From NCBI RefSeq assembly GCF_007991635.1, contig NZ_BJYS01000042.1, forward strand, positions 1-64,000: a stretch of 64,000 bases of DNA, read 5' to 3'. A program made the translations under genes and the position numbers. Origin of the DNA: Adhaeribacter aerolatus (GTDB lineage Bacteria > Bacteroidota > Bacteroidia > Cytophagales > Hymenobacteraceae). Every line of letters starts with the position of its first letter. The stretch's first letter is position 1. Shown here piece by piece: positions 1 to 64,000 of this stretch. The notes below the pieces were generated by a model. The model had not been told where the DNA came from, searched no databases, and saw only the letters and a list, made by a program, of their open reading frames with translations.

Positions 1-74
1 AGTTTGGTGAAGCACTAGCTGGTTCGGGTTATTCAATATTCTATAACTATTATCAGCCAGCCCCAAACATTTAG
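1..74 (+). CDS. C-terminal end of a gene cut by the window edge
   Basis: Frame 3 is open from the first complete codon at base 3 to a TAG at 72-74. It gives a 23-residue tail ending in YYQPAPNI. The rest lies outside the window, so I cannot name the protein. It reads in the same direction as the DUF2461 gene that starts 24 bases later, so the two could be co-transcribed. It could also be a chance open frame, because the window edge hides any start codon. Confidence 0.35.
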   Translation, partial: FGEALAGSGYSIFYNYYQPAPNI

Positions 75-97
75 GCCGAAAAAGACTTAAAATTCCG

Positions 98-790
98 ATG
101 AAGAACAATATAGATAAAGCCACGCTGCAATTTATTGCGGATTTAAAAAGAAATAACACGCGCGAGTGGTTTGCCGAAAATAAAACCCGGTATGAGGCCA
201 GCCGGGTTGATTTTATGCAATTTTTAGAAGGTATGCTGGCCGGGGCGGCTGCCTTTGAGCCTTTGGCGCTGGGGCAGCAGGCCAAAGATTTGGTTTTCCG
301 GATTTACCGCGACGTACGGTTTTCTAAAAACAAAGATCCGTATAAAGATCATTACGGCGCTTACCTGGCCGAAGGCGGCCGCAAATCCATATTACCGGGT
401 TATTACCTGCACCTGAGTCCGCAAAACGGGTCATTTATTTCCTGTGGGCTGTGGATGCCGCCCGCCGAGTTCCTGAAAGCCGTGCGCCAGGAAATAGATT
501 ACAACCTGGCGGAGTTCCGGGAGTTATTGGAAACGACGGCGTTTAAAAAATACTTTAAGGGGGTAGAAGGTGAAAAGTTAAAAACTAACCCGAAAGGCTA
601 CGAGAAAGATAACCCGGCTTTGCCCTTCCTGCGCCATAAAAGCTGGATGGTGTCACACCCCTTACCTGATGCCCTTTTAACCAGCAGTAATGCTCTGGAG
701 GTAGTACTGCAAGCCATGGAGCAGGCCCTGCCCTTTAAAGAATTTTTAATGCGGCCTTTGCTGGAAATATCTGCTCCGGAAAAGAGTTGA
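98..790 (+). CDS. DUF2461 family protein
   Basis: A 230-residue soluble protein with no signal peptide or membrane span. The N-terminal FIADLKRNNTREWF segment (about residues 12-25) and the YRDVRFSKNKDPYK segment (about 68-82) are hallmarks of the DUF2461/TIGR02453 family, and the length is normal for it. The biochemical role of the family is not known. The ATG at 98 places the conserved WF motif at the usual distance from the N-terminus. The gene is followed by an 80-base gap and the convergent end of the glycosyltransferase operon. The family assignment is firm; no function is claimed. Confidence 0.85.
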   Translation: MKNNIDKATLQFIADLKRNNTREWFAENKTRYEASRVDFMQFLEGMLAGAAAFEPLALGQQAKDLVFRIYRDVRFSKNKDPYKDHYGAYLAEGGRKSILPGYYLHLSPQNGSFISCGLWMPPAEFLKAVRQEIDYNLAEFRELLETTAFKKYFKGVEGEKLKTNPKGYEKDNPALPFLRHKSWMVSHPLPDALLTSSNALEVVLQAMEQALPFKEFLMRPLLEISAPEKS

Positions 791-871
791 TGCCTTAAGA
801 TTTATAGGAATAATGTTCAAGGTAGTATCTGAAGAATTAAAGCTGGGTTATTTTGGCCGAAATGGTAAATT

Positions 872-2212
872 TCAGTTAGTTTCTACTTGAGGCTTTGCTA
901 ACCGGAATTGGTATTCATAAAGAATAAAGCCGAACAGGATAATATATTCCAAGGCGGTGAGCCAAAGGTTTTCGGAATAAGCGCTGGTGCGGTAGGTAGC
1001 GTAAGATAGAAAAGCGACTGCCGACCAAACCAAGGGATACCGCCACCGGGAACACGTAGCCAAGGCTACCAGGGTGGTTATATACCAGGGATGCACCACG
1101 GTAGCAAGCACCAGGTACAAGGTGAAAGAAATTAAAAGCAGTTCCCACCATTGCCTGGCCGCATGGCCGGATTTTATTTTTTTGCCCAGAGCCAGGTATA
1201 ATATTCCGGCTACGGTAATTAAAGAGAGTAAAGGCCCAATGCGGGCAATATCGTTATAGCCGTATAAGCGAAAGCCCACCAAGCGGAAAAGATAATACAG
1301 GCTGGCATTAAATTCGAATTTCTGAAAATACAGGTTTATACTGTTCAGAATATTAGAAATCAGTTCGGGAGAAAGAAAAGGAAAAAACAAGGCTACTACA
1401 ACCAGCCCGACCACGGTGCCATAACCCAGAAAAGCTTTAAACCCCAATCGGCGCCACACCAAGGGCAGAAAAAGCAAGGGCCATAATTTTACCCCCACTG
1501 CTAACCCGAACAAAACAGCCGAGAAAAATTTCTTATCGCGTAAAAGCAGGTAAAAACTAAATAACAGAAAAAATATTAGCCAGGCTTCCGGGTGCAGGTT
1601 ACCGGTGAGTTCGATGATAATTAGCGGGTTAAGCGCATACCACCTCATTTGCCGCTGCGGCAAATGCAGCAAACGTAAAATCCGCGATAAGCAAAAAAGA
1701 GAACCCAATTCGGCTAATAAAATAAATAGCCGCAGTATAAAACAGTTTAACCAGAAGCTGCTGCCACCTACATAATTAGCTAGCCCAAATATTGCCTGGC
1801 AAACCGGCGGGTAAACCGAGTAATATTGCGGCGAATTTAAGCGCTGGTAAAAATCCTGGGTAAGTGCCGGAATTAAGTTACTGTTCTCGGGGAGGAGATA
1901 GTAGGCGGGCAGGTGCAGGTAAGGATTTTCGCCGTGGTTCAGCAGGGTGCCATCCCAGATAAACCTAAAATAATCATCGGACAGGCGAGGGTAAGAGAAT
2001 AAGAAAATCAGCCGGAAGGCAATTGCCAGGTACAATATGGTTTTTACCCGTAAAGGCTTGCTTATCAGAAGATAATAACCCGCAAAAACAATCATCAACA
2101 AGCCTGATAATTGCCCAAAATGGGTGCGGGGCGTAAAATAAGCTAACCCCACATACGCCAACACCGACGAACTTATAACCAAAGTCAGTAACCATTTGCT
2201 CTTTGGTGGCAT
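872..2212 (-). CDS. polytopic GT-C type mannosyl/glycosyltransferase (GT87-like)
   Basis: A 446-residue very hydrophobic protein with roughly ten or more membrane spans. After two or three N-terminal spans comes an acidic loop with DDYFRFIWDG (residues 79-88) and then NPYLHLP. This matches the first extracytoplasmic loop of GT-C glycosyltransferases that use polyprenyl-phosphate sugars (GT87/DUF2029 and MptB-like groups), where the acidic pair is catalytic. It is the last gene of a three-gene minus-strand operon and starts 6 bases after the processive GT2 gene. I infer that it adds a lipid-linked sugar, possibly one made by the first gene of the operon. The sugar and acceptor cannot be read from sequence. 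Confidence 0.7.
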   Translation of the reverse strand: MPPKSKWLLTLVISSSVLAYVGLAYFTPRTHFGQLSGLLMIVFAGYYLLISKPLRVKTILYLAIAFRLIFLFSYPRLSDDYFRFIWDGTLLNHGENPYLHLPAYYLLPENSNLIPALTQDFYQRLNSPQYYSVYPPVCQAIFGLANYVGGSSFWLNCFILRLFILLAELGSLFCLSRILRLLHLPQRQMRWYALNPLIIIELTGNLHPEAWLIFFLLFSFYLLLRDKKFFSAVLFGLAVGVKLWPLLFLPLVWRRLGFKAFLGYGTVVGLVVVALFFPFLSPELISNILNSINLYFQKFEFNASLYYLFRLVGFRLYGYNDIARIGPLLSLITVAGILYLALGKKIKSGHAARQWWELLLISFTLYLVLATVVHPWYITTLVALATCSRWRYPLVWSAVAFLSYATYRTSAYSENLWLTALEYIILFGFILYEYQFRLAKPQVETN

Positions 2213-2218
2213 GGCTGC

Positions 2219-3691
2219 TTATTGGCTGTGTTTAATTGAATAATAAAAAACTAATCCAAATCCCAGGCTGAGCATAACGTGGAAAGGCAAGGTGCCGTAG
2301 CTCTGCAACCGGAAATCGAGGTAAACCCCAAACAGAAAGTACAGGCACAGCAAACCTTCCAGAAAAGACAGCACCGATACATTCTTAACGGCATACAAGC
2401 TGTGCTGCCAGCGATCCTGCGCCGAACGGATGTTAAATTTAGGCGTACGGATAAAAGGCGTTTTTTTCCCGAGAAAGCCTTCTACCACAGCAATGCTGTT
2501 GTGCAGCGACAAGCCCATAGAAAAAACCAGGAACAGAAATAATTTAGGTATAAAAGAGAATAAGCCCTTTGGCCGGTCCGAATCGAGTTGCCGGAAAGAA
2601 AGCCAGTAAAACAAGATTAAAGCCACCAAGCTGATAACGTAAAGTCCCCGGATGGAAAACAGCGGATTATAAACCGAAATATCCCGAATGAAAAATATTG
2701 CCGGCACACTTAAAATAGCCGCCACCAGTAAAGCCACAAAAACGCTGCTGTTGAGCAAATGAAACAGCGCGTTTACTTTTGTGCCAAATGATAAATTTGC
2801 GTGTAAGATGCTTTGCAGGTGCTTGCGGGCGGTTTCAGCGGCGCCTTTGGTCCACCGGAATTGCTGCGATTTAATGGCGTTCATGGCGGCCGGCAGTTCA
2901 GCGGGGGCTTCCACGTTCTCCAGGTAGCGCAACCGCCAGTTTTTAAGCTGGGCCCGGTAACTCAAATCCAGGTCTTCGGTCAACGTATCGGGTTGCCAGC
3001 CACCGGCATCCAGGATGCAGGTTTTTCGCCAGACACCGGCCGTACCATTAAAATTAATGAAATGCCCGCCTACCGAACGGCCCGTTTGCTCTACGGTAAA
3101 ATGCGCATTTAAGCCAAATGCCTGCAACTGGGTAAGTAAAGAGTAATCCTGGTTCAGGTGACCCCAGCGGGTTTGTACCACGCCAATATTAGGCGCATCA
3201 AAGGCTGGTATGGTTTTTCGCAGGAAATCGGGTTTGGGTAAAAAGTCGGCGTCAAAGATAGCGATAAACTCACCGGTGGCCGTGGCTATACCGTATTGCA
3301 AAGCGCCGGCCTTGTAGCCCACCCGGTCGGGCCGGCGCACGTGGGTAATATTCCGGCCAAGCGCCTGGTAAGCGTCTACTTTATTTGCTACCAAGGCAGT
3401 GGTACCGTCAGTAGAGTCGTCCAATACCTGTACCTGTAATTTTTCCGGCGGATAATCCAGCGCCATAATGGCATCCAGTAGCCGCTCGGCTACATAAATT
3501 TCGTTGTATAAAGGTAGTTGTACCGTTACCGCCGGCCAATTGGTAAGCAGAGTAGGAGCAGGCGTAATAACCTTGTTGTTTTTTGCCCGGAAGTATAGCC
3601 ACGCCAGTTGCAGTTGCACCAGACTATATAAAAATATAAAAGTCAGGCATAAACTGTAAACGGCAAGAATTAATATTTCCAGACTCTTCAT
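2219..3691 (-). CDS. processive family 2 glycosyltransferase (cellulose synthase-like)
   Basis: A 490-residue membrane protein. An N-terminal span (about 5-35) is followed by a GT-A domain with DDSTDGT (D91, D92), DAD (147-149), TED (238-240) and QQFRW (276-280), the D,D,D,QxxRW signature of processive beta-glycosyltransferases. Four C-terminal spans follow. Relatives include cellulose synthase-like and glucosylceramide-synthase-like enzymes of Bacteroidota. No PilZ domain is present, so c-di-GMP control through PilZ is not indicated. It sits between a dolichyl-phosphate-sugar-synthase-like gene (13 bases upstream) and a GT-C enzyme gene (6 bases downstream), consistent with one surface-glycan or glycolipid operon. 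Substrate unknown. Confidence 0.85.
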   Translation of the reverse strand: MKSLEILILAVYSLCLTFIFLYSLVQLQLAWLYFRAKNNKVITPAPTLLTNWPAVTVQLPLYNEIYVAERLLDAIMALDYPPEKLQVQVLDDSTDGTTALVANKVDAYQALGRNITHVRRPDRVGYKAGALQYGIATATGEFIAIFDADFLPKPDFLRKTIPAFDAPNIGVVQTRWGHLNQDYSLLTQLQAFGLNAHFTVEQTGRSVGGHFINFNGTAGVWRKTCILDAGGWQPDTLTEDLDLSYRAQLKNWRLRYLENVEAPAELPAAMNAIKSQQFRWTKGAAETARKHLQSILHANLSFGTKVNALFHLLNSSVFVALLVAAILSVPAIFFIRDISVYNPLFSIRGLYVISLVALILFYWLSFRQLDSDRPKGLFSFIPKLFLFLVFSMGLSLHNSIAVVEGFLGKKTPFIRTPKFNIRSAQDRWQHSLYAVKNVSVLSFLEGLLCLYFLFGVYLDFRLQSYGTLPFHVMLSLGFGLVFYYSIKHSQ

Positions 3692-3704
3692 GGCAGGTAC
3701 TAAA

Positions 3705-4397
3705 CTACAAATATCTGAAAATAGTCAGGATAATTTTATAACCTGCCATAAAGGTGCCCTTTACGGTACCCGATATTTTAGAAAAGCCAATCCGTTTGCG
3801 GTAAGTTACCGGCACTTCCACGCACCGGAGTTTTTGTTTAGCCGCTTTTACCTGCATTTCCACCGTCCAGCCATAATTCCGGTCTGCCATTCCTAGTTGT
3901 ACTAGTTTATCGGTCCGGATAGCCCGAAAAGGTCCTAAATCGGTAAAATGCGCGCCGTATAAATATTTTAGTAAAGTAGTGGCTAGCCAGTTGCCGAATA
4001 TTTGCTGCGGAGTCATGGCACCTTGTTGCCGGTTGCCCAGCGCACGGGAGCCAATAACCAAGTCGGCTTTATTTTCCAGAATGGGCTTTACCAACTGGGG
4101 CAATTCTTCGGGATGGTCGGAATAATCCCCATCCAGAAAAACAATTACGTCGGGCTGGTGGCTGGCTGGTTTATTCAGCGCATAGGCAATGCCGGTCAGG
4201 CAAGCCTGGCCATAGCCTTGGCGAGGCTCTTTTAAAACAGTGGCCCCGGCTGCCGCTGCCGCTGCAAAAGTGTTGTCCGCTGAATTATTATCCACCACAA
4301 TTATATCATCTATCCCTGTAGCCGGAATATCCCGGATAACTTTCTGGATTGATTTTTCTTCGTTATAAGCAGGTATAATGACATTAATGCGTGGCAT
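3705..4397 (-). CDS. family 2 glycosyltransferase, DPM1/dolichyl-phosphate glucose synthase-like
   Basis: A 230-residue soluble GT-A enzyme. VIIPAYNEE (residues 6-14), VVDNNSADNT (34-43) and the DGD metal-binding motif (89-91) are those of the DPG/DPM synthase group, which transfers a sugar from UDP-glucose or GDP-mannose to a polyprenyl phosphate. There is no C-terminal membrane anchor, which is normal for short members. It is the first gene of the minus-strand operon with the processive GT2 and the GT-C enzyme. The set makes biochemical sense as lipid-sugar donor synthesis followed by glycan assembly; that is an inference. The ATG at 4397 leads directly into the Rossmann strand. Confidence 0.85.
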   Translation of the reverse strand: MPRINVIIPAYNEEKSIQKVIRDIPATGIDDIIVVDNNSADNTFAAAAAAGATVLKEPRQGYGQACLTGIAYALNKPASHQPDVIVFLDGDYSDHPEELPQLVKPILENKADLVIGSRALGNRQQGAMTPQQIFGNWLATTLLKYLYGAHFTDLGPFRAIRTDKLVQLGMADRNYGWTVEMQVKAAKQKLRCVEVPVTYRKRIGFSKISGTVKGTFMAGYKIILTIFRYL

Positions 4398-4670
4398 GTA
4401 CTAATAATTATCTGGCAAAGATGCGCAATTTAGTTTAAGGTATTTCATCTGATCTCCGGCCGCTGGAATTCAAATTAATAAACAGTGCCGAACTGATTGA
4501 ATTGATCGGGTACTTTATTTATTCGCCAGATTTTTAAGGTAAGTAAAAGCAGCTTTCGCAATAAATTAAATTAGTGGTAGTTTTAGAAGCTGGTAACGGT
4601 TACCCTGATTATTTACCGCAGGTTAAACAATAAAGCGCCGGAATAGTTAAATAAAGATAAAAATTAGATT

Positions 4671-5123
4671 ATGTTAAAAGTTGGCGACCAAGCCCCTGAT
4701 TTTAGTTTGCAAACTGCTGCCGGCGAAGTATTCCGGTTAAGCGAAGTACTAAAAAAAAATAATGTGGTTATCTATTTTTACCCGAAAGACGATACCCGGG
4801 GCTGCACCGCGCAGGCTTGTTCGTTCCGCGACCAGTACGATGTTTTCCGGGAAAATAATGCCGAAGTGGTAGGCATCAGTTCAGATGATGTACAATCGCA
4901 CCAGCAATTTTCGGCCAAGCACCAGTTACCTTTTACCTTGCTTAGCGATGCAAAAGGCGAGGTTCGGAAACTATACCGGGTGCCCCGTACCTTTGGCATT
5001 GTGCCAGGCCGAGTTACGTACCTGATTGATAAAAAAGGAATAATCCGGTATAGCTTTAACTCGCAGTTAAAACCCCTGGAACACGTATCCGGTACCCTGG
5101 AAATTCTCAAAACATTGAATTAA
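4671..5123 (+). CDS. bcp: thioredoxin-dependent peroxiredoxin (BCP/PrxQ)
   Basis: A 150-residue cytoplasmic thiol peroxidase that reduces hydrogen peroxide and organic hydroperoxides. The active site TRGCTAQACSFRD (from about residue 42) has the peroxidatic Cys45 and the resolving Cys50 of the atypical 2-Cys PrxQ type, at the same positions as in E. coli Bcp. Length is typical. It stands alone: the divergent glycosyltransferase operon starts about 270 bases upstream, and a long non-coding stretch follows. No OxyR-like site or exact TAnnTTTG box was found upstream. Confidence 0.93.
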   Translation: MLKVGDQAPDFSLQTAAGEVFRLSEVLKKNNVVIYFYPKDDTRGCTAQACSFRDQYDVFRENNAEVVGISSDDVQSHQQFSAKHQLPFTLLSDAKGEVRKLYRVPRTFGIVPGRVTYLIDKKGIIRYSFNSQLKPLEHVSGTLEILKTLN

Positions 5124-5685
5124 AGGTTTTACCGGCGGTATTTCTTTGGCTTCTTTTATTCAGCTAATACCTGATTACCCTTCTGCCCTCCGGGCACCTT
5201 CCCTAAACCAGGGAAGGAGTTCGGCCGAACCGGAGCATTATGGAATAGCTTTGTTGGAAGAGGCTTTGTTTATATTGTAATTGAATCTGGCAAGGCATCA
5301 GCTAAGCGCATATACAGCAGTTTGGCGATGAGGGCCTTTTGGAAGATGTTCTTCTGGGTTTCCGGTGCCGAGGGACGAGGGATTCCGACGCAGGAGGAAA
5401 GGAAAGATGAGTAGCCCGAGTGGCCAAACGGAGCCCGCCGGCCCAGCGGCTTCTTATACTTTTACTACCAGTTAGCGCCTATCCATTGAAAGATGTAATC
5501 TATCAAAAGATAGACAAATGGAACATCAGGCCATTCATGGAATAGCTGGGGTAATACTTAATTAATTGGGGTAAACTGCCAGCCAGCTTTTAATGCCTAT
5601 TCCTACGTGCGGATTTAATCAGTTTAGTATGTTTGAGGCAGGTAATCTGTTCAGGTTTGTTTTGCCAAATAAAAAAACAGCTAAT
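5124..5685. other. intergenic stretch with repeat-like, GC-rich segments
   Basis: No convincing gene. A palindromic repeat-like element lies at 5181-5220 (listed separately). From about 5340 to 5455 base composition is clearly more GC-rich than in the surrounding spacers. On the minus strand about 5270-5464 is open without an ATG near its upstream end; the translation contains PETQKNIFQKALIAKLL and ends at a TAA at 5270-5272. It could be the remnant of a mobile or repeated element, or chance. Nothing else recognised. Confidence 0.4.
5181..5220. repeat. palindromic intergenic repeat-like element
   Basis: Two small palindromes in tandem: GCCCTCCGGGC followed by CCTTCCCT-AAACC-AGGGAAGG. Short GC-rich twin palindromes like this are typical of dispersed intergenic (REP-like) elements in many bacteria. 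Only one copy of this exact type was noticed in the window, so calling it a repeat is an inference from its form. Confidence 0.4.
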
Positions 5686-6120
5686 TTAAGTAGGCATAAT
5701 GCCTTGGGTTTGTTCCCACTCCCGGTACTTGGTTAATTCTTCCTGAAAAGATTTGATAAACCAAGCCATTAAACTAATATCATCGGCGTACCCTAAAATT
5801 GGAATAAAATCCGGAATTATATCTATCGGGAACATAAAATACAGCAAGGTGGCAATACCCACGATAATTGATTTTTTTGATACATTCCGGTAATCACCCC
5901 GGAAATAACTCCGCACCAGCCGGATAAAAGAAAACATAATATCCCGGATTTGAGCAAATCCCGATTTATCGCTTTTTACATCAATTAATTTGGTATAGGA
6001 ATCGCGCAGGAGTAATATTACTTTGGCTTTTTTGCCAAATAAACTCGTCGCTTTGCGCAGGAAATAAGCAAATATTGCGTTTTGAGAAATCTTCAGACCT
6101 TGTTCTGCCAGGCTTGCCAT
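5686..6120 (-). CDS. YkvA family (DUF1232) protein
   Basis: A 144-residue protein with the diagnostic DUF1232 block near residues 96-125: LYFMFPIDIIPDFIP then GYADDI. The block forms a hydrophobic hairpin, so the protein is probably membrane associated. The N-terminal half contains basic helices around residues 20-60. The family is widespread and its biochemical role is unknown. It is divergent from the DinB-like gene, with a 95-base shared upstream region. No exact Bacteroidota promoter was found there. Confidence 0.85.
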   Translation of the reverse strand: MASLAEQGLKISQNAIFAYFLRKATSLFGKKAKVILLLRDSYTKLIDVKSDKSGFAQIRDIMFSFIRLVRSYFRGDYRNVSKKSIIVGIATLLYFMFPIDIIPDFIPILGYADDISLMAWFIKSFQEELTKYREWEQTQGIMPT

Positions 6121-6215
6121 AATATTTTTCTTTAATTTTGTATGCCCCTATACGATCAGGTTTTTATTAAGGTAATATTTCGCTAAATTAATTTTCATTA
6201 TCTTATCCGAGAGTT

Positions 6216-6746
6216 ATGCTAACCAAAAACCAAACCGGAACATACCCCGCTTACTTCGAAAACTATGTTGCGCAGTTACCCGATACCGATGTTTTTGAAG
6301 TGCTGGCGCAGCAACCCCAGCAATTAAGAGCCCTTTTGCACCAGGTAACCGAAGAAAATGCCGAAAAAGGATATGCGCCCGGCAAATGGAGCATTAAAGA
6401 AGTGCTGGGCCATTTAACTGATTCGGACCGGATTTTTGCTTACCGGTGTTTATGCATCAGCCGCCACGAAACGCAATCTTTGCCCGGCTTTGATGAAAAT
6501 ACTTACGTGCAGTATGGCGACTTTAACCGTCGTTCGCTGAACGATTTAATTTCGGAGTTCGAGCTGGCCCGGCAATCGCACCTGGCCCTGTTTAGCAGCC
6601 TAAACCAGGAAATGCTGGACCAGATTGGCCTTGCCAATAACAAATCGGTAACTGCCAAAGCCCTTATTCTGATTACCGCGGGCCATACCTTGCACCACCT
6701 AAATATTTTAAAAGACCGTTACCTGAACCATTTATGGACGGCATAA
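6216..6746 (+). CDS. DinB-superfamily protein (YfiT/thiol-transferase-like)
   Basis: A 176-residue four-helix-bundle protein. His66 in GHLTDSDR and the HxxxH pair His157/His161 in GHTLHHLNIL form the metal-binding triad of DinB/YfiT proteins. Known members are thiol-dependent transferases, for example bacillithiol transferases; the thiol cofactor here is unknown. KWSIKEVLGHL is the typical motif before the first histidine. The stop codon lies within two bases of a hairpin that serves as the terminator of the convergent phoH gene. Cytoplasmic, single gene. Confidence 0.85.
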   Translation: MLTKNQTGTYPAYFENYVAQLPDTDVFEVLAQQPQQLRALLHQVTEENAEKGYAPGKWSIKEVLGHLTDSDRIFAYRCLCISRHETQSLPGFDENTYVQYGDFNRRSLNDLISEFELARQSHLALFSSLNQEMLDQIGLANNKSVTAKALILITAGHTLHHLNILKDRYLNHLWTA

Positions 6747-6747
6747 A

Positions 6748-6771
6748 AAAGCCGGCTTGGGGGCCGGCTTT
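6748..6771 (-). terminator. rho-independent terminator of the PhoH gene (possibly bidirectional)
   Basis: Perfect 9-bp stem AAAGCCGGC/GCCGGCTTT. Read on the minus strand it is followed by six T residues, so it terminates the PhoH gene. The same stem-loop design, with loop core CTTGGGG, recurs at 10959-10981. Confidence 0.8.
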
Positions 6772-6796
6772 AAGGATGCTGCGTTGAAACTTAGGC

Positions 6797-8176
6797 TTAC
6801 AACAGTTCGTTCGCCAGGTTGGCCAGTTCCGACCGCTCGCCCTTGAGCAACGTAATGTGGGCGTATAGTGGATGATCTTTGGCTTTATCAATCAGGTAAG
6901 ACAAGCCGTTACTTTGGGTGTCCAGGTAAGGGGTGTCTATCTGGTAAATATCGCCAGTAAACACAATCTTAGTATTTTCGCCGGCTCTCGAAATAATGGT
7001 TTTTATTTCGTGCGGGGTTAGGTTTTGGGCTTCGTCTACAATGAAGAAAATATTAGATAAACTGCGGCCCCGGATGTAAGCCAGCGGTGTAATCATGAGC
7101 TTTTCCTGCTCTACCAGTTCTTTTATTTTCTGATTTTCCTTCGTATTCTCCGGAAACTGGTTCTGAATAAATTTCAGGTTATCCCAGAGGGGCTCCATGT
7201 AAGGGTTCAGCTTCGATTTAATATCGCCGGGCAAGTAGCCAATGTCTTTGTTACTAAGCGGCACAATGGGCCGGGCCATGTAAATCTGTTTGTATTCGCG
7301 GCGTTGCTCCAACGCCCCGGCCAAAGTAAGCAAGGTTTTACCAGTACCCGCCATACCCTGAATGGTAACCAGCCGAATATTGGGGTTCAGAATGGCGTGG
7401 AGGGCAAAAGTTTGTTCGGCGCTGCGGGGCTTAATACCGTAAGCCATTAATTTATCTACCCGTTCTATTTTTTTCTGCGCTGGGTTGTAGTAAGCCAGTA
7501 TCGAATTTTTGTAGCTTTTGAGTACAAAATAATGGTTATCTGTCGGAGGCTCGGGCAATACCGCGCTGCTTTCGCAGAATCCGTGGTCGTACAATTGGTC
7601 TATGGCCTCCGGTGCTACATCGGTGAGTACATCGTTGCCGGTGTATAAATTATTAACGTTTTGAACCTTGCCGGTTTCGTAATCTTCTGCGTTCAGATTT
7701 AAGGCGCGGGCCTTCAGACGCAGGTTAATATCTTTTGTTACCAGAATTACCTTCCGGTTGGGATATTCGTGCTGCAGTTGTAGAGCCGAATTCAAAATTT
7801 TATGATCGGCTTTTTTCTCCCCGAATATCTTCTCGGCATCTACCTGGGGGGCCTGAATCATCAGCACCTTAAAATTGCCTTTATCGGAACCGTTAATGGG
7901 CAGCCAGTTCTGCAGCATCATTTCGTGCGACAACTTATCGATGAACCGAATAAATTCCCGGGCTTCGAAGTTTTTAATTTCATTACCCTTCTTAAAAGTA
8001 TCGAGCTCCTCCAGTACGGTAATTGGGATGGCTACATCGTGCTCCTGAAAATGCTCGATGGCGCTGTGATCGTACAAAATAACCGAGGTATCTAAAACAA
8101 ATATTTTCTTATTTTTAGCGTTATCAGATTTACTCTTCCTGGGGGCAGCAGCCCGGGTGCTTTTGGTTTCACTCAT
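6797..8176 (-). CDS. PIN-domain PhoH-family ATPase (YlaK-like)
   Basis: A 459-residue two-domain protein. The N-terminal PIN ribonuclease domain (about 24-160) shows VLDTSVIL with Asp29, acidic residues in LEEL near 57, and TKDINLR with Asp149, the expected metal ligands. The C-terminal PhoH domain has Walker A GMAGTGKT (274-281) and Walker B FIVDEAQNL. PIN-PhoH proteins are thought to couple RNA unwinding to endoribonuclease cleavage and are linked to toxin-antitoxin-like or RNA-quality roles; no antitoxin-like gene lies upstream here. The N-terminus has a Lys-rich leader of about 22 residues. A strong terminator follows. Confidence 0.9.
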   Translation of the reverse strand: MSETKSTRAAAPRKSKSDNAKNKKIFVLDTSVILYDHSAIEHFQEHDVAIPITVLEELDTFKKGNEIKNFEAREFIRFIDKLSHEMMLQNWLPINGSDKGNFKVLMIQAPQVDAEKIFGEKKADHKILNSALQLQHEYPNRKVILVTKDINLRLKARALNLNAEDYETGKVQNVNNLYTGNDVLTDVAPEAIDQLYDHGFCESSAVLPEPPTDNHYFVLKSYKNSILAYYNPAQKKIERVDKLMAYGIKPRSAEQTFALHAILNPNIRLVTIQGMAGTGKTLLTLAGALEQRREYKQIYMARPIVPLSNKDIGYLPGDIKSKLNPYMEPLWDNLKFIQNQFPENTKENQKIKELVEQEKLMITPLAYIRGRSLSNIFFIVDEAQNLTPHEIKTIISRAGENTKIVFTGDIYQIDTPYLDTQSNGLSYLIDKAKDHPLYAHITLLKGERSELANLANELL

Positions 8177-8522
8177 ATATAAACTTAAACAGGTAAGAAA
8201 AATTTAAATTTGGTTTATTAACCTTAAACCTAAATTGGTTTTAGTATACGTAAAACCTTGGGCTAGTATAAGGTTTAATAGTTAGATTTTGGATGGGGGC
8301 AGCATAAATATTTTTCGGAATAATTAAGCCGTTTTTTATTGCCTTGATAATGAACAAAATGTATATTTAAAGGCTTGCGCAAAATCAGCCGGGAGCCTAA
8401 GTGGTTTATAATTAAATTTTTTGCCCGAAATGCTGATTATTACAGAGGAGTTGCCGTACAATTGTGATTAAATTTGTCTTCTACGTTATATGTTAAATTA
8501 TTAAATAAAACTTTTAATTATT
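8177..8522. other. intergenic stretch between PhoH gene and Lys-rich miniprotein gene
   Basis: Holds the 5' regions of two divergent genes. A TAAATTTG box at 8469-8476 lies 47 bases upstream of the miniprotein ATG, with a TTG at 8451-8453. The spacer is only 15 nt, shorter than the usual 17-23, so the promoter is tentative. Nothing else recognised. Confidence 0.4.
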
Positions 8523-8627
8523 ATGGCCAAAGCACAAGACGCCCGCAAGGAAACAAAAAAGAAACCCCTGAAAACTGCCAAAGAAAAAAAAGCAGAAAAG
8601 CAGGAAAAGAAAAAATCTTACGACTAA
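8523..8627 (+). CDS. 34-residue lysine-rich miniprotein
   Basis: An ATG at 8523 opens a 34-codon frame ending TAA at 8625-8627. The product begins MAKAQDARKETKKK; 13 of 34 residues are Lys and it ends KKSYD. It is bracketed by a possible TAAATTTG promoter box upstream and an excellent terminator starting 23 bases after the stop, which supports a real expressed unit. I recall similar short Lys-rich hypothetical proteins in Bacteroidota but cannot name a family. Extreme basicity suggests nucleic-acid or ribosome association; that is speculation. Alternatively the transcript could be a small RNA. Confidence 0.6.
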   Translation: MAKAQDARKETKKKPLKTAKEKKAEKQEKKKSYD

Positions 8628-8650
8628 GTCCGGATAAGTAGAATTTCTGG

Positions 8651-8685
8651 CAGGAAGTCTCGTTGTTAGCGACCGAGACTTCCTG
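8651..8685 (+). terminator. rho-independent terminator
   Basis: CAGGAAGTCTCG pairs with CGAGACTTCCTG (12 bp) around an 11-nt loop and is followed by TTTTATTTT. It ends the miniprotein transcript. Confidence 0.9.
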
Positions 8686-8714
8686 TTTTATTTTAGAACA
8701 TATATTTATTAGCC

Positions 8715-8742
8715 TTGTTTTGGGTGCGTTTTAGCAAATTTG
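8715..8742 (+). promoter_or_regulatory. candidate Bacteroidota promoter for the YwqK-like gene
   Basis: TTG at 8715-8717, 17-nt spacer, then CAAATTTG at 8735-8742. This is one mismatch from TAnnTTTG. It would give a leader of about 22 bases to the ATG at 8771. Confidence 0.4.
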
Positions 8743-8770
8743 TTTTATTAATTAAAATAATATTGAAAGC

Positions 8771-9292
8771 ATGAAAAAAATTTTAGGGTTTGCGCTGTTG
8801 ATGCTTTTTTTTGCCAAAGCCCCGGTTCAGGCGCAGTTTCTGAAAGGTATTATTATTAACCGCTACGACCGGAATGCCATGCACCATGGCAAATGGAAAT
8901 ACCTGGACCGCTCACACGGTCGCCGGCTTATTTGCTACGGCCGCTTCGACCACGGCAAACAGGTAAATGAATGGAAGTATTTTTACCCGAGCGGTAAACT
9001 GCGGATGGAAGAGAAATATACCTGGGAGGGCGACAGGCGCCTGGTAGATGTAACCTTTTACCACGAAAACGGTCAGGTATCAAATAAAGGATTGGCCCGG
9101 GTAGAAATTCAAAACGATAAAACCCATTATTACTGGTTTGGCGATTGGGTCTATTTTGATACGGAAGGTTCTTTCGAGAAAACCGTCACCTACAACAATG
9201 GCCAGCCCATTCAATATTTATACCCCGACGGACGTGTTGAAATAGTACCGGAGAAATTACCCTCGCAAACGGTAGAATTCAGGGGCCGTTAA
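8771..9292 (+). CDS. secreted YwqK/MORN-variant repeat protein
   Basis: A 173-residue protein with a clear signal peptide (basic MKK, hydrophobic core, cleavage near AQA, residues 20-23). The mature part contains short tandem units of the MORN-variant/YwqK type: HGKWKY, NEWKYFYPSGKLRMEEKY, TFYHENGQVSNKG and WVYFDTEGSFEKTVTYNNGQ. Such repeats occur in Bacteroidota exported proteins and in the antitoxin-like YwqK family, but no toxin partner is seen here. Function unknown; probably periplasmic or surface exposed. It converges with the AlbA_2 gene, whose stop lies 12 bases further on. Confidence 0.75.
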   Translation: MKKILGFALLMLFFAKAPVQAQFLKGIIINRYDRNAMHHGKWKYLDRSHGRRLICYGRFDHGKQVNEWKYFYPSGKLRMEEKYTWEGDRRLVDVTFYHENGQVSNKGLARVEIQNDKTHYYWFGDWVYFDTEGSFEKTVTYNNGQPIQYLYPDGRVEIVPEKLPSQTVEFRGR

Positions 9293-9303
9293 ACTGGGTT
9301 AAG

Positions 9304-9945
9304 CTAGCTAAGGGTATAGTACGGTTCTTTTTCCTGGTCGTGCAACCGGATAATACCATGCAATACCAGGGTTACTAAAATGCGCGAGGCCCGTTGCTGC
9401 GAAATATTGGCCAGGTGCATAAACTGCTTTAAAGTAATGCGGGGTTGTCTCTGAAACTGCAGCAGCAAAATAGTTTCCTGTTTGGTGATGGGCTCGTAAG
9501 AGGGTTTAACTGCATCTTCGGTTTTAAGTGAGTGCAGCACCATTTTACTCGTTTGCACCGATTCGTCTTTTACCCGTACGTAACCCCGCCAGTCGTTTTC
9601 GTTTGATTTGGCCAGGTGGGGTTTCTGCCGGCTTTCCGGCACAATGATTTTTAAAACCGTTAATTCATTGTCGTGTTCAATTTCTTTAAAAAATAACCGT
9701 ACTGGCGGGTCGCAGTAAAAATCGGCGGCTTTTTGCAAACTGTGCTTTTCTTCTTCCGGATCGATGCCGCAAATTTTGCCGTTGTCCAGCACACCCACCA
9801 GTATTATGCCGCCCCGGGTATTTGCAAAAGCGGCTAAGGTGCGGGCAATTTTATTCAGGTGCGTAATGGTTTTTTTAAATTCCAGCCGGTCACCTTCGCC
9901 GTGCGCAATTAATTCTTCTAACTCACTCAGCTCAAACTTCTTCAT
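9304..9945 (-). CDS. AlbA_2 (Schlafen AAA_4-like) domain protein
   Basis: About 213 residues from the ATG at 9945; ATGs at 9948 and 9957 are alternatives, and a GTG at 9987 is less likely. ESRLEFK-like GDRLEFKKT, then AFANTRGGIILVGVLDNG and DPEEEKHSLQ, identify the AlbA_2 domain. This domain is found in predicted DNA-binding transcriptional regulators and in Schlafen-type proteins. The C-terminal ~60 residues (TKQETILLLQFQRQPRITLKQF) resemble a winged-helix domain. The start codons lie inside the 3' end of the SDR gene, so translation is probably coupled. I infer a regulator that could act on the SDR product or its operon; target unknown. Confidence 0.8.
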   Translation of the reverse strand: MKKFELSELEELIAHGEGDRLEFKKTITHLNKIARTLAAFANTRGGIILVGVLDNGKICGIDPEEEKHSLQKAADFYCDPPVRLFFKEIEHDNELTVLKIIVPESRQKPHLAKSNENDWRGYVRVKDESVQTSKMVLHSLKTEDAVKPSYEPITKQETILLLQFQRQPRITLKQFMHLANISQQRASRILVTLVLHGIIRLHDQEKEPYYTLS

Positions 9946-10801
9946 CATCGTCGTCATCGTCGGCCGCAAAACCAGTTTGAGCGGCACTATAGCGCCAGAG
10001 CCGCTTGGCCAAAGCCGTATTATAAGTTTCTTTACTTGATTTCCGGGCTTTTTTGTTTTTAAAATATTTACCCGAAACCCCGGCTACTTCAGGCGAAGTG
10101 GCTAAGTAAATTATGGTTTCGGCGCCTTTAACAGCACTTTGCATAAAAGGCCGGCCCAACTTAAATAACCACTTAAGCAAGCCAAAAGAAGTGGTGCCGA
10201 AATTACTCGCAATTACGCCGGGGTGCAGACAGTTGGCCGTTATACTGGTTAATTCCAGGCGGTGCGCCAACTCATACGTAAACAAAATATTGGCCAGTTT
10301 AGAATCGCAGTAAGCCGTAAAAGAAGAATAATTTTTAACGGTATGCGGCTGGTTAAAATCCAGTTGCCCCAGGCGGTGCGCTTCCGACGATACGTTGATG
10401 ACCCGGGCTGCTTCGGCGTTTAATAATTGCTGCCATAATAAATTTGTTAACAAAAAGCCGGATAAATAATTAGTGGCCCAGCACAGTTCGTAACCTTCGG
10501 GAGTCAGGGTAAATTTGCCCGGTAAAATGCCGGCATTGTTTATTAATACATCTATATGGTTAAAGCGGCTTTGTATTTCCAGAGCTAATATTTTTAAATT
10601 GGCCATCCGGGATAAATCGCAGGGAATAAAAAACACCTGCTCGTTTTTAGATTCCTGCTTTATTTCGGCCAAAGCAGCTTTACCACGGGCGGCATCGCGA
10701 CTAACGATAATTACCTGGGCGCCTTGCCGGGCTAATTCTGTTGCTGCTACTTTGCCAATGCCGCTGCTGCCGCCGGTTATTATAACTGTTTTGTTTTTCA
10801 T
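9932..10801 (-). CDS. short-chain dehydrogenase/reductase (retinol dehydrogenase-like)
   Basis: A 289-residue classical-type SDR using NAD(P)H. TGGSSGIG (9-16) is the cofactor loop, NNAG (88-91) the structural motif, Ser138/139 and Y164-C-D-S-K168 the catalytic residues. The order and the LANILFTYELAHRL helix resemble retinol dehydrogenase/WW-domain oxidoreductase-like SDRs. The C-terminus ends in six Asp and two Glu residues. This acidic tail is encoded exactly where the ATG cluster of the downstream AlbA_2 gene lies in another frame, so the tail may be a by-product of the overlap. Substrate unknown. It overlaps the next gene by 14-26 bases. Confidence 0.88.
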   Translation of the reverse strand: MKNKTVIITGGSSGIGKVAATELARQGAQVIIVSRDAARGKAALAEIKQESKNEQVFFIPCDLSRMANLKILALEIQSRFNHIDVLINNAGILPGKFTLTPEGYELCWATNYLSGFLLTNLLWQQLLNAEAARVINVSSEAHRLGQLDFNQPHTVKNYSSFTAYCDSKLANILFTYELAHRLELTSITANCLHPGVIASNFGTTSFGLLKWLFKLGRPFMQSAVKGAETIIYLATSPEVAGVSGKYFKNKKARKSSKETYNTALAKRLWRYSAAQTGFAADDDDDDEEV

Positions 10802-10958
10802 AGGGTTTGGTTGGTAATGCTATCGGCTTTACCCAAATATGAGCGGTAAGCGGTGCGCAAAGAATATACCAGTATATAAATTATAAAGTTTTATTTTCCG
10901 GATTATTGCGGCAGCAACCAATAAGTAGTAATGGCTTTATTAACCAATAGGCACAAAA

Positions 10959-10981
10959 AAAGCGGGCTTGGGGCCCGCTTT
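10959..10981 (-). terminator. rho-independent terminator of the DUF3127 gene
   Basis: AAAGCGGGC/GCCCGCTTT 9-bp stem; on the minus strand it runs into a tract of seven T residues. It has nearly the same loop as the terminator at 6748-6771. Confidence 0.8.
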
Positions 10982-11006
10982 AATAAGACAAGTATAAATA
11001 TTCGGA

Positions 11007-11399
11007 TTAGAAGGGAAGATCGTTATCTGCTTCGTCGGAAAGGAATGAACTGGCCGCAGGTTGCGGCGAAGCTGCCTTGTAATTGTTATTGGCATTTCCC
11101 GTGTTGGCCGGAGCGGCGCCGTTAGCACTTTCAACGCGCCAGGCACTCAGGTTGGTAAAGTACATGGTGGTACCGTTTTTGGTAAATGGCTTGCCCGAAA
11201 GGTTAAAAGTTACTTTTACTTCGTCGCCTATCTTGTATTGATCCAGCACGTTGCACTTATCCTGGGTAAGCTGAAACTTAATATATTGGGTATAAGAACC
11301 GTCTGGAATCTCCAGGACAAACTCTCTTTTCCGGAATTTATCGCTTACCTGGGTCTCGTCGAATATTTCGTGCAATCTACCTTGAACATCAAAAGACAT
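11007..11399 (-). CDS. DUF3127 protein with SSB-like C-terminal tip
   Basis: A 130-residue cytoplasmic protein. Residues 1-90 match DUF3127, an OB-fold-like domain widespread in Bacteroidota (GRLHEIFDETQVSDKFRKRE, then YIKFQLTQDKC). Residues 90-120 are a low-complexity Asn/Ala/Pro/Ser linker. The last nine residues, DEADNDLPF, closely resemble the acidic tip of single-stranded DNA-binding protein (DDDIPF), which recruits DNA-repair partners. The layout OB-like domain, flexible linker, acidic DxLPF tip is that of SSB. Family known, function not; a single-stranded nucleic-acid role is my inference. It is transcribed alone between two terminator-separated units. Confidence 0.85.
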   Translation of the reverse strand: MSFDVQGRLHEIFDETQVSDKFRKREFVLEIPDGSYTQYIKFQLTQDKCNVLDQYKIGDEVKVTFNLSGKPFTKNGTTMYFTNLSAWRVESANGAAPANTGNANNNYKAASPQPAASSFLSDEADNDLPF

Positions 11400-11435
11400 A
11401 GTATTTTAATTTAAATTTTAGCTGAATGTTATTTA

Positions 11436-11443
11436 CAAAGATA
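11436..11443 (-). promoter_or_regulatory. candidate -7 promoter box for the DUF3127 gene
   Basis: The minus strand reads TATCTTTG, an exact TAnnTTTG match, 37 bases upstream of the ATG. The nearest TTG upstream is only 14 nt away, shorter than the usual spacer, so the -33 element is uncertain. Confidence 0.45.
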
Positions 11444-11574
11444 CGTATTTCAGGGCACAATAATTCCTTTTAAAGGTATAATTTTGTCTGGTTTCTGAAC
11501 CGCTAAATGTGGTAATAACGTAGTTGTAGCTTTATAAATTTTAGGTCGGAAGCACAAATTTGAAGAAAAATTCC

Positions 11575-12501
11575 ATGCAAAAAATAGCCATTGCGGTTCA
11601 CGGCGGGGCCGGTACCATCTTGCGTTCGGCCATGTCGCCGGAGAAAGAAAGACATTACCTGAACGCCCTCGAAAGTGCCGTAAAGGTAGGTCACCACATT
11701 TTAGCCTCCGGCAGAACGGCCTTGGAAGCGGTAATTAAAACCGTGCAATACCTGGAAGATGAGCCTATATTTAATGCCGGCAAAGGATCGGTGTTTACGC
11801 ATGAAGGCCACCACGAAATGGATGCCGCGGTTATGTGCGGCCAGACTTTAACGGCCGGGGCCGTGGCGGGTGTGCGGCAGGTACGGAACCCGATTTTGCT
11901 GGCCGATGAGGTACGGATGCAATCGGAGCATGTGCTTTTAAGCGGAGCCGGGGCTGAAGAATTTGGCCGCGAAAGAGGACTCATTTTTGAACCGGATAGC
12001 TATTTTTACGACGAGTACCGTTACCAGCAGTGGCTGGAAGCACAGCGCACCGATACCGTAACCCTGGATCATACGGAGGATCGCAAATTTGGTACCGTAG
12101 GCGCCGTAGCGGTAGATGTATCGGGTAATCTGGCCGCCGCTACTTCTACCGGCGGCATGACGAATAAAAAATACAACCGCATCGGCGACAGCCCCATTAT
12201 TGGTGCGGGTACTTACGCCGCCAACCACACCTGCGCAGTATCGTGTACCGGCCACGGCGAATATTTTATGCGGGCCGTAGTGGCTTACGATGTGGCGTGC
12301 CTGATGGAATACAAGGGGGTTAACTTGCAGCAGGCTTGTGATTACGTGGTAAAAGATAAACTGGTAAAGCAGGGCGGGGAAGGAGGTTTAATTGCCGTAG
12401 ACCAGGCGGCCAATATTATCCTGAGCTTTAATTCCGAAGGGATGTACCGGGCCTCCCGGTTAAACAACGAGTCCATTTACAGCCGTATTTACAAAGATTA
12501 G
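11575..12501 (+). CDS. iaaA: isoaspartyl peptidase / plant-type L-asparaginase
   Basis: A 308-residue Ntn-hydrolase precursor from the ATG at 11575; an in-frame TTG 15 bases earlier is not needed. HGGAGTI at the N-terminus and FGTVGAVAVD with the nucleophile Thr174 mark the autocatalytic cleavage site. GDSPIIGAGTYA and CTGHGE are substrate-site motifs. It hydrolyses beta-aspartyl dipeptides and asparagine after self-cleavage into alpha and beta subunits. No signal peptide, so cytoplasmic. The convergent neighbour is cyanophycinase, whose beta-Asp-Arg product is a known substrate for this enzyme class. The two probably form a catabolic pair although on opposite strands. Confidence 0.92.
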   Translation: MQKIAIAVHGGAGTILRSAMSPEKERHYLNALESAVKVGHHILASGRTALEAVIKTVQYLEDEPIFNAGKGSVFTHEGHHEMDAAVMCGQTLTAGAVAGVRQVRNPILLADEVRMQSEHVLLSGAGAEEFGRERGLIFEPDSYFYDEYRYQQWLEAQRTDTVTLDHTEDRKFGTVGAVAVDVSGNLAAATSTGGMTNKKYNRIGDSPIIGAGTYAANHTCAVSCTGHGEYFMRAVVAYDVACLMEYKGVNLQQACDYVVKDKLVKQGGEGGLIAVDQAANIILSFNSEGMYRASRLNNESIYSRIYKD

Positions 12502-12640
12502 AAGGATATTCTAGAGGTAATAGCAATTGGATTTCCGCAGCAGATAAAGTCTTGCTTTAATATGGTCAATTTAGCATGTTTGCACCACCAACTAGCAGGT
12601 GGAAGGACAGTTTTGCGTTAATAATTGAAGTCTTAGGAGG

Positions 12641-12684
12641 GACCTCATCCCCCAACCCCTTCTCCTTGAGGCGAAGGGGAGCTC
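12641..12684 (+). repeat. palindromic intergenic element, copy 1
   Basis: Starts GACCTCATCCCCCAACCCC and folds through CCCCTTCTCC-TTGAG-GCGAAGGGG. Its layout (CCTCA-C-rich arm followed by a hairpin) matches the reverse complement of the element at 12939-12979. This type of CCTCAxCCC-plus-hairpin sequence is a common dispersed intergenic repeat in bacteria. Confidence 0.6.
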
Positions 12685-12938
12685 CGGTAATGCTTTGTTT
12701 AATGGAAACGCTTTTAGCTGCTGGTGAAAGATTGTAGTATAATGTATTATAAAGATTAAATATTCAATTCTCTTTTACTTTCTCAGTAAACATTTAACCA
12801 GCATTCTTGCACTAGCACTGTTCCTATTAAATATTCAGAATTACTTTGTACGTGGAGCGGTAACAAACCCGCATTTATAATTCATAATATCGAATCTTTA
12901 ATTTATTGGAGCACAACAGCTCTAAGAGTAATTAAAGT

Positions 12939-12979
12939 CTCTCTCCTTTTTCAGGAGAGGGATTTAGGGTGAGGTTCTC
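12939..12979 (-). repeat. palindromic intergenic element, copy 2 (inverted)
   Basis: Read on the minus strand: GAACCTCACCCTAAATCCC then CTCTCCTGAAAAAGGAGAG, a 7-bp-plus hairpin. Same architecture as copy 1 but inverted and diverged in sequence. It lies 13 bases after the cyanophycinase stop codon and may terminate that transcript. Confidence 0.6.
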
Positions 12980-12991
12980 CCGTAACAGCAA

Positions 12992-13882
12992 TTAGTAAGC
13001 GATATCTTCCCGCTTTAAGTGCGTTGCTTTATCGCGGTAAAAAGTGCGTTCGGCAATATCGTAGAGGTTGCCCTTGGCCAATACGTGCATAATCAGGTTC
13101 TCGATGGATAAAGCCGAGCCTTTGGGTACTTCCAAGGTGTTATTGTGGTTGATGTGGTGCCCGTCGATTATAATTACCAGGTTGGAGCCAATGGTTTCGA
13201 TTTGGTTGCCGTTGGTGATTAATACACCGGTATCTTCGCCCAAGCCAATGCCAATTGCTTTGGGGTGCGTGGCGACGGCCTCAATCAACCGGCCGAACCG
13301 GCCCCGCTTCACAAAATGAGAATCAATAATTACATTCCGGATCAGACCCAGGCCTTCGCGTAATTTTACAGCCCCTTTCATCAATGCCTCGGGGCTGCTG
13401 CCGCCCTTAATCATAATTTCGGACATGGCCATGGCGCCGGCGCTGGTACCCGCAATCACAAAGTCTTCTTCCAACTGATAACGTTCCAGGCAAATTTTCA
13501 GAAATTCGCTCTGGCCAAAAAAATTAACCAGCCGAGATTGGTCGCCGCCGGTAAATAAAATGCCATCGGCGAGCCGCAACCGTTCGAGGTATTCGGGCAG
13601 GCGAGCGTCCTCGGGCGTCCGGATGTGCATTAACCCAATATTATTACAGCCCAGAATACCAAAAGCGCCTACATACCGATCGCCTACTTCCTCCGGAATC
13701 ATAGAAGCCGAGGTAATTACTTCGATGCGCGGGTTTTTATCGCGCAGTTCAGTTACAATTCTTTTTAAAATACCGAGTTCAAAAAAATCGAGGTGATATT
13801 TTTTCTTCGAATTCGGGTTGGGGTAAGTTCCTTTATCCTCGTTTCCGCCAATGGCAATCAGTTTTCCTTTCGGTATAGTCAC
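12992..13882 (-). CDS. cphB: cyanophycinase
   Basis: A 296-residue S51-family serine peptidase that degrades the reserve polymer cyanophycin (multi-Arg-poly-Asp) to beta-Asp-Arg dipeptides. The nucleophile Ser147 lies in GTSAGA, with Gln115 in TGGDQSRL and a His in IIDSHFVKRGRFGRL, as in the family. No signal peptide, so it is an intracellular form. Translation starts at a GTG (13882); the next residues TIPKGKLIAIGG give the expected N-terminus. Cyanophycin synthetase (cphA) is not in the window. It faces the isoaspartyl peptidase gene, which would finish dipeptide hydrolysis. Confidence 0.92.
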   Translation of the reverse strand: MTIPKGKLIAIGGNEDKGTYPNPNSKKKYHLDFFELGILKRIVTELRDKNPRIEVITSASMIPEEVGDRYVGAFGILGCNNIGLMHIRTPEDARLPEYLERLRLADGILFTGGDQSRLVNFFGQSEFLKICLERYQLEEDFVIAGTSAGAMAMSEIMIKGGSSPEALMKGAVKLREGLGLIRNVIIDSHFVKRGRFGRLIEAVATHPKAIGIGLGEDTGVLITNGNQIETIGSNLVIIIDGHHINHNNTLEVPKGSALSIENLIMHVLAKGNLYDIAERTFYRDKATHLKREDIAY

Positions 13883-14109
13883 GTATAAATTCAGAAAATG
13901 GTAAGCCTTTAGTCAGGCAGTTGAAAATATTAGTCGCTGTAAAATTAAAATAAAACCATTTATAAATCTCTTTAAACCAAGGCTTAATTTCCCAACTACA
14001 GCCGATTTAATTATTGGGTTTACTTAAATTAAACAACCAGGTTTTTAACCTATTAAAAAGAGGGGCGTATAGAAACCCAGAAGTCAGTAAAATATTAAAG
14101 TAAAAAACT

Positions 14110-14607
14110 ATGGAATTAAAAACATTGAATGATCTTTTGGTGCATCAGCTGAAAGATTTATATGGCGCTGAACAACAATTACTGAAAGCCATGCCTAAAA
14201 TGCAGGCTAAAATTACCGCCAAAGAATTGCAGGAGGCCTTTACGAAGCACATGGAAGAAACCCAAAACCAGGTAAAACGTCTGGAGCGGGTTTTCCAGTC
14301 GTTGGGCATTAAGCCGGAGGCCGAAAAGTGCAAAGCCATGGAAGGTTTGCTGAAAGAAGCCGAAGAATTTTTGACTTACGATGCCGATAAAGCGGTAATG
14401 GATGCCGGTATTATTGCCAGCGCGCAGCGCGTAGAACACTACGAAATTGCTGGTTACGGCACCGCCTGTACTTATGCTAAATTCTTAGGCCATACCGAAG
14501 CCCTGAATTTATTGCAGGAAACTTTAAGCGAAGAAAAGAAAACCGACGAAAAGTTGTCTTACATCGCCGAAACATCCATTAACATTAAAGCCGAAAACCA
14601 CAAATAA
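14110..14607 (+). CDS. YciE/YciF-family ferritin-like protein (DUF892)
   Basis: A 165-residue all-helical protein. LNDLLVHQLKDLYGAEQQLLKAMPKM is the standard DUF892 opening, and the Glu/His residues in KHMEETQNQVKRLE and RVEHYEIAGYG are the di-iron ligands expected of this ferritin-like fold. Members are induced by osmotic, stationary-phase or oxidative stress in enterobacteria; the role here is inferred by family only. A single gene with a strong terminator shared with the convergent aminopeptidase gene. Confidence 0.92.
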   Translation: MELKTLNDLLVHQLKDLYGAEQQLLKAMPKMQAKITAKELQEAFTKHMEETQNQVKRLERVFQSLGIKPEAEKCKAMEGLLKEAEEFLTYDADKAVMDAGIIASAQRVEHYEIAGYGTACTYAKFLGHTEALNLLQETLSEEKKTDEKLSYIAETSINIKAENHK

Positions 14608-14629
14608 GCATTTAGGTTTTATAAACAAA

Positions 14630-14660
14630 AGCCCTGACGCTGCTATTAAGCGCCAGGGCT
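14630..14660. terminator. bidirectional rho-independent terminator
   Basis: AGCCCTGACGC pairs with GCGCCAGGGCT with one mismatch; flanked by CAAAA on the left and TTTTGTTT on the right. It lies between the stop of the YciF-like gene and the stop of the M1 peptidase gene. Confidence 0.85.
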
Positions 14661-14669
14661 TTTTGTTTG

Positions 14670-16457
14670 TTAGCCGATTAGTTTATCTAAGGTACTCGTT
14701 GCTACCGCATGGTAATTGGGACGGGCGTTCCGGTATATATTAGAAGCCCTGTTTGCATCTTTAGCCTTGATACTTTTGTAAAGCGGAACCAGGAATTTAC
14801 GCCGGCCAACGGTAGTTAAGAATTTTTCCAGGGCCGGGTAGGCGGGCGCATACGCTTGCTGCACGGCAAAACCTAACCAAACCGCTAATATTTCAGCGTT
14901 GCCCGAATTGGTTAAATCGAAAGCCCTATCTAATTCCTGGATTTGCGTTGGGTTTAAGGTTGGTTCTATTAAATGCAGAAAATAAAGCCACTCGTGCGTA
15001 GACCAGGATTCTGTTTTTATAACCGAGGCCGATGGATTTTGTTGCCACCTTGCGGCTTGCTCTTTTACCTTTTCGAACAGGAGCGAAGTGAGGTAGGGTT
15101 TATTTTCGGGTAAACCAGGCCGGTAAATCCAGGCTTCGGGCGCTACAACTATGGCCGAATTACTGGGTAAGTTAAATAAATGCTGTTGCAGAAAGGTCAG
15201 AAAGTTTTCGGTGTCCATGGCCCGAAAAGCATTTTTGGTAAAATATTCCCGGATAAATTGATCGAAGGCCGGTCGGCCAAACTTTTCTTCCAGGGCCAGC
15301 AAAAAATAATTGCCGTTTTCGTAAGCTATTTCGGTTAGTCCTTCGTCGGGGTCGCGGTCAGTCAGGTTTAGCTTTAAGCAGGTATCCGGCGATTCGGGCC
15401 CGAGTTCCTGCAGGGTTTGCTGTAAATCCGCGTACCCGAGTACTTTTAACATATCGGCGTAATCTTTTCCGTACAACGCCTCCATAATGCGCCGCTCAAA
15501 ATAAACGGTAAAGCCTTCGTTCAGCCAGAAATCGTTCCAGGTGGCATTGGTTACCAGGTTGCCCGACCACGAATGAGCCAGCTCGTGGGCTACCAGGCTG
15601 GTTAGAGATTTATCGCCGGCAATAATGGTGGGCGTAACAAAAGTCAGCATTGGGTTTTCCATGCCGCCAAACGGGAAACTGGGCGGCAGCAACAACAAAT
15701 CGTACTGGTCCCATAAATACTGCCCGTATAAATTCTCGGCGGCCGTAACCATAGCTGGCAATTCGGCAAATTCCTGGTAAGCAGCTTCTAACTGCTCCGG
15801 TTCGGCGTACACACCGGTCCGATCATCCAGTTCTTTAAAAACCAGATTTCCTACGGCCAGTGCCATCAGGTAAGAGGGGATAGGCCGGGTTTGCCGAAAA
15901 TTATAAATGCCGGTGGTATTTTTTTGCCGGGGATTTTCAGCGCTCATCAATGCCAGAAACTGGGTTGGCACCTGTACCTGCGCTTCGTAGGTAAACCGGA
16001 TGCCAGGGCTATCCTGGCAGGGAAGCCAGGTTCGCGCCAGAATCGCCTGCGATTGGGTAAATAAAAAAGGATATTTTTTGCCGCCGGTTTGGGCCGGTGT
16101 CAGCCATTGCAGGGCTGCCGCCTGTGGGGTGGTTTCGTACCAGATGGTAACTGTTTTGGTGCCGGGCTGCAAGATTATCTTTAAAGGGCATCCCAGGTAG
16201 GGTTTAGTTTCGCCAAGGGTAAAGGTGCCGGGGGTATCTTCATCAAGTTTTACTTCTTTTATTTGGAGCCCGTCCGTATCAAATATTATTGCGGAGGCTT
16301 CCGGCGTAGCCTTAATCGAGTAAGTGGCTTGCCCGGTTATTTTCTTCAAATCAAAATCTACCCGAATATTTAAATGCAGGTGCGTCACAACGGCTTGGCC
16401 GGGTTGGGCAAAAGAATGCGGGTCCGGCGCTTGTTTCTCAGAAGTTGTATGGTTCAT
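14670..16457 (-). CDS. M1-family zinc aminopeptidase (leukotriene A4 hydrolase-like)
   Basis: A 595-residue protein with the M1 layout: beta-sandwich (1-200), catalytic domain with GGMEN (264-268), zinc motif H291-E-L-A-H295 and third ligand Glu314 in NEGFT, and a C-terminal helical domain similar to LTA4 hydrolase. EIAYENG near residue 390 is where the catalytic tyrosine lies in this group. It removes N-terminal residues from peptides. No signal peptide is visible, so it should be cytoplasmic. Length matches the short LTA4H-type branch rather than the 870-residue PepN type. Single gene. Confidence 0.92.
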   Translation of the reverse strand: MNHTTSEKQAPDPHSFAQPGQAVVTHLHLNIRVDFDLKKITGQATYSIKATPEASAIIFDTDGLQIKEVKLDEDTPGTFTLGETKPYLGCPLKIILQPGTKTVTIWYETTPQAAALQWLTPAQTGGKKYPFLFTQSQAILARTWLPCQDSPGIRFTYEAQVQVPTQFLALMSAENPRQKNTTGIYNFRQTRPIPSYLMALAVGNLVFKELDDRTGVYAEPEQLEAAYQEFAELPAMVTAAENLYGQYLWDQYDLLLLPPSFPFGGMENPMLTFVTPTIIAGDKSLTSLVAHELAHSWSGNLVTNATWNDFWLNEGFTVYFERRIMEALYGKDYADMLKVLGYADLQQTLQELGPESPDTCLKLNLTDRDPDEGLTEIAYENGNYFLLALEEKFGRPAFDQFIREYFTKNAFRAMDTENFLTFLQQHLFNLPSNSAIVVAPEAWIYRPGLPENKPYLTSLLFEKVKEQAARWQQNPSASVIKTESWSTHEWLYFLHLIEPTLNPTQIQELDRAFDLTNSGNAEILAVWLGFAVQQAYAPAYPALEKFLTTVGRRKFLVPLYKSIKAKDANRASNIYRNARPNYHAVATSTLDKLIG

Positions 16458-16685
16458 AGAGGGTAAATTTAAAAATAAAAAACGGCAGGAGTAATATACT
16501 GTAATCTAACTTGTAAAGTGCTTTTTACGGCCGAAATCCGGAAAGCACCCGTTGGGGTAGGATTATTTCTATAATAACATTTTCGGGAATAAAACAGTAA
16601 TAGTAGAAGTATCGGAGAAAGTACATATAAAGTCGCTAATCTTTAAAATGTACAGTTTCGGTTTGTTTTTATTTTTTCATCACTT

Positions 16686-18371
16686 ATGCATAACTCAAAA
16701 GATAATACCTTTTTTTACTTATTGTTTTTACTCATTTTGGCTGTAGCTTTTAGTTGCGGTAAAAATAAAGGGAACAAAGGCGGTACTACCGCCGAGAGAG
16801 CACAGGAACAAAAAGCGGCGCATACCGACAGCGCCTTTGTGGAAACCTATGTGCGCCAGGAACCCGAATTTAAAAAGCAACGTGACATTGTGATGAAGTT
16901 TTACCGGGATCGGAATTTCCGGTTAGGCTGGTTTAAAAAAGATAAACTGGTTCCGCAGGCAAATACTTTTATTACGGTAGTAAACCGGGCTTATCGCGAA
17001 GGCTTAAACCCCGAAGATTACAAAGTAAAAGATTTTAACCAACTGTTTAAATCTTTCGAAGCGGCCAAGGGTAACGACTCGTTGCAGTATAAATTAAAGC
17101 AGGAGATTGACGTGGCTTTAACGGCCTCTTACATGCATTATGCTTCGGATTTTTACCGCGGTACCGTTAATCCAAAAGAACTGGATCAGATAGATTGGAG
17201 CGTTCGGAAAAACAAAATTAAGCTCAACAAGGCGCTGGAAACCATTTTGCGGGAGCGCGACAGCCGCTACCCGTACTACCAGTTTGAGCCTTTGCACGAA
17301 GATTACAACCGACTGCGCACCGCCCTGCAACAATACCGCGAGATCCAGAAAAGAGGCGGCTGGCCCGCTATACCGGCTGTTTCGCGGTTAAAGCCCGGCG
17401 ATACGGCCCAAGTAGTTACCCTATTACGGAAACGCCTGCTGCCCCAGGACCGTTGGGTGGTGCCCGGACCTGACTCGAACCGGTTTACCGACGAAGTAAA
17501 AAATGCTATTATGGATTTTCAGATGCGGCATGGTTTAAACCCGGACGGATCTTTAGGGCAAGCCACTTTAAAAGCCATGAACATCAGCATTGATGACCGA
17601 ATTGACCAGATTATTATAAACATGGAACGCTGGCGCTGGGTACCCAAACCGAAAAAATTTGAAGAGAAGCATATTTTTGTGAACGTGCCTGAATTTATGC
17701 TGTATGCCCGCGAAAATGGTAAAACCGTGTTAGACATGAAAGTAATTGTGGGTAAAGCCATGAATTCGACGCCGGTATTCAGCGATAAAATTGAATATAT
17801 TGTTTTTTCGCCTTACTGGAATGTGCCTAATAGTATAATATTCGAAGAGTTCCTGCCCAAATTACAGGCCGACCCGGGTTGGCTGGAGCGCATGGACATG
17901 GAATTGCTGAACGGATTAGGGAAGAACGCCCAACCTATTTCGCCGTATTCCGTGGATTGGTTTTCGGTAGATGAGAAAAACTTTAAATACCGGATTCGGC
18001 AGCGGCCCGGGCCCGAAAACCCCTTGGGTGACGTAAAATTTATTTTCCCGAACGAACACGAAGTTTACCTGCACCATACCGCTTCCGAAACTTTATTCAG
18101 CCAAAACCAACGCGGCTTTAGCCACGGGTGTATAAGGGTAGAAAAACCGGTAGAACTGGCCAGATTCTTACTCAGCGATCAGCCAAGCTGGACAGAACCC
18201 CTGATATTAGAAGCCATGCACGCCGGAGAAGAAAAATATGTGAATTTAAAAGAAAAAGTGCCGGTATATATCGTATACTTTACCAGTTGGGTAGACGATA
18301 AAGGCGGCGTTCATTTCCGGGACGATATTTACGGGCACGATAAAATTCTGGAAAAGGAATATTTTAATTGA
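16686..18371 (+). CDS. YcbB-type L,D-transpeptidase lipoprotein
   Basis: A 561-residue exported enzyme that forms or remodels peptidoglycan cross-links. A lipobox AFSC with Cys24 makes it a lipoprotein. The order is: N-terminal scaffold domain (about 55-220), peptidoglycan-binding domain with LKPGDTAQVVTLLRKRL and AIMDFQMRHGLNPDGSLG (235-297), and YkuD catalytic domain with HHTASETLF and SHGCIR, catalytic Cys482. This order is that of E. coli YcbB/LdtD. It is followed at 93 and 31 bases by two small lipoprotein genes in the same direction. Confidence 0.92.
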   Translation: MHNSKDNTFFYLLFLLILAVAFSCGKNKGNKGGTTAERAQEQKAAHTDSAFVETYVRQEPEFKKQRDIVMKFYRDRNFRLGWFKKDKLVPQANTFITVVNRAYREGLNPEDYKVKDFNQLFKSFEAAKGNDSLQYKLKQEIDVALTASYMHYASDFYRGTVNPKELDQIDWSVRKNKIKLNKALETILRERDSRYPYYQFEPLHEDYNRLRTALQQYREIQKRGGWPAIPAVSRLKPGDTAQVVTLLRKRLLPQDRWVVPGPDSNRFTDEVKNAIMDFQMRHGLNPDGSLGQATLKAMNISIDDRIDQIIINMERWRWVPKPKKFEEKHIFVNVPEFMLYARENGKTVLDMKVIVGKAMNSTPVFSDKIEYIVFSPYWNVPNSIIFEEFLPKLQADPGWLERMDMELLNGLGKNAQPISPYSVDWFSVDEKNFKYRIRQRPGPENPLGDVKFIFPNEHEVYLHHTASETLFSQNQRGFSHGCIRVEKPVELARFLLSDQPSWTEPLILEAMHAGEEKYVNLKEKVPVYIVYFTSWVDDKGGVHFRDDIYGHDKILEKEYFN

Positions 18372-18464
18372 TTGTAAAACAGGTATTTATAAACTAGAAT
18401 TAGCTGACATTTATAAATTTAAAGTTAAATATTTCACAAGCACAAAATTTAAATAACCAAGACT

Positions 18465-18833
18465 ATGAAAAAAATGGCATATATTCTATTAATTTCGCTC
18501 GCGTTTTTAGGGTCTGCTTGCGGCGGAGCCGGCCAGAATGCCCAGGCTCCCAAGGAAGGTTACGGCGCTAACGAAAGCGGGCTGGAGGATGATAACCAGG
18601 CCGGTGCCGGGCAAGTTGATGATAACCAGCGGGGAGCGGATGCAAGTAGTAGTGGTGGCACCATGAACAATACGGCTACCGCTGACTCGATGCACGCGCC
18701 GGGCAGAGTAAACGAAACCGAAGCCGCCCGGGCTACCGAAAAAACCCAGCAGCAAGTAGGTTCATCGGTTACCAGGGGCGAAACCAACGAGTCGAAAAGC
18801 CGGACCACTGAAAACAGAGAAATAAAGGAATAA
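18465..18833 (+). CDS. small low-complexity lipoprotein
   Basis: A 122-residue predicted lipoprotein: hydrophobic N-terminus with lipobox LGSAC (Cys19). The mature part is almost entirely hydrophilic and low in complexity (Gly, Ala, Asn, Gln, Glu, Thr), with two DDNQxGA units near residues 42 and 53, and is probably disordered. No domain recognised. It follows the L,D-transpeptidase gene by 93 bases and precedes another lipoprotein gene by 31 bases. A cell-envelope stress or spacer role is possible but not shown by the sequence. Confidence 0.75.
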   Translation: MKKMAYILLISLAFLGSACGGAGQNAQAPKEGYGANESGLEDDNQAGAGQVDDNQRGADASSSGGTMNNTATADSMHAPGRVNETEAARATEKTQQQVGSSVTRGETNESKSRTTENREIKE

Positions 18834-18864
18834 TGAAATTTTATATATTTATTTAATTGTTTTT

Positions 18865-19017
18865 ATGAAGAGAAAAGTAATAATGATGCTGTTGTTGGGC
18901 AGTTCTTTGCTCGTGCAGGCTTGTGGTTCTGTTCCGGAAACTGATCCGGACAAAGATGCGGCTCATAAAAGAGCCAACCGGGAAGAATACGCGGAACGCG
19001 CTCAGGACTCCAACTAG
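18865..19017 (+). CDS. 50-residue lipoprotein
   Basis: An ATG at 18865 opens a 50-codon frame ending TAG at 19015-19017. The product starts MKRKVIMMLLLG and has a lipobox LVQAC with Cys20; the mature 31 residues are highly charged (Asp, Lys, Arg, Glu). It lies 31 bases after the preceding lipoprotein gene and is closed by a strong terminator, so the three envelope genes may form one transcript. No family recognised. The signal-peptide structure makes a chance ORF unlikely. Confidence 0.7.
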   Translation: MKRKVIMMLLLGSSLLVQACGSVPETDPDKDAAHKRANREEYAERAQDSN

Positions 19018-19030
19018 TCCTCTAAATATT

Positions 19031-19059
19031 AAAAAGGCAGCCGGTCGGCTGCCTTTTTT
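19031..19059 (+). terminator. rho-independent terminator
   Basis: AAAAAGGCAGCCG-GT-CGGCTGCCTTTTTT: a near-perfect 13-bp stem with a T tract, 13 bases after the 50-residue lipoprotein gene. It separates this set from xseA. Confidence 0.9.
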
Positions 19060-19134
19060 GTGTAATTTTACTTTCTTAAAAAATAGCAAGCTGCTGTCCA
19101 AAAGAGAATCTTATAAATTTCGTTTTAGCATTAC

Positions 19135-20505
19135 ATGATTGCCGCTCCTAATCCTATCCGCTTATCCGAACTGAACCAACTAATCGGGTTTACGCTGGAA
19201 GGTGCTTTTCGAGAGCAGCGGTTTGGGGTAATTGCCGAAACAACCGGTATTTCGTTGTACCCGGCCAAAAACCAGTGTTACCTGACGCTGATTGAAAAAT
19301 GCACCCAAACCGATAAAGTAGTAGCTTCGATGAAAGCCCGTATCTGGGGCAACAGCTACAAATGCATTCAGGGTTTTGAGGAAATTACCGGCCAGCCCTT
19401 TAAAGATAATATTCAGCTATTATTGCGAGTAAAAGTAAATTACCATGTACAGTACGGGTTATCGCTCGAAGTTGAAGATATTGATCCTAATTACACGATT
19501 GGGCGTTTAGCCTTGTCGCGCCAGGCGGTTATTCAAAAACTCTTAACCGATAATCCGGACCATATCCGCGAACAAAACGGCGAGTTCATTACCCACAATA
19601 AAAACTTAAAATTTCCGCCGGTTATTCAGCGGATAGCTTTAATATCTTCGGCCCAGGCCGATGGGTACGCCGATTTTTTGCATGAGCTTTATACCAACCA
19701 GTATAACTTTACTTTTACCGTTGACGAGTATCTGGCGCCGGTACAGGGTTTAGAAGCCCATAGGGAAATTTACCGGCAACTGGTACGAATTTACGAATCG
19801 GGTATTACTTACGATGCGGTGGTGTTGGTACGGGGCGGCGGCAGCCAGCTCGACTTTCAGGCCTACGATTCTTACTTGCTTTCGCGGGCGGTGGCGCGCT
19901 TTCACTTGCCTGTTATAACCGGCATCGGGCACGAAAAAAACGAATCGGTTTGCGACTTAATGGCCAAGCTGAAAACCAAGACGCCAACCAAAGCCGCCGC
20001 CAGTATTGTAGCCCATAACCAAAGTTTTAACGAAAAGCTACTGCAACTGCAAAAACAACTGGTGCTTAAAACCAACGAAATTTTAATTGTACAGGAGCTT
20101 ATTTTAAACGAATGCCGCACCACCATCAGCAGCCAGGTCAAAGATAAGCTTAACCAGGAGCACCGGTTTTTAAACGCCCAGATAAACGCCACTATATTAT
20201 TGACCGAAAAGCGGCTGCAGCACGAAAAAATAAATTTACTGAAGCATAAATTTAACTTAAGCTGCAATGCCGATAACCGTTTAAAAGAAGAAAGCCACAA
20301 ACTGCGACGCTATAGCCAGTCGGTAAACCACCTGGACCCCCGTAATATTTTAAAGCGCGGCTATGCCATTGTTTACCGGCAGGGTAAAGCCATTACCGAC
20401 TTAAATGCGTTGAATATTGGCGATGAAATTAAAACCCGTTTTTACGCCGGAGAAATAGAAAGCCAGGTAAAGAAAAAAACAAGCCCAGATGAGCCAGGAA
20501 CTTAA
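19135..20505 (+). CDS. xseA: exodeoxyribonuclease VII large subunit
   Basis: A 456-residue cytoplasmic nuclease subunit that degrades single-stranded DNA from both ends. The N-terminal OB fold (about 8-110) is followed by the catalytic domain with VLVRGGGSQLDFQAYDS, ITGIGHEKNESVCD and AKLKTKTPTKAAASIV, all conserved in XseA. A long coiled-coil region (about 300-400) ends with DPRNILKRGYAIV, the small-subunit-binding end. The gene overlaps xseB by 17 bases, so subunits are probably made coupled. Length is typical. Confidence 0.95.
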   Translation: MIAAPNPIRLSELNQLIGFTLEGAFREQRFGVIAETTGISLYPAKNQCYLTLIEKCTQTDKVVASMKARIWGNSYKCIQGFEEITGQPFKDNIQLLLRVKVNYHVQYGLSLEVEDIDPNYTIGRLALSRQAVIQKLLTDNPDHIREQNGEFITHNKNLKFPPVIQRIALISSAQADGYADFLHELYTNQYNFTFTVDEYLAPVQGLEAHREIYRQLVRIYESGITYDAVVLVRGGGSQLDFQAYDSYLLSRAVARFHLPVITGIGHEKNESVCDLMAKLKTKTPTKAAASIVAHNQSFNEKLLQLQKQLVLKTNEILIVQELILNECRTTISSQVKDKLNQEHRFLNAQINATILLTEKRLQHEKINLLKHKFNLSCNADNRLKEESHKLRRYSQSVNHLDPRNILKRGYAIVYRQGKAITDLNALNIGDEIKTRFYAGEIESQVKKKTSPDEPGT

Positions 20506-20704
20506 TCTTACTTACCAGCAGGCGCTCGACGAGTTAACGGACCTGGTAAACGAATTGGAAAACGAAAATATTCCGATTGACGATTTGGCTGATAAAGTTA
20601 AAAGGGCATCTGATTTGATCCAGTATTGTCAATCTAAACTCACGCATACCAATACCGAGGTAAAAAAGATTATTTCCAAGCTCGATAATCCATCGGAAAT
20701 ATAG
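20489..20704 (+). CDS. xseB: exodeoxyribonuclease VII small subunit
   Basis: A 71-residue helical protein. LTYQQALDELTDLVNELENENIPIDDLADKVKRASDLIQYCQ is split across the characteristic XseB helices and matches the small subunit in length. It binds the coiled-coil of XseA in multiple copies and is needed for activity. The ATG at 20489 lies inside the end of xseA. No clear T-tailed terminator follows; a 10-bp inverted repeat is at 20734-20770. Confidence 0.93.
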   Translation: MSQELNLTYQQALDELTDLVNELENENIPIDDLADKVKRASDLIQYCQSKLTHTNTEVKKIISKLDNPSEI

Positions 20705-21159
20705 CCCAGTAACCAAAAGCAGTATGTACCCGCTTTTACTGCCCCAGCTACTCTGCTTCCGGCAGTAAAAAAACGTTGATTTAGCCCAACATAATGCTGC
20801 TAATTTAAAGTGTTGTGTAGGGTAACTTATGTCTTCTACAGTTATGTATAGAAGGTAGAACATTACCTTAATGTAAGTAGTTGAATAAAATTAAATTAGC
20901 CAAATATATAGTCTACCTAATAAATAATTTAATTTTTGACGATGGCATTAATACTTAGTTTTTGTACTATTTAACGCAATAATCTCCGGTAAATACTGAA
21001 TTTGCCCTTTATAGTATAAAAAACGATATATTTTTTTGTGCTTTTTAGATAATACAGATACTTTTTCGTAACTTTTAACCATCAACTAAGTATAAAACTA
21101 TCTGGTTGAAATTAATTGCAACAACTTAAATTAATTTAATAGTTAGTACAGACAGGGTT
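20705..21159. other. AT-rich intergenic stretch with an inverted repeat
   Basis: A 10-bp inverted repeat TTTTACTGCC/GGCAGTAAAA lies at 20734-20770. It has no T tract on the plus side and may be a processing or weak termination site for xseAB. The rest is very AT-rich and presumably contains the promoter of the 64-residue protein gene, but no exact TAnnTTTG box with partner was found. Confidence 0.45.
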
Positions 21160-21354
21160 ATGAAAACAAATACTTGGATGAAAGAAAGCAGTGTAAAGAA
21201 TGAGGCTAAAGAAGTAAAGGCTGCGGAATGCAAAAGCAACGTTTGCGGCAGAACTTATGACGAAGAAACTTCATTCTCCCAAATTAATTTTCAGACTTTT
21301 CAGGATATTCTGGATAAGAGAAACGAATTATTAAATTCGGTAAAGCATCAGTAG
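21160..21354 (+). CDS. 64-residue unknown protein
   Basis: A small hydrophilic protein starting MKTNTWMKESSVKNE. It has two Cys residues (in ECKSNVCG) and an amphipathic C-terminal helix (NFQTFQDILDKRNELLNSV). No signal peptide or domain recognised. A real gene is supported by an ATG after a long AT-rich leader and by a strong terminator 26 bases after the stop. The Cys pair could bind a metal or form a disulfide, but there is no further evidence. Confidence 0.55.
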   Translation: MKTNTWMKESSVKNEAKEVKAAECKSNVCGRTYDEETSFSQINFQTFQDILDKRNELLNSVKHQ

Positions 21355-21380
21355 TCGATAAAAATAAATCAATAAAACAG

Positions 21381-21410
21381 CGCCTGGAAAATAAATCCAG
21401 GCGTTTTTTT
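21381..21410 (+). terminator. rho-independent terminator
   Basis: CGCCTGGA pairs with TCCAGGCG around a 7-nt A-rich loop, followed by seven T residues. It ends the transcript of the 64-residue protein and faces the two-component operon. Confidence 0.9.
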
Positions 21411-21451
21411 ATGCCCCTAAAAACCGATAAAAGTTGGTTCGCTTGTTTAAG

Positions 21452-22189
21452 CTACTCTGGCTGAATGTGATTGCGGTCGATAAATTCTTTAAAAGGTTTG
21501 CGATAAGTATCGCTGATGGGCAAATAAACCTGGCCAACCTGCACTTTGTCTTTGTAAACTGCATCTATTCCTTCCAAAGAAACAATATAGGAAAGATGAA
21601 TACGAATAAATTTATCGACGGGGAGCTGATTTTCTAAAGTTTTTAGCCGCTGTAGCGTTACAATTCTTCCTTGCCGGGTATGAATAGTCACGTAATCTTT
21701 CAGGCCTTCCACGTATAAAATATCGTTCCACCGCACCTTTACCAGTTTAGTGCCATCCTTTATAAAAACAAATGACGCCGGCAGATCGGTTGTGCGGTTA
21801 TGCTCCACCGTTTGAGAGGATTGCGGAGCTGGCGCAAGGCGTTGGCTGGCTTTATCTACGGCGCGCAAAAACCGATCAAAGGTGATGGGTTTAAGTAAAT
21901 AATCTACCACATCGAGTTCGTAACTTTCCAGGGCATACTCGGAGTAAGCCGTCGTTAATATTACCAAGGGCTTTTTCTGTAATATTTTAAGTAGGGTAAT
22001 GCCGGTAATCTCGGGCATCTGAATATCCAGAAATAATATATCAATTTCGTTTTGGCGCAAGACTTCCAGCGCCGCCAACGGACTGGACAGCGCATCTGCC
22101 AAATGAAGATAAGGTACTTTGCGGACGTAATCTACCAGCAGGTTACGGGCCAGTGGCTCATCTTCCACAATTAAACAGTTCAGGTTCAC
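21452..22189 (-). CDS. LytTR-family response regulator
   Basis: A 245-residue two-domain regulator. The receiver domain has EDE at 9-11, phospho-acceptor Asp55 in LFLDIQMPE, a Thr in LTTAYSE and Lys in LLKPI. The C-terminal LytTR DNA-binding domain (about 145-245) contains ILYVEGLKDYVTIHT and KFIRIHLSYIV. It starts at a GTG that overlaps the TGA of the kinase gene (GTGA, 4-base overlap), so the pair is translationally coupled. Phosphorylation by the kinase should control DNA binding; the divergent barrel gene is the obvious candidate target. Confidence 0.92.
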   Translation of the reverse strand: MNLNCLIVEDEPLARNLLVDYVRKVPYLHLADALSSPLAALEVLRQNEIDILFLDIQMPEITGITLLKILQKKPLVILTTAYSEYALESYELDVVDYLLKPITFDRFLRAVDKASQRLAPAPQSSQTVEHNRTTDLPASFVFIKDGTKLVKVRWNDILYVEGLKDYVTIHTRQGRIVTLQRLKTLENQLPVDKFIRIHLSYIVSLEGIDAVYKDKVQVGQVYLPISDTYRKPFKEFIDRNHIQPE

Positions 22190-23229
22190 GCTAAGGTTAA
22201 ATTTAAGGCTACTTCGTAGCGGTCGGGCTGGTCGTTTATCTGTAGTTTATACTGGTTCGGGTAACTTAATTCGAGCCGGCGTTTCAGGTTTTGTAAACCT
22301 ATGCCCGATTTATTGCCGGTTACCAGTTGGGTATTGGATAATTTACTGTTTTCGACCCGGTAAACACATTGGCGGCAGTTTATCTGAATAAAAATATTAA
22401 TCCAGGCATTCGGATTATTGTTGCTTACGCCGTGCTTAAACGCGTTTTCCAGAAAGGTAATAAATATCAGGGGCACCACCAATACTTCCTGCGGGTTGCC
22501 TTCAATCTTAAAGTTAATGGGTATTTCGTCATTCAGGCGGAGCCGTTCCAGGCTAATGTAGTTTTCCATGTAGGCTATTTCCTTGCTCAAGGGTACCTTT
22601 TCGTGGTTCGAATCATAAATCATGTAGCGCATCATTTGCGATAATTTTTCGATTACTTCGGTGGTGTTCGGCGATTGGGTATAAGCCAGGTAATACAGGT
22701 TATTCAGGGTGTTAAACAAAAAGTGGGGATTAATCTGGGCTTTCAGAAAATTAAGTTCGGCCGTAAGCTTCTCATTTTCTACTTCTTTCTTTTTGGCGTC
22801 CAGCTCAAACCAATCTTTGGCAAACCGGAGCATGCCCACAAAAATGACGATAAACAAAGTTACCGCCGCTACCTGTACCGTAAAAAAAGGCGAGTAAAAA
22901 AATCCTTCCCGGTAGGTATAGCCATCGACCAGGTAGCGCTGCACATGCACCCGCACCGTAATTAAAAAGATAAACGGAATTAAAAATTCTAAAAGGTAAC
23001 GGCTAAAGTTTTTATGGGCCAGCCAGCGGGGTAAAAAAATAAAATAATTGAGGTAAGCAATAAGCATGGTAAAAGCTAACTGAGACCCGCCATGCACCAA
23101 TGCCTGGCCCCAATCGTAATCGCGCCCTTGCCGGAACTGGCTTACCTGGTAAAGGAAAAAAGAAAGGTAAACCCACCAGAAAGAAAGGTGCAAAAGCCAA
23201 ACCCGATACCGGTTAAATTGAATTAGCAT
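22186..23229 (-). CDS. LytS/PF06580-type sensor histidine kinase
   Basis: A 347-residue membrane kinase. Four predicted spans (about 12-32, 48-68, 78-95 and 115-138) are followed by a short coiled linker and the His_kinase domain with phospho-acceptor His169 in QINPHFLFNTLN. The ATPase end has ENAFKHG and GIGLQNLKRRLEL. There is no periplasmic sensor domain, so sensing probably occurs in the membrane. It is encoded first in the operon with the LytTR regulator. The ATG at 23229 is 351 bases from the divergent barrel gene's ATG. Confidence 0.92.
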   Translation of the reverse strand: MLIQFNRYRVWLLHLSFWWVYLSFFLYQVSQFRQGRDYDWGQALVHGGSQLAFTMLIAYLNYFIFLPRWLAHKNFSRYLLEFLIPFIFLITVRVHVQRYLVDGYTYREGFFYSPFFTVQVAAVTLFIVIFVGMLRFAKDWFELDAKKKEVENEKLTAELNFLKAQINPHFLFNTLNNLYYLAYTQSPNTTEVIEKLSQMMRYMIYDSNHEKVPLSKEIAYMENYISLERLRLNDEIPINFKIEGNPQEVLVVPLIFITFLENAFKHGVSNNNPNAWINIFIQINCRQCVYRVENSKLSNTQLVTGNKSGIGLQNLKRRLELSYPNQYKLQINDQPDRYEVALNLTLA

Positions 23230-23580
23230 AAAATTTAAACTACTTTAAAATTAACTAAAGGTAGTTAATCTCTTTCTGGCAAACCGGCTGACAATTATTT
23301 ATTAGACCTGTCCGGCTTTTTTATCGACCAATCCGAATTAAACTTCTGCTGCTGTCAATTGTCTATGAATCGGCCCGTTGGTCGAGTTATTTTGCCCACT
23401 GGTCTATTATTTAAATTTATTACCTGCTGATTTAGTTCTTTTGAAACGAAAATGTTAAAACGCTGAATATTTTTCGGCCATTGAGCGAAAAAGATAAATA
23501 AACCAGAACGGTTCCGGATTGTTATTACCTAGTGATTTTTACTTTTGCGTCCTTTAAAAATTATCTGTTTTATAAAAATT
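23230..23580. other. divergent regulatory region between kinase and barrel genes
   Basis: Contains the exact promoter at 23519-23547 for the barrel gene. Between 23280 and 23400, TCGACCAATCCG, CGGCCCGTTGGTCGAG and CCACTGGTC repeat a GACCA/TGGTC core several times in both orientations (for example near 23318, 23372 and 23397). This could be a binding site for the adjacent LytTR regulator, but I cannot confirm it. No gene. Confidence 0.5.
23519..23547 (+). promoter_or_regulatory. Bacteroidota sigma-type promoter of the barrel gene
   Basis: TTG at 23519-23521, 18-nt spacer, TACTTTTG at 23540-23547. This is an exact match to TTG-N17-23-TAnnTTTG. It supports the ATG at 23581 as the start and gives a leader of about 28 bases. 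Confidence 0.75.
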
Positions 23581-26500
23581 ATGAAAAACAAAATTACCTT
23601 TTTACCCTTGCTTGCTTTGGCATTAAGTGCGCAGATATCCCTGGCGCAGGCGCCTGCCGGCGGTGGTGGCAATGTAACTTTGCCCGGTACGGCTGCTCCC
23701 AAAGGCAATAGCCGGATTATGGGCACAGTAGTAGATGCCAGCAGTCAGCAGCCCGTTGGATTTGCCACCATTACTTTAGCCGACCCTAATACCGGCAAAC
23801 CGCTGGACGGCGCTTTGGCCGATGAAAAAGGTAAATTCACCATTCCAAAAATTGGGCCTGGTAACTACCGCGTGGTGATTTCCTTTATTGGTTACGAAAC
23901 CCGGAATATTGATGGTGTGAAGATATCTGACCGCAACGACGACGTAAACCTGGGCAGCGTTAAAATTAATGTGAGCGCCACCGCTTTAAAAGAAGTGCAG
24001 GTGCAGGGCCAGCGGGCCATGATTGAGGAAAAAGTTGACCGCACGGTTTACAACGCCGAAAATGATATGAGTAACCGGGGCGGTGATGCCACCGATGTAC
24101 TGCGCAAAGTGCCCATGCTGTCGGTTGATTTAGACGGCAATGTTTCGATGCGCGGTAGTTCTAATTTAAAGGTATTAATCAACAACCGGCCTTCTACCAT
24201 CACCGCCGGCAGTGTGGCCGATGCTTTAAAGCAAATTCCGGCCGATTTAATAAAGTCCGTAGAAGTGATTACTTCGCCTTCGGCTAAATACGATGCTGAA
24301 GGTTCAGCGGGTATTATTAATATTGTACTGAAGAAAAACACCCTGCAGGGCGGTAACCTGAATATTGATGCGGGTGCCGGTTTACGGGGCTCTAACCTAG
24401 GCCTGAACGGCAGTTACCGCAAAGGTAAAATGGGCTTCTCGTTAGGTGGTTTCGGCCGCGCCATGTACAACACTACCGGTAGCTTCGAAAATACCCAGAT
24501 TACGAAAGATGTAAATGGCAATGCCGTAACCACCAACATTCAGGAAGCCGATACCCGCAACCGGGGTATGTTTGGCCGCTATTCTTTTGGATGGGATTAT
24601 GATATAAACAAAAATAACTTTTTATCTACTTCTGTTCAGTACGGTATCCGGAATGGGCGTAATTTTCAGGATAATTTAACTGGTTTACGCATCCAGAACG
24701 ATGAAAGCTTTAAAAGTTTAAGAGATGTGGAAGTAACGGATAATTCCGGTACGGTAGACGTAAATGTTAACTATACCCACACTTTTGCCAAACCACAGCA
24801 GGAGTTTAGTATTTTAACCCAGTACAGCCGCAACAACCGGACTAACAATTTTTTAAACGATATTTTTAACAGCGACTTTGCTACTATAGATCGGCGGTTA
24901 AAAAATATTAATGAAAGCTTTAACCAGGAAAGTACCATTCAGATAGATTACCAAAACCCGATTGGCAAAAACCAAATGGTAGAATTGGGCGGTAAACAAA
25001 TTGTGCGCCAGGTAACCTCTGATTACGAAACCTTTAATGCGGTGGGCGTAAACGGACCATTTGTTAAAAACCCGAATGCGGTATTAAGCAATATTTTTAA
25101 TTACAACCAGAATGTAACCGGTGGTTATTTTTCATACACCTTAACCACGCCCTCGCAATTCAGCTTTAAAACCGGTGCGCGTTACGAGTATACCACCATT
25201 ACCGCCGACTTTAAGACCGGTTCTAACAGTGAAGTTAAAATCCCCTCTTATGGGGTGTTGGTGCCCAGCATCAACCTGTCTAAAAGGTTAAAAGCCGGCA
25301 ATACGGTTAAATTGTCTTATAACCGCCGCATTCAAAGGCCTTCGCTGCAATTCCTGAACCCAAATCCGCAGGCGCCTAATCCATTGGCTGTTACCATTGG
25401 TAACCAGTACCTGGATCCGGAATTCACGAATAACTTCGAACTGGCTTACAGTACATATATCGACCGGACTTCGCTTAATTTCTCAACTTATTACCGCAAC
25501 ACGAATAACGCCATCCAAAGCATCCGCGATACTGTAGCTAATCCGTTAGATTACAATGTTCAGCCAGGTGCTATCCGGACGACCTTCCAAAACATCGGGC
25601 AGGAAGATGCTTATGGTATCAGTATTTTCGGTAACATCAATATTTCCGATAAATTGAGCTTAAATGCCGGAACCGACTCTTATTATTCGGTTTTGGATAA
25701 CAATGTGAGCGACCCGAATTACCGGGCTTCTAACCAGGGGTGGGTATTTAACATCCGCGGTATGGGAAATTATAACCTGAGTAACGGCTGGGGTTTGCAG
25801 GGTTTTGGTTTTTACCGGGCCCGTCAGGTGCAGTTGCAAGGGACACAAGGCGGTTTTGGTATTTATAGCTTAAACCTGCGCAAAAGCTTTAACGATAAAA
25901 AAGGAACGATTGGCTTTGGTGCCGAAAACTTCTTTGGCACTTCTATCAGAATGGTGAACGAACTGGAATCACCGCTGCTGAGTCAGAAAAGCACTAACGT
26001 GATGCATAACCTGAGTTTCCGGGCGACCTTTAGCTACCGTTTAGGTAAAATTACCGCGGAACCTAACCGCCGCAGAAAGAAATCGGTTAATAACGACGAT
26101 ATGAAAGGTGGTGGCGATAATGGCGGACAGGATGCTGGTGCTGCTACACCGGCAGCCGGAGGTGGCGCACCAGCCGGTGGCGGCGGTGCTCCCGTTCAGG
26201 GTCAGGGCCAAGGCCAGATGCAAAGACCAGCCGGCGCAACCGGTCAGTTCCCAGCCGGTGCTCCCGGTCAATTTAACCGGCCTGCTAGTGCAACTGGTGT
26301 TCCGCAGCCCGGTACTGCTACAAATCAAGTACCTGCTGTTTCCCCCGATAGCGCTGCTACCACAGGGGCGGCTACTGCCGGACCAGCTAACGCTACCGGC
26401 ACCTGGCAAGGACGTATGGGTCAGTTTGACCTTACTTTAAAATTAGCCGCCGACGGCGAAAACCTGACCGGAACAATTGTAACACCCAGAGGCGAAAGCC

Positions 26501-26661
26501 CGATTACCGATGGTAAAATTACTGGCAATGAGATAAACTTTAACTTGTCTTTCGGTCCTAATAAAATTCCGTATCGCGGCCGCATACAAGGCGACCAACT
26601 GAATATACAGGCTACCTTCCAGGGACAACCGGTAGAAGCCGTACTGAACCGGGTTAAATAA
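23581..26661 (+). CDS. TonB-receptor-like outer-membrane barrel with unusual C-terminal domain
   Basis: A 1026-residue outer-membrane protein from the ATG at 23581; an upstream in-frame TTG at 23545 lies inside the promoter. A signal peptide (cleavage near SLAQA) is followed by a carboxypeptidase-regulatory-like domain (about 45-125), a plug domain with TDVLRKVPMLSVDLDGNVSM and a long barrel with many aromatic strands, ending near residue 825. After it comes a Gly/Ala/Pro/Gln-rich tail (about 841-935), then an extra compact domain (about 940-1026) starting GTWQGRMGQFDLTLKL. Receptors of this OMP_b-brl_3 type often have a short tail but rarely such a domain. It probably takes part in uptake or surface signalling, under the adjacent LytTR system. 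Confidence 0.88.
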   Translation: MKNKITFLPLLALALSAQISLAQAPAGGGGNVTLPGTAAPKGNSRIMGTVVDASSQQPVGFATITLADPNTGKPLDGALADEKGKFTIPKIGPGNYRVVISFIGYETRNIDGVKISDRNDDVNLGSVKINVSATALKEVQVQGQRAMIEEKVDRTVYNAENDMSNRGGDATDVLRKVPMLSVDLDGNVSMRGSSNLKVLINNRPSTITAGSVADALKQIPADLIKSVEVITSPSAKYDAEGSAGIINIVLKKNTLQGGNLNIDAGAGLRGSNLGLNGSYRKGKMGFSLGGFGRAMYNTTGSFENTQITKDVNGNAVTTNIQEADTRNRGMFGRYSFGWDYDINKNNFLSTSVQYGIRNGRNFQDNLTGLRIQNDESFKSLRDVEVTDNSGTVDVNVNYTHTFAKPQQEFSILTQYSRNNRTNNFLNDIFNSDFATIDRRLKNINESFNQESTIQIDYQNPIGKNQMVELGGKQIVRQVTSDYETFNAVGVNGPFVKNPNAVLSNIFNYNQNVTGGYFSYTLTTPSQFSFKTGARYEYTTITADFKTGSNSEVKIPSYGVLVPSINLSKRLKAGNTVKLSYNRRIQRPSLQFLNPNPQAPNPLAVTIGNQYLDPEFTNNFELAYSTYIDRTSLNFSTYYRNTNNAIQSIRDTVANPLDYNVQPGAIRTTFQNIGQEDAYGISIFGNINISDKLSLNAGTDSYYSVLDNNVSDPNYRASNQGWVFNIRGMGNYNLSNGWGLQGFGFYRARQVQLQGTQGGFGIYSLNLRKSFNDKKGTIGFGAENFFGTSIRMVNELESPLLSQKSTNVMHNLSFRATFSYRLGKITAEPNRRRKKSVNNDDMKGGGDNGGQDAGAATPAAGGGAPAGGGGAPVQGQGQGQMQRPAGATGQFPAGAPGQFNRPASATGVPQPGTATNQVPAVSPDSAATTGAATAGPANATGTWQGRMGQFDLTLKLAADGENLTGTIVTPRGESPITDGKITGNEINFNLSFGPNKIPYRGRIQGDQLNIQATFQGQPVEAVLNRVK

Positions 26662-26683
26662 AAATGATTTGACCTACCTGAAA

Positions 26684-26728
26684 CACCTGGCTTATGTTTT
26701 TAAATGAAACCGGCCAGGTGTTTTTTTT
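26684..26728 (+). terminator. rho-independent terminator of the barrel gene
   Basis: CACCTGGC pairs with GCCAGGTG around a 21-nt loop, followed by eight T residues. Confidence 0.85.
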
Positions 26729-26939
26729 ATCAGCGATAAATTTTATATTGGATTTTATCTTGGCTAAATGCGGCAAAGGGTAGGAGAATAACCATTTTAT
26801 ATAAACCGAACAATTTAGCCAAAACCTTAAGGCATATAATCTTAATTCTTTTTCCTAAACTGTTTTCATCCTAATTAAACCAAATAGAATTTCACTTGTC
26901 AATGTTTTTAAAACACTTTCACCTAAAAACCAATCCCTT

Positions 26940-27611
26940 ATGAAGACTACATTTATTGCTGCAGGAGCCCTTTCGCTGGCTTTATTATTCAACCAGGCCG
27001 ATGTAACTGCTACCGGCAATCCAGTTAAAAAAACTGTTGCCAAAGCAACGGTAAAAGCTACTACCTTAGCCGTTGATCCGGCTGCCAGTTCGCTTAGCTG
27101 GAACGCTAAAAAAGTAGGCGGCGCCCATAATGGCTCGGTAAAGTTAACCAAAGGAACCCTTACCGTAGACGGCAGTAAATTAACCGGTGGTAGTTTCACA
27201 ATGGATATGACTTCTATTAAGGATGAGGACATCACCAATGAAGGAATGAATCAGAAACTAACCGGCCATTTAAAGTCAGATGATTTCTTTTCGGTTGAAA
27301 AGCACCCGACCTCCACTTTTACCATTACAAAAGCTACCCCGGTAGGCAAACCAAAAGGCGGTGTTGCCAATTATGATATTACCGGTAATTTAACGATAAA
27401 GGGTATTACCAATCCTGTCTCTTTTCCCGCTAATGTTAAAGTAAACAGCAATGGCGCTGAAGCTACCGCCAAAGTTACCATAGACCGCCTGAAATACGAT
27501 ATTAAGTTCCGCTCGGGCATTATTGGAACCGCTGCCGATAAAATTATAGAAGATACCTTTACCATGGATGTTAAACTGGTAGCCGGCAAATCGAGCACTG
27601 CCAAACTTTAA
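26940..27611 (+). CDS. YceI-family periplasmic lipid-binding protein
   Basis: A 223-residue exported protein. The signal peptide is MKTTFIAAGALSLALLF..., with likely cleavage around residues 25-30. The mature part is a YceI lipocalin-like barrel: LAVDPAASSLSWNAKKVGGAHNG, then GTLTVDGSKLTGGSFTMDM, LTGHLKSDDFF and ITGNLTIKGITNPVSFP are all typical. Family members bind long polyprenoid lipids in the periplasm; the ligand here is unknown. It lies between the barrel gene and a haem-binding protein gene, each with its own terminator, so it is probably a single transcript. Confidence 0.92.
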   Translation: MKTTFIAAGALSLALLFNQADVTATGNPVKKTVAKATVKATTLAVDPAASSLSWNAKKVGGAHNGSVKLTKGTLTVDGSKLTGGSFTMDMTSIKDEDITNEGMNQKLTGHLKSDDFFSVEKHPTSTFTITKATPVGKPKGGVANYDITGNLTIKGITNPVSFPANVKVNSNGAEATAKVTIDRLKYDIKFRSGIIGTAADKIIEDTFTMDVKLVAGKSSTAKL

Positions 27612-27650
27612 GCACATCTTCCTATTCTGAAAAATATGTTTAAGCTAAAA

Positions 27651-27687
27651 TATTCCTGTCTGGGTTGCCGGGCAGGAATATTTTTTT
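27651..27687 (+). terminator. rho-independent terminator of the YceI gene
   Basis: TATTCCTG pairs with CAGGAATA around a 14-nt loop and is followed by seven T residues. Confidence 0.8.
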
Positions 27688-27709
27688 AATTAACCGAACC
27701 CTGCTACCG

Positions 27710-28168
27710 ATGAAAAAGAAAATATTCTTAACGCTGCTCGTTCTTTTCATTGCCATTCAATTTATCCAATCAGAAAAAAATGAAGGCCCAGTTGCTACAA
27801 ACCAAGATATCACGCACTATGTGGAAGTGCCGGTGAATATTCAGCATATCTTAAAAGCTTCCTGTTACGATTGTCACTCCAACCAAACCAATTATCCGTG
27901 GTATGCCCAGGTTAACCCGGTGGGATGGTGGCTAAACCATCATATAGAGGAAGGCAAAGCCGAAATAAATTTTTCTGATTTAACCGGTTACGATAAGATG
28001 AAACTGGATCATAAACTGGAAGAAATAGTCGAAGAAGTACAGCAAGGGCACATGCCCCTTCCTGCTTACCTCTGGTTACATACCGACGCTAAAATGAACC
28101 AACAGCAAGTAACGCAGTTGGTAACCTGGGTAAATAAAGAGCGGCAGAAACTAAATATTGTAGAATAA
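27710..28168 (+). CDS. haem-binding domain (haem_bd) protein, membrane anchored
   Basis: A 152-residue protein from the ATG at 27710; an in-frame TTG at 27665 falls in the upstream terminator and is rejected. One N-terminal hydrophobic segment (about 4-20) serves as anchor or signal. C52-x-x-C55-H56 (SCYDCHS) is a c-type haem attachment motif, and NQTNYPWYAQVNPVGWWLNHHI is the signature of PF14376. Two conserved His in HMPLPAYLWLH may provide ligands. It is probably a periplasmic mono-haem cytochrome, but the redox partner is not evident. Confidence 0.88.
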   Translation: MKKKIFLTLLVLFIAIQFIQSEKNEGPVATNQDITHYVEVPVNIQHILKASCYDCHSNQTNYPWYAQVNPVGWWLNHHIEEGKAEINFSDLTGYDKMKLDHKLEEIVEEVQQGHMPLPAYLWLHTDAKMNQQQVTQLVTWVNKERQKLNIVE

Positions 28169-28562
28169 GTCCTTCAGTTACTAGTGCTATGCGTTAGGGT
28201 AGATAATAATTTTTTAAATAGCACTTACCTTATGATAGAAGCGAGGGTGTTCTCGTTTTATTAAAAAGCTTATTTACCATCGCATAATCATAAATTTTAA
28301 TTGCTAAGTTATTATTGCCGCTTAGCATTTTTATTTTATTTGTAAAATTGCCCTTAAACAGGTTTATACAGTGTTTAAAACAGCCTAGAGCTTTCTTCTC
28401 ACTACTGCAACAGGGTGTATAAAAAAAATCTTCTAAAATTAAAAATCAGCTAATAAATACTTTATGCTTATACTTGAAGGCAATTTTTCCAGGTATGCCA
28501 TACCTTAAGGAAAAAGCACTTAAGAATGTTTCAACCCTAAGCAAAAAACGCCTACAGTATTT
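28169..28562. other. AT-rich intergenic stretch
   Basis: Contains weak inverted repeats, CGAG-ggtgtt-CTCG with a following TTTTA (about 28244-28261) and GCTAAG...CTTAGC (about 28303-28326). The first may terminate the haem-binding gene. I looked for a yybP-ykoY-like riboswitch in front of the TerC-family gene and did not see one. No gene. Confidence 0.4.
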
Positions 28563-29333
28563 ATGTACGAGCAATTTTTAGAAATAATAAATAATCCGCT
28601 GTCTTCCCTGGCCATTATTGGCAACCTGATTATTATCGAAAGTTTATTATCGGTAGATAATGCGGCAGTTTTGGCTACCATGGTAATGGACTTGCCCAAG
28701 GAACAAAGGCAAAAAGCCCTGCGATACGGTATTATTGGCGCTTATTTTTTCCGGGGACTTTGCCTGCTGTTTGCGGCTTTTCTTATTCAGATTTGGTGGT
28801 TAAAGCCATTAGGGGGGCTTTACCTGCTCTTCCTGGTTTTTAATTATTTCCGGACCAAAAGCACACCCGATAAAAGTGACGATTTACTGAATAAAAAAGA
28901 ACACTGGTTTTATAAAGCCACCCTTGGCTGGATGAATCAGTTCTGGGCCACGGTAGCCTTGGTAGAGTTAATGGATTTAGCTTTTTCTATTGATAACGTT
29001 TTTGCGGTAGTAGCATTTACCGAAAATTTGATCTTAATCTGGACTGGAGTATTTATTGGTATTTTGGCCATGCGCTTTGTAGCCCAATGGTTTGTAAAGC
29101 TAATGGGTAAATATCCGTTTCTGGAGCCCGCTGCCTTTTTAGTTATTGCCGTGCTGGGCCTGAAATTAGTGCTTTCGGTGTACGAGCATTTTCGCCCCGG
29201 CGATGAAATAAGTAAATTTTTAAGTGGCCATACCGCCGATTGGATGACATCTTTAATTACCGTTTTAATTTTCGTGGTACCCATTATTACCTCGTTGCTG
29301 TTCAATTATCCGCGGCACGCTCAACGTACTTAA
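28563..29333 (+). CDS. TerC/YkoY-family integral membrane protein
   Basis: A 256-residue protein with seven or so spans. Two conserved acidic motifs in membrane helices, IIIESLLSVDNAAV (Glu26, Asp32, Asn33) and VELMDLAFSIDNVFAV (around 139-155), are the TerC-family signature. Members have been linked to tellurium resistance and, more recently, to manganese export and metal loading of exocytoplasmic enzymes. Which applies here is not clear from sequence. Single gene closed by a terminator. Confidence 0.9.
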   Translation: MYEQFLEIINNPLSSLAIIGNLIIIESLLSVDNAAVLATMVMDLPKEQRQKALRYGIIGAYFFRGLCLLFAAFLIQIWWLKPLGGLYLLFLVFNYFRTKSTPDKSDDLLNKKEHWFYKATLGWMNQFWATVALVELMDLAFSIDNVFAVVAFTENLILIWTGVFIGILAMRFVAQWFVKLMGKYPFLEPAAFLVIAVLGLKLVLSVYEHFRPGDEISKFLSGHTADWMTSLITVLIFVVPIITSLLFNYPRHAQRT

Positions 29334-29863
29334 ATATTGTTTACTCTTAAAAGAAGAATACTATAACCTTTAAGAACCAGGAAGATGCATTTGCTTTAAT
29401 GCACTTCCTGGTTTTTATTTAAATTGATTGGGCCGTTTATAAAACTACCTATGCTGTGTGCTTTCGCCAGCGAAGGGGAAGTGATAACACCCCCAGCTGC
29501 CAGGACTTAAGAGATGCTTTATTTTTTATGGAAGGCTTATGCTTTTAGATTTATAAAAATTTGTACGCAATAAATAGGCAGGATTTTAAGCTAATGGTAC
29601 GGGATTTTAAAGTTGGGTAGGTGACAGAAAATATTGCTTCTTGAGATTGCTATCTGGTTGCCCGAAAATCCATAGATCCATAGAGAGTGTTAAGACTTGC
29701 TAAAATAAATATTTACTTAAAATATTTCCTACCCGGTCCTGTAACGCTGCTCTAGCATCTTCTTCTGCCTGCAAGTTGCCGGATTAAACCCGCCGTAATG
29801 GTTTCCAGCAACTGTATAATTACAGTTTGTATAGGTTCGATTGGAATTGAATTTTAACCTGGT
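29334..29863. other. intergenic stretch between terC and STAS-like paralog A
   Basis: Apart from the TerC terminator it holds an inverted repeat AACTGTA-TAAT-TACAGTT at 29810-29827, 37 bases beyond the stop of the minus-strand gene. It could act as its weak terminator. No gene or mobile element recognised. Confidence 0.4.
29375..29417 (+). terminator. rho-independent terminator of the TerC gene
   Basis: AACCAGGAAG...TGCATTTGCTTTAATGCA...CTTCCTGGTT: an outer 10-bp stem with an inner stem, followed by TTTTATTT. Confidence 0.85.
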
Positions 29864-30292
29864 TTACGCTACCGGCGCTTCTTTTAGTAACCATTGCAGC
29901 GCATCTTCTATGTCCAGGAAAATTTCTATTTGTACGCTCCGCTTCAGCTCCGGATTATTGATAACACAATCATGAATCCGGAAGGTATCCATAATTTCTA
30001 AACCGGCCGAATTAACCAGGTAAGCCAATTGAATTATTCTGCCTTTAAACAACGGGAAAATATCCCTTACCAGCCAGTTTTGATCGGCTATATCCAGAAA
30101 ATCTCTTTTTCTTACGTCAAATAAAGATTTATTAAAATTGTTAGTTAGGGCGTACTGTACTAAGTTTCTGGTCTCTTTCTGAAAAAGCGTACTGGAGGGT
30201 TGTTGTAACCAAGTTATCTGAACATACCTTAATTCCGGATTAGCCTCAATTTTAACAAATGCTGTTTCGTGAATTAATGTTACCGGTATCAT
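29864..30292 (-). CDS. STAS/SpoIIAA-like unknown protein, paralog A
   Basis: A 142-residue soluble protein. It is clearly paralogous to the 142-residue protein at 32006-32434: the two align end to end without gaps, and by eye about 40% of positions are identical, including YVxITWLQxPSS, DVRxR, DQxWLV, FPLFK and IMDTxxIHD. The alternation of strands and helices suggests the STAS/SpoIIAA-like fold seen in similar-size Bacteroidota proteins; this is a tentative assignment. No phosphorylatable Ser motif is obvious. An exact -7 promoter box lies 22 bases upstream of the ATG. Function unknown. Confidence 0.7.
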   Translation of the reverse strand: MIPVTLIHETAFVKIEANPELRYVQITWLQQPSSTLFQKETRNLVQYALTNNFNKSLFDVRKRDFLDIADQNWLVRDIFPLFKGRIIQLAYLVNSAGLEIMDTFRIHDCVINNPELKRSVQIEIFLDIEDALQWLLKEAPVA

Positions 30293-30313
30293 CTATAAAA
30301 TGGTCTGGCAGGA

Positions 30314-30321
30314 CAAATTTA
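30314..30321 (-). promoter_or_regulatory. candidate -7 box for paralog A
   Basis: The minus strand reads TAAATTTG, an exact TAnnTTTG match, 22 bases before the ATG at 30292. No convincing TTG is found 17-23 nt upstream. Confidence 0.4.
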
Positions 30322-30492
30322 TTTTTTTCACACTTAATATTGTCATATCTAACATTTAGTGCTTTGTTAAATTAAATACTAGAAATTTAAAATTCAATTA
30401 ATTATCAACCAGACCAAGAATACTTTATTTATTAGAGAGGCTTTCTAAAAATAGATTCGTCTGAGTATTAGTCCTGTTAAGTCGGTATTTAA

Positions 30493-30732
30493 TTAATCCA
30501 GTACCATCAAATCGAGGTAAGCCTCTAGGCATTTTTTGCTCGTAAAGGTCCTGATTTTAAAAATATGCTCCTGTGATTGGTGGTACCAAATTTCGGCAAA
30601 AAAGTCTTTTAGCTGGTATAAATTTATTTTATGTCCATCTTCCTGACGGGTGGCTAAATAGGTTCCTTCGGCCCAGATGTAGCTGGCTTGGTTATAAAAA
30701 GGCAAAGTTTTAAATTGATACTGGTCTATCAT
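30493..30732 (-). CDS. 79-residue unknown protein
   Basis: A small soluble protein starting MIDQYQFKTLPFYNQA, rich in aromatic residues (Tyr, Phe, Trp). No signal peptide, membrane span or known motif. The composition (WAEGTYLATRQEDGHKINLYQLKDFFAEIWY) looks like a compact beta-alpha fold, similar in style to small orphan proteins of Hymenobacteraceae. It lies between the two paralogs, on the same strand, 200 bases from paralog A and 244 from the HTH gene, so probably not an operon. Function unknown. Confidence 0.6.
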   Translation of the reverse strand: MIDQYQFKTLPFYNQASYIWAEGTYLATRQEDGHKINLYQLKDFFAEIWYHQSQEHIFKIRTFTSKKCLEAYLDLMVLD

Positions 30733-30976
30733 CTTCCCGACTTTTTAAGTTTAACTTTAAACCACTTCCGAAATTAAAATTTGCCCGCCTTTTGTGCTTA
30801 GGCAAATAGAAATAAATTATTCATTTTCTAAAAAAACTTCTCGGATTGTTATGTTACCGATAGGAAATACCTGTTTTAAATTTGTGTACTTAAAAGCCTT
30901 ATATTTGGGTTAATTTTATGTTTTCTGGTATTAAGCCAAATTAGTATATTCTTAGAAGAAAATAGCAGAAACTAAT

Positions 30977-31384
30977 TTACCACATTGCCAGGAAAAAGAG
31001 GAAGGAATTTATTTTATTTTCCTGAATAACAAAAGAAATTTTTTCAATCGTTTTAGATAATTCCCTTTTTAAGCGATCCATTTCATTATGGCAAAGTTCC
31101 AGCTGACGGTGCAGTGTCTGAATATTTTCTTTTACCAGGTGCAGGTCGGTAGTGGAGTATTGATTGCCGTTTTCCATCTGGGGAGCCGGATCTAACTCAG
31201 ATAAAAAATAAGAAAGGGGCAGGTTTAGCCGTTGGGCTATTTTTCGGAGATATTTTAATTCTATAGAATCTAGTTTGTAAAAGCTTAAAAGCCTGGCATA
31301 GCTTACTCCGGCATACATAGCTATGTCCTGCGGTTTTATACCCGACTGCCTGACGGCCTCTTCAATTTTTTTACCTATTAACAT
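30977..31384 (-). CDS. helix-turn-helix protein with C-terminal coiled coil
   Basis: A 135-residue protein. Residues 1-65 match an XRE/Cro-type helix-turn-helix: IEEAVRQSGIKPQDIAMYAGVSYARLLSFYK then LRKIAQRLNLPLSYF. A short linker is followed by a coiled coil (about 80-120, VKENIQTLHRQLELCHNEMDRLKREL), probably for dimerisation. The C-terminal ten residues are hydrophobic (FLFFLAMW). It is the only regulator in this sparse stretch and could control the flanking paralogs; no operator was identified. Confidence 0.75.
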   Translation of the reverse strand: MLIGKKIEEAVRQSGIKPQDIAMYAGVSYARLLSFYKLDSIELKYLRKIAQRLNLPLSYFLSELDPAPQMENGNQYSTTDLHLVKENIQTLHRQLELCHNEMDRLKRELSKTIEKISFVIQENKINSFLFFLAMW

Positions 31385-32005
31385 TTAAATTAAATTTAGT
31401 TGGTTTTAAGTAAGGATAGATTGTAGCAACAAATTTGCCTTTAGATAATAAGGACAGTTTAAACCCAAGTTAATAAAAATAGTATTTAAACCATATATAT
31501 TTATCTGAAAAATATTTATCTGCTTTCGTTTTTAATTGTTTTATTTAAAATAGCCTAAATATTAACTCTAAAACGCATTTTTAAACTACAAAGTATAAAA
31601 ACTAGTTTTCTTCTGTTTACATTAATAGTAATAATAATTTGGGTAAATATTAAGATAAAGTATTAAAATGTCAAGAATAAATCGAAAGGTTTATGCCGGA
31701 TTTGCAAAATTCCAATTTGGCGGGTTTAGAGACCTTACATCTGATTCTGATTCGGTATAAATAGTATCATAACTATATGTATTTATACAGTTAGAAGTTT
31801 CTGGCTAACTGTTCGCCCAGTAAGATTATTTCCAATAAGTGTAAGAATGCAAGGGGAAAGGCTTGCTCCGGAATAGCAGCATACATGAACAAGACTGGAT
31901 GCGGAGGTATAATTATCAGACGTTTTACAAAAATAGTAAGGAAGAAAAATTACAGGCTTTTGTTCTTCTGGAGAAGCTTTAACCTTTTGGAGTAGTCGTA
32001 AATAA
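31385..32005. other. long AT-rich intergenic stretch
   Basis: About 620 bases between the HTH gene and paralog B, with no ORF of convincing composition. Nothing recognised apart from general AT-richness and homopolymer runs. Confidence 0.45.
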
Positions 32006-32434
32006 TCAGAGATACAAGCCTATTTCCAGTAACCAGTTTTGTGCTTCAGCTTCATCCAGGAAAATCATGCCGGCTACATGTTTATTGTACTCCGGGTTAG
32101 TTAAAATATAATCGTGAATTTTATAGGTGTCCATAATATTAAAATCGTCGATGCTTATTAAATAAGCAAACCTGATGCTCCTGTTTTTGAATAACGGAAA
32201 TAACTCGTACACCAGCCAATCCTGATCAATTGTTTTTAAAGAGGATCTTTCCCTGACATCAATTAAAATATTGTTCAGGTTATTTTTTATAGCAAAATGC
32301 GTAAAGGCTAAACTTTCTCTTTTATATATTTCGCTGCTGGGGGGCTGCAGCCAGGTAATTTTAACGTAATTATAATCAAAGTTAGTTTCTACCCTAACAA
32401 ATTCATTCTGACAAGTTAGTTCTAAGGGTATCAT
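32006..32434 (-). CDS. STAS/SpoIIAA-like unknown protein, paralog B
   Basis: A 142-residue paralog of the protein at 29864-30292, with the same length and no gaps. Shared blocks include WLQ-PSS (about 28-34), DVR-R (59-63), DQ-WLV (70-75), PLFK (79-82), MDT--IHD (101-108) and FLD near the C-terminus. The last ten residues differ. The two copies are more diverged than a recent duplication, so they may have separate roles. An exact -7 box (TATATTTG, 32519-32526, minus strand) lies about 85 bases upstream. Function unknown. Confidence 0.7.
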   Translation of the reverse strand: MIPLELTCQNEFVRVETNFDYNYVKITWLQPPSSEIYKRESLAFTHFAIKNNLNNILIDVRERSSLKTIDQDWLVYELFPLFKNRSIRFAYLISIDDFNIMDTYKIHDYILTNPEYNKHVAGMIFLDEAEAQNWLLEIGLYL

Positions 32435-33204
32435 GAAATAGGAAATTTAAAATGTACTTCTAAAATATACTTCTAAAAAATGGATGTTTGCTAAAAGAAA
32501 TTTCCTTTTTTACTAAAACAAATATATTAAATTTTCTGAATATTTAACATTGGTTTTGTCTTTTTTAAGGAATAATTAAACATTAAAGATAAAAGGCCTG
32601 CTCTCCTCTGTAAGGTCAGTATAGCTTGCGATAATTTTCTCCTCAGTTATCCTCGTTTTTTAATTATGAGGCAATACAATGAGAGCGTCAGCAGGCAATA
32701 ATAAGTATTATACCTAATTGTGAAAAATAGCCCACCAAAAAATCTTGTATAATTATTAAAACGACCATTAATATTTTTGAGGAACCGGAATGAAAAAGGC
32801 GTTTAGAGGCAGCATTTGCCCATTTATCAATAGAAAGCACCAGTAAAGAAAGAGAAAAAAAATTATTGTTTGCATTTATTATGGTTGGTTCTTAAACCAA
32901 ACCACGTAAGTAGATGCTATTAGTTGTTTACAAGCATCTTCTGAGCAGACGTTTGGACCTGATTCCAGATGAAGTAAGGATTACAGGTGATGGCGCTAAT
33001 ACCAGTTCTATCTTTGGAAAGAAATACCAATTGAAGGTAAAGGCCCAATTACAAGACAGAACGGCCTGACATTTTTTTATAACTATTACTGCGCCTGTCT
33101 CCTGAAGAAGAACGGGAAAAAGTTAGAAGTACAACTACTTCATCTGGAGAAGGAGATTAGCGCGAGGTATTAAATTAGCTTCTATTATAAATAGTACACT
33201 ACTC
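32435..33204. other. long intergenic stretch with possible gene remnants
   Basis: About 770 bases. GCCTGCT (about 32590) pairs with AGCAGGC (about 32690), enclosing about 100 bases with smaller internal repeats. A 51-codon frame runs 32914-33069 on the plus strand; its product contains DLIPDEVRITGDGANTSS. A second overlapping open frame, without a clear start, covers about 33000-33174 and contains KKLEVQLLHLEKEISARY. Both look protein-like rather than random, so a decayed, frameshifted gene is possible. I cannot name it. Confidence 0.35.
32519..32526 (-). promoter_or_regulatory. candidate -7 box for paralog B
   Basis: The minus strand reads TATATTTG, an exact TAnnTTTG match. No clear partner TTG; the AT-rich context makes a chance match possible. 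Confidence 0.3.
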
Positions 33205-34527
33205 TTAGTGCTGCAAAACTTCGGCGTAAGCTTCTTCTGCTTCCATCAACCCTTGCTCATTTATATGGGTTAACCGGACAAATTTAGTTTCGTTAACCAA
33301 CAATGGATCGTATTTAGCCACTACCCGTATATAATTTTCGGTAAAGCCTTCCATTAAACCATTCTGAATATCTGCCTCAAAAAGTACGGTAGTTTCGGAG
33401 CCGATATGTTGCTCGTAAAACAGTCTTTTCTTTTTTTCTGAAAGTATCCGCAGCATATCGGCCCGGCGGTTACGTTCTTTTTGTGGCACTGCACCCGGCA
33501 AGGATATGGCCCGGGTATTATCCCGCTCGGAATAAGGAAATACGTGCAGGTAACTGATGTTTAATTCGTTCAGAAAATTATAAGTGTCTAAGAAATCTTC
33601 TTCGGTTTCGCCGGGAAAGCCCACAATTACATCTACGCCAATACAGCAATGCGGCATGAGGCTTTTAATGGTTTGTACCCGGCTGGCGTATACCTCGCGC
33701 AAGTACCGGCGGCGCATTAATTTTAATATTTTATCGGAGCCCGACTGCAGCGGAATATGAAAATGCGGCATAAACTTCTGCGAACCAGCAACAAACCGGA
33801 TAATATCGTCGGTAAGTAAATTAGGCTCGATAGAAGAAATGCGGTACCGGTTAATGCCGGTAATTGTATCTAACTCTTGAATGAGCTCATAAAAGTTTTC
33901 CTGTCGCCCCAATCCGGCCTGGATGCCAAAATCTCCCAGGTTTACCCCGGTCAGTACCACTTCTTTTACCTCGGTTTGGGCTATTTCGGTGGCGGCTTTA
34001 ACAACTTCGGCTACAGAATTACTGCGGCTTTTGCCGCGGGCCAGGGGTATGGTGCAAAAGGTGCACGAATAATCGCAGCCGTCCTGCACTTTTAAAAACG
34101 TGCGGGTCCGGTCGCCGAAAGAATAAGCCGTATGAAAAGTATTGGCCTCACTAATAGCACTGGCGTAAACCTGCGCTTTCTCCGGTTTTACAAAGCCGTC
34201 CAGCATGTCTACCAGCCGGAATTTTTCGGCAGCGCCCAGCACGGCGTGCACACCCGGTATGTCGGCTATTTCCTGCGGTTTTAATTGGGCATAGCAACCC
34301 ACAACGGTAATAAAAGCGTCCGGCGAATGCTTTAAAGCTTCTTTTACCACTTTGCGGCATTTTTTATCGGCATTATCTGTAACCGAACAGGTGTTTATTA
34401 CATAAATATCCGGCGTATCCTCAAAAGCTACTTTCTGGTAACCCCGTTCCTGGAATAGCCGGGAAATAGTAGAGGTTTCCGAGAAATTGAGCTTACAACC
34501 CAACGTATAAAAGGCCACTTTTTTCAT
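33205..34527 (-). CDS. mtaB: tRNA t6A37 methylthiotransferase
   Basis: A 440-residue radical-SAM enzyme that converts t6A37 of tRNAs reading ANN codons to ms2t6A. The N-terminal MTTase domain carries the auxiliary cluster Cys11, Cys47 and Cys78 (TLGCKLN, NTCSVT, VVGCYAQ). The radical-SAM motif is C151-x3-C155-x2-C158 (CDYSCTFCTIP). The C-terminal TRAM domain starts near residue 370. The opening VAFYTLGCKLNFSET is the MtaB subtype rather than MiaB or RimO. Single gene with a -7-like box (TAACTTTG, 34535-34542) right before the ATG, implying a very short leader if used. Confidence 0.93.
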   Translation of the reverse strand: MKKVAFYTLGCKLNFSETSTISRLFQERGYQKVAFEDTPDIYVINTCSVTDNADKKCRKVVKEALKHSPDAFITVVGCYAQLKPQEIADIPGVHAVLGAAEKFRLVDMLDGFVKPEKAQVYASAISEANTFHTAYSFGDRTRTFLKVQDGCDYSCTFCTIPLARGKSRSNSVAEVVKAATEIAQTEVKEVVLTGVNLGDFGIQAGLGRQENFYELIQELDTITGINRYRISSIEPNLLTDDIIRFVAGSQKFMPHFHIPLQSGSDKILKLMRRRYLREVYASRVQTIKSLMPHCCIGVDVIVGFPGETEEDFLDTYNFLNELNISYLHVFPYSERDNTRAISLPGAVPQKERNRRADMLRILSEKKKRLFYEQHIGSETTVLFEADIQNGLMEGFTENYIRVVAKYDPLLVNETKFVRLTHINEQGLMEAEEAYAEVLQH

Positions 34528-34719
34528 AAGGCCGCAAAGTTACAAAATTTTGCTTAAAGCTGGTAAAATACAGGCCCGCCAATTTAAACAACCGGGTATA
34601 TAGGTTTAAGATTTTCAGTTGATTATAGTACCGGCCATAAATTTTATCTAAAGTTACCAAATGCAAAACCAGAGCTGGTTTGGTTTAAGGCCAGCGGCAG
34701 CAGGTATTTTTTTCCGGCT

Positions 34720-36558
34720 TTACTTAGCCAGAAAGTCGCCGAAGGAAACCTGCATGTAAGCCTTGCCATAATCTAGTTGCGCCGGGGGCACTGTTTCGTC
34801 TTTCCGGATTATCTTTCTGGCTACGTTATCAAAAGTTACAGCACCGGCTGGAGTGATATACCCAAAACCATCGTTGAAAACATAAAAAGCAAAATCACGG
34901 GCATGGGGGTTCAGCAGGTTTTTACTCCATTGATAATGATTAACCGGTAAATTCATTTGGGCCAAAACAGTAGGTACTATATCGGTTTGGGAGCCAACTT
35001 TGGAGATAACTTGCTGCTGAACAGCGAGCGCGCCACCCGTTAATATAAATGGAATCCGGAATTTGCTGGGAGCATCGTTGGGGTCATCGCCCGGAAAACG
35101 GTGGCCGTGATCGGCAGCCAGCACCACCAAGGTATTCTGCCACCAGGTTTCTTTTTTGGCCGCTGTTATAAACTGCCCCAGGGCATAATCGGTGTAATAT
35201 ACCGAATTGCGGAAACGCGTTGTTTCGTCGGTTCCGGCAAATTTATTTGGAATGGGAATATCGTAGGGCTCGTGGCTGCTCAGGGTGAAGACAGTGGTAA
35301 AAAATGGTTGTTTTTCGTCGTGTAAATCCCGGAGTACCCGCTGCAGCAGTATATGGTCGTGCACCCCCCATTTAGAGTTATAATCTTTTGCCTCGAAATC
35401 GAATTTGCTGATCAGATGGTCGTAGCCGGCGTTTAGCAGGTACGATTTAATATTGGCAAAAGCCAGTTCGCCGCCGTAATAAAACCGGCTGCGGTACCCC
35501 TGCGCCTCTAACTCCTGGTTCAGGTGGGGTAAGTGCTCGGTTTTGCGGGGCGTTTTTACGATAGAGGTAGTCGTTTGCACCGGGTAACTGCTGAGCAGGG
35601 CTACTAAACCTTTTTCGCTCCGGTCGCCGCTCGCGTAAATGCTGTCGAACAATATTCCTTCCCGGGCTAATTTGTCTAAGTTTGGCGTAGCGCCGGGTTT
35701 CGCGCCCAAACAGCCTACCACCTTTACTGTGTAACTTTCCAGGATAATAAACAATACATTGGGCCGCGGGTTTTTCAGCACCATCGGCACCTGGGCGCCT
35801 GCCGGCGTTTTATATAACTCCGATACCAGATTTTGGGCCGATGAGTCCGGGAAATATTCGTAAGGATTTTTGTTTTCGTAATTTCTTTTGCTCAGCGAGT
35901 ACATCAAATTCCAGGGCAGGTTTACGGCGGCATGGTTCGCGAAAATATTATCTGAAAAATATACATCGCTCTGGTTAATGGGAATATGCTGTAAGCCGCC
36001 CCGGATGGGTACAATCAGGAAAGCAAGAAACCAAACCGAAAGCACGATAAAGAGTAATTGCCTTCTGCTGCCAAAAGTAAAATGGGGTACCAGTCGCCGG
36101 AATATATAAAAGCCAAACAATGCTAACCCTAAAAATATAAGCACCAGCAACAGCACGGGCGCATTACCCGCCGAAGCCGCCATTTCGTTGGGGGTAGCAA
36201 GGTACTGCAGGGGCGTAGCATCCAGCCGGAAGCCCCAGGCATTATACAGTTCGAGGTCTATGGCTGTTAGTAAAGCCAGCACTCCAATAAAAAGCCAGGT
36301 GTAATATTTTAAAAAGTTAAAAATGGGTAGCGACGGGAAAATCGCTTTCAATAAAAAAAGAAAAAAAGGAATAACGCTCAGGTAGGCAGCAAAAGAAGCA
36401 TCCATTCTTAAGCCGTACAAAAATATTTGGAGGATTTCGGTAAAGGCTAATTTATTTGTTCTGGAGAAATGATACAGCAAGAAAATTGCTTTGGCCCCTA
36501 TAAAAAATATTACCCAGGTTAAAAAGTACCTTAAATGCAAAAGCCACTTGTTATTCAT
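34720..36558 (-). CDS. LtaS-like membrane sulfatase/phosphoglycerol transferase family protein
   Basis: A 612-residue protein with five N-terminal membrane spans (to about residue 185) and an extracytoplasmic sulfatase-fold domain. NVLFIILESYTVKVVG supplies the first metal ligand (Glu). YASGDRSEKGLVALL takes the place of the nucleophile segment, here with Ser instead of the usual Thr. VVLAADHGHRFPG carries the Asp-His metal pair. Bacteroidota lack lipoteichoic acid, so relatives are thought to modify envelope glycans or lipids with phosphorus-containing groups; the real substrate is unknown. Single gene. Confidence 0.88.
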   Translation of the reverse strand: MNNKWLLHLRYFLTWVIFFIGAKAIFLLYHFSRTNKLAFTEILQIFLYGLRMDASFAAYLSVIPFFLFLLKAIFPSLPIFNFLKYYTWLFIGVLALLTAIDLELYNAWGFRLDATPLQYLATPNEMAASAGNAPVLLLVLIFLGLALFGFYIFRRLVPHFTFGSRRQLLFIVLSVWFLAFLIVPIRGGLQHIPINQSDVYFSDNIFANHAAVNLPWNLMYSLSKRNYENKNPYEYFPDSSAQNLVSELYKTPAGAQVPMVLKNPRPNVLFIILESYTVKVVGCLGAKPGATPNLDKLAREGILFDSIYASGDRSEKGLVALLSSYPVQTTTSIVKTPRKTEHLPHLNQELEAQGYRSRFYYGGELAFANIKSYLLNAGYDHLISKFDFEAKDYNSKWGVHDHILLQRVLRDLHDEKQPFFTTVFTLSSHEPYDIPIPNKFAGTDETTRFRNSVYYTDYALGQFITAAKKETWWQNTLVVLAADHGHRFPGDDPNDAPSKFRIPFILTGGALAVQQQVISKVGSQTDIVPTVLAQMNLPVNHYQWSKNLLNPHARDFAFYVFNDGFGYITPAGAVTFDNVARKIIRKDETVPPAQLDYGKAYMQVSFGDFLAK

Positions 36559-36745
36559 GGCGCAAATATACTTTAAGCACGTTGCAATAACTATATGTCT
36601 TTAAGTAAGCGTGAGTGGTGTAGTTAAAAATACCCATCGTTTCAGGTAAATTGGTAAAATTTTAGCAATTACCCTGTTTTCCGGAAGGTGTTATTTGTAA
36701 ATTTGATAAATTTTTACAGAATTGGTAAAAAAAATGAGGGTATAT

Positions 36746-36776
36746 GTTCGGAAAAACAGAACTATTATTACCTTTG
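36746..36776 (+). promoter_or_regulatory. candidate promoter of the glutamine synthetase gene
   Basis: An exact -7 box TACCTTTG at 36769-36776, with a -33-like TTC (36747-36749) 19 nt upstream, one base off TTG. A second -7 box TAAATTTG lies at 36698-36705. Either would serve the ATG at 36809. Confidence 0.45.
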
Positions 36777-36808
36777 GCAAACTCAATAAAAAACTGTATT
36801 AAAAATCT

Positions 36809-38998
36809 ATGACAGTACTTCGTTTTAGAGCCCTTGAAGTAGCTGCAAGCCGTCAGCCAATCGAAGTGGTAGCTCCTGCACCTAAAATTTCTGATTATTA
36901 CGGTAAAAACGTATTTGGCCTCGAAGCCATGCGAACTACCATGTCGAGCGAGTATTTTAAGAAATTATCATCCGCTATAAAACATGGTACCAAAGTAGAG
37001 CGCAATGTAGCCGATGCCGTTGCAGCCGCTATGAAAACCTGGGCCTTATCGAAAGGCGCTACGCACTACACCCACTGGTTTCAACCGCTAACCGGCGCTA
37101 CCGCCGAAAAGCATGACAGTTTTTTTGATTTGAACAGCGATGGTCAGGCCATTGAAAACTTCAAAGGATCAGCCCTGGTTCAGCAAGAGCCGGATGCTTC
37201 TTCGTTTCCGAACGGCGGTATCCGCAATACTTTTGAAGCCCGTGGTTATACGGCCTGGGACCCGACTTCGCCTGCCTTTATTATAGAAATTGCCGGTGCC
37301 AAAACCCTGTGTATACCTACTATATTTGTAGCTTATACCGGCGAAGCCCTGGATTATAAAGCGCCTTTATTAAAAACCTTGGTTGCCCTGGAAGCTGCTG
37401 CTGTGGATGTTTGCCAGTATTTCGATCGCGATGTTACCAAAGTAAGTGTTACCTTGGGTATTGAGCAGGAATATTTCCTCATCGACAAAGCCTTATACTC
37501 GGCCCGCCCGGACTTAGTAATGACCGGCCGTACTTTATTTGGTCATTCTCCAGCCAAAGGCCAGCAACTCGAAGACCATTATTTTGGTTCTATTCCGACC
37601 CGTGTACACAACTTTATGGTTGATTTTGAGCAGGAATCTCACAAATTAGGTATTCCGCTACGTACCCGCCACAACGAGGTAGCTCCTAACCAATACGAAT
37701 GCGCGCCTACTTTTGAAGATGCTAACTTAGCCGTAGACCACAACCAGTTGTTGATGGATTTGATGAGTAAAGTAGCCGAGCGCCACAATTTTAAAGTGTT
37801 GCTGCACGAAAAACCATTTGCCGGCGTAAACGGTAGTGGTAAGCACAACAACTGGGCAATGTCTACTGATACCGGAGTTAACCTGCTTGGTCCTGGCAAA
37901 CGTCCGAAAGAAAATCTTCAATTCCTGGCTTTCTTTGCTACTACTTTAATGGCCGTTTATAAACATGCCGATTTATTACGGGCCAGTATAGCTTCAGCCA
38001 GCAACGACCACCGTTTAGGCGCCAACGAAGCCCCTCCGGCCATTATTTCGGCCTTTATTGGTTCGCAATTAACCCAGGTATGCGAAGAATTAGAAAATAA
38101 TTCTGCTGTCAACATCGACAAAGGCGATAACATGTACCTGAAATTAGGTATTGATAAAATACCTGAAATTTTACTGGATAACACTGATCGTAACCGTACT
38201 TCGCCTTTTGCTTTTACTGGAAATAAATTTGAGTTCCGGGCGGTTGGTTCTTCGGCTAACAGTTCTTCGGCCATGATTGTTTTAAACTCAATTGTAGCCG
38301 ACCAATTAGTTCAGTTTAAGAATGATGTGGATGCCTTGATTGAAAAAGGCAAAAAGAAAGAAGTTGCTATTATTGATGTAATCCGGCAATACCTCAAAGC
38401 TTCCAAACCCATCCGGTTCGAAGGAAACGGTTATTCGAAAGAATGGGAAGAAGAGGCCGCCCGCCGTGGTTTATCAAACGTAAAAACTACGCCACAGGCC
38501 CTCGATTTCTTAATTACGAAAGAAGCCGAAGATCTATTTAGCCGGTTAGGCATTTATTCTAAAGTGGAGTTGCACGCCCGCCACGAAATATTGCTGGAAG
38601 AATACATGAAGAAAATCCAGATTGAAGGACGTGTGCTCGGCGATTTGGCGTTGAATCATATTATTCCGACTGCCGTTGCTTACCAGAATAAACTTATTAC
38701 CAACATTAAAGGTTTGCGCGAAATTGGCCTGGAAGAGGAATTCTACAATACTACTTTAGATACTGTTAAAGCTATTTCACGGCACGTTTCTATTATTAAA
38801 AAGAATGTTGACGAGATGGTAGAGAAACGGAAAGTAGCGAACAAAATAGAAGATACCCGTACGCGCGCCATTATGTACTGCGATGAAGTAAGACCTTATT
38901 TCGATACCATCCGGTACAGCGTTGATAAACTGGAGTTAATGGTGGACGACGATGATTGGCCATTGGTTAAATACCGCGAAATGCTGTTTACGCACTAG
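36809..38998 (+). CDS. glnN: type III glutamine synthetase
   Basis: A 729-residue ATP-dependent enzyme that makes glutamine from glutamate and ammonia. The length and the opening, with DYYGKNVFG and then HYTHWFQPLTGATAEKHDSF, are those of GSIII, the main glutamine synthetase of Bacteroidota. SVTLGIEQEYFL, RTRHNEVAPNQYECAPTFE and GKHNNWAMST carry the active-site Glu, Arg and His residues. GSIII is dodecameric and lacks the adenylylation control of type I enzymes. No PII or ammonium-transporter genes are adjacent. It is transcribed alone and closed by a terminator. Confidence 0.95.
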   Translation: MTVLRFRALEVAASRQPIEVVAPAPKISDYYGKNVFGLEAMRTTMSSEYFKKLSSAIKHGTKVERNVADAVAAAMKTWALSKGATHYTHWFQPLTGATAEKHDSFFDLNSDGQAIENFKGSALVQQEPDASSFPNGGIRNTFEARGYTAWDPTSPAFIIEIAGAKTLCIPTIFVAYTGEALDYKAPLLKTLVALEAAAVDVCQYFDRDVTKVSVTLGIEQEYFLIDKALYSARPDLVMTGRTLFGHSPAKGQQLEDHYFGSIPTRVHNFMVDFEQESHKLGIPLRTRHNEVAPNQYECAPTFEDANLAVDHNQLLMDLMSKVAERHNFKVLLHEKPFAGVNGSGKHNNWAMSTDTGVNLLGPGKRPKENLQFLAFFATTLMAVYKHADLLRASIASASNDHRLGANEAPPAIISAFIGSQLTQVCEELENNSAVNIDKGDNMYLKLGIDKIPEILLDNTDRNRTSPFAFTGNKFEFRAVGSSANSSSAMIVLNSIVADQLVQFKNDVDALIEKGKKKEVAIIDVIRQYLKASKPIRFEGNGYSKEWEEEAARRGLSNVKTTPQALDFLITKEAEDLFSRLGIYSKVELHARHEILLEEYMKKIQIEGRVLGDLALNHIIPTAVAYQNKLITNIKGLREIGLEEEFYNTTLDTVKAISRHVSIIKKNVDEMVEKRKVANKIEDTRTRAIMYCDEVRPYFDTIRYSVDKLELMVDDDDWPLVKYREMLFTH

Positions 38999-39023
38999 TA
39001 AACCGAAATAAATTGAAATAAAG

Positions 39024-39050
39024 AAGGCTCCGATTCCGGAGCCTTTTTTA
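39024..39050 (+). terminator. rho-independent terminator of glnN
   Basis: AAGGCTCCG-attc-CGGAGCCTT, a perfect 9-bp stem followed by a T tract. Confidence 0.9.
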
Positions 39051-39088
39051 TAAACTTAAACCTAAACATTAAAATTACAACGTCTTTA

Positions 39089-39565
39089 TCAGGCCGCCTG
39101 GCCCGGTGAAAATTTATCTTTAACCTGATTTTTCAGAATATTTAATTTTTCCAGTTGACTCGTAACGCCTACCGAGTTTAATAAATCCTGCACTTTTCCG
39201 CTTTTTAAAGCTTTTTTGCTTAACCTTTTTATAATAAAAGGCACTAATAAAGTAGCCACATTTAAAGCCACACCGCCGGGTAAACCAAAGCGTAAGATTA
39301 AGCGACCAACCAGCCTTTGTATAATTTTATCTGCAACCAAGTTGGTGCCTGCCTGCACGGGGGCGCTCTTCAGAAAAGTAACAACCCCGTTATAATTGCC
39401 GTTTTTCAATTCGGCTTGTAAAATCTCCTTCACGGTACCGGAAGCCAGAGAAATAATATCAAAGGCCTGCTTTCCTTTCACGCCAAACTTTTCGGCCTGG
39501 TCCTGAATACGCTCCCGGAAACCGTTATTAAAATATTTATTAAGCATCTGCGTAAAATTTCCCAT
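39089..39565 (-). CDS. 158-residue unknown helical protein
   Basis: A basic, mostly helical protein. It has a hydrophobic segment near residues 86-114 (RLILRFGLPGGVALNVATLLVPFI) that could be one membrane span or hairpin. The N-terminus (MGNFTQMLNKYFNNGF) and the C-terminus (LEKLNILKNQVKDKF) are amphipathic. No family recognised. It is convergent with glnN. The coding frame is clean and GC content is like that of neighbouring genes, so I believe it is real. Function unknown. Confidence 0.65.
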   Translation of the reverse strand: MGNFTQMLNKYFNNGFRERIQDQAEKFGVKGKQAFDIISLASGTVKEILQAELKNGNYNGVVTFLKSAPVQAGTNLVADKIIQRLVGRLILRFGLPGGVALNVATLLVPFIIKRLSKKALKSGKVQDLLNSVGVTSQLEKLNILKNQVKDKFSPGQAA

Positions 39566-40024
39566 CTTTTAAATAAATAAGCAAAAACCTTTCCAGAGTG
39601 ATTAAACCAGATGAAGTTATTCAGATTAACGGGACAAAATATTCTTAGTATACCTTAATAAGGCGTAAAAGGATGATTTTATGCAGAAAGCAAAAGAGAC
39701 ACACCTTTTAAGCTTTATAAAGCCTAGTTTTTCAGCATAGAATATCTGCCCATAGTTTTGCGAGTAGAGCCTGCGATGTCTTTTAACCTGTAATTGCAGA
39801 TGAATCACGCCGCCACGGTAATGTGGGCCTAAGTAAATATATCTGGATGAAGCACCAGAATAGTTGTTTTCAAACCTGCAATAGAAAGCAGCCGCTGAAA
39901 TTGCATCTGTTTAAAACAATAATAGAATAACCTTAAATAAATAAATTGGGCTTATTTTTGCGGTACGCCAACCGAACAAACCTGGCCTTTTTTTAGTTAA
40001 GAAGAGTACACGCCTGATATTTAT
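39566..40024. other. intergenic stretch upstream of ispG
   Basis: Contains an exact -7 box TATTTTTG at 39953-39960, 65 bases before the ispG ATG, but no TTG at the expected spacing. A 60-codon minus-strand frame (39626-39808) has gene-unlike composition and was not accepted. Nothing else recognised. Confidence 0.45.
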
Positions 40025-42007
40025 ATGAATGTAAATTATTGTCCGAGCCTGACTGCCTACGTGCGCCGCGAAACCCGCGAAGTAGCCATCGGGGATATTG
40101 CCCTGGGGGGTAAGAACCCAATTAGGGTGCAATCGATGACTACCGTTGATACTATGGATACGTTGGGTTCGGTAGAGCAGACCATCAGAATGGTAGAGGC
40201 TGGTTGCGAATATGTGCGTATTACCGCTCCAAGCGTAAAAGAAGCCGAAAACCTGCGGCATATTAAAGCCGAATTGCGCCGCCGGGGCTACCATGTACCT
40301 TTAATCGCCGATATCCATTTTACGCCCAATGCCGCTGAACTAGCGGCCCGGATTGTAGAAAAAGTTCGGATTAACCCCGGTAATTACGCCGATAAAAAAA
40401 AGTTTGAAGTAATAGAATACACCGATGCCACTTACCAGGCCGAACTGGACCGGATTCGGGAACGGTTTGTACCGCTGGTAAAAATCTGTAAAGAATACGG
40501 AACGGCGATGCGCATCGGCACCAATCACGGTTCTTTATCCGATAGAATATTAAGCCGCTACGGCGATACACCGCTCGGCATGGTTGAAAGTGCGCTGGAG
40601 TTCCTGCGGATCTGTGAAGACCTGAATTACTACGATATTGTGCTTTCGATGAAGGCCAGCAATACGCAGGTAATGGTGCAGGCTTACCGGCTACTGGCGC
40701 AAAAACTGGAAGAAGAAGGCTTGCAGCCTTACCCGTTTCATTTGGGCGTGACGGAGGCCGGTGAAGGCGAAGACGGCCGTATAAAATCGGCGGTGGGTAT
40801 TGGCACCCTGCTCGAAGACGGCATAGGTGATACGGTGCGGGTATCGTTGACCGAAGCGCCGGAGTTTGAAGCCCCGGTAGCCCGGATGCTCATCGACCGC
40901 TACACCGACCGGGCCAGCCACGATTTTATTAAACCAATCTGCAACGTTCCTATTAATCCGTTTCAGTACCACCGCCGCGAAACCACAGAGGTAGGCAACC
41001 TGGGTGGCCAGAACGTGCCGCGGGTAATCGCCGACCTTAGCCGCTTAACCGATGTGCAATACGCCGACCTTAAAAGCGTAGGCCATTTATACTCGATGCT
41101 GCTGGATAAGTTTAACATGAACGATTTAGGCGCGGATTATATTTATACCGGCAGCCAACCGATAACTTTTATGTTGCCTAACGGCCTGAAAGAAATTGTG
41201 GATTATGCTGCCTGGTTAGCCGGTGGCCAGCGCCCGGAGCATTATCCGGTTTTAACCCAAGCCGAGTATGCTGCTCCAAATCAACGCCACCCCGAGATAA
41301 ACTTTGTATTTCAAGAAATAAATTCTTTAAAAGACGAAACCATTGCCCAGTTAAAAGCCGATAAAACGGCTGTAATTATTCTTTACACCAATAATAAGCA
41401 CGCCATGGCCGAACTGCGGAAAGGTTTCTTCCGGCTGATGAATAACGGCGTAACCAATCCGGTAATTATCAACCGCCAGTATCCGGAGCTGGGACTGGAA
41501 ATAACGCAGTTGTATGCTTCTACCGATGTGGGTGGTTTGCTGCTGGATGGTTTGGGCGATGGCGTAGTACTAAGCACCGAATTATTACCCGAGCGCAGTA
41601 AACCCGAATGGCTGCGCCAGATTGATCACCTGAATAAATTGAGCTTCGGCATATTGCAGGCCGCCCGTACGCGCATGAGCAAAACCGAATATATCAGTTG
41701 CCCCAGTTGCGGCCGTACTTTGTTCGATTTACAGGAAACCACTGCCATGATTCGCAAACGCACCGACCACCTGAAAGGCGTGAAAATTGGTATTATGGGC
41801 TGCATTGTAAATGGCCCCGGCGAAATGGCCGATGCGGATTACGGGTATGTGGGCGTGGGCAAAGGCAAAATTGCGCTGTACCGTGGCCAAAACGTTATCA
41901 AAAAAGCAGTTCCGGAAGATGCTGCCGTAGACGAGCTGATCGAACTAATACGGGAAGATGGAAAGTGGGTAGAGCCCATGGTGTTAGAGCAGGAGATTAA
42001 CTTATAG
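40025..42007 (+). CDS. ispG: 4-hydroxy-3-methylbut-2-enyl diphosphate synthase, long form
   Basis: A 660-residue iron-sulfur enzyme of the MEP isoprenoid pathway. It converts MEcPP to HMBPP. The TIM-barrel part (about 12-290) begins REVAIGDIALGGKNPIRVQSMTTVDT. A large inserted domain (about 300-540) marks the three-domain form known from Bacteroidota, Chlorobi, chlamydiae and plants. The C-terminal 4Fe-4S ligands are Cys559, Cys562 and Cys593, with Glu600 in NGPGE. No other MEP genes are adjacent. A small lipoprotein gene follows 22 bases downstream and may be co-transcribed. Confidence 0.95.
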   Translation: MNVNYCPSLTAYVRRETREVAIGDIALGGKNPIRVQSMTTVDTMDTLGSVEQTIRMVEAGCEYVRITAPSVKEAENLRHIKAELRRRGYHVPLIADIHFTPNAAELAARIVEKVRINPGNYADKKKFEVIEYTDATYQAELDRIRERFVPLVKICKEYGTAMRIGTNHGSLSDRILSRYGDTPLGMVESALEFLRICEDLNYYDIVLSMKASNTQVMVQAYRLLAQKLEEEGLQPYPFHLGVTEAGEGEDGRIKSAVGIGTLLEDGIGDTVRVSLTEAPEFEAPVARMLIDRYTDRASHDFIKPICNVPINPFQYHRRETTEVGNLGGQNVPRVIADLSRLTDVQYADLKSVGHLYSMLLDKFNMNDLGADYIYTGSQPITFMLPNGLKEIVDYAAWLAGGQRPEHYPVLTQAEYAAPNQRHPEINFVFQEINSLKDETIAQLKADKTAVIILYTNNKHAMAELRKGFFRLMNNGVTNPVIINRQYPELGLEITQLYASTDVGGLLLDGLGDGVVLSTELLPERSKPEWLRQIDHLNKLSFGILQAARTRMSKTEYISCPSCGRTLFDLQETTAMIRKRTDHLKGVKIGIMGCIVNGPGEMADADYGYVGVGKGKIALYRGQNVIKKAVPEDAAVDELIELIREDGKWVEPMVLEQEINL

Positions 42008-42029
42008 CTAAAATATATTACCTGAACAG

Positions 42030-42545
42030 ATGGCGGCGCCGGTAGCAATTCTTAAATCTTTATTTAAGCTTTTAGGATTGCTGCTATTTTTCTCCTGCTC
42101 GCCAGTAAATACGCCTGCTGAACTGCCCAAGATTAAATTAGAGGAATTACCCAAGTGGACCTGGCCGGTTATAGGGGATACAACGTTTAAAGAGCAATAC
42201 GAATTTAATTTCAGGATTAACCCGTTTTACTTGCAGGCCGATTTTGATAAAGATGGAATTTCCGATATAGCCATTTTGATAAAAGAGAAAAAATCCGGTA
42301 AAACCGGTCTGGCTATTTTGCGCAACGGCCATACCCAACCCAGTTTATTTGGCGCCGGGCAGGTTGGCAGTTACGGGGGCGATGACTGGGCCTGGTTACG
42401 CACCTGGAAAACCGAAACCATTTTGCCGGCCGGGTCGGGGGTGCAAACCGCCGGAGACGTTCTTATATTATTTCTGCAGGAGAAAGAGCAACGGGTACCC
42501 TGGCTGTTCTGGGATGGGAGATCCTGGCAATGGAAAGCGGATTAG
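42030..42545 (+). CDS. small lipoprotein with VCBS/FG-GAP-like calcium loop
   Basis: A 171-residue predicted lipoprotein. A hydrophobic N-terminus ends in lipobox FFSC (Cys23). The mature domain contains DFDKDGISDIAILIKEKK, a DxDxDGxxD calcium-binding loop as in FG-GAP/VCBS repeats, then GLAILRNG and a Trp-rich end (DDWAWLRTW, WLFWDGRSWQW). It may fold like half a beta-propeller blade pair. It starts 22 bases after ispG. Function unknown. Confidence 0.7.
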   Translation: MAAPVAILKSLFKLLGLLLFFSCSPVNTPAELPKIKLEELPKWTWPVIGDTTFKEQYEFNFRINPFYLQADFDKDGISDIAILIKEKKSGKTGLAILRNGHTQPSLFGAGQVGSYGGDDWAWLRTWKTETILPAGSGVQTAGDVLILFLQEKEQRVPWLFWDGRSWQWKAD

Positions 42546-42738
42546 ATTTTCGCGTTGAATTATACCAGTAAGTGTCTGCTTTTTACTTCTGCCTGAGTTT
42601 AAATTTGAGTTTTCGAAAATAAGCGTTTAATTTACCAAACTTCTTTCCTGTATTACTTGTTTTAATAAAGCCGGCATTCGTTATCATTGCCGTTGATTTT
42701 CTATCGGTTAGTATGGTATTATCTTTAAATATTCAGGC

Positions 42739-42906
42739 ATGAAAGGCTTATTTAATTTTTCGGAAGTAGCTACTTATTTCTTCCGGAAAAAAGACCCCAA
42801 CAGAAAAGCAAACTTTAACCTACGCAGCATGCATTTTATAAATAAATTATCTATGCTGATGTTTCTGGTAGCTTTGTTTATTATTATATTCCGTCACGTT
42901 TTTTAA
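42739..42906 (+). CDS. DUF6728-type single-span membrane miniprotein
   Basis: An ATG at 42739 opens a 55-codon frame ending TAA at 42904-42906. The N-terminal FSEVATYFFRKKDPNRKANFNLR block followed by MHFINKLSMLMFLVALFIII is the pattern of a short family (DUF6728) common in Cytophagales: a cytoplasmic positively charged segment and one C-terminal membrane span. Its stop codon overlaps the next start as TAATG, so the YjbR-like gene is translationally coupled. Role unknown. Confidence 0.8.
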   Translation: MKGLFNFSEVATYFFRKKDPNRKANFNLRSMHFINKLSMLMFLVALFIIIFRHVF

Positions 42907-43256
42907 TGAATATAGAGGAGTTTCGGGAGTATTGTTTGGTAAAGCCCGGCGTTACGGAGGAAACCCCTTTTGGTATTGATACGCTGGTATTTAAAGTAGG
43001 CGGTAAAATCTTCGCACTAACCGATATTAATACCTTTGCCAGTATTAACCTAAAATGCGACCCCGAAAAAGCTGTGGAATTGCGTGAGCGATATGATGCC
43101 ATTAAACCCGGTTACCACATGAATAAAAAGCATTGGAATACTGTAATGCTTGCCGGTACTATTAACGACCGGTTGTTGCGGGAATTAATCGATCATTCGT
43201 ATTCCTTGGTAGCAGCCAGTTTACCTAAAAATATAAAAAGCCACCTGGGCTTGTAA
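42906..43256 (+). CDS. MmcQ/YjbR-family protein
   Basis: A 116-residue protein of the YjbR (CyaY-like fold) family. FREYCLVKPGVTEETPFGIDTLVFKVGGKIFAL near the N-terminus and KCDPEKAVELRERYDAIKPGYHMNKKHWNTV in the middle are diagnostic. Structures show a double-wing DNA-binding-like fold, but the cellular role is not established. Translation is coupled to the DUF6728 gene through TAATG. The HWNTV motif and C-terminal DHSYSLVAASLPK are conserved. Confidence 0.9.
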   Translation: MNIEEFREYCLVKPGVTEETPFGIDTLVFKVGGKIFALTDINTFASINLKCDPEKAVELRERYDAIKPGYHMNKKHWNTVMLAGTINDRLLRELIDHSYSLVAASLPKNIKSHLGL

Positions 43257-43352
43257 GCATAAAATTTCTTTTGCTGTTTCTGAAAATACAGATAAAAATA
43301 GAGTGTAGAAACAAGAACTCACATTGCTTGTTCGGGTTTGTGCATCGCTGTT

Positions 43353-43622
43353 TTAAACTTCCTTTTCTTTCCTTTGCTGATAAGACTCATTCCGAATCAG
43401 GAAAAACCAATTCTTAACTTTTAGTTCAAAGCTGTCTTCGGGTATGTAGTTAAAGGTGTAATCATTCCAATTACATAGGATTGCTTTTTGCTTCTTAAAC
43501 AAATTTTCACGTACCCAAATAATATCACCTGTCCGGTAATTTTTAATCTTCCGTTTCATTTCACGCATTACGTAAATTAAGCCCAGCAAAAATATAAAGG
43601 CAGCCTCAATCAGGAGTAACAT
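43353..43622 (-). CDS. 89-residue membrane-anchored unknown protein
   Basis: One N-terminal membrane span (LLLIEAAFIFLLGLIYVM, residues 2-19), then a basic stretch (KRKIKNYRTGDIIW) and a small domain that may be an SH3-like barrel (IIWVRENLFKKQKAILCNWNDYTFNYIP). No family recognised. It stands alone between the YjbR gene and a long AT-rich gap. Moderately sure it is real, because the membrane-topology layout is consistent. Confidence 0.6.
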   Translation of the reverse strand: MLLLIEAAFIFLLGLIYVMREMKRKIKNYRTGDIIWVRENLFKKQKAILCNWNDYTFNYIPEDSFELKVKNWFFLIRNESYQQRKEKEV

Positions 43623-44024
43623 TTAACCACAAAATAGTAGAATTATTCTTTCGCTAATTTAAACTATTATTGTTTCTTAAAAATATTTAATATGAATATT
43701 TTAAGTAAATGAATAAGCTATAAAGTATTTAAAACAATGGTGTATTTAATTCCTGTGCGGCCATTTAATAAAAATGAAAGATAAAGCAAACGTAATCGCT
43801 TCCTCTGATAATTATTAAGATTTAGCAAATTAGCTGTTTCTTAGCTTGCTTACAGCGGATAAGCTGTAGTAATATAAAGTTAGTAAATACTATTCTTGCC
43901 CACTGAAATTTTATAACAGTAGTTTCTGCTTACTACCTGCAACTCTGCTTTTTAATATTCAATAATTATTTATTTTGCTTTGGTACGTAATTGTTTCGGA
44001 ACTTTGCGGGCCAACTGTACCGCT
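43623..44024. other. AT-rich intergenic stretch upstream of hrpB
   Basis: No gene or exact promoter seen. An in-frame TTG at 43980 would lengthen HrpB by 15 residues, but the ATG at 44025 fits the family start better. Confidence 0.45.
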
Positions 44025-46559
44025 ATGTTTAATTTTGATTTACCGGAATTACCCGTTAAAGAAGCGTTGCCGCGCCTTTTATCTGCTTTAGAAAATAATG
44101 CTAAGGTTGTATTGGAGGCGCCGCCCGGAGCCGGTAAAACTACCCTGGTGCCATTGGCGCTTTTAAATACAACTTGGGCGAGTGATGGCAAAATAATAGT
44201 GCTGGAACCGCGCCGGTTGGCAGCCCGGGCGGCAGCCGGGCGAATGGCGGAATTAATTGGGGAGGAAGTTGGCCAAACCGTCGGGTACCGGGTGCGGCTG
44301 GAACGAGCCATATCGGCCAAAACCCGCATCGAAGTAGTTACAGAAGGAATCCTGACCCGATTATTGCAGGATGATCCGGCCTTGGAAGGTATTGCCGCCA
44401 TTATATTTGATGAATTTCACGAACGCAGTTTACAGGCCGATTTAGGTTTAGCCCTGGCACTGGATGCCCAGGCAGTATTGCGGCCCGACTTGCGGTTACT
44501 GGTAATGAGTGCCACCCTCGACGCAACTGCTGTTGGCAATTGGCTGGCAGCGCCCGTAATCCGGAGCGAAGGACGCATGTACCCGGTAGATACTTTTTAT
44601 GCTACGGCGGCTGATGTAGCTGCCGCCGGAAACCGGCCGGCTGAACGTTTGAAGAATCTGGTACCAAAAGTGGTCCGCCAGGCGCTGGCTCAGTACGTCG
44701 AAGGGGATGTATTGGTCTTTCTGCCGGGACTAGGCGAAATGCGGGCCATAAGCGATTTGCTGGAAGGGAAATTACCCTTAAACATAGATTTACATTTACT
44801 CCACGGCGAGCTTTCGCTGGCACAGCAGCAAGCGGCTATCCGGCCGGCTTTGGTAGGCCGGCGCAAGATAGTGCTGGCCACCAGTATTGCCGAAACCAGT
44901 TTAACCATTGAAGGCGTTAAAATTGTAATAGACGGTGGATACTCCCGTGTACCCAAATTTGTGCCGCGTTCCGGACTTACCACCCTGTTGACTTTACCGG
45001 TTTCCCAGGCCGCTGCCGATCAGCGCCGGGGCCGGGCCGGGCGTCTCGGACCGGGCGTTTGTTATCGTTTATGGACTTCGGCAGACCAGTTGCAATTGCC
45101 GCCCCGGCAAGCGCCGGAAATTTGCGAAGCCGATTTGAGCGCATTGATGTTAGAACTGGCTATCTGGGGAATAAAAGATCCGGCTACCTTAAAATGGCTG
45201 GATGTACCGCCGCCGCCGGCCATAGCGTTAGCCCGAGATTTGCTATTGCGCCTCGAAGCTATTGGGTTAAACGGCAACCCTACGAAACACGGTAAAGAAT
45301 TAGCGGCACTTGGGTTACCACCGCGGCTGGGCCATTTGGTAAGACGGGGGCACGAACTAGGCTTCGGGACTACTGCCTGCGCCCTGGCCGCTTTACTCGC
45401 CGAGCGGGATATTCTTAAAAATAATGGCATGTCCCGAGACCAGTTATTACCGGATTTGCCGTTGCGCCTGGAAATATTAGCAGGGCAACACCCGCCAACG
45501 CCCGGCTTTGTAACCGATACCAATGGATTGCGACGGGTACGCGAACAAGCCCGGAGTTTACGCCAGCGACTGCGCGAACCCGATGGGCCTCTAAATACTG
45601 ATGTGGCCGGTTTGCTCACCGGGCTGGCTTACCCAGACCGGCTGGCGCAGAAAGAATCTTCGGGGCGAGTACGGCTGGTTACCGGTCAACGGGCAACTTT
45701 GGCAACCGAAATTTTTGGTGAAGCTGAATTTTATGCGGTAGCTCATCTGGACAACAGCGCGCAAGCCCGCGTTATGCTGGCCGCTGCTATTTCCAAAACC
45801 GAAATTCTCCGGTATTTTGTCGGGCAAATAAAACTGCAACCGGAAGTTAAATGGGATACGGCCACCGAAAGGATAACCGCCCGCCAGCTAAAAACTTTGG
45901 GCGCCTTAATCCTCGAAGAAGCCCCGCTGCAAAATCCTGATCCGGATTTATTGGCCGAAGTACTCATCCAAGCCATAAAAGAAAGAGGAGTAAACCGTTT
46001 ACCTTGGTCCGACGAAGCCCAGACAACCCGAAACCGGCTTCTTTTTCTGCATAACCTGGAGCCAAATAACTGGCCGGATGCTTCAGATGAAGCCTTAACG
46101 GCTACTTTAGATCAATGGCTTAAACCGCACCTGCTAGGCTTACGTTCGCTGGAGCAAGTAGCGCGGCTAAATTTTAATCAGCTGTTACTAGCCGGACTGA
46201 GTTGGGAAAAACAACAGGAAATGGACCGGCTGGCGCCCACGCATCTGTCGGTGCCCAGTGGTTCGCGGATAGCTGTGGATTATACCGTAAAGGATACTCC
46301 GGTGCTGGCGGTACGGTTACAGGAAATATTCGGCATGCTCGATACCCCCCGCATTGCGAATGGCAAAGTCTCTGTGTTAATGCATCTGCTTTCGCCGGCA
46401 TCCCGGCCCGTACAGGTTACCCGGGATTTGCGGAGTTTCTGGAATACCGGCTATTTTGAGGTAAGGAAAGATTTACGGGGCAGATACCCGAAACACCATT
46501 GGCCCGAGGATCCGCTTTCGGCCCTACCAACACGGGGTACTAAAAAAAGGCCGCAGTAA
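44025..46559 (+). CDS. hrpB: ATP-dependent RNA helicase HrpB
   Basis: An 844-residue DEAH-box helicase from the ATG at 44025. LPVKEALPRLLSAL starts the protein; Walker A is APPGAGKTT; the DEAH-box is DEFHERS; SATLD is motif III and QRRGRAGR motif VI. The HA2 domain and the HrpB-specific C-terminal domain (DYTVKDTPVLAVRLQEIFG, RPVQVTRDLRSFW, YPKHHWPEDP) are complete. The family is broadly conserved in bacteria with no clear essential role. The stop codon lies inside the terminator hairpin. Confidence 0.94.
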   Translation: MFNFDLPELPVKEALPRLLSALENNAKVVLEAPPGAGKTTLVPLALLNTTWASDGKIIVLEPRRLAARAAAGRMAELIGEEVGQTVGYRVRLERAISAKTRIEVVTEGILTRLLQDDPALEGIAAIIFDEFHERSLQADLGLALALDAQAVLRPDLRLLVMSATLDATAVGNWLAAPVIRSEGRMYPVDTFYATAADVAAAGNRPAERLKNLVPKVVRQALAQYVEGDVLVFLPGLGEMRAISDLLEGKLPLNIDLHLLHGELSLAQQQAAIRPALVGRRKIVLATSIAETSLTIEGVKIVIDGGYSRVPKFVPRSGLTTLLTLPVSQAAADQRRGRAGRLGPGVCYRLWTSADQLQLPPRQAPEICEADLSALMLELAIWGIKDPATLKWLDVPPPPAIALARDLLLRLEAIGLNGNPTKHGKELAALGLPPRLGHLVRRGHELGFGTTACALAALLAERDILKNNGMSRDQLLPDLPLRLEILAGQHPPTPGFVTDTNGLRRVREQARSLRQRLREPDGPLNTDVAGLLTGLAYPDRLAQKESSGRVRLVTGQRATLATEIFGEAEFYAVAHLDNSAQARVMLAAAISKTEILRYFVGQIKLQPEVKWDTATERITARQLKTLGALILEEAPLQNPDPDLLAEVLIQAIKERGVNRLPWSDEAQTTRNRLLFLHNLEPNNWPDASDEALTATLDQWLKPHLLGLRSLEQVARLNFNQLLLAGLSWEKQQEMDRLAPTHLSVPSGSRIAVDYTVKDTPVLAVRLQEIFGMLDTPRIANGKVSVLMHLLSPASRPVQVTRDLRSFWNTGYFEVRKDLRGRYPKHHWPEDPLSALPTRGTKKRPQ

Positions 46560-46582
46560 AATTATTTACCGCGGCCTTTTTT
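46543..46582 (+). terminator. rho-independent terminator of hrpB
   Basis: AAAAAAGGCCGC pairs with GCGGCCTTTTTT. The left arm covers the last codons of hrpB and the loop contains its TAA. Confidence 0.85.
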
Positions 46583-46658
46583 ACAAATAAGGTTAAGAAT
46601 ATTCAGCCGGGGTAACAACTAATTGCTGCCCGGGCGGTTAATCGTTCTCAGACTAATT

Positions 46659-47009
46659 TTAGCACTCTAATGCTACTGCTTCAAACTCTTTAACTTTCGG
46701 TTGTATTTTCTGCGACAGATACCGCCATACATCAGTAAGCTCTTCCAGACGGGTTATATCTAATTTTGGATTAATTAATATTTGTTTTTCCCAAAAGCTG
46801 GCCATTTCTTCGGCAAAACGTGCTGCATCGCACAAACTGTAAAATGGTACAGAATTAAAATCCGCCAAGAACTCCTCGGAGAAAGTTTTACTCACATCAA
46901 AAGGACTTTCACAAAATAACACATAAAAGTAGTTGCCCAAACAATCTTCTGATTTGGCTGCTTTTCTCTCCAACCTTAGTCTAAAGCTCAAAGTATTAAC
47001 TTCTATCAT
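46659..47009 (-). CDS. 116-residue unknown protein
   Basis: A soluble acidic protein beginning MIEVNTLSFRLRLERKA. It is rich in Glu, Phe and Leu, with helical segments such as LCDAARFAEEMASFWEKQI and LEELTDVWRYLSQKI. No signal peptide, span or known motif. It is isolated, followed upstream by 600 bases of AT-rich DNA. Its amino-acid composition is that of a real protein, but no function can be stated. Confidence 0.55.
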   Translation of the reverse strand: MIEVNTLSFRLRLERKAAKSEDCLGNYFYVLFCESPFDVSKTFSEEFLADFNSVPFYSLCDAARFAEEMASFWEKQILINPKLDITRLEELTDVWRYLSQKIQPKVKEFEAVALEC

Positions 47010-47610
47010 ATTACTTTTTTCTACTTTACCCTTAAATCATTTACGAGTTCGAAGATAAAACCATTTTTCGTGAAAACCATAAAAGTGCTAAAAATGTTAT
47101 AAAAATACAATAAAAACATTATTAAAAACTAATATTTAAGTATTGATAAATTTTGTATTATTTAAATATTAAATTTATTTATATAGAATTTAGCCAGGCT
47201 TATAAGCAGAACAGGTTGAAAGGCAGATTTATAGAAATTTTTTAAGGGAATAAGAGCTTTGTGTTCTCCGCCTTAAGAAATTTTAACTACTAATTAGGTT
47301 TAAGGAGAAATTATTCACCCAGTATTTTATTTTTGGTTTTAAGCGTCAAATCAATTTAAAAGAAAGCTGGATTTACAGAGAAGCTCTGAATTATTTTCTT
47401 AAGAAAATTGCCAGTTATTTACAGCATCTGAGTAGCCTGCTCGTAAATCTGCAAATTGAAAGAGGAGGTTCTGCAATATCTATCTTATTGGAATAGGCTT
47501 GTAGAAAAGAAGCTTACGTATTTATACTTGAATCTAAGTATTTGCCGAAACTTTTTATGCTTAAATAAGTATTTACCTGAGAAACAATTTATTACTTAAG
47601 GTTTTTATTT
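47010..47610. other. AT-rich intergenic stretch
   Basis: About 600 bases, the most AT-rich part of this region, with many TTAAAT/AAATATT runs. No gene, strong hairpin or exact promoter pair seen. Confidence 0.45.
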
Positions 47611-47820
47611 ATGTTAGGCTGGATAAAAAAAGAAGATAAAATACCACAGGAACACCAACGGATTCTGGCTACCGTTGAAATGAACGGGAAGACTTCAGTT
47701 GTTCCTTGCTGGTTTGTCGCAGATAATCGCATTTTATTGAATGATGCACCCAACTCCCAGACGTATAGTTTCTCGATGGTACGCGCCTGGCAACCATTTC
47801 CGGAGCCTTATCAGGAGTAA
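47611..47820 (+). CDS. DUF551-like small protein
   Basis: A 69-residue protein with the outline of DUF551 proteins: WIKKEDKIPQEHQRILATVE at the start and VRAWQPFPEPY at the end (family pattern W-I-x-x-x-D-x-x-P ... W-x-P-x-P-x-P). DUF551 members are mostly phage or prophage encoded with unknown function. No other phage gene is nearby, so this is an orphan, perhaps a relic or recruited gene. It lies after the AT-rich gap and before a terminator. Confidence 0.55.
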   Translation: MLGWIKKEDKIPQEHQRILATVEMNGKTSVVPCWFVADNRILLNDAPNSQTYSFSMVRAWQPFPEPYQE

Positions 47821-47905
47821 AAGTTCAGGAGGCGAAACAGAAGAGCCCTGTAGGGTTCTCTTAAGCTTAAAACTTTAGAATACGTAATTTTATTTTGGGA
47901 AATAA

Positions 47906-47937
47906 AAAAGAGACCGGATGCAAGTCCGGTCTCTTTT
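47906..47937. terminator. bidirectional rho-independent terminator
   Basis: AAAAGAGACCGGA pairs with TCCGGTCTCTTTT around a 6-nt loop. It lies between the DUF551-like gene and the convergent DUF4468 gene. Confidence 0.88.
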
Positions 47938-47962
47938 AGTTATTAATAGCCCTTATAGCTGT

Positions 47963-48508
47963 CTATCTTCTTTTAACAGGCGTTTTGGCTAATAAACTCC
48001 TCTTAATACCGGTTTGTAAGTCTTTTCCAATTCCTTTCATCCCTTCGAGGTAAGTAATATAAACGGTGGTATAGGCTTGCTTTTCCTTCTTATTTTTAAA
48101 CTTAAGCTGGTCTGGGTGCTTTAACGATTGTGGCGTATAGTAGTTAATTTTATCCGGCGAAAAATCGGTGACTTTGTACTGGTAAGAGCCATCGTTAAAA
48201 GTTACGGTTAGCACAAAATGCAGCGGATAGGTGGTGTTTATTTTCTCATCTTTGATGGTTAGCTTCTTGAAACCCTGAAACACAATCTTTTCTGCGGCAT
48301 CCTCCTGAATAGTTGAGGCAGGAGCTTTGTAAGACTTAGTGAGGTATTCCTGCGCTTTATCGTGCAGATCTTTCTGAGACAAACCCGGTACTTCTACCGT
48401 CTCGGTTACGAAAAATTTTCCGGTGGTAGCGTCGGTCGGCAGGCTTGGTAATTCCTGGGCGTATAACCCATAAGGCAGTAAAAATAGCAGAAATAATAGT
48501 TTTTTCAT
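47963..48508 (-). CDS. secreted DUF4468-like protein
   Basis: A 181-residue protein with a signal peptide (MKKLLFLLFLLPYGLYAQ). LPTDATTGKFFVTETVEVPGLSQKDLHDKAQEYL resembles the opening of DUF4468 (TBP-like fold), a periplasmic family of Bacteroidota of unknown role; HFVLTVTFNDGSYQYKVTDF is the central beta part. An exact -7 box (TATATTTG, 48527-48534, minus strand) lies 19 bases upstream of the ATG. Single gene. Confidence 0.75.
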   Translation of the reverse strand: MKKLLFLLFLLPYGLYAQELPSLPTDATTGKFFVTETVEVPGLSQKDLHDKAQEYLTKSYKAPASTIQEDAAEKIVFQGFKKLTIKDEKINTTYPLHFVLTVTFNDGSYQYKVTDFSPDKINYYTPQSLKHPDQLKFKNKKEKQAYTTVYITYLEGMKGIGKDLQTGIKRSLLAKTPVKRR

Positions 48509-48888
48509 AAATTAAGATTAAGCATTCAAATATAATATATAAAAATTAATATATAAAAATTTTACATAAATATTTTGATGACAAAGTAGAATAATCTTTT
48601 TTAGATGAATAGTTTACCTCCTTTACATTTGTAACTATAGCGGTGTCACCTAGCAAACATATAACGCTGCATAGAAAAAGCTGAATCCTTAAATCTAGTA
48701 AGAGTTTCAGTTTAGCCATCCTTTACTTATATCAAAACGTTTGTATTAAAATATATTGTTTTTGCTGCCGTAAAAACAATAATATAGTAGCCGGCCGGTT
48801 AAGCTCACCAGCCAGAATAAAGCATAGCATTTTTTTAGGAATTTGCCGGTTAAAAGCCGGGCAAAAGTATATTTATTTATTCTTTAGA
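48509..48888. other. intergenic stretch
   Basis: AT-rich. A weak hairpin TTGCCGG/CCGGGCAA at about 48843-48865 may terminate the serine-hydrolase operon, with no clean T tract. No gene. Confidence 0.4.
48527..48534 (-). promoter_or_regulatory. candidate -7 box for the DUF4468 gene
   Basis: The minus strand reads TATATTTG. Exact TAnnTTTG match close to the ATG, but without a TTG partner in the AT-rich upstream DNA. Confidence 0.35.
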
Positions 48889-50070
48889 CTAATGAATTGC
48901 TTTGTCGGCTATTTCGTATCGGAAGTCCAGGAAAGTATCCTGCAAATTACTTTCGGCGTTAGTGCCATAATTTACAAGCAAAGTAACTGTAACGTCCTGG
49001 TTCGGAAAATAGAACATATCGGCGCTGTAGCCCAGGTCGCGGCCCCGGTGCCCGTAACCAAATTCATTTTCTTTGAAATTGCCATCAATATAATCTTTGA
49101 ACAAGCCCAGACCCAGGTATTTCCGGTTTTCTATTAAATCATCGAAAGTAAGCATGGTATTGATAGAACTTTGACTGAGTAAGGTTTTGTGCCGGAGCAA
49201 AGCGTCAATGAATTTTTGTAAATCAAATACATTGCAGTATAACCCGTTCAGCCCATTGCCGGTGCCCGTATTATAACTGCTTACATTTACCAAAGTATTG
49301 TTGTTATATAAATCAAAATATCCCTGGGCCACGCCATTGGCCGGGAGTGCTTCCTGCCAGTAATAATAAGAATCGGAAAGCCCCAGTGGCGTAAGAATTT
49401 TTTCGCGAAGTAAAGCCGCGTGGCTTTTGCCCGTGGCAGCCTCTATAACCATGGTGGCCAGTACGGTATTGGTGTTGGAATACCCCGAGGAGGTGCCGGT
49501 TGGAAATTTGGCGTCCTGGCCGTAAGCAAATTTCAGCAATTCTTCGGGCTTCCACTTTTTGGTAGGGTGGTTTAGTAAAGCCAGGTAGAAATTATCGTTG
49601 TTGCTAAAATCGAAAATGCCACTGGTATGATTAAGCAAACTACCCAAAGTGGCCGTTTCGGCATTCTGAATATTAGAAGTTATCTTGGCGGGCAGTCTTT
49701 CGGTTAATTTTTCTTCCAGCCTTAATTTTCCTTCTTCTACTAATTTTAAGGTGAGCGCTGCAATAAAGATTTTCGTTAAACTGGCCGTCTTAGAAATATG
49801 ACAGGGTCGCATGGGCGTATTTTCTTTTATATCGGCCTGACCGCCACTTCCGGCCCAGGTTCCATTTTTATCGCGCACCAGCACGGCTATCCCCGGCAAA
49901 CCCGCCTGAATATATTTATCTATAACACTTTGGTAAACGGTTGCCTTCGGATGATTAGCCGTGGTAGGAGCAATCGTGCAAACTGCGGTGGGTTCTATAA
50001 CAGGCTCCTGGCAACTTAGTAATAATGAGAGCGACAGAAAAGCAGAAGCTTTTAATATGTACTTAACCAT
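48889..50070 (-). CDS. class C beta-lactamase-like serine hydrolase lipoprotein
   Basis: A 393-residue lipoprotein (lipobox LLSC, Cys20). The beta-lactamase/DD-peptidase fold motifs are S97-L-T-K100, Y197-S-N and HRG in YGHRGRD, taking the place of KTG. Similar proteins are annotated as D-aminopeptidases, esterases or DD-carboxypeptidases; substrate unknown. A real class C beta-lactamase is less likely because of the lipoprotein anchor and the HRG box. It starts 14 bases after the barrel-like gene at 50085-50699, so they form an operon. Confidence 0.88.
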   Translation of the reverse strand: MVKYILKASAFLSLSLLLSCQEPVIEPTAVCTIAPTTANHPKATVYQSVIDKYIQAGLPGIAVLVRDKNGTWAGSGGQADIKENTPMRPCHISKTASLTKIFIAALTLKLVEEGKLRLEEKLTERLPAKITSNIQNAETATLGSLLNHTSGIFDFSNNDNFYLALLNHPTKKWKPEELLKFAYGQDAKFPTGTSSGYSNTNTVLATMVIEAATGKSHAALLREKILTPLGLSDSYYYWQEALPANGVAQGYFDLYNNNTLVNVSSYNTGTGNGLNGLYCNVFDLQKFIDALLRHKTLLSQSSINTMLTFDDLIENRKYLGLGLFKDYIDGNFKENEFGYGHRGRDLGYSADMFYFPNQDVTVTLLVNYGTNAESNLQDTFLDFRYEIADKAIH

Positions 50071-50084
50071 AAAAGGAAGCTTTT

Positions 50085-50699
50085 TTAATTATTTTTTCTT
50101 TCAAATAGGGGGTAGTTCAGGCCCAGGTGTAAAGCCGTGTTAGGTAAAACGGGTACGTATTGCCGCACAAAGGGAGCTTCTACCCAAAACTGGTAGCGGG
50201 TAAATATTTCAACAGGTCTTTCGCTGTTCTGATTTAGTAAGTAGCCAGCCCCCAAAGCAAAGGTGCCCATCACTTGTGGGCGGCCCCAATCCGGTTTTTC
50301 TTTATAATGGCCATCTTCGTCGCGCTTAAAGACCTGAGTTGCAGAAAAAATATGTACATAACCAGCTCCCGCCGCCCCCGCCAGGCTTATCCGGCGCCCG
50401 ATAAATCTTTTGTATTCTAATTCTGAGTAAAGCTGCACCGAATGCTGCACAAACTGGTGGAAAACATAACCTAATTTTATTGTTTGCGAAAGCTGGTTTA
50501 CCGGACTTTGGTTGTACCGGAAAGATGTGCCAACTGCTATTCCCGGATGAACCGACCGGAATATTTCGCCGGTTCGGGTTGGCAATGCTGTAGCATTCGC
50601 CAGTATCGCCACTGATAAAGGTCGCGCTTGCTGGGCCTTTAAGACCGGAGCCGCCAATAGCACCAGCCAAGCCAATGCCGCAATCTTTAACTTCCTCAT
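50085..50699 (-). CDS. secreted outer-membrane barrel-like unknown protein
   Basis: A 204-residue protein with a signal peptide (cleavage near LKAQQ). The mature part has about eight amphipathic strands with aromatic ends (GTSFRYNQ, IKLGYVFHQF, VQLYSELEYKRF, GAGYVHIF, MGTFALGAGYLL, EIFTRYQFWVE, ALHLGLNYPLF), typical of a small outer-membrane barrel. No family name recognised. It is the first gene of a two-gene operon with the serine hydrolase lipoprotein. Confidence 0.7.
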   Translation of the reverse strand: MRKLKIAALAWLVLLAAPVLKAQQARPLSVAILANATALPTRTGEIFRSVHPGIAVGTSFRYNQSPVNQLSQTIKLGYVFHQFVQHSVQLYSELEYKRFIGRRISLAGAAGAGYVHIFSATQVFKRDEDGHYKEKPDWGRPQVMGTFALGAGYLLNQNSERPVEIFTRYQFWVEAPFVRQYVPVLPNTALHLGLNYPLFERKNN

Positions 50700-51044
50700 A
50701 AAATTTGGGTTTGTTTTATCTAATTCTCTTCAGCAGGTACTACAATTACTACGCTTTGTAATATAATTATATTATTTATAATTTAAATTATGTTTGCATT
50801 TTTTTTCTGCTAAGTATAAGCCCAGGATTGTAACTATTTTATTTTATATAAAGGATTAAAAAAGTAGTTTAGAAGTTACCCAGCAGCCAGTACAATTATA
50901 ATGGTCATAGCCACTAAAAAATGATTTTATATTGGTCTGAATAACCTGACTAATTTTAAATTATACATTCTCACCCAAAGAAATTCCGGCTTAAACATAT
51001 TTTAATTAATTTTCAGGCCATATAAAGATTACTTAAGCTTTTTC
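50700..51044. other. AT-rich divergent intergenic stretch
   Basis: Shared upstream region of the barrel-like operon and the GNAT gene. No exact promoter pair or strong hairpin seen. No gene. Confidence 0.4.
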
Positions 51045-52211
51045 ATGCAATTAATCGAAGTTAACAGCGCTACTACTGCCCGGGAGTTTATAGAGTTTCC
51101 CGTTCGTTTGTATCGCACCGATCCTAATTATATCCGGCCTTTAGACAGCGATATCGAGAGTGTTTTTGATCCGAAAAAAAATAAATTACTGCGCAAAGGG
51201 GCGTGTATCCGGTGGTTGCTAAAAGATAATCAAAACCAAACCATTGGTCGGGTAGCGGCTTTTGTGAATGAACAAACCGCCCAGAAAAATGAACAACCCA
51301 CCGGTGGCATGGGTTTTTTTGATTGTATTAATAACCAGAAGGCCGCTAACACGCTGTTCGATGCCTGTAAAAACTGGCTGCAGGCGCGCGGCATGGAGGC
51401 AATGGATGGGCCCATTAATTTCGGCGACCGCGACCGCTGGTGGGGTTTACTGGTAGAGGAGTTTTCACCGCCTTCCTACGCCACCAACTACAATTTTCCT
51501 TATTACCGGCAACTCTTCGAAAATTACGGCTTTCAGGTTTATTTTAATCAGTATACTTATCACCGGCTAGTTAAAGGGGATATTGCGGAGAAGTTTACCG
51601 AAAGGGCCGAAGCCATTCTGGCTAACCCGGATTATACTTTCCGGCACATGGAAAAGAAAAATATTCAAAAATATACTGAAGATTTCCGGGTAGTGTATAA
51701 CCAGGCCTGGGCTAAACACCAGGGGGTAAAAGAAATGTCGCCGGCTCAGGCTTTGGTAATCATGAAAAAGCTTAAACCCATTATGGATGAAAAAATAGTG
51801 TGGTTTGCTTATTATAAAGAAGAACCCGTGGGGTTTTTTATTTCCATTCCGGAATTAAACCAGTTGTTTAAGCATGTAAACGGCAAACTCGATTTAATTG
51901 GCAAGTTGAAGTTTTTATATTATAAATGGCGCGGTTCGATTACCAGAGCCGTGGGTATTGTTTTTGGCATTGCGCCGGACCACCAGCGCAAAGGGGTAGA
52001 GGCTGCCATGGTATTAGCATCGGCCAGGGGCTTTTTTCATAATGGCAAAATACCTTACGAGGATTATATTATGAACTGGATTGGTGACTTTAATCCGAAA
52101 ATGATACGAGTGGTAGAGCAGATTGGCGCCAAGATTTATAAAACCCATATCACCTACCGCAAATTATTCGACGAAACGAAAGAATTTAAACGGGCCAAGA
52201 TTATTCAATAA
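51045..52211 (+). CDS. GNAT-fold N-acetyltransferase-like protein (YghO-like)
   Basis: A 388-residue protein. The N-terminal domain (FIEFPVRLYRTDPNYIRPLDSDIESVFDPKKN) and the GNAT half with VGIVFGIAPDHQRKGVEAAMVLA (acetyl-CoA binding loop) match the long YghO-like family of putative acetyltransferases. MDGPINFGDRDRWWGLL is another conserved block. No signal peptide. The acceptor substrate is unknown. Single gene; a bidirectional terminator separates it from the sigma/protease locus. Confidence 0.85.
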   Translation: MQLIEVNSATTAREFIEFPVRLYRTDPNYIRPLDSDIESVFDPKKNKLLRKGACIRWLLKDNQNQTIGRVAAFVNEQTAQKNEQPTGGMGFFDCINNQKAANTLFDACKNWLQARGMEAMDGPINFGDRDRWWGLLVEEFSPPSYATNYNFPYYRQLFENYGFQVYFNQYTYHRLVKGDIAEKFTERAEAILANPDYTFRHMEKKNIQKYTEDFRVVYNQAWAKHQGVKEMSPAQALVIMKKLKPIMDEKIVWFAYYKEEPVGFFISIPELNQLFKHVNGKLDLIGKLKFLYYKWRGSITRAVGIVFGIAPDHQRKGVEAAMVLASARGFFHNGKIPYEDYIMNWIGDFNPKMIRVVEQIGAKIYKTHITYRKLFDETKEFKRAKIIQ

Positions 52212-52342
52212 TAAAGGAAGCCGGCAGAAATAATTAAAACCACAGCCTATACACAAAAAGAAGCTTTCCGGCGAAGGCTTCGGCCATGAATGTAATTGAT
52301 TTTAAAATGAAATGTTCCGGAGATTAGTTAAGGAAAAAAAGC

Positions 52343-52382
52343 AAAAAAAGCGCTCCAGAAGTAATCCTGAAGCGCTTTTTTC
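52343..52382. terminator. bidirectional rho-independent terminator
   Basis: AAAAAAGCGCT-C-CAG and CTG-AAGCGCTTTTTT form a stem with one bulge around AAGTAATC. T tract on the plus side and A tract on the minus side. It lies between the GNAT gene and the protease gene. Confidence 0.85.
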
Positions 52383-52433
52383 ATTTAAATGCTTATTAGT
52401 TAGTCTTGTCTGCTTACTTTTGTTTTAAAGTGC

Positions 52434-53567
52434 TTAATTATTATACACCTTCACTATAAATACGTAGTCCTTTATCTTTTTCAGTTGCTCCGGGCGGCTG
52501 GCGCCGGCCAGGTAATTTCTTCTGGATAATTTAATTGGCGCTTCCAATGAATCCTGGGATAACTGCTCTACTAGTTGTTTCAGGTAGTCAGACTTAACGG
52601 CAAAAGAAGCGCCCTGCTGGTCTAGCTGCTGACCGCTGATGACCCCAATCAGGTTGCCTTGGCTATCGAGTAAGGGGCCGCCGCTGTTGCCCGGATTAAG
52701 CGGAATGGAAATCTGGTAAGAAGTGGTATCGCCCTCGAAACCGGTGCGGGAACTAACCGAACCTTCCCCGAAAACCATATCTTCCCGCGGAAAGCCTAAC
52801 GTATAAACCCGTTCGCCTAAATCGCTTAACTCCGATTTAAATGCATAAGGCAAAGAACCGAAAGAAGAGAAGCCTGCGTCGTCGATTTTCAGAATAGCTA
52901 AATCATGGGCCTGATCGCGGTAAATATTTTTAACCCGGTAGCGCTGCCCGGCCCGGTTTTCAATAAAAACCGAATCGGCATCTTTTACCACGTGGTAACT
53001 TGTTACCAGATAACCATCCGAACTAATGGCAAAACCAGTTCCACTGAAGTTAGCCGGCACCGGCCGGGCTGCTCTTGGATTGCTAACCCCCGAAATATCT
53101 TTGGCAATTGCCCGCTGGCTGTTTTTTATTTTCTCTACTTCGCGGCGAAGTGCGGTGTATCGGGCGTTTTGCTGTTTGCCCATCGAGCGCCACACATCAA
53201 TACTCATCAGCGTGCCGAAAACGGTTAAAATAGCTACCGAGGCTGCCACCGCGATGGTTGCATAGTGCTGGTTCCAGAATATTTTCCGTTTTTGTTTATC
53301 GCCAAAAGGAGTAATTACTTTTCTTTCGGTTAATAATGCTTCTTCCGGCACTGCTTCCATTTGCCGGTGAATGGTGTGGATCTCTTCCTTTAAAGCTTTA
53401 CGCCGGGAGTAAAAACGTAGCGTGCCGTCTATTTGCTGGTACTGGCGGTAATATTCTGCAAAATCCGGGTCGGTTTTTAAGCGCTCCTTAAATAGGGTTA
53501 GTTCCTCCGGGCTTAGTTGGTCGTTAAAATAATTTTCTATTTGCTTAAAGGCTTCTAACTCTTTCAT
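52434..53567 (-). CDS. anti-sigma-like/trypsin-like protease fusion protein
   Basis: A 377-residue protein with one membrane span. Residues 1-60 (IENYFNDQLSPEELTLFKERLKTDPDFAEYYRQ) are like the cytoplasmic N-terminus of Bacteroidota anti-sigma factors. The span is at about 101-123. A coiled linker (135-160) is followed by an extracytoplasmic trypsin/HtrA-type S1 domain with His192 (TSYHVV), Asp222 (AHDLAILKI) and Ser295 (GNSGGPL). There is no PDZ domain. It follows the ECF sigma gene by 60 bases on the same strand. I infer that the protease domain senses or processes envelope signals while the cytoplasmic part holds the sigma factor. Confidence 0.85.
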   Translation of the reverse strand: MKELEAFKQIENYFNDQLSPEELTLFKERLKTDPDFAEYYRQYQQIDGTLRFYSRRKALKEEIHTIHRQMEAVPEEALLTERKVITPFGDKQKRKIFWNQHYATIAVAASVAILTVFGTLMSIDVWRSMGKQQNARYTALRREVEKIKNSQRAIAKDISGVSNPRAARPVPANFSGTGFAISSDGYLVTSYHVVKDADSVFIENRAGQRYRVKNIYRDQAHDLAILKIDDAGFSSFGSLPYAFKSELSDLGERVYTLGFPREDMVFGEGSVSSRTGFEGDTTSYQISIPLNPGNSGGPLLDSQGNLIGVISGQQLDQQGASFAVKSDYLKQLVEQLSQDSLEAPIKLSRRNYLAGASRPEQLKKIKDYVFIVKVYNN

Positions 53568-53627
53568 ATCTGGGGTGGATATTCTTAACCAGAAGAATTA
53601 ATCCGTTTAAATTTATTTATCTTTTTT

Positions 53628-54209
53628 TTACTCGCGTTCTACTTCTGTTTTATACAAGTTAAAGAACAGTTTTTTCAGACGCAGCAGGCATTTATATTTT
53701 TGGTTTTTAGTGTTATCGGCGTTGGTATAACCAAATTTTTCGGTTATGGCCTGCATCGATAAATCCTGTATATAAAAATCTTCCAGTAACGTTTTACACG
53801 GCTCGCCTACCAGCGTTAAAGCCTCAGCCATTTTGGTAAAGGTAGCTTCCCTTTCTACCAGGTCATCTATGTCGTCGGCCACATCCACAAAAGAATCCGA
53901 CTCCGACACAGCACCGCCAAACCTGCTTTTCAGAGCCAGCCTTTTCAGCCAAAGCCGCCGGCAAACCGAATATAAATACGTTTTAATCAGGCAATTCAGT
54001 TCCAGCGATTCATCTCTTATTTTTTCAATAAAAAGAATAATCGCTTCCTGATAAATATCCTTGGCTTCGTCTTCGGTGCCATTATTACTAAGCACAAAAT
54101 GCAAAACCATGGGGTAATGTTGTTTGTAAAGATAAGCCACTGCCGTACCGTCATCTCTTCGAATTCCCGCCAGTAAAGCCTCTTCTGAAAAATAAACTAC
54201 ATTCGGCAT
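53628..54209 (-). CDS. ECF-type RNA polymerase sigma factor
   Basis: A 193-residue sigma-70 family protein. Region 2 includes DDGTAVAYLYKQHYPMVLHFVLSN and TEDEAKDIYQEAIILFIEKI; region 4 includes EPCKTLLEDFYIQDLSMQAITEKFGYTNADNTKNQKYKCL, a helix-turn-helix. Length and organisation are those of ECF sigma factors. It is co-directional with, and 60 bases upstream of, the anti-sigma-like/protease fusion gene. The pair is likely a signalling unit. No SusCD genes are adjacent, so it is not a FecI-FecR-SusC type unit. Confidence 0.9.
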   Translation of the reverse strand: MPNVVYFSEEALLAGIRRDDGTAVAYLYKQHYPMVLHFVLSNNGTEDEAKDIYQEAIILFIEKIRDESLELNCLIKTYLYSVCRRLWLKRLALKSRFGGAVSESDSFVDVADDIDDLVEREATFTKMAEALTLVGEPCKTLLEDFYIQDLSMQAITEKFGYTNADNTKNQKYKCLLRLKKLFFNLYKTEVERE

Positions 54210-54376
54210 TTAAGCTCCTCTTTTAATACCCCAGCCTGTATTTTGTAACCCATTTAAATTAAATATTTTCTTAAATAATCAGGAAGTAGCGTCATTTGGT
54301 AAAATTATAAAATCAAATTTGGGATAAGATAATTCAAAATCAAAACGAAAAAGTAGGAATGTAGCCAACGGTCCGC

Positions 54377-54407
54377 TTGCACACTTACCAAATGCTTATT
54401 ACCTTTG
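54377..54407 (+). promoter_or_regulatory. Bacteroidota promoter of tRNA-Leu
   Basis: TTG at 54377-54379, 20-nt spacer, TACCTTTG at 54400-54407. An exact match, with transcription expected about 18 bases before the tRNA 5' end. Confidence 0.8.
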
Positions 54408-54431
54408 GGCATTGCTTTTACAAGCTCTACT

Positions 54432-54517
54432 GCGCACGTGGTGAAACTGGTAGACACGCCATCTTGAGGGGGTGGTGCCTTACGGGTGTGGGAGTTCGAA
54501 TCTCCCCGCGCGCACCA
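54432..54517 (+). tRNA. tRNA-Leu (anticodon GAG)
   Basis: An 86-nt class II tRNA with encoded CCA. D stem GTG/CAC (54441-54443, 54455-54457), anticodon stem CCATC/GGTGG, anticodon GAG at 54466-54468 preceded by the invariant T, a long variable arm, and T arm GGGAG-TTCGAAT-CTCCC. It reads CUC/CUU leucine codons. The acceptor stem GCGCACG/CGCGCGC contains an A-C mismatch at pair 5:68 (54436 and 54509); all other pairs are canonical. A strong promoter and terminator flank it as a single-gene unit. Confidence 0.93.
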
Positions 54518-54519
54518 GA

Positions 54520-54560
54520 AGCCTGCTTACCTAATCTTTTGAAAGGGTAAGCAGGCTTTT
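54520..54560 (+). terminator. rho-independent terminator of tRNA-Leu
   Basis: AGCCTGCTTACC pairs with GGTAAGCAGGCT (12 bp) and is followed by TTTTTT-A. It starts three bases after the CCA end. Confidence 0.92.
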
Positions 54561-55002
54561 TTATTTACCACTTACCCGCCAATTTTCAGGGTACCTTTCC
54601 GCTAAGCTTAGTCCTATTATTATAAACATAACCAGCAATACCCTTTTGCTCCGGCCTAATTGTTTTGCTTTTCTTTTATCTAACGCTTGTCAGGTTTATT
54701 TGTATTGGGTTAAATTGTTTTTTTCGTATTCGAATTTAATAAACCAACCGGGGTAGTTACCGGCTTTTGAATAATGCAGCAAAAATGGTTGTCCTTATTT
54801 TCTAGATATTTAAATTTATCCAGATTTAGCTTCAGATGAAATACTTATATTAAATAAATTTAATATTGTTTAAGTTCAATAAAAAGATGCTTATATGCTT
54901 TGTGGTAGCTGAAGTAATTAAAAAAATATAAAAAATAACGCAAGAAGTGTTGGGGTAAAGAAATATTTATTAATTTACAACCGTAAACAAAAACCAACTA
55001 AT
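54558..55002. other. AT-rich intergenic stretch
   Basis: No gene seen. Immediately before the 94-residue protein gene the sequence is strongly AT-rich, as expected for a Bacteroidota leader. No exact TTG/TAnnTTTG pair found. Confidence 0.4.
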
Positions 55003-55287
55003 ATGAAAAGACCTTCTACAGCATCAGCGGGATTGAATTTCTTAAACCAGGGATATACCATTGAATTATCTGTACAGGGAGTAGGGGCTTTCCTGCGCTA
55101 TTGCGAAAGAAATAAACCTGGTTTTGAGTTAAAGGTATCTTACCAGAACGATATGGCAGTGGTAATGCCGGTAAAAGCACCCGTTGAAAGCCCTTCGTTT
55201 AAAGCCAGCCTGAAAGCCACCCTGGAAAAAGCCGGCATTGGTTTTGAAAATAAATTTTTTAACCCCGGTATCAGGTCTGTTGGGTAA
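55003..55287 (+). CDS. 94-residue unknown protein
   Basis: A small soluble protein starting MKRPSTASAGLNFLNQGY. The middle IELSVQGVGAFLRYCERN and KVSYQNDMAVVMPVKAP suggest a beta-alpha-beta layout, and the end (KATLEKAGIGFENKFFNPG) is conserved-looking. No family recognised and no signal peptide. The clean ATG after a long AT-rich leader supports a real gene. Single gene downstream of tRNA-Leu. Confidence 0.6.
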   Translation: MKRPSTASAGLNFLNQGYTIELSVQGVGAFLRYCERNKPGFELKVSYQNDMAVVMPVKAPVESPSFKASLKATLEKAGIGFENKFFNPGIRSVG

Positions 55288-55542
55288 TAAATTGCCGTTA
55301 CCGGGTAATGGATAAGATTTTAAGATTTACAAATTCGTTTTGCCTGGCAATGCGCTGTTACGTACCGGTTTGCCTGCTTGCCTAATAAATAATGGTCGGT
55401 TAATAATTGTTGTTTGCGTAACGGTTTAATAAATGGCGGCTGGTTAAGTCTTAAGGTGGCTGTTCTCCGGTGAGTAAAGAATTTTACTTCGATAATTCTG
55501 GTATAATTTTCGGTAATTAGCAGCCGAATTAAGCAGTTAATT

Positions 55543-56253
55543 GTGCTGGAGATTATTTATGACGATGCGCAGTATGTGGCCATTAACAAGCCTAATGGGT
55601 TGCTGGTACACCGAACGCGCATAGCCGAAGAAAAAAAAGAATTTGCCCTGCAGTTGTTGCGCGACCAGCTCGGTTACCGTTTGCACCCCCTGCATCGCCT
55701 CGACCGGGGTACTTCGGGCGTATTGCTCTTCGCCAAAACGCCCGAAGCGGCGGCACCACTGGTACAAGCTTTTACAGAACGCCAGCCAGATAAAACTTAT
55801 TTTGCCATTGTGCGGGGCTACGCGCCGGAAGCCGGTACCATCGACAGCCCTATTCGTCCGGATAAAGACCACCAGCACAAACCAGCACAGGACGCAGTTA
55901 CCCACTACACCCGGCTGGCTACGGTAGAACTGCCCATCCCGGTAGGACGTTACCAGACAGCCCGTTATAGCTTAGTTAAGATTAAGCCTGAAACCGGACG
56001 CATGCACCAGATTCGCAAGCATTTTGCGCACTTGCGTCATTATATTATTGGCGATAAAAAGCACGGCGACTGGCGACACAACCTCATGTTTCTGGAGCAG
56101 TTAAACAGCCCAAGTCTGCTTTTACACGCTGCGGCGCTCACTTTCGAGCATCCGTTTACGGGTGAAATTATTTCTTTAAAAGCACCGGCACCAGAAAACA
56201 TGCAACGCCTTTGCCGGCAGTTTGGCTGGGATCTAGGTTTAATGCTTAGTTAG
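55543..56253 (+). CDS. truC: tRNA pseudouridine(65) synthase TruC
   Basis: A 236-residue RluA-family pseudouridine synthase. Catalytic Asp54 lies in HRLDRGTSGVLLFAKT. The start LEIIYDDAQYVAINKPNGLLVHR and the blocks DAVTHYTRLATVELPIPVGRYQTARY and MHQIRKHFAHLRHYIIGDKKHGD are close to E. coli TruC, which modifies U65 of tRNAs. It starts with GTG at 55543; no ATG lies further upstream before a stop in this frame that would suit. No S4 domain, as expected for TruC. Single gene with a hairpin downstream. Confidence 0.9.
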   Translation: MLEIIYDDAQYVAINKPNGLLVHRTRIAEEKKEFALQLLRDQLGYRLHPLHRLDRGTSGVLLFAKTPEAAAPLVQAFTERQPDKTYFAIVRGYAPEAGTIDSPIRPDKDHQHKPAQDAVTHYTRLATVELPIPVGRYQTARYSLVKIKPETGRMHQIRKHFAHLRHYIIGDKKHGDWRHNLMFLEQLNSPSLLLHAAALTFEHPFTGEIISLKAPAPENMQRLCRQFGWDLGLMLS

Positions 56254-56285
56254 GTGTATAATAAAGGTAATTGTTTGCCCGCTGC

Positions 56286-56323
56286 CCCGGTTTACTGATT
56301 TATTTTCCTGGTAAACGGGTTTT
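56286..56323 (+). terminator. probable terminator of truC
   Basis: CCCGGTTTAC pairs with GTAAACGGG with one bulged G around a ~16-nt loop, followed by TTTTAAT. Weaker than the other terminators listed. Confidence 0.5.
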
Positions 56324-56391
56324 AATACCCTTCAAAAAAAAGGTATCAAAGCTCAAGGGAAGCCTAGTATTATTTGAGACTTTCCTCATTT

Positions 56392-56925
56392 TTAACTCGC
56401 CTCCACCAGCTTAATTTCTTCCGGCGTAAGTTCGTAAAGCTGGTAAACCAGTTCGTTTATTCTGTTTTCCAGGATAGTTGTCTCCGCCGGGGATTCGGTT
56501 GTTTTGGCCCTTAATATTGTGCTTACACTTAATTTTGTCAGGTGCAGCGCCTCTTTTAAATAGGGGGGTAAAATTGTTTTGCCGGAAGGCAGCGCACTGG
56601 CAGGCAAAGTTTTGTTATCTGGGTTAAATGGGGTTGTCACATCTGTTAAAAATGGATCTTCGAAGCCTTCGCGCAGGCCGCTAATGGTAGCATAGCAAAC
56701 CGGGCTGCTATTTTGGGTTTCTTCGTTCGCATATTCCAAGAAAGTGCCCTGCAGAATATTCGCAAGATATGCTGTTAACTGCTCTTCACTTTCTTCTGGG
56801 CTTTGCTGAACTACTAAGGAAAGCAAATTTGTTTTAAACCTTTCTATGGCCGCAAGTTTGGGTTTAAAAAGCCCGTAAGCTTTATTCAGATTCTGTTTAA
56901 TGGAAGTTATCTGGGCAGGAATCAT
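56392..56925 (-). pseudogene. probable internally deleted type IIG restriction-modification remnant
   Basis: An intact 177-codon frame. Its N-terminus (LNKAYGLFKPKLAAIERFKTNLL then ESEEQLTAYLANILQGTF) resembles the first ~60 residues of large Eco57I-like type IIG restriction-modification enzymes (LNKAY...E-x-FK-x-NL-x-LL ... SEE...L..FL..T). Its C-terminus (ILENRINELVYQLYELTPEEIKLVEAS) resembles the last ~25 residues of the same enzymes (EID-LVY-LYGLTEEEI). The nuclease, methyltransferase (NPPY) and specificity parts, normally ~900 residues, are missing. Either an internal deletion relic or a small protein built from the same ends. No frameshift. The assignment is from memory of the family. 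Confidence 0.55.
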
Positions 56926-56945
56926 GCGTTATAGGAATATTTGGA

Positions 56946-57404
56946 TTACACGCCAAACTGGGTTAAATGATGATCCAGGTGTTTGTAAAACATGTTATTC
57001 CACTCGGTTTTGTTTAAAGTGCCAAACGAATGCGATTTTTTGCCATCAAAGTGCCCTTCGCCTAATTGCTGGGTTTGCCGGATGTAATTAATCAGGCGTT
57101 CTTTTTCTGCCGCAAAATTTTTCTCGTCTTTAATAACAAAAGCCGGGGCGGTTTGCAGATTGCGTTTGTAAGGCTTTTCGCCGGTAACCGTTTCTTTGAT
57201 AAACAAGCGAAGTACCCATTGCAGCAGGAAATTCGGCATCTTGTGTTTATCCGTAAATACCATTTCGTAAGGTACATTGCAGTGGGCCAGCATTTGCGAG
57301 ACGCTCATTTTACCCCACTGGGGCCGGGTTTCCGGGGTCAGTGCATTAAGCCGGTTGATTATATTCTCGGTTACTTCGGTGGTGAAAATATTAGGGAGTG
57401 CCAT
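56946..57404 (-). CDS. DUF1569 (DinB-like) protein
   Basis: A 152-residue protein of the DinB-like DUF1569 family. RPQWGKMSVSQMLAHCNVPYEMVF carries the first His; SHSFGTLNKTEWNNMFYKHLDHHLTQFGV the C-terminal His group. Family members are four-helix bundles with a metal site; biochemical role unknown. Starts 20 bases before the restriction-modification remnant gene in the same direction, so the two may share a transcript. Confidence 0.88.
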   Translation of the reverse strand: MALPNIFTTEVTENIINRLNALTPETRPQWGKMSVSQMLAHCNVPYEMVFTDKHKMPNFLLQWVLRLFIKETVTGEKPYKRNLQTAPAFVIKDEKNFAAEKERLINYIRQTQQLGEGHFDGKKSHSFGTLNKTEWNNMFYKHLDHHLTQFGV

Positions 57405-57769
57405 CTTTTACAGGTAAAGGCTTTTAAACTTTCGGTTGGATAAATTAAGACTTAAAATAAATATTGGCAAATTTTTTATGGGTACCGACATTAGGAATTG
57501 TTCTTATTGCAAATTATTAAAGGACATCAGCGCATAATTTTACTGTTGGTACTTAAATTTTCTACCGAAGCTAAACCTTTTTGCCTACTGCGGGTTTTTT
57601 AGACGCAAATCAAATTTAAAGTATCGCTGCTTAAAAGATGAAATATTGCAAGACAAGCACCTTCAATTTGCCAGCCTGAAATTTACTTATCAGCAATGAT
57701 TAGCCGGATTATTTTTATAAATACTTTCTTTATATTTAGCAATCATTTACTAAACCAGAACATTTGGAT
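57405..57769. other. intergenic stretch before the exported sugar-gene island
   Basis: AT-rich, no gene. A near -7 box TATATTTA (one mismatch) lies about 30 bases before the Gfo/Idh ATG. Nothing else recognised. Confidence 0.4.
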
Positions 57770-58885
57770 ATGACCTCTCGCCGTAACTTTTTACAAAAAT
57801 TATCTGCCTCAGCCATGGCCCTGCCTTTTTTACCTGGCTCGGTTAGCCTGCCCGACTTTGAAAATTTGGCTTACCAGCAAGGCAAAGTATTGCGGGTTGC
57901 TATTATGGGGTTAGGCAGTTACGGTACCCGGGTGGCCGATGCTATGCAGGCGTGTAAGCGGGCGAAGTTGGTAGGTGCCATCAGCGGTACGCCCGCTAAA
58001 CTGAAAGATTGGCAAAGCAAGTACAATATTCCGGCAAAGAACTGTTATAACTACGAAAACTTCGACCAGATTAAAAATAACCGCGATATAGATGCAGTAT
58101 ACGTGATTACCCCCAATGCCCTGCACCGCGACCAGGTAATACGGGTAGCGAAAGCGGGTAAGCATGCTATTTGTGAAAAGCCCATGGCCATTAACGCCAA
58201 AGAAGGGCAGGAGATGGTTGATGCCTGCCGGCAAGCCAATGTAAAGTTGCTGGTAGGCTACCGGTTACACTTCGAGCCGAATACTCTGGAGATTATCCGG
58301 ATGCGGAAAGCTGGGGAGTTAGGAAAAGTGATGTTTTTTCAGGGGCTGAGTGGTTTTAAAATTGGCGACCCCAAACAGTGGCGCTTGAATAAAGAACTGG
58401 CTGGGGGTGGCGCCATGATGGACATTGGTATTTACTCGATTAACGGCGCGCGCTACATGGTAGGCGAGGAGCCCGTTTGGGTTACGGCCCAGGAAACCAA
58501 AACCGATCCGGTAAAGTTTAAAGAAGGCGTCGATGAAACCATCCAGTTTCAGTTGGGCTTTCCGGGCGGGGCAGTGGCCTCCTGTTTATCAACTTATACC
58601 ATGAACAACCTCGACCGGTTTTTCCTAAACGGCGAGAAAGGATTTGCCGAGCTATTCCCGGCTACCGGTTATGGCCCGATTAAAGGTCGCACGCATAAAG
58701 GCGAACTTACAGGACCACATACCACCCACCAAACCGTGCAGATGGACGAGATGGCGGCCATTATATTCGATAACAAGCAGCCCGTAGTGCCGGTAGATGG
58801 TGCTGAAGGTTTAAAAGATTTAAAAATTATAGATGCTATTTTCCAGGCTGTTAAAACCGGCAGAAAAGTAGAACTGAAAGGATAA
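57770..58885 (+). CDS. exported Gfo/Idh/MocA-family oxidoreductase
   Basis: A 371-residue enzyme from the ATG at 57770. The N-terminus TSRRNFLQKLSASAMALPFLPG is a twin-arginine (Tat) signal, so it folds with its cofactor before export. The Rossmann domain has AIMGLGSYGTRVADAM and HAICEKPMA (catalytic Lys in EKP); the C-terminal half includes GGGAMMDIGIYSINGARYMVG. Members of the exported type, like glucose-fructose oxidoreductase, hold NAD(P) tightly and act on sugars. It heads a group of exported carbohydrate-type genes. Sugar substrate unknown. Confidence 0.9.
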   Translation: MTSRRNFLQKLSASAMALPFLPGSVSLPDFENLAYQQGKVLRVAIMGLGSYGTRVADAMQACKRAKLVGAISGTPAKLKDWQSKYNIPAKNCYNYENFDQIKNNRDIDAVYVITPNALHRDQVIRVAKAGKHAICEKPMAINAKEGQEMVDACRQANVKLLVGYRLHFEPNTLEIIRMRKAGELGKVMFFQGLSGFKIGDPKQWRLNKELAGGGAMMDIGIYSINGARYMVGEEPVWVTAQETKTDPVKFKEGVDETIQFQLGFPGGAVASCLSTYTMNNLDRFFLNGEKGFAELFPATGYGPIKGRTHKGELTGPHTTHQTVQMDEMAAIIFDNKQPVVPVDGAEGLKDLKIIDAIFQAVKTGRKVELKG

Positions 58886-59111
58886 GCGGCGGACGAAATA
58901 TTTGCCGTTACCATGGCTTTAACATTGCATTCAAAGCCAGAATGGGGCGTTCTAGAATTCATGCGCTGGCAAAATGTAATACCTTCCCTCCGTTCGGGTA
59001 ATTTAAAAGTTATAATGCTACAGCACATGGGGGCCGGTATCCAAGCCAAGGATAAGATGCAGGCTGCTTAAGAATATGCTGCGGAAAGATTTTTTTATTT
59101 GGATGATAGCT

Positions 59112-60728
59112 ATGAAAATTAAAGTGCTCTTGCTTCTTTATTTTAACTTTTTAGTAGCTGTGGCTTTTTCTGCCAATCTTACATTAAACCCATCTATTTC
59201 TTATCAGCAAACGGAACGTTCCAACCATCCACTTCAAACGAAGCCGCTTCCCCGCATTGCCATTGCCGGATTAGCTATCGAATCAAGTACTTTTTCGCCG
59301 GCCCTTACCCACGAAGAATCCTTTCACGCCAAATACGGAACTAATGTTTTTTCCTCATATCCATTCTTAACGCCTGATTCTTCGCTCCGAAACCGGGCCC
59401 AATGGCTTCCGACCCTAATTGGGAAATCATTACCCGGCGGTGCGGTTACGCGGGAGGCTTACGAATCGTTGGTAAAGCAAACATTAGAGTTACTCGAAAA
59501 GAACAAACCTTACGATGGTTTATTTCTGGATATCCACGGGGCCATGAGTGTAGTAGGGTTAGATGACCCGGAAGGTGATTTTATTATCCGCATTCGGAAA
59601 GTAGTTGGCAAACAACCGATAATTTCCACCTCAATGGATTTACACGGCAATGTTTCCTGGCGTTTGGCTCAAAATACAGATTTAATTACCTGTTACCGGA
59701 TGGCCCCGCATGAAGATGCCATGCAAACTAAAAGGAGGGCGGTAAGTAATCTGTTGTCCAGGATAGAGACTGGCAAAGGAAAGCCGGCCTACAAAGCCTG
59801 GATTCCGGTACCTATATTATTACCGGGTGAAAAAACGAGCACCCGGCTAGAACCAGCCAAAAGTATTTACCAGGCTGTTGCTCCGGCTGCGGCTCAACCA
59901 GGCATTATTGATGCCGCCATTTGGGTAGGATATGCCTGGGCCGACGAACCACGCAACCATGCCGTAGTGATGGTTACGGGAGACAATAAAGAGAAAGTTA
60001 CGCAAACGGCCGAGCAACTGGCCAGTAGTTTCTGGAAAGCCAGAAGCGGCTTTTCTTTTGTTGCGCCAACGGGCTCTTTAAGCCAAAGTCTGGATAAAGC
60101 GCTGGCTAGCAAAAAGCATCCATTTTTTATCAGCGATTCCGGGGATAACCCAACGGCCGGTGGAGCCGGTGATGTAACCTGGACTTTAAAAGAAATACTG
60201 GCTCGCCCGGAGTTTAAATCAGCAAACGGGCCTTCGCTTATTTATGCCTCTATTCCGGGACCGGATCTGGTGAAAAGTGCGATAAAAGCGGGTGTGGGTG
60301 GGAAAGTAGATGCCTATGCCGGGGCAAAAGTAGATGCCCGCTTTGCCCCTCCGGTCCGGATTACCGGTACCGTAGAAGCAATTGAACACGGTGATAGAAA
60401 TGCCGAAACAGAAGTGGTTGTGAAGGTGGGCAGCGTACACGTTATTGTTACGCAGAAACGCAAGCCTTACCATAAGGAAATTGATTTTACCAGACTTGGG
60501 CTTAATCCGCGGAAAGCCGCTATTGTGGTAGTGAAAATAGGTTATTTAGAACCTGAACTTTATGCCATGTGGGCAGACTGGATATTGGCCTTAACACCCG
60601 GCGGGGTAGACCAGAACCTGGAGCGCCTTCCTTACAAAAGAATTCAACGGCCCATGTTTCCGCTGGACAAAAACATGAAAGACCCGGATCTTACTGCTAA
60701 AATTGTACCTTCCTCTGATAAATTATAA
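59112..60728 (+). CDS. exported M81-family (MlrC-like) metallopeptidase
   Basis: A 538-residue protein from the ATG at 59112 (ATGs at 59076 and 59103 are alternatives). Signal peptide MKIKVLLLLYFNFLVAVAFSANL. The mature part has the MlrC outline: IAIAGLAIESSTFSPALT, GLFLDIHGAM, MDLHGNVS and, in the C-terminal DUF1485/MlrC_C half, SGDNPTAGGAGDVT, with Asp/His residues for zinc. MlrC of Sphingomonas hydrolyses linearised microcystin fragments; most homologues have no known substrate. It lies 226 bases after the Gfo/Idh gene and on the same strand. Confidence 0.88.
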   Translation: MKIKVLLLLYFNFLVAVAFSANLTLNPSISYQQTERSNHPLQTKPLPRIAIAGLAIESSTFSPALTHEESFHAKYGTNVFSSYPFLTPDSSLRNRAQWLPTLIGKSLPGGAVTREAYESLVKQTLELLEKNKPYDGLFLDIHGAMSVVGLDDPEGDFIIRIRKVVGKQPIISTSMDLHGNVSWRLAQNTDLITCYRMAPHEDAMQTKRRAVSNLLSRIETGKGKPAYKAWIPVPILLPGEKTSTRLEPAKSIYQAVAPAAAQPGIIDAAIWVGYAWADEPRNHAVVMVTGDNKEKVTQTAEQLASSFWKARSGFSFVAPTGSLSQSLDKALASKKHPFFISDSGDNPTAGGAGDVTWTLKEILARPEFKSANGPSLIYASIPGPDLVKSAIKAGVGGKVDAYAGAKVDARFAPPVRITGTVEAIEHGDRNAETEVVVKVGSVHVIVTQKRKPYHKEIDFTRLGLNPRKAAIVVVKIGYLEPELYAMWADWILALTPGGVDQNLERLPYKRIQRPMFPLDKNMKDPDLTAKIVPSSDKL

Positions 60729-61055
60729 AAGTTTATTTTCTGGTATTTTCCTGCTCTGTCTGAATATTACGGCCACCGGATTAAACTTCATGGTTTAGCC
60801 TATACGGTTTAATCCAGTGGTAGCATTTATACCAAATAATATCATGGAATTTCCTTTGGTGATAATATAGTTCATCCATTCACTCGGGCCATTCCACAGG
60901 AATCTTCTGCCTGGAAGGCGTTACAGGCAAATACCAGGAATGATGTATTACCTGTTTTCCGACGCAAGCAGAAGATTCTTATGGAATTCTGCGAATTCTG
61001 TAGAATGATGGAGGTGCTATGGAACCTCTTATTTACTATTTGGTATACTTAGGGA
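60729..61055. other. intergenic stretch with a long imperfect hairpin
   Basis: Between convergent genes. GAATCTTCTGC (60900-60910) pairs perfectly with GCAGAAGATTC (60968-60978); inside the loop CAGGCAAATAC and TGTATTACCTG also pair imperfectly. After it the 9-mer GAATTCTG occurs twice. It may be a bidirectional termination structure or a small mobile-element relic. No gene. Confidence 0.45.
60900..60978. repeat. 11-bp inverted repeat forming a long imperfect hairpin
   Basis: Arms GAATCTTCTGC and GCAGAAGATTC are perfect and 57 bases apart, with a second, imperfect pairing inside. No T tract follows on either side. Confidence 0.5.
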
Positions 61056-61934
61056 TTACTGTAGTTGATTAACCCGTTCCTGGTAATATTTAATTGTTTG
61101 CAAAACCGACGGCAAGTTGCTGGGCAGGTCTTCGGCATCCCGTTCGATATAAATGGGTCCCCTGAACTGCTGCTTTTGAAGTTCCGCAAATACGGCTGGG
61201 AAATCAACTACCCCGGTGCCGACCGGTACATCTTTTAATTGGGGATTGTTGAAGGCCGCAATATCTTTTAAATGCACCCCGATAATATGGCCGTTTAGCT
61301 TTTTCACCGCATCCACCGGATTAATACCGCTCTTCGGCCAGTGTCCCAAATCAGCGCAGGCTCCAAAATTAGGATGGTCTTTAATGGCAGCTAATACCGA
61401 ATCCGGGTGCCAGTAATGGCTTACGCCTTTCCAGTGATCATGAATGGCTACCTTAATATTGTAAGCCCCGGCCAGGCTATCAATACCATCCCACAGTTTT
61501 ACCGGCGGCTCCGCGGTTACAAACTTTACCCCCAGTTGTTTGGCAATATCGAACTGCTTTTTCCAGGAGGCAAGTGTAGAATCGCCCATAATATAAATAG
61601 ATTCAGCCTTGAGGCCTTGCTGGTCGATGAGGGCTTTGAGTTTTTTAATACCGGCCGGTGAAAGCTGTAAAACCAACGAATCTTTTAAGGCCGGACCAGT
61701 CTTATGAAAGGTATTCGGCTCAATATATTCCAGGCCGGCACTATCGGCTTTAGCCAGGGCATCCGGAAAGTTAAATGTATGGAAAGTCCATAAGGCCACT
61801 CCTAGTTTCCAGTCTTTGGTTACCTCTGCCGCGGTCGTGGTCGAAGTTGTTTCACTTGTAGTAGAATTTTTTTTGCTCGTACAGGCGGTAAAAGCCATTG
61901 CTCCGAAAAAGCAGGCATACATTAGTTTTTTCAT
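61056..61934 (-). CDS. lipoprotein sugar isomerase/epimerase-like (xylose isomerase-like TIM barrel)
   Basis: A 292-residue lipoprotein (lipobox FTAC, Cys18, then a Ser/Thr-rich linker to about 38). The barrel begins KLGVALWTFHTFNFPDALAKADSAGLEYIEP and shows IKVAIHDHWKG, GACADLGHWPKSG, IIGVHLKDIA and PIYIERDAED, the metal-binding Glu/Asp/His pattern of the AP_endonuc_2/sugar-phosphate-isomerase family. Being exported, it acts on free sugars rather than phosphates. It stands convergent with the MlrC gene and divergent in strand from the Gfo/Idh gene, but is part of the same functional-looking group. Confidence 0.88.
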   Translation of the reverse strand: MKKLMYACFFGAMAFTACTSKKNSTTSETTSTTTAAEVTKDWKLGVALWTFHTFNFPDALAKADSAGLEYIEPNTFHKTGPALKDSLVLQLSPAGIKKLKALIDQQGLKAESIYIMGDSTLASWKKQFDIAKQLGVKFVTAEPPVKLWDGIDSLAGAYNIKVAIHDHWKGVSHYWHPDSVLAAIKDHPNFGACADLGHWPKSGINPVDAVKKLNGHIIGVHLKDIAAFNNPQLKDVPVGTGVVDFPAVFAELQKQQFRGPIYIERDAEDLPSNLPSVLQTIKYYQERVNQLQ

Positions 61935-62218
61935 ATTCGGTTTTTGTAGTTCGTTTGTAAAGCGTTTAATAATAAATAATTTCTGCCTGGTTACCCTTCA
62001 TAACCATAAAAAAAGCATTTCCCAGCTTCGGGAAAATTAAATTCTTCTGGTTGTCAGCGTATAGCATTGGAAGAATTCCACCAGAAACTGTTGTTTAGAA
62101 AGCAAAGCAGGCAATATTCGTTCTACTGGTTTTACCCGTAATATTTTTATGTAATGGTTCATTCCTGTATAATAGAAAAGAAATAAACTCTAAAGCTGGT
62201 TTATACCATACGGAATTA

Positions 62219-63949
62219 TCAGGTAAGCTGAATTTTACGGTTAAAGGGTGTAAAACCGGTTAGGAATACAGTAGGGGCACTGGTGCGGGGCAAAGCACCC
62301 CGGATATCCACCCATTTATGCTGGTAAACACCGGGCCCAAAATGGATTTGGTCGCCGTTGAGGGTGTAACTGCCCTGGCCTTCTTTTAAAAAATATACCT
62401 CCGGTAAGTTGTTATGGGCCTGCACACCGGAAAATTGCCCACCCGGCCGGAAAATGAGTTCCAAAGCCAGCGGCACATGGTCAGTGCCCGTAATCGCTAT
62501 TTCCAGTTCAAAGCCTTTTTCTATTTCCCGGATGGCAACCATTGTTTTTAGTTTTTGCACTTCCGATTGCGCCCGCTGGTTGCGTGGCATATTTGCCCAG
62601 ATGCCATCGCCCGGTATTTTATCGGTAGGAAATGGTTGGTAATAAGGTCCCTCCAGGTTGCTCTCCAAAATGTAGGCACCGTTATCTTCCCGGTAATCCG
62701 CCGACGTGAACTGTCCCTTCCCGAAAAATGCACTGGCTAACCGGATGCCTTGTAAAACCGCATTCTTTTTATGCATGGTAAAAAACACCGGGTTATTCAG
62801 CAGGATAGAGGCATCGTAATTGTCGCGCCGGATTCGGAACAGACCCGAGGTGTGAAAAGCTTTGGCATAATTACTGGGTAAGGGGGAGGAAGAAGGTAAT
62901 TCCTGCCAAAGGGTAGGGTCTTCGAGAAAATAATACAGGAACCCGACCGTTTTCGGAAAAGCGGTTTCTTCTATCAGGCGGCAAACGGCAGCAAACCGGC
63001 CATTTCGGTCTTGTAGGGCCATGTACCGACAGGGATAGTAATAATTTTCCAGCGTACCGATTATGGAATTATCCTGCCGGCCCGATGCTTCTGTCACAAT
63101 TTCACCGTTCGGGTGAATGTAGTAAAGGGTCATCTCCAGGTTTTTCCGCACGTAGTCCAGCAATTCGGGTTTTTTAAATCCCCGGGCCGTAGCAATTAAT
63201 ACCCGGTCGCTTAAGGAAGAGTAGATGTAGCTGCTTTTTTCCTCGTATTGTCCATCCGGGTCCATGTCAATCTTCTCGTTTAACCACGTTTCCGCCCTTT
63301 GCCGGTAGGCGGGTTCCGGCCAAATGGTGTACAAGCCGGCCAGGGCCGAACAAATTACCCAACGATGATTAGGCGTATGAATGCCCCCCACCGTTAAAGC
63401 CTTACCTGCATTCTGTAAAAAATCGCCCAAAGGCTGGAGCAAGCTTTTCTTACCCGGTACAGAACTCTGCTGTAACAACCGGTAACCCGGGCTAAGCCAC
63501 TTCACAATAAAACCCAAATCCGGCGTAGAGTGAAAGTTGGTCGAAAACAAATCAATGGTGCCATCGGCGTGCTGAAGTTTCAGCAAATATTTGGCGGCGA
63601 GCACCAGTTCGCCGGTTAATGCTTTATGGTTATAAAATTTAGACTCCTTGCTTACCAAGCCGCACATGCCGGCTTGTAAAAAGGAGGTAACCGCATGCAC
63701 GTGGGCTATTTCGTTGCCATCCAGAATACCACCATAAGCCGGATTATTTTTATCCGTTATTCTTACCTTCTGGTGGCTCTCTATTCTTTCATCGTTTAAA
63801 TGAATCATTTTTACCAGCCAGGCAGGTTTTTCCGGCACTGGGGCAGTCGGGTTCTTTCCCCAGCTATTGGTAATGAAAAATGGAACAAAAGGGGTTGAAC
63901 AGACAACTAACCCATTTTTAACAAACGTGCGGCGCTTCATAGTTTTCAT
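62219..63949 (-). CDS. exported lyase-like (alpha/alpha toroid) unknown protein
   Basis: A 576-residue protein; the ATG at 63949 or the one at 63940 could be used. The N-terminus MKRRTFVKNGLVVCSTPFVPFF looks like a Tat-type signal. The first ~330 residues are helical with aromatic/His-rich motifs (GGIHTPNHRWVICSALAGLY, EASGRQDNSIIG), suggesting an alpha/alpha toroid as in polysaccharide lyases or heparinase-II/III-like proteins; the last ~200 residues are beta-rich. No exact family can be named. It lies 284 bases upstream, on the same strand, of the isomerase-like lipoprotein gene. A glycan-degrading role is an inference. Confidence 0.65.
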   Translation of the reverse strand: MKTMKRRTFVKNGLVVCSTPFVPFFITNSWGKNPTAPVPEKPAWLVKMIHLNDERIESHQKVRITDKNNPAYGGILDGNEIAHVHAVTSFLQAGMCGLVSKESKFYNHKALTGELVLAAKYLLKLQHADGTIDLFSTNFHSTPDLGFIVKWLSPGYRLLQQSSVPGKKSLLQPLGDFLQNAGKALTVGGIHTPNHRWVICSALAGLYTIWPEPAYRQRAETWLNEKIDMDPDGQYEEKSSYIYSSLSDRVLIATARGFKKPELLDYVRKNLEMTLYYIHPNGEIVTEASGRQDNSIIGTLENYYYPCRYMALQDRNGRFAAVCRLIEETAFPKTVGFLYYFLEDPTLWQELPSSSPLPSNYAKAFHTSGLFRIRRDNYDASILLNNPVFFTMHKKNAVLQGIRLASAFFGKGQFTSADYREDNGAYILESNLEGPYYQPFPTDKIPGDGIWANMPRNQRAQSEVQKLKTMVAIREIEKGFELEIAITGTDHVPLALELIFRPGGQFSGVQAHNNLPEVYFLKEGQGSYTLNGDQIHFGPGVYQHKWVDIRGALPRTSAPTVFLTGFTPFNRKIQLT

Positions 63950-64000
63950 TGCGGTGGATCAGGAACAATATAATAAATCGAATGAAGTTTCGGGGCTTCG

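Follow-up and report, generated by a model that had tools for sequence, protein, structure and literature searches.

We analyzed a window of 64,000 nucleotides from Adhaeribacter aerolatus (contig NZ_BJYS01000042.1, positions 1 to 64,000), in which two adjacent genes on the minus strand encode a sigma factor and a membrane-anchored protease. The upstream gene (53628..54209) encodes a 193-aa protein that matched Sigma70_r2 and the sigma70-ECF model TIGR02937, both over cut-off, and is of the ECF type, not the SigI type. After 60 nt it is followed by a gene (52434..53567) encoding a 377-aa protein, in which the open reading frame, Pfam and NCBIfam matches, an alignment, and a structure model indicated the fusion of an anti-sigma-like domain, a membrane helix, and an S1C protease. 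A preliminary description of this DNA had placed both reading frames at these positions and had reported one membrane span (residues 101-123) and an S1 protease without a PDZ domain, and our matches and model agreed on these points. The same description had found no SusCD or FecR-like gene. In the 46-62 kb segment, no listed open reading frame exceeded 859 aa, so a gene of SusC or receptor size is absent there; together with the lack of a FecR match, this led us to reject a FecR or SusCD system. At 54432-54517, upstream of the sigma gene, there is a tRNA-Leu gene (GAG); many relatives carry a divergent lipoprotein gene at this spot. The closest named relative in a GTDB genome scan was Adhaeribacter rhizoryzae (89% identical).

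The AlphaFold model of the fusion protein (mean pLDDT 81.0, pTM 0.54) comprised helices at residues 3-14, 20-32, and 34-71, a long helix at residues 91-158 in which the membrane span lies, and then the protease with a C-terminal tail. The HtrA/S1C protease domain (residues 171-340; 52548..53057, minus strand, as for all features of this protein) was recognized by a Trypsin_2 match (residues 176-309, E 8.5e-28), by its catalytic triad, and by DegS fold matches. The triad, which had been described as intact, consists of His192 (52992-52994), Asp222 (52902-52904), and Ser295 (52683-52685); it was invariant in 38 of 38 rows and in all 77 rows of a wider alignment, in which G-x-S-G was also intact throughout (77/77). 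The wider alignment comprised these 38 rows and 39 others that were not exact repeats, and near-identical species may remain among them. With its S1C fold, His-Asp-Ser triad, and G-x-S-G, the domain has the defining features of the HtrA/S1C proteases, and the top fold matches of the model were DegS structures without the PDZ domain (E 2.7e-13). The PDZ domain that is usual, though not universal, in this group is absent: neither PDZ nor FecR models matched the fusion protein at E values up to 1, and the RsgI models likewise gave no match at E 1. The position that PDZ occupies in HtrA proteins is taken by a conserved tail (residues 341-377; 52437..52547), for which a helix (358-368) and a strand (369-375) were predicted with high confidence and in which R358 and Q361 were kept in 75 of the 77 rows.

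The membrane span (residues 101-123; 53199..53267) was located by hydropathy within the long helix. It contains a conserved Val-Ala-Ala (residues 107-109; 53241..53249), a possible RseP/ClpXP signal; the RseP-cut end of Escherichia coli RseA is also Val-Ala-Ala. Ala108 and Ala109 were invariant (77/77), and residue 107 was V or I in 74 of 77 rows. A hydrophobic residue followed by Ala-Ala occurred within the span of 38/38 family members compared with 2/19 single-span open reading frames from flanking DNA (Fisher p 1.2e-12), a control that is small and rough, with mechanically derived reading frames, relatedness ignored, and a laxer hydropathy cut for the family. Ala-Ala was also frequent in the spans of other sigma-linked proteins of the anti-sigma type, and it may instead serve helix packing. 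The A. aerolatus genome encodes a homologue of the site-2 protease RseP (TIGR00054, 263 bits against a cut-off of 147.55). The invariant Ala-Ala and this homologue fit a regulated intramembrane proteolysis of the fusion protein. Between the span and the protease, the model placed a periplasmic helical linker (residues 124-158; 53094..53198), a possible site-1 region; it was only partly conserved, and no cleavage site was recognized in it.

The GTDB genome scan yielded 110 relatives of the fusion protein, and 80 loci were retained. The match extended over nearly the full length in 36 of them and mainly over the protease part in 43, and one locus (L034) matched over residues 53-376, where the contig begins within the gene. 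All 37 full or near-full relatives were from Bacteroidota according to the record titles, including Adhaeribacter, Pedobacter, Mucilaginibacter, Daejeonella, Parapedobacter, Microscillaceae, and others. A sigma homologue was present just upstream on the same strand in 36 of the 37, the exception being L034, which is cut off by the contig end; the spacing between the two genes ranged from a 32-nt overlap to a 173-nt gap. The 43 loci with mainly a protease match (L042-L084) were rejected as members and considered plain HtrA relatives, since phmmer found no sigma homologue in their flanking DNA (E 1e-3).

We further searched 150 sampled genomes of the Bacteroidota family to which the window belongs with a profile of the fusion protein. 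All 150 matched, 149 of them over nearly the whole profile; in the remaining genome (G133), the best match covered profile positions 80-363, and the gene was split into two overlapping frames. These were an anti-sigma-like frame of 123 aa and a membrane-protease frame of 275 aa overlapping by 4 nt (L220:237-1432), for which a sequencing error is possible. Among 14 family loci examined, the sigma gene was present in 14 and an unsplit fusion gene in 13. In a phylum sample of 395 genomes, 30 matched at E 1e-60 or better, one of which (G323) had the protease part only. The other 29 were the same 29 genomes whose sigma gene belongs to this subgroup, and the two genes were adjacent in 29 of 29. In two of these 29, both of family f3 (L098:2177-3184 and L108:2076-3068), the reading frame started approximately 40 profile positions late; these proteins lack the first two anti-sigma helices, yet the sigma gene is retained. 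The recurrence of the two-gene architecture in other genomes, by which the preliminary description was to be checked, was thus strongly supported (36/37 GTDB loci, 14/14 family loci, and 29/29 phylum genomes); the three sets overlap in species, and their counts are not additive. The many full-length relatives with a sigma gene ruled out an accidental fusion or a misread frame, and, judged by sequence conservation, the pair is neither a chance arrangement nor a one-off.

The anti-sigma-like domain (residues 1-80; 53328..53567) comprises three to four helices and was delimited by homology to other sigma-linked proteins, by models, and by weak fold matches. An NCBIfam anti-sigma model matched residues 11-139 below its cut-off (E 2.5e-4, 21 bits against 100). 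A comparison set was formed by 20 loci with weaker relatives of the sigma factor. At seven of these 20 loci (L119-L123, L134, and L135), the match of the next gene to the family profile was confined to the N-terminal part (positions 4-150, E 4e-5 to 2e-11), and the protease was lacking. Two of these are paralogous sigma loci of A. aerolatus itself: one sigma gene is followed by a gene for an anti-sigma-like membrane protein with TPR repeats (L119:1620-3023), and the other by a 73-aa anti-sigma-like domain alone (L120:2175-3016). TPR repeats were likewise present in the neighbor at L135. At seven further loci (L125-L129, L131, and L133), the sigma neighbor contained a Cys-x2-Cys pair; of three such neighbors searched against Pfam, two matched zf-HC2 just over the cut-off and one did not. 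One locus (L138) had a membrane neighbor that looked similar by eye only, and the remaining five (L124, L130, L132, L136, and L137) had no anti-sigma-like neighbor among the open reading frames listed.

A profile comparison between the family N-terminus (22 rows) and the seven Cys-bearing neighbors, run with no negative control, gave a probability of 97.2 and an E value of 4.4e-11 over 65 columns. A separate model of residues 1-100 contained helices at 2-14, 20-32, 34-71, and 75-81. Among its 36 fold matches, 10, including the first six, were anti-sigma domains of MucA, PupR, RsiW, and RslA; these matches were weak (E 1.2 to 8.6, none at 0.001), and the chains were identified from their titles and lengths. 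When PDB was searched with a profile of the anti-sigma domain, 57 chains were listed, none of which was named an anti-sigma factor. The fusion protein contains no zinc motif His-x3-Cys-x2-Cys, which only the zinc subset of such factors has, and gave no zf-HC2 match. These results support the homology of the N-terminus to anti-sigma-type proteins adjoining related sigma genes, and a domain common to other sigma-linked neighbors disfavors the view that it is an unrelated helix. The anti-sigma-like N-terminus of the preliminary description was supported by this homology, but its proposed extent of residues 1-60 was too short, as the domain reaches to approximately 75-80.

A promoter-like site, GGGTTAC-N15-GTATTA, precedes the sigma gene as a perfect match on the minus strand (54224..54251; boxes at 54245-54251 and 54224-54229). 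Among the 37 regions upstream of the sigma gene, the site was perfect in 29 and within two mismatches in 36, and only L032 had no such site; the boxes were spaced by 15 nt in 30 regions, by 16 in five, and by 14 in one. None of 1850 mononucleotide shuffles contained a perfect site, and approximately 2% contained one with two mismatches or fewer. The pattern was first spotted by eye in eleven upstream regions, so the later tests carry more weight. In the phylum sample, perfect sites occurred in 26 of the 29 genomes with the system, leaving three without, compared with 11 of the 366 others (Fisher p 8e-29, relatedness ignored). The system genomes contained 60 sites against 5 for the reversed control, and the other genomes 12 against approximately 41; among genomes with only weaker sigma relatives, the site was found in 3 of 47. 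As expected of promoters, the site is oriented toward the gene and lies upstream of it, by 1-17 nt from the earliest possible start of the sigma gene and by 23-48 nt from the start of the lipoprotein gene. The second box often ends approximately 4 nt before the sigma start used (e.g., L011:3380-3412), which might leave the sigma mRNA with almost no leader, or the true start may lie further in.

We examined the genes behind 71 of the 72 sites; the one omitted lies approximately 60 nt before the sigma match of genome G416. The target classes were set after the data were seen. Of the 59 sites in system genomes, 19 preceded a sigma gene, 26 a small lipoprotein gene, 6 a gene for a CBM48-like protein, and 8 something else, whereas all 12 sites in the other genomes preceded something else. 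A gene for a small lipoprotein (56-93 residues) was present on the other strand within 1.6 kb in 29 of 36 GTDB loci, and in 27 of these 29 it was preceded by the site, under a somewhat loose definition of the site. The seven loci without a nearby lipoprotein include three of the closest relatives (L005-L007). The small lipoproteins are rich in Asp, Glu, Ser, Thr, Ala, and Lys, and five of their sequences matched no Pfam family over the cut-off.

In A. aerolatus, two perfect sites were found besides that of the sigma gene, and they precede two tandem lipoprotein genes (70 and 75 aa) on contig C32 (L151:5360-5572 and 5743-5970). By eye, the genes downstream of this pair look like those of the dnaJ and cbpM types. 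A site with one mismatch precedes a third lipoprotein gene (79 aa; L152:4984-5223) on contig C13, beside which lies another lipoprotein gene (94 aa; 4506-4790). The one-mismatch search in this genome gave a result close to background, with 12 sites compared with 8 when the pattern was reversed, and we relied on the three perfect sites and the single lipoprotein-linked site on C13. In six genomes of family f5 (L156, L161, L162, L183, L184, and L185), a perfect site precedes the gene of a small protein resembling CBM48/AMPK-CBM, of 96 aa in five and 201 aa in L184; the Pfam match of one of these proteins fell just below the cut-off. Since the site before the sigma gene is enriched in system genomes and also precedes small lipoprotein genes, we predict that the regulon of the sigma factor consists of the sigma/fusion pair itself and small lipoproteins.

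The pair resembles the RpoE/RseA/DegS/RseP system in its ECF sigma factor, membrane-spanning anti-sigma factor, HtrA-type protease, and genomic RseP homologue; the sigma operon of RpoE/RseA is autoregulated, and that of the A. aerolatus pair is likely to be so. DegS, by contrast, forms a protein of its own and has a PDZ domain (PMC8103513); in the fusion protein, the protease belongs to the anti-sigma chain, with the tail in place of PDZ. The preliminary description had regarded these parts as normally kept apart, which is correct for DegS but not for RsgI9 of Clostridium thermocellum, an anti-SigI factor (PDB 7sjy) that already joins an anti-sigma N-terminus, one X-Ala-Ala membrane helix, and an extracytoplasmic S1C domain in one chain (PMC12203970). 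RsgI9 matched the fusion protein over residues 175-349 (E 1.5e-13). RsgI9 differs in being an orphan with no adjoining sigma gene and in regulating, or being presumed to regulate, a factor of the SigI type; it also has an additional NTF2-like domain, its S1C domain is described as cellulose-binding, and its anti-sigma domain is described as beta-barrel-like (PMC12203970), whereas that of the fusion protein is helical. The combination of anti-sigma factor and S1C domain within a single chain is thus already known from RsgI9; an ECF pair of this kind may be new, and its regulon is newly predicted.

Class I (ASDI) anti-sigma factors are also comparable. As in that class, the gene adjoins an ECF sigma gene and the N-terminus is a four-helix anti-sigma domain homologous by profile (with fold matches at E above 1), but the Cys-x2-Cys pair and the zf-HC2 match of the zinc-type members are both lacking. 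In a survey of class I domains, such a domain adjoins only 6% of Bacteroidetes ECF factors, and the present group may therefore have been missed there (PMC7406223). Dma1 and Dma2 of Bacteroides are likewise Bacteroidota anti-sigma factors with unusual extracytoplasmic parts and ECF partner genes; they differ in being described as extending from the outer membrane to the cytosol and as paired with ECF21, and the available text mentions no protease domain in them (PMC13088901). Neither an ECF pair with an anti-sigma/S1C fusion nor the GGGTTAC site was described in the papers listed by our literature search, which reached few subscription papers.

On the basis of these findings, we propose a self-contained, envelope-sensing proteolytic switch that combines the sigma factor, the anti-sigma/protease chain, RseP and ClpXP steps, and the GGGTTAC regulon, and we give this proposal an even chance of being correct. 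The N-terminal domain of the fusion protein would keep the sigma factor at the inner membrane. Upon a periplasmic signal, the S1C protease would cut the periplasmic linker, either in its own chain or in a neighboring copy (site 1). A second cut by RseP, within the membrane helix near Val-Ala-Ala, and removal of the anti-sigma fragment by ClpXP would follow, both by analogy with RseA and RsgI. In C. thermocellum, ClpXP is described as degrading N-terminal RsgI fragments that terminate in X-Ala-Ala inside the membrane helix (PMC12203970). The freed sigma factor would transcribe from GGGTTAC-N15-GTATTA sites, whereby transcription of its own operon would restore holder and protease and the small lipoproteins would also be induced. 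Sequence data underlie the conservation of the pair and of its upstream site, the homology to anti-sigma proteins, the intact catalytic triad, and the genes that follow the site; binding of the sigma factor, each of the cleavage steps, the signal, and the function of the lipoproteins are inferences. The invariant triad, the invariant Ala-Ala, and the RseP homologue would all be compatible with self-cleavage, whether in cis or in trans.

The protease gene could be a mere neighbor of the sigma gene, with a chance helical N-terminus that has no action on the sigma factor, and the match of the curated anti-sigma model below its cut-off would accord with this. We consider it highly improbable, as both genes occur in the same 29 of 395 genomes, the N-terminus is common to other sigma-linked proteins, and the conserved upstream site is shared. 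The N-terminal domain might instead aid the sigma factor as a positive co-regulator, in the manner of some FecR-type N-termini, and not hold it. Some N-termini of the anti-sigma type are indeed needed for sigma activity; however, the protein has no FecR domain, no receptor-sized reading frame lies nearby, and the homologous sigma neighbors are of the zf-HC2/class I type, all of which make this role improbable.

The main rival to the proteolytic switch is that the S1C domain serves as a periplasmic sensor or a working protease but leaves its own chain uncut. Through the long helix, its oligomeric state or occupancy might be relayed to the anti-sigma domain, which would release the sigma factor without proteolysis; alternatively, another protease might make the first cut. 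The linker is only partly conserved and has no recognizable cleavage site, and the A. aerolatus genome encodes three further HtrA-like proteins (L002-L004). In addition, the S1C domain of RsgI9 is described as protease-like and cellulose-binding, and the available text places RsgI autocleavage in a separate PD domain (PMC12203970). Nevertheless, if the domain served only in binding, loss of its triad would be expected in some lineages, whereas triad and G-x-S-G were intact in all rows, and the invariant Ala-Ala in the span fits membrane proteolysis. We regard this rival as a serious but somewhat doubtful explanation. The proteolytic switch might also be extended: the fusion protein may be anti-sigma factor, site-1 protease, and substrate in one chain, and the protease may take the induced lipoproteins as its ligands or substrates. 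The switch would thereby read lipoprotein load or trafficking and close a feedback loop. This extension is speculative, and we think it rather unlikely.

A fused site-1 protease, if true, would remove the usual doubt over which protease cuts the anti-sigma factor, and a single active-site mutation would then suffice to test for self-cleavage, in cis or in trans. A ready reporter, and a way into the function of the pair, are provided by the promoter and the lipoprotein targets predicted here. The fusion was found in all 150 sampled genomes of one Bacteroidota family and in several other families of the phylum, and the pair looks like a core envelope regulator there.
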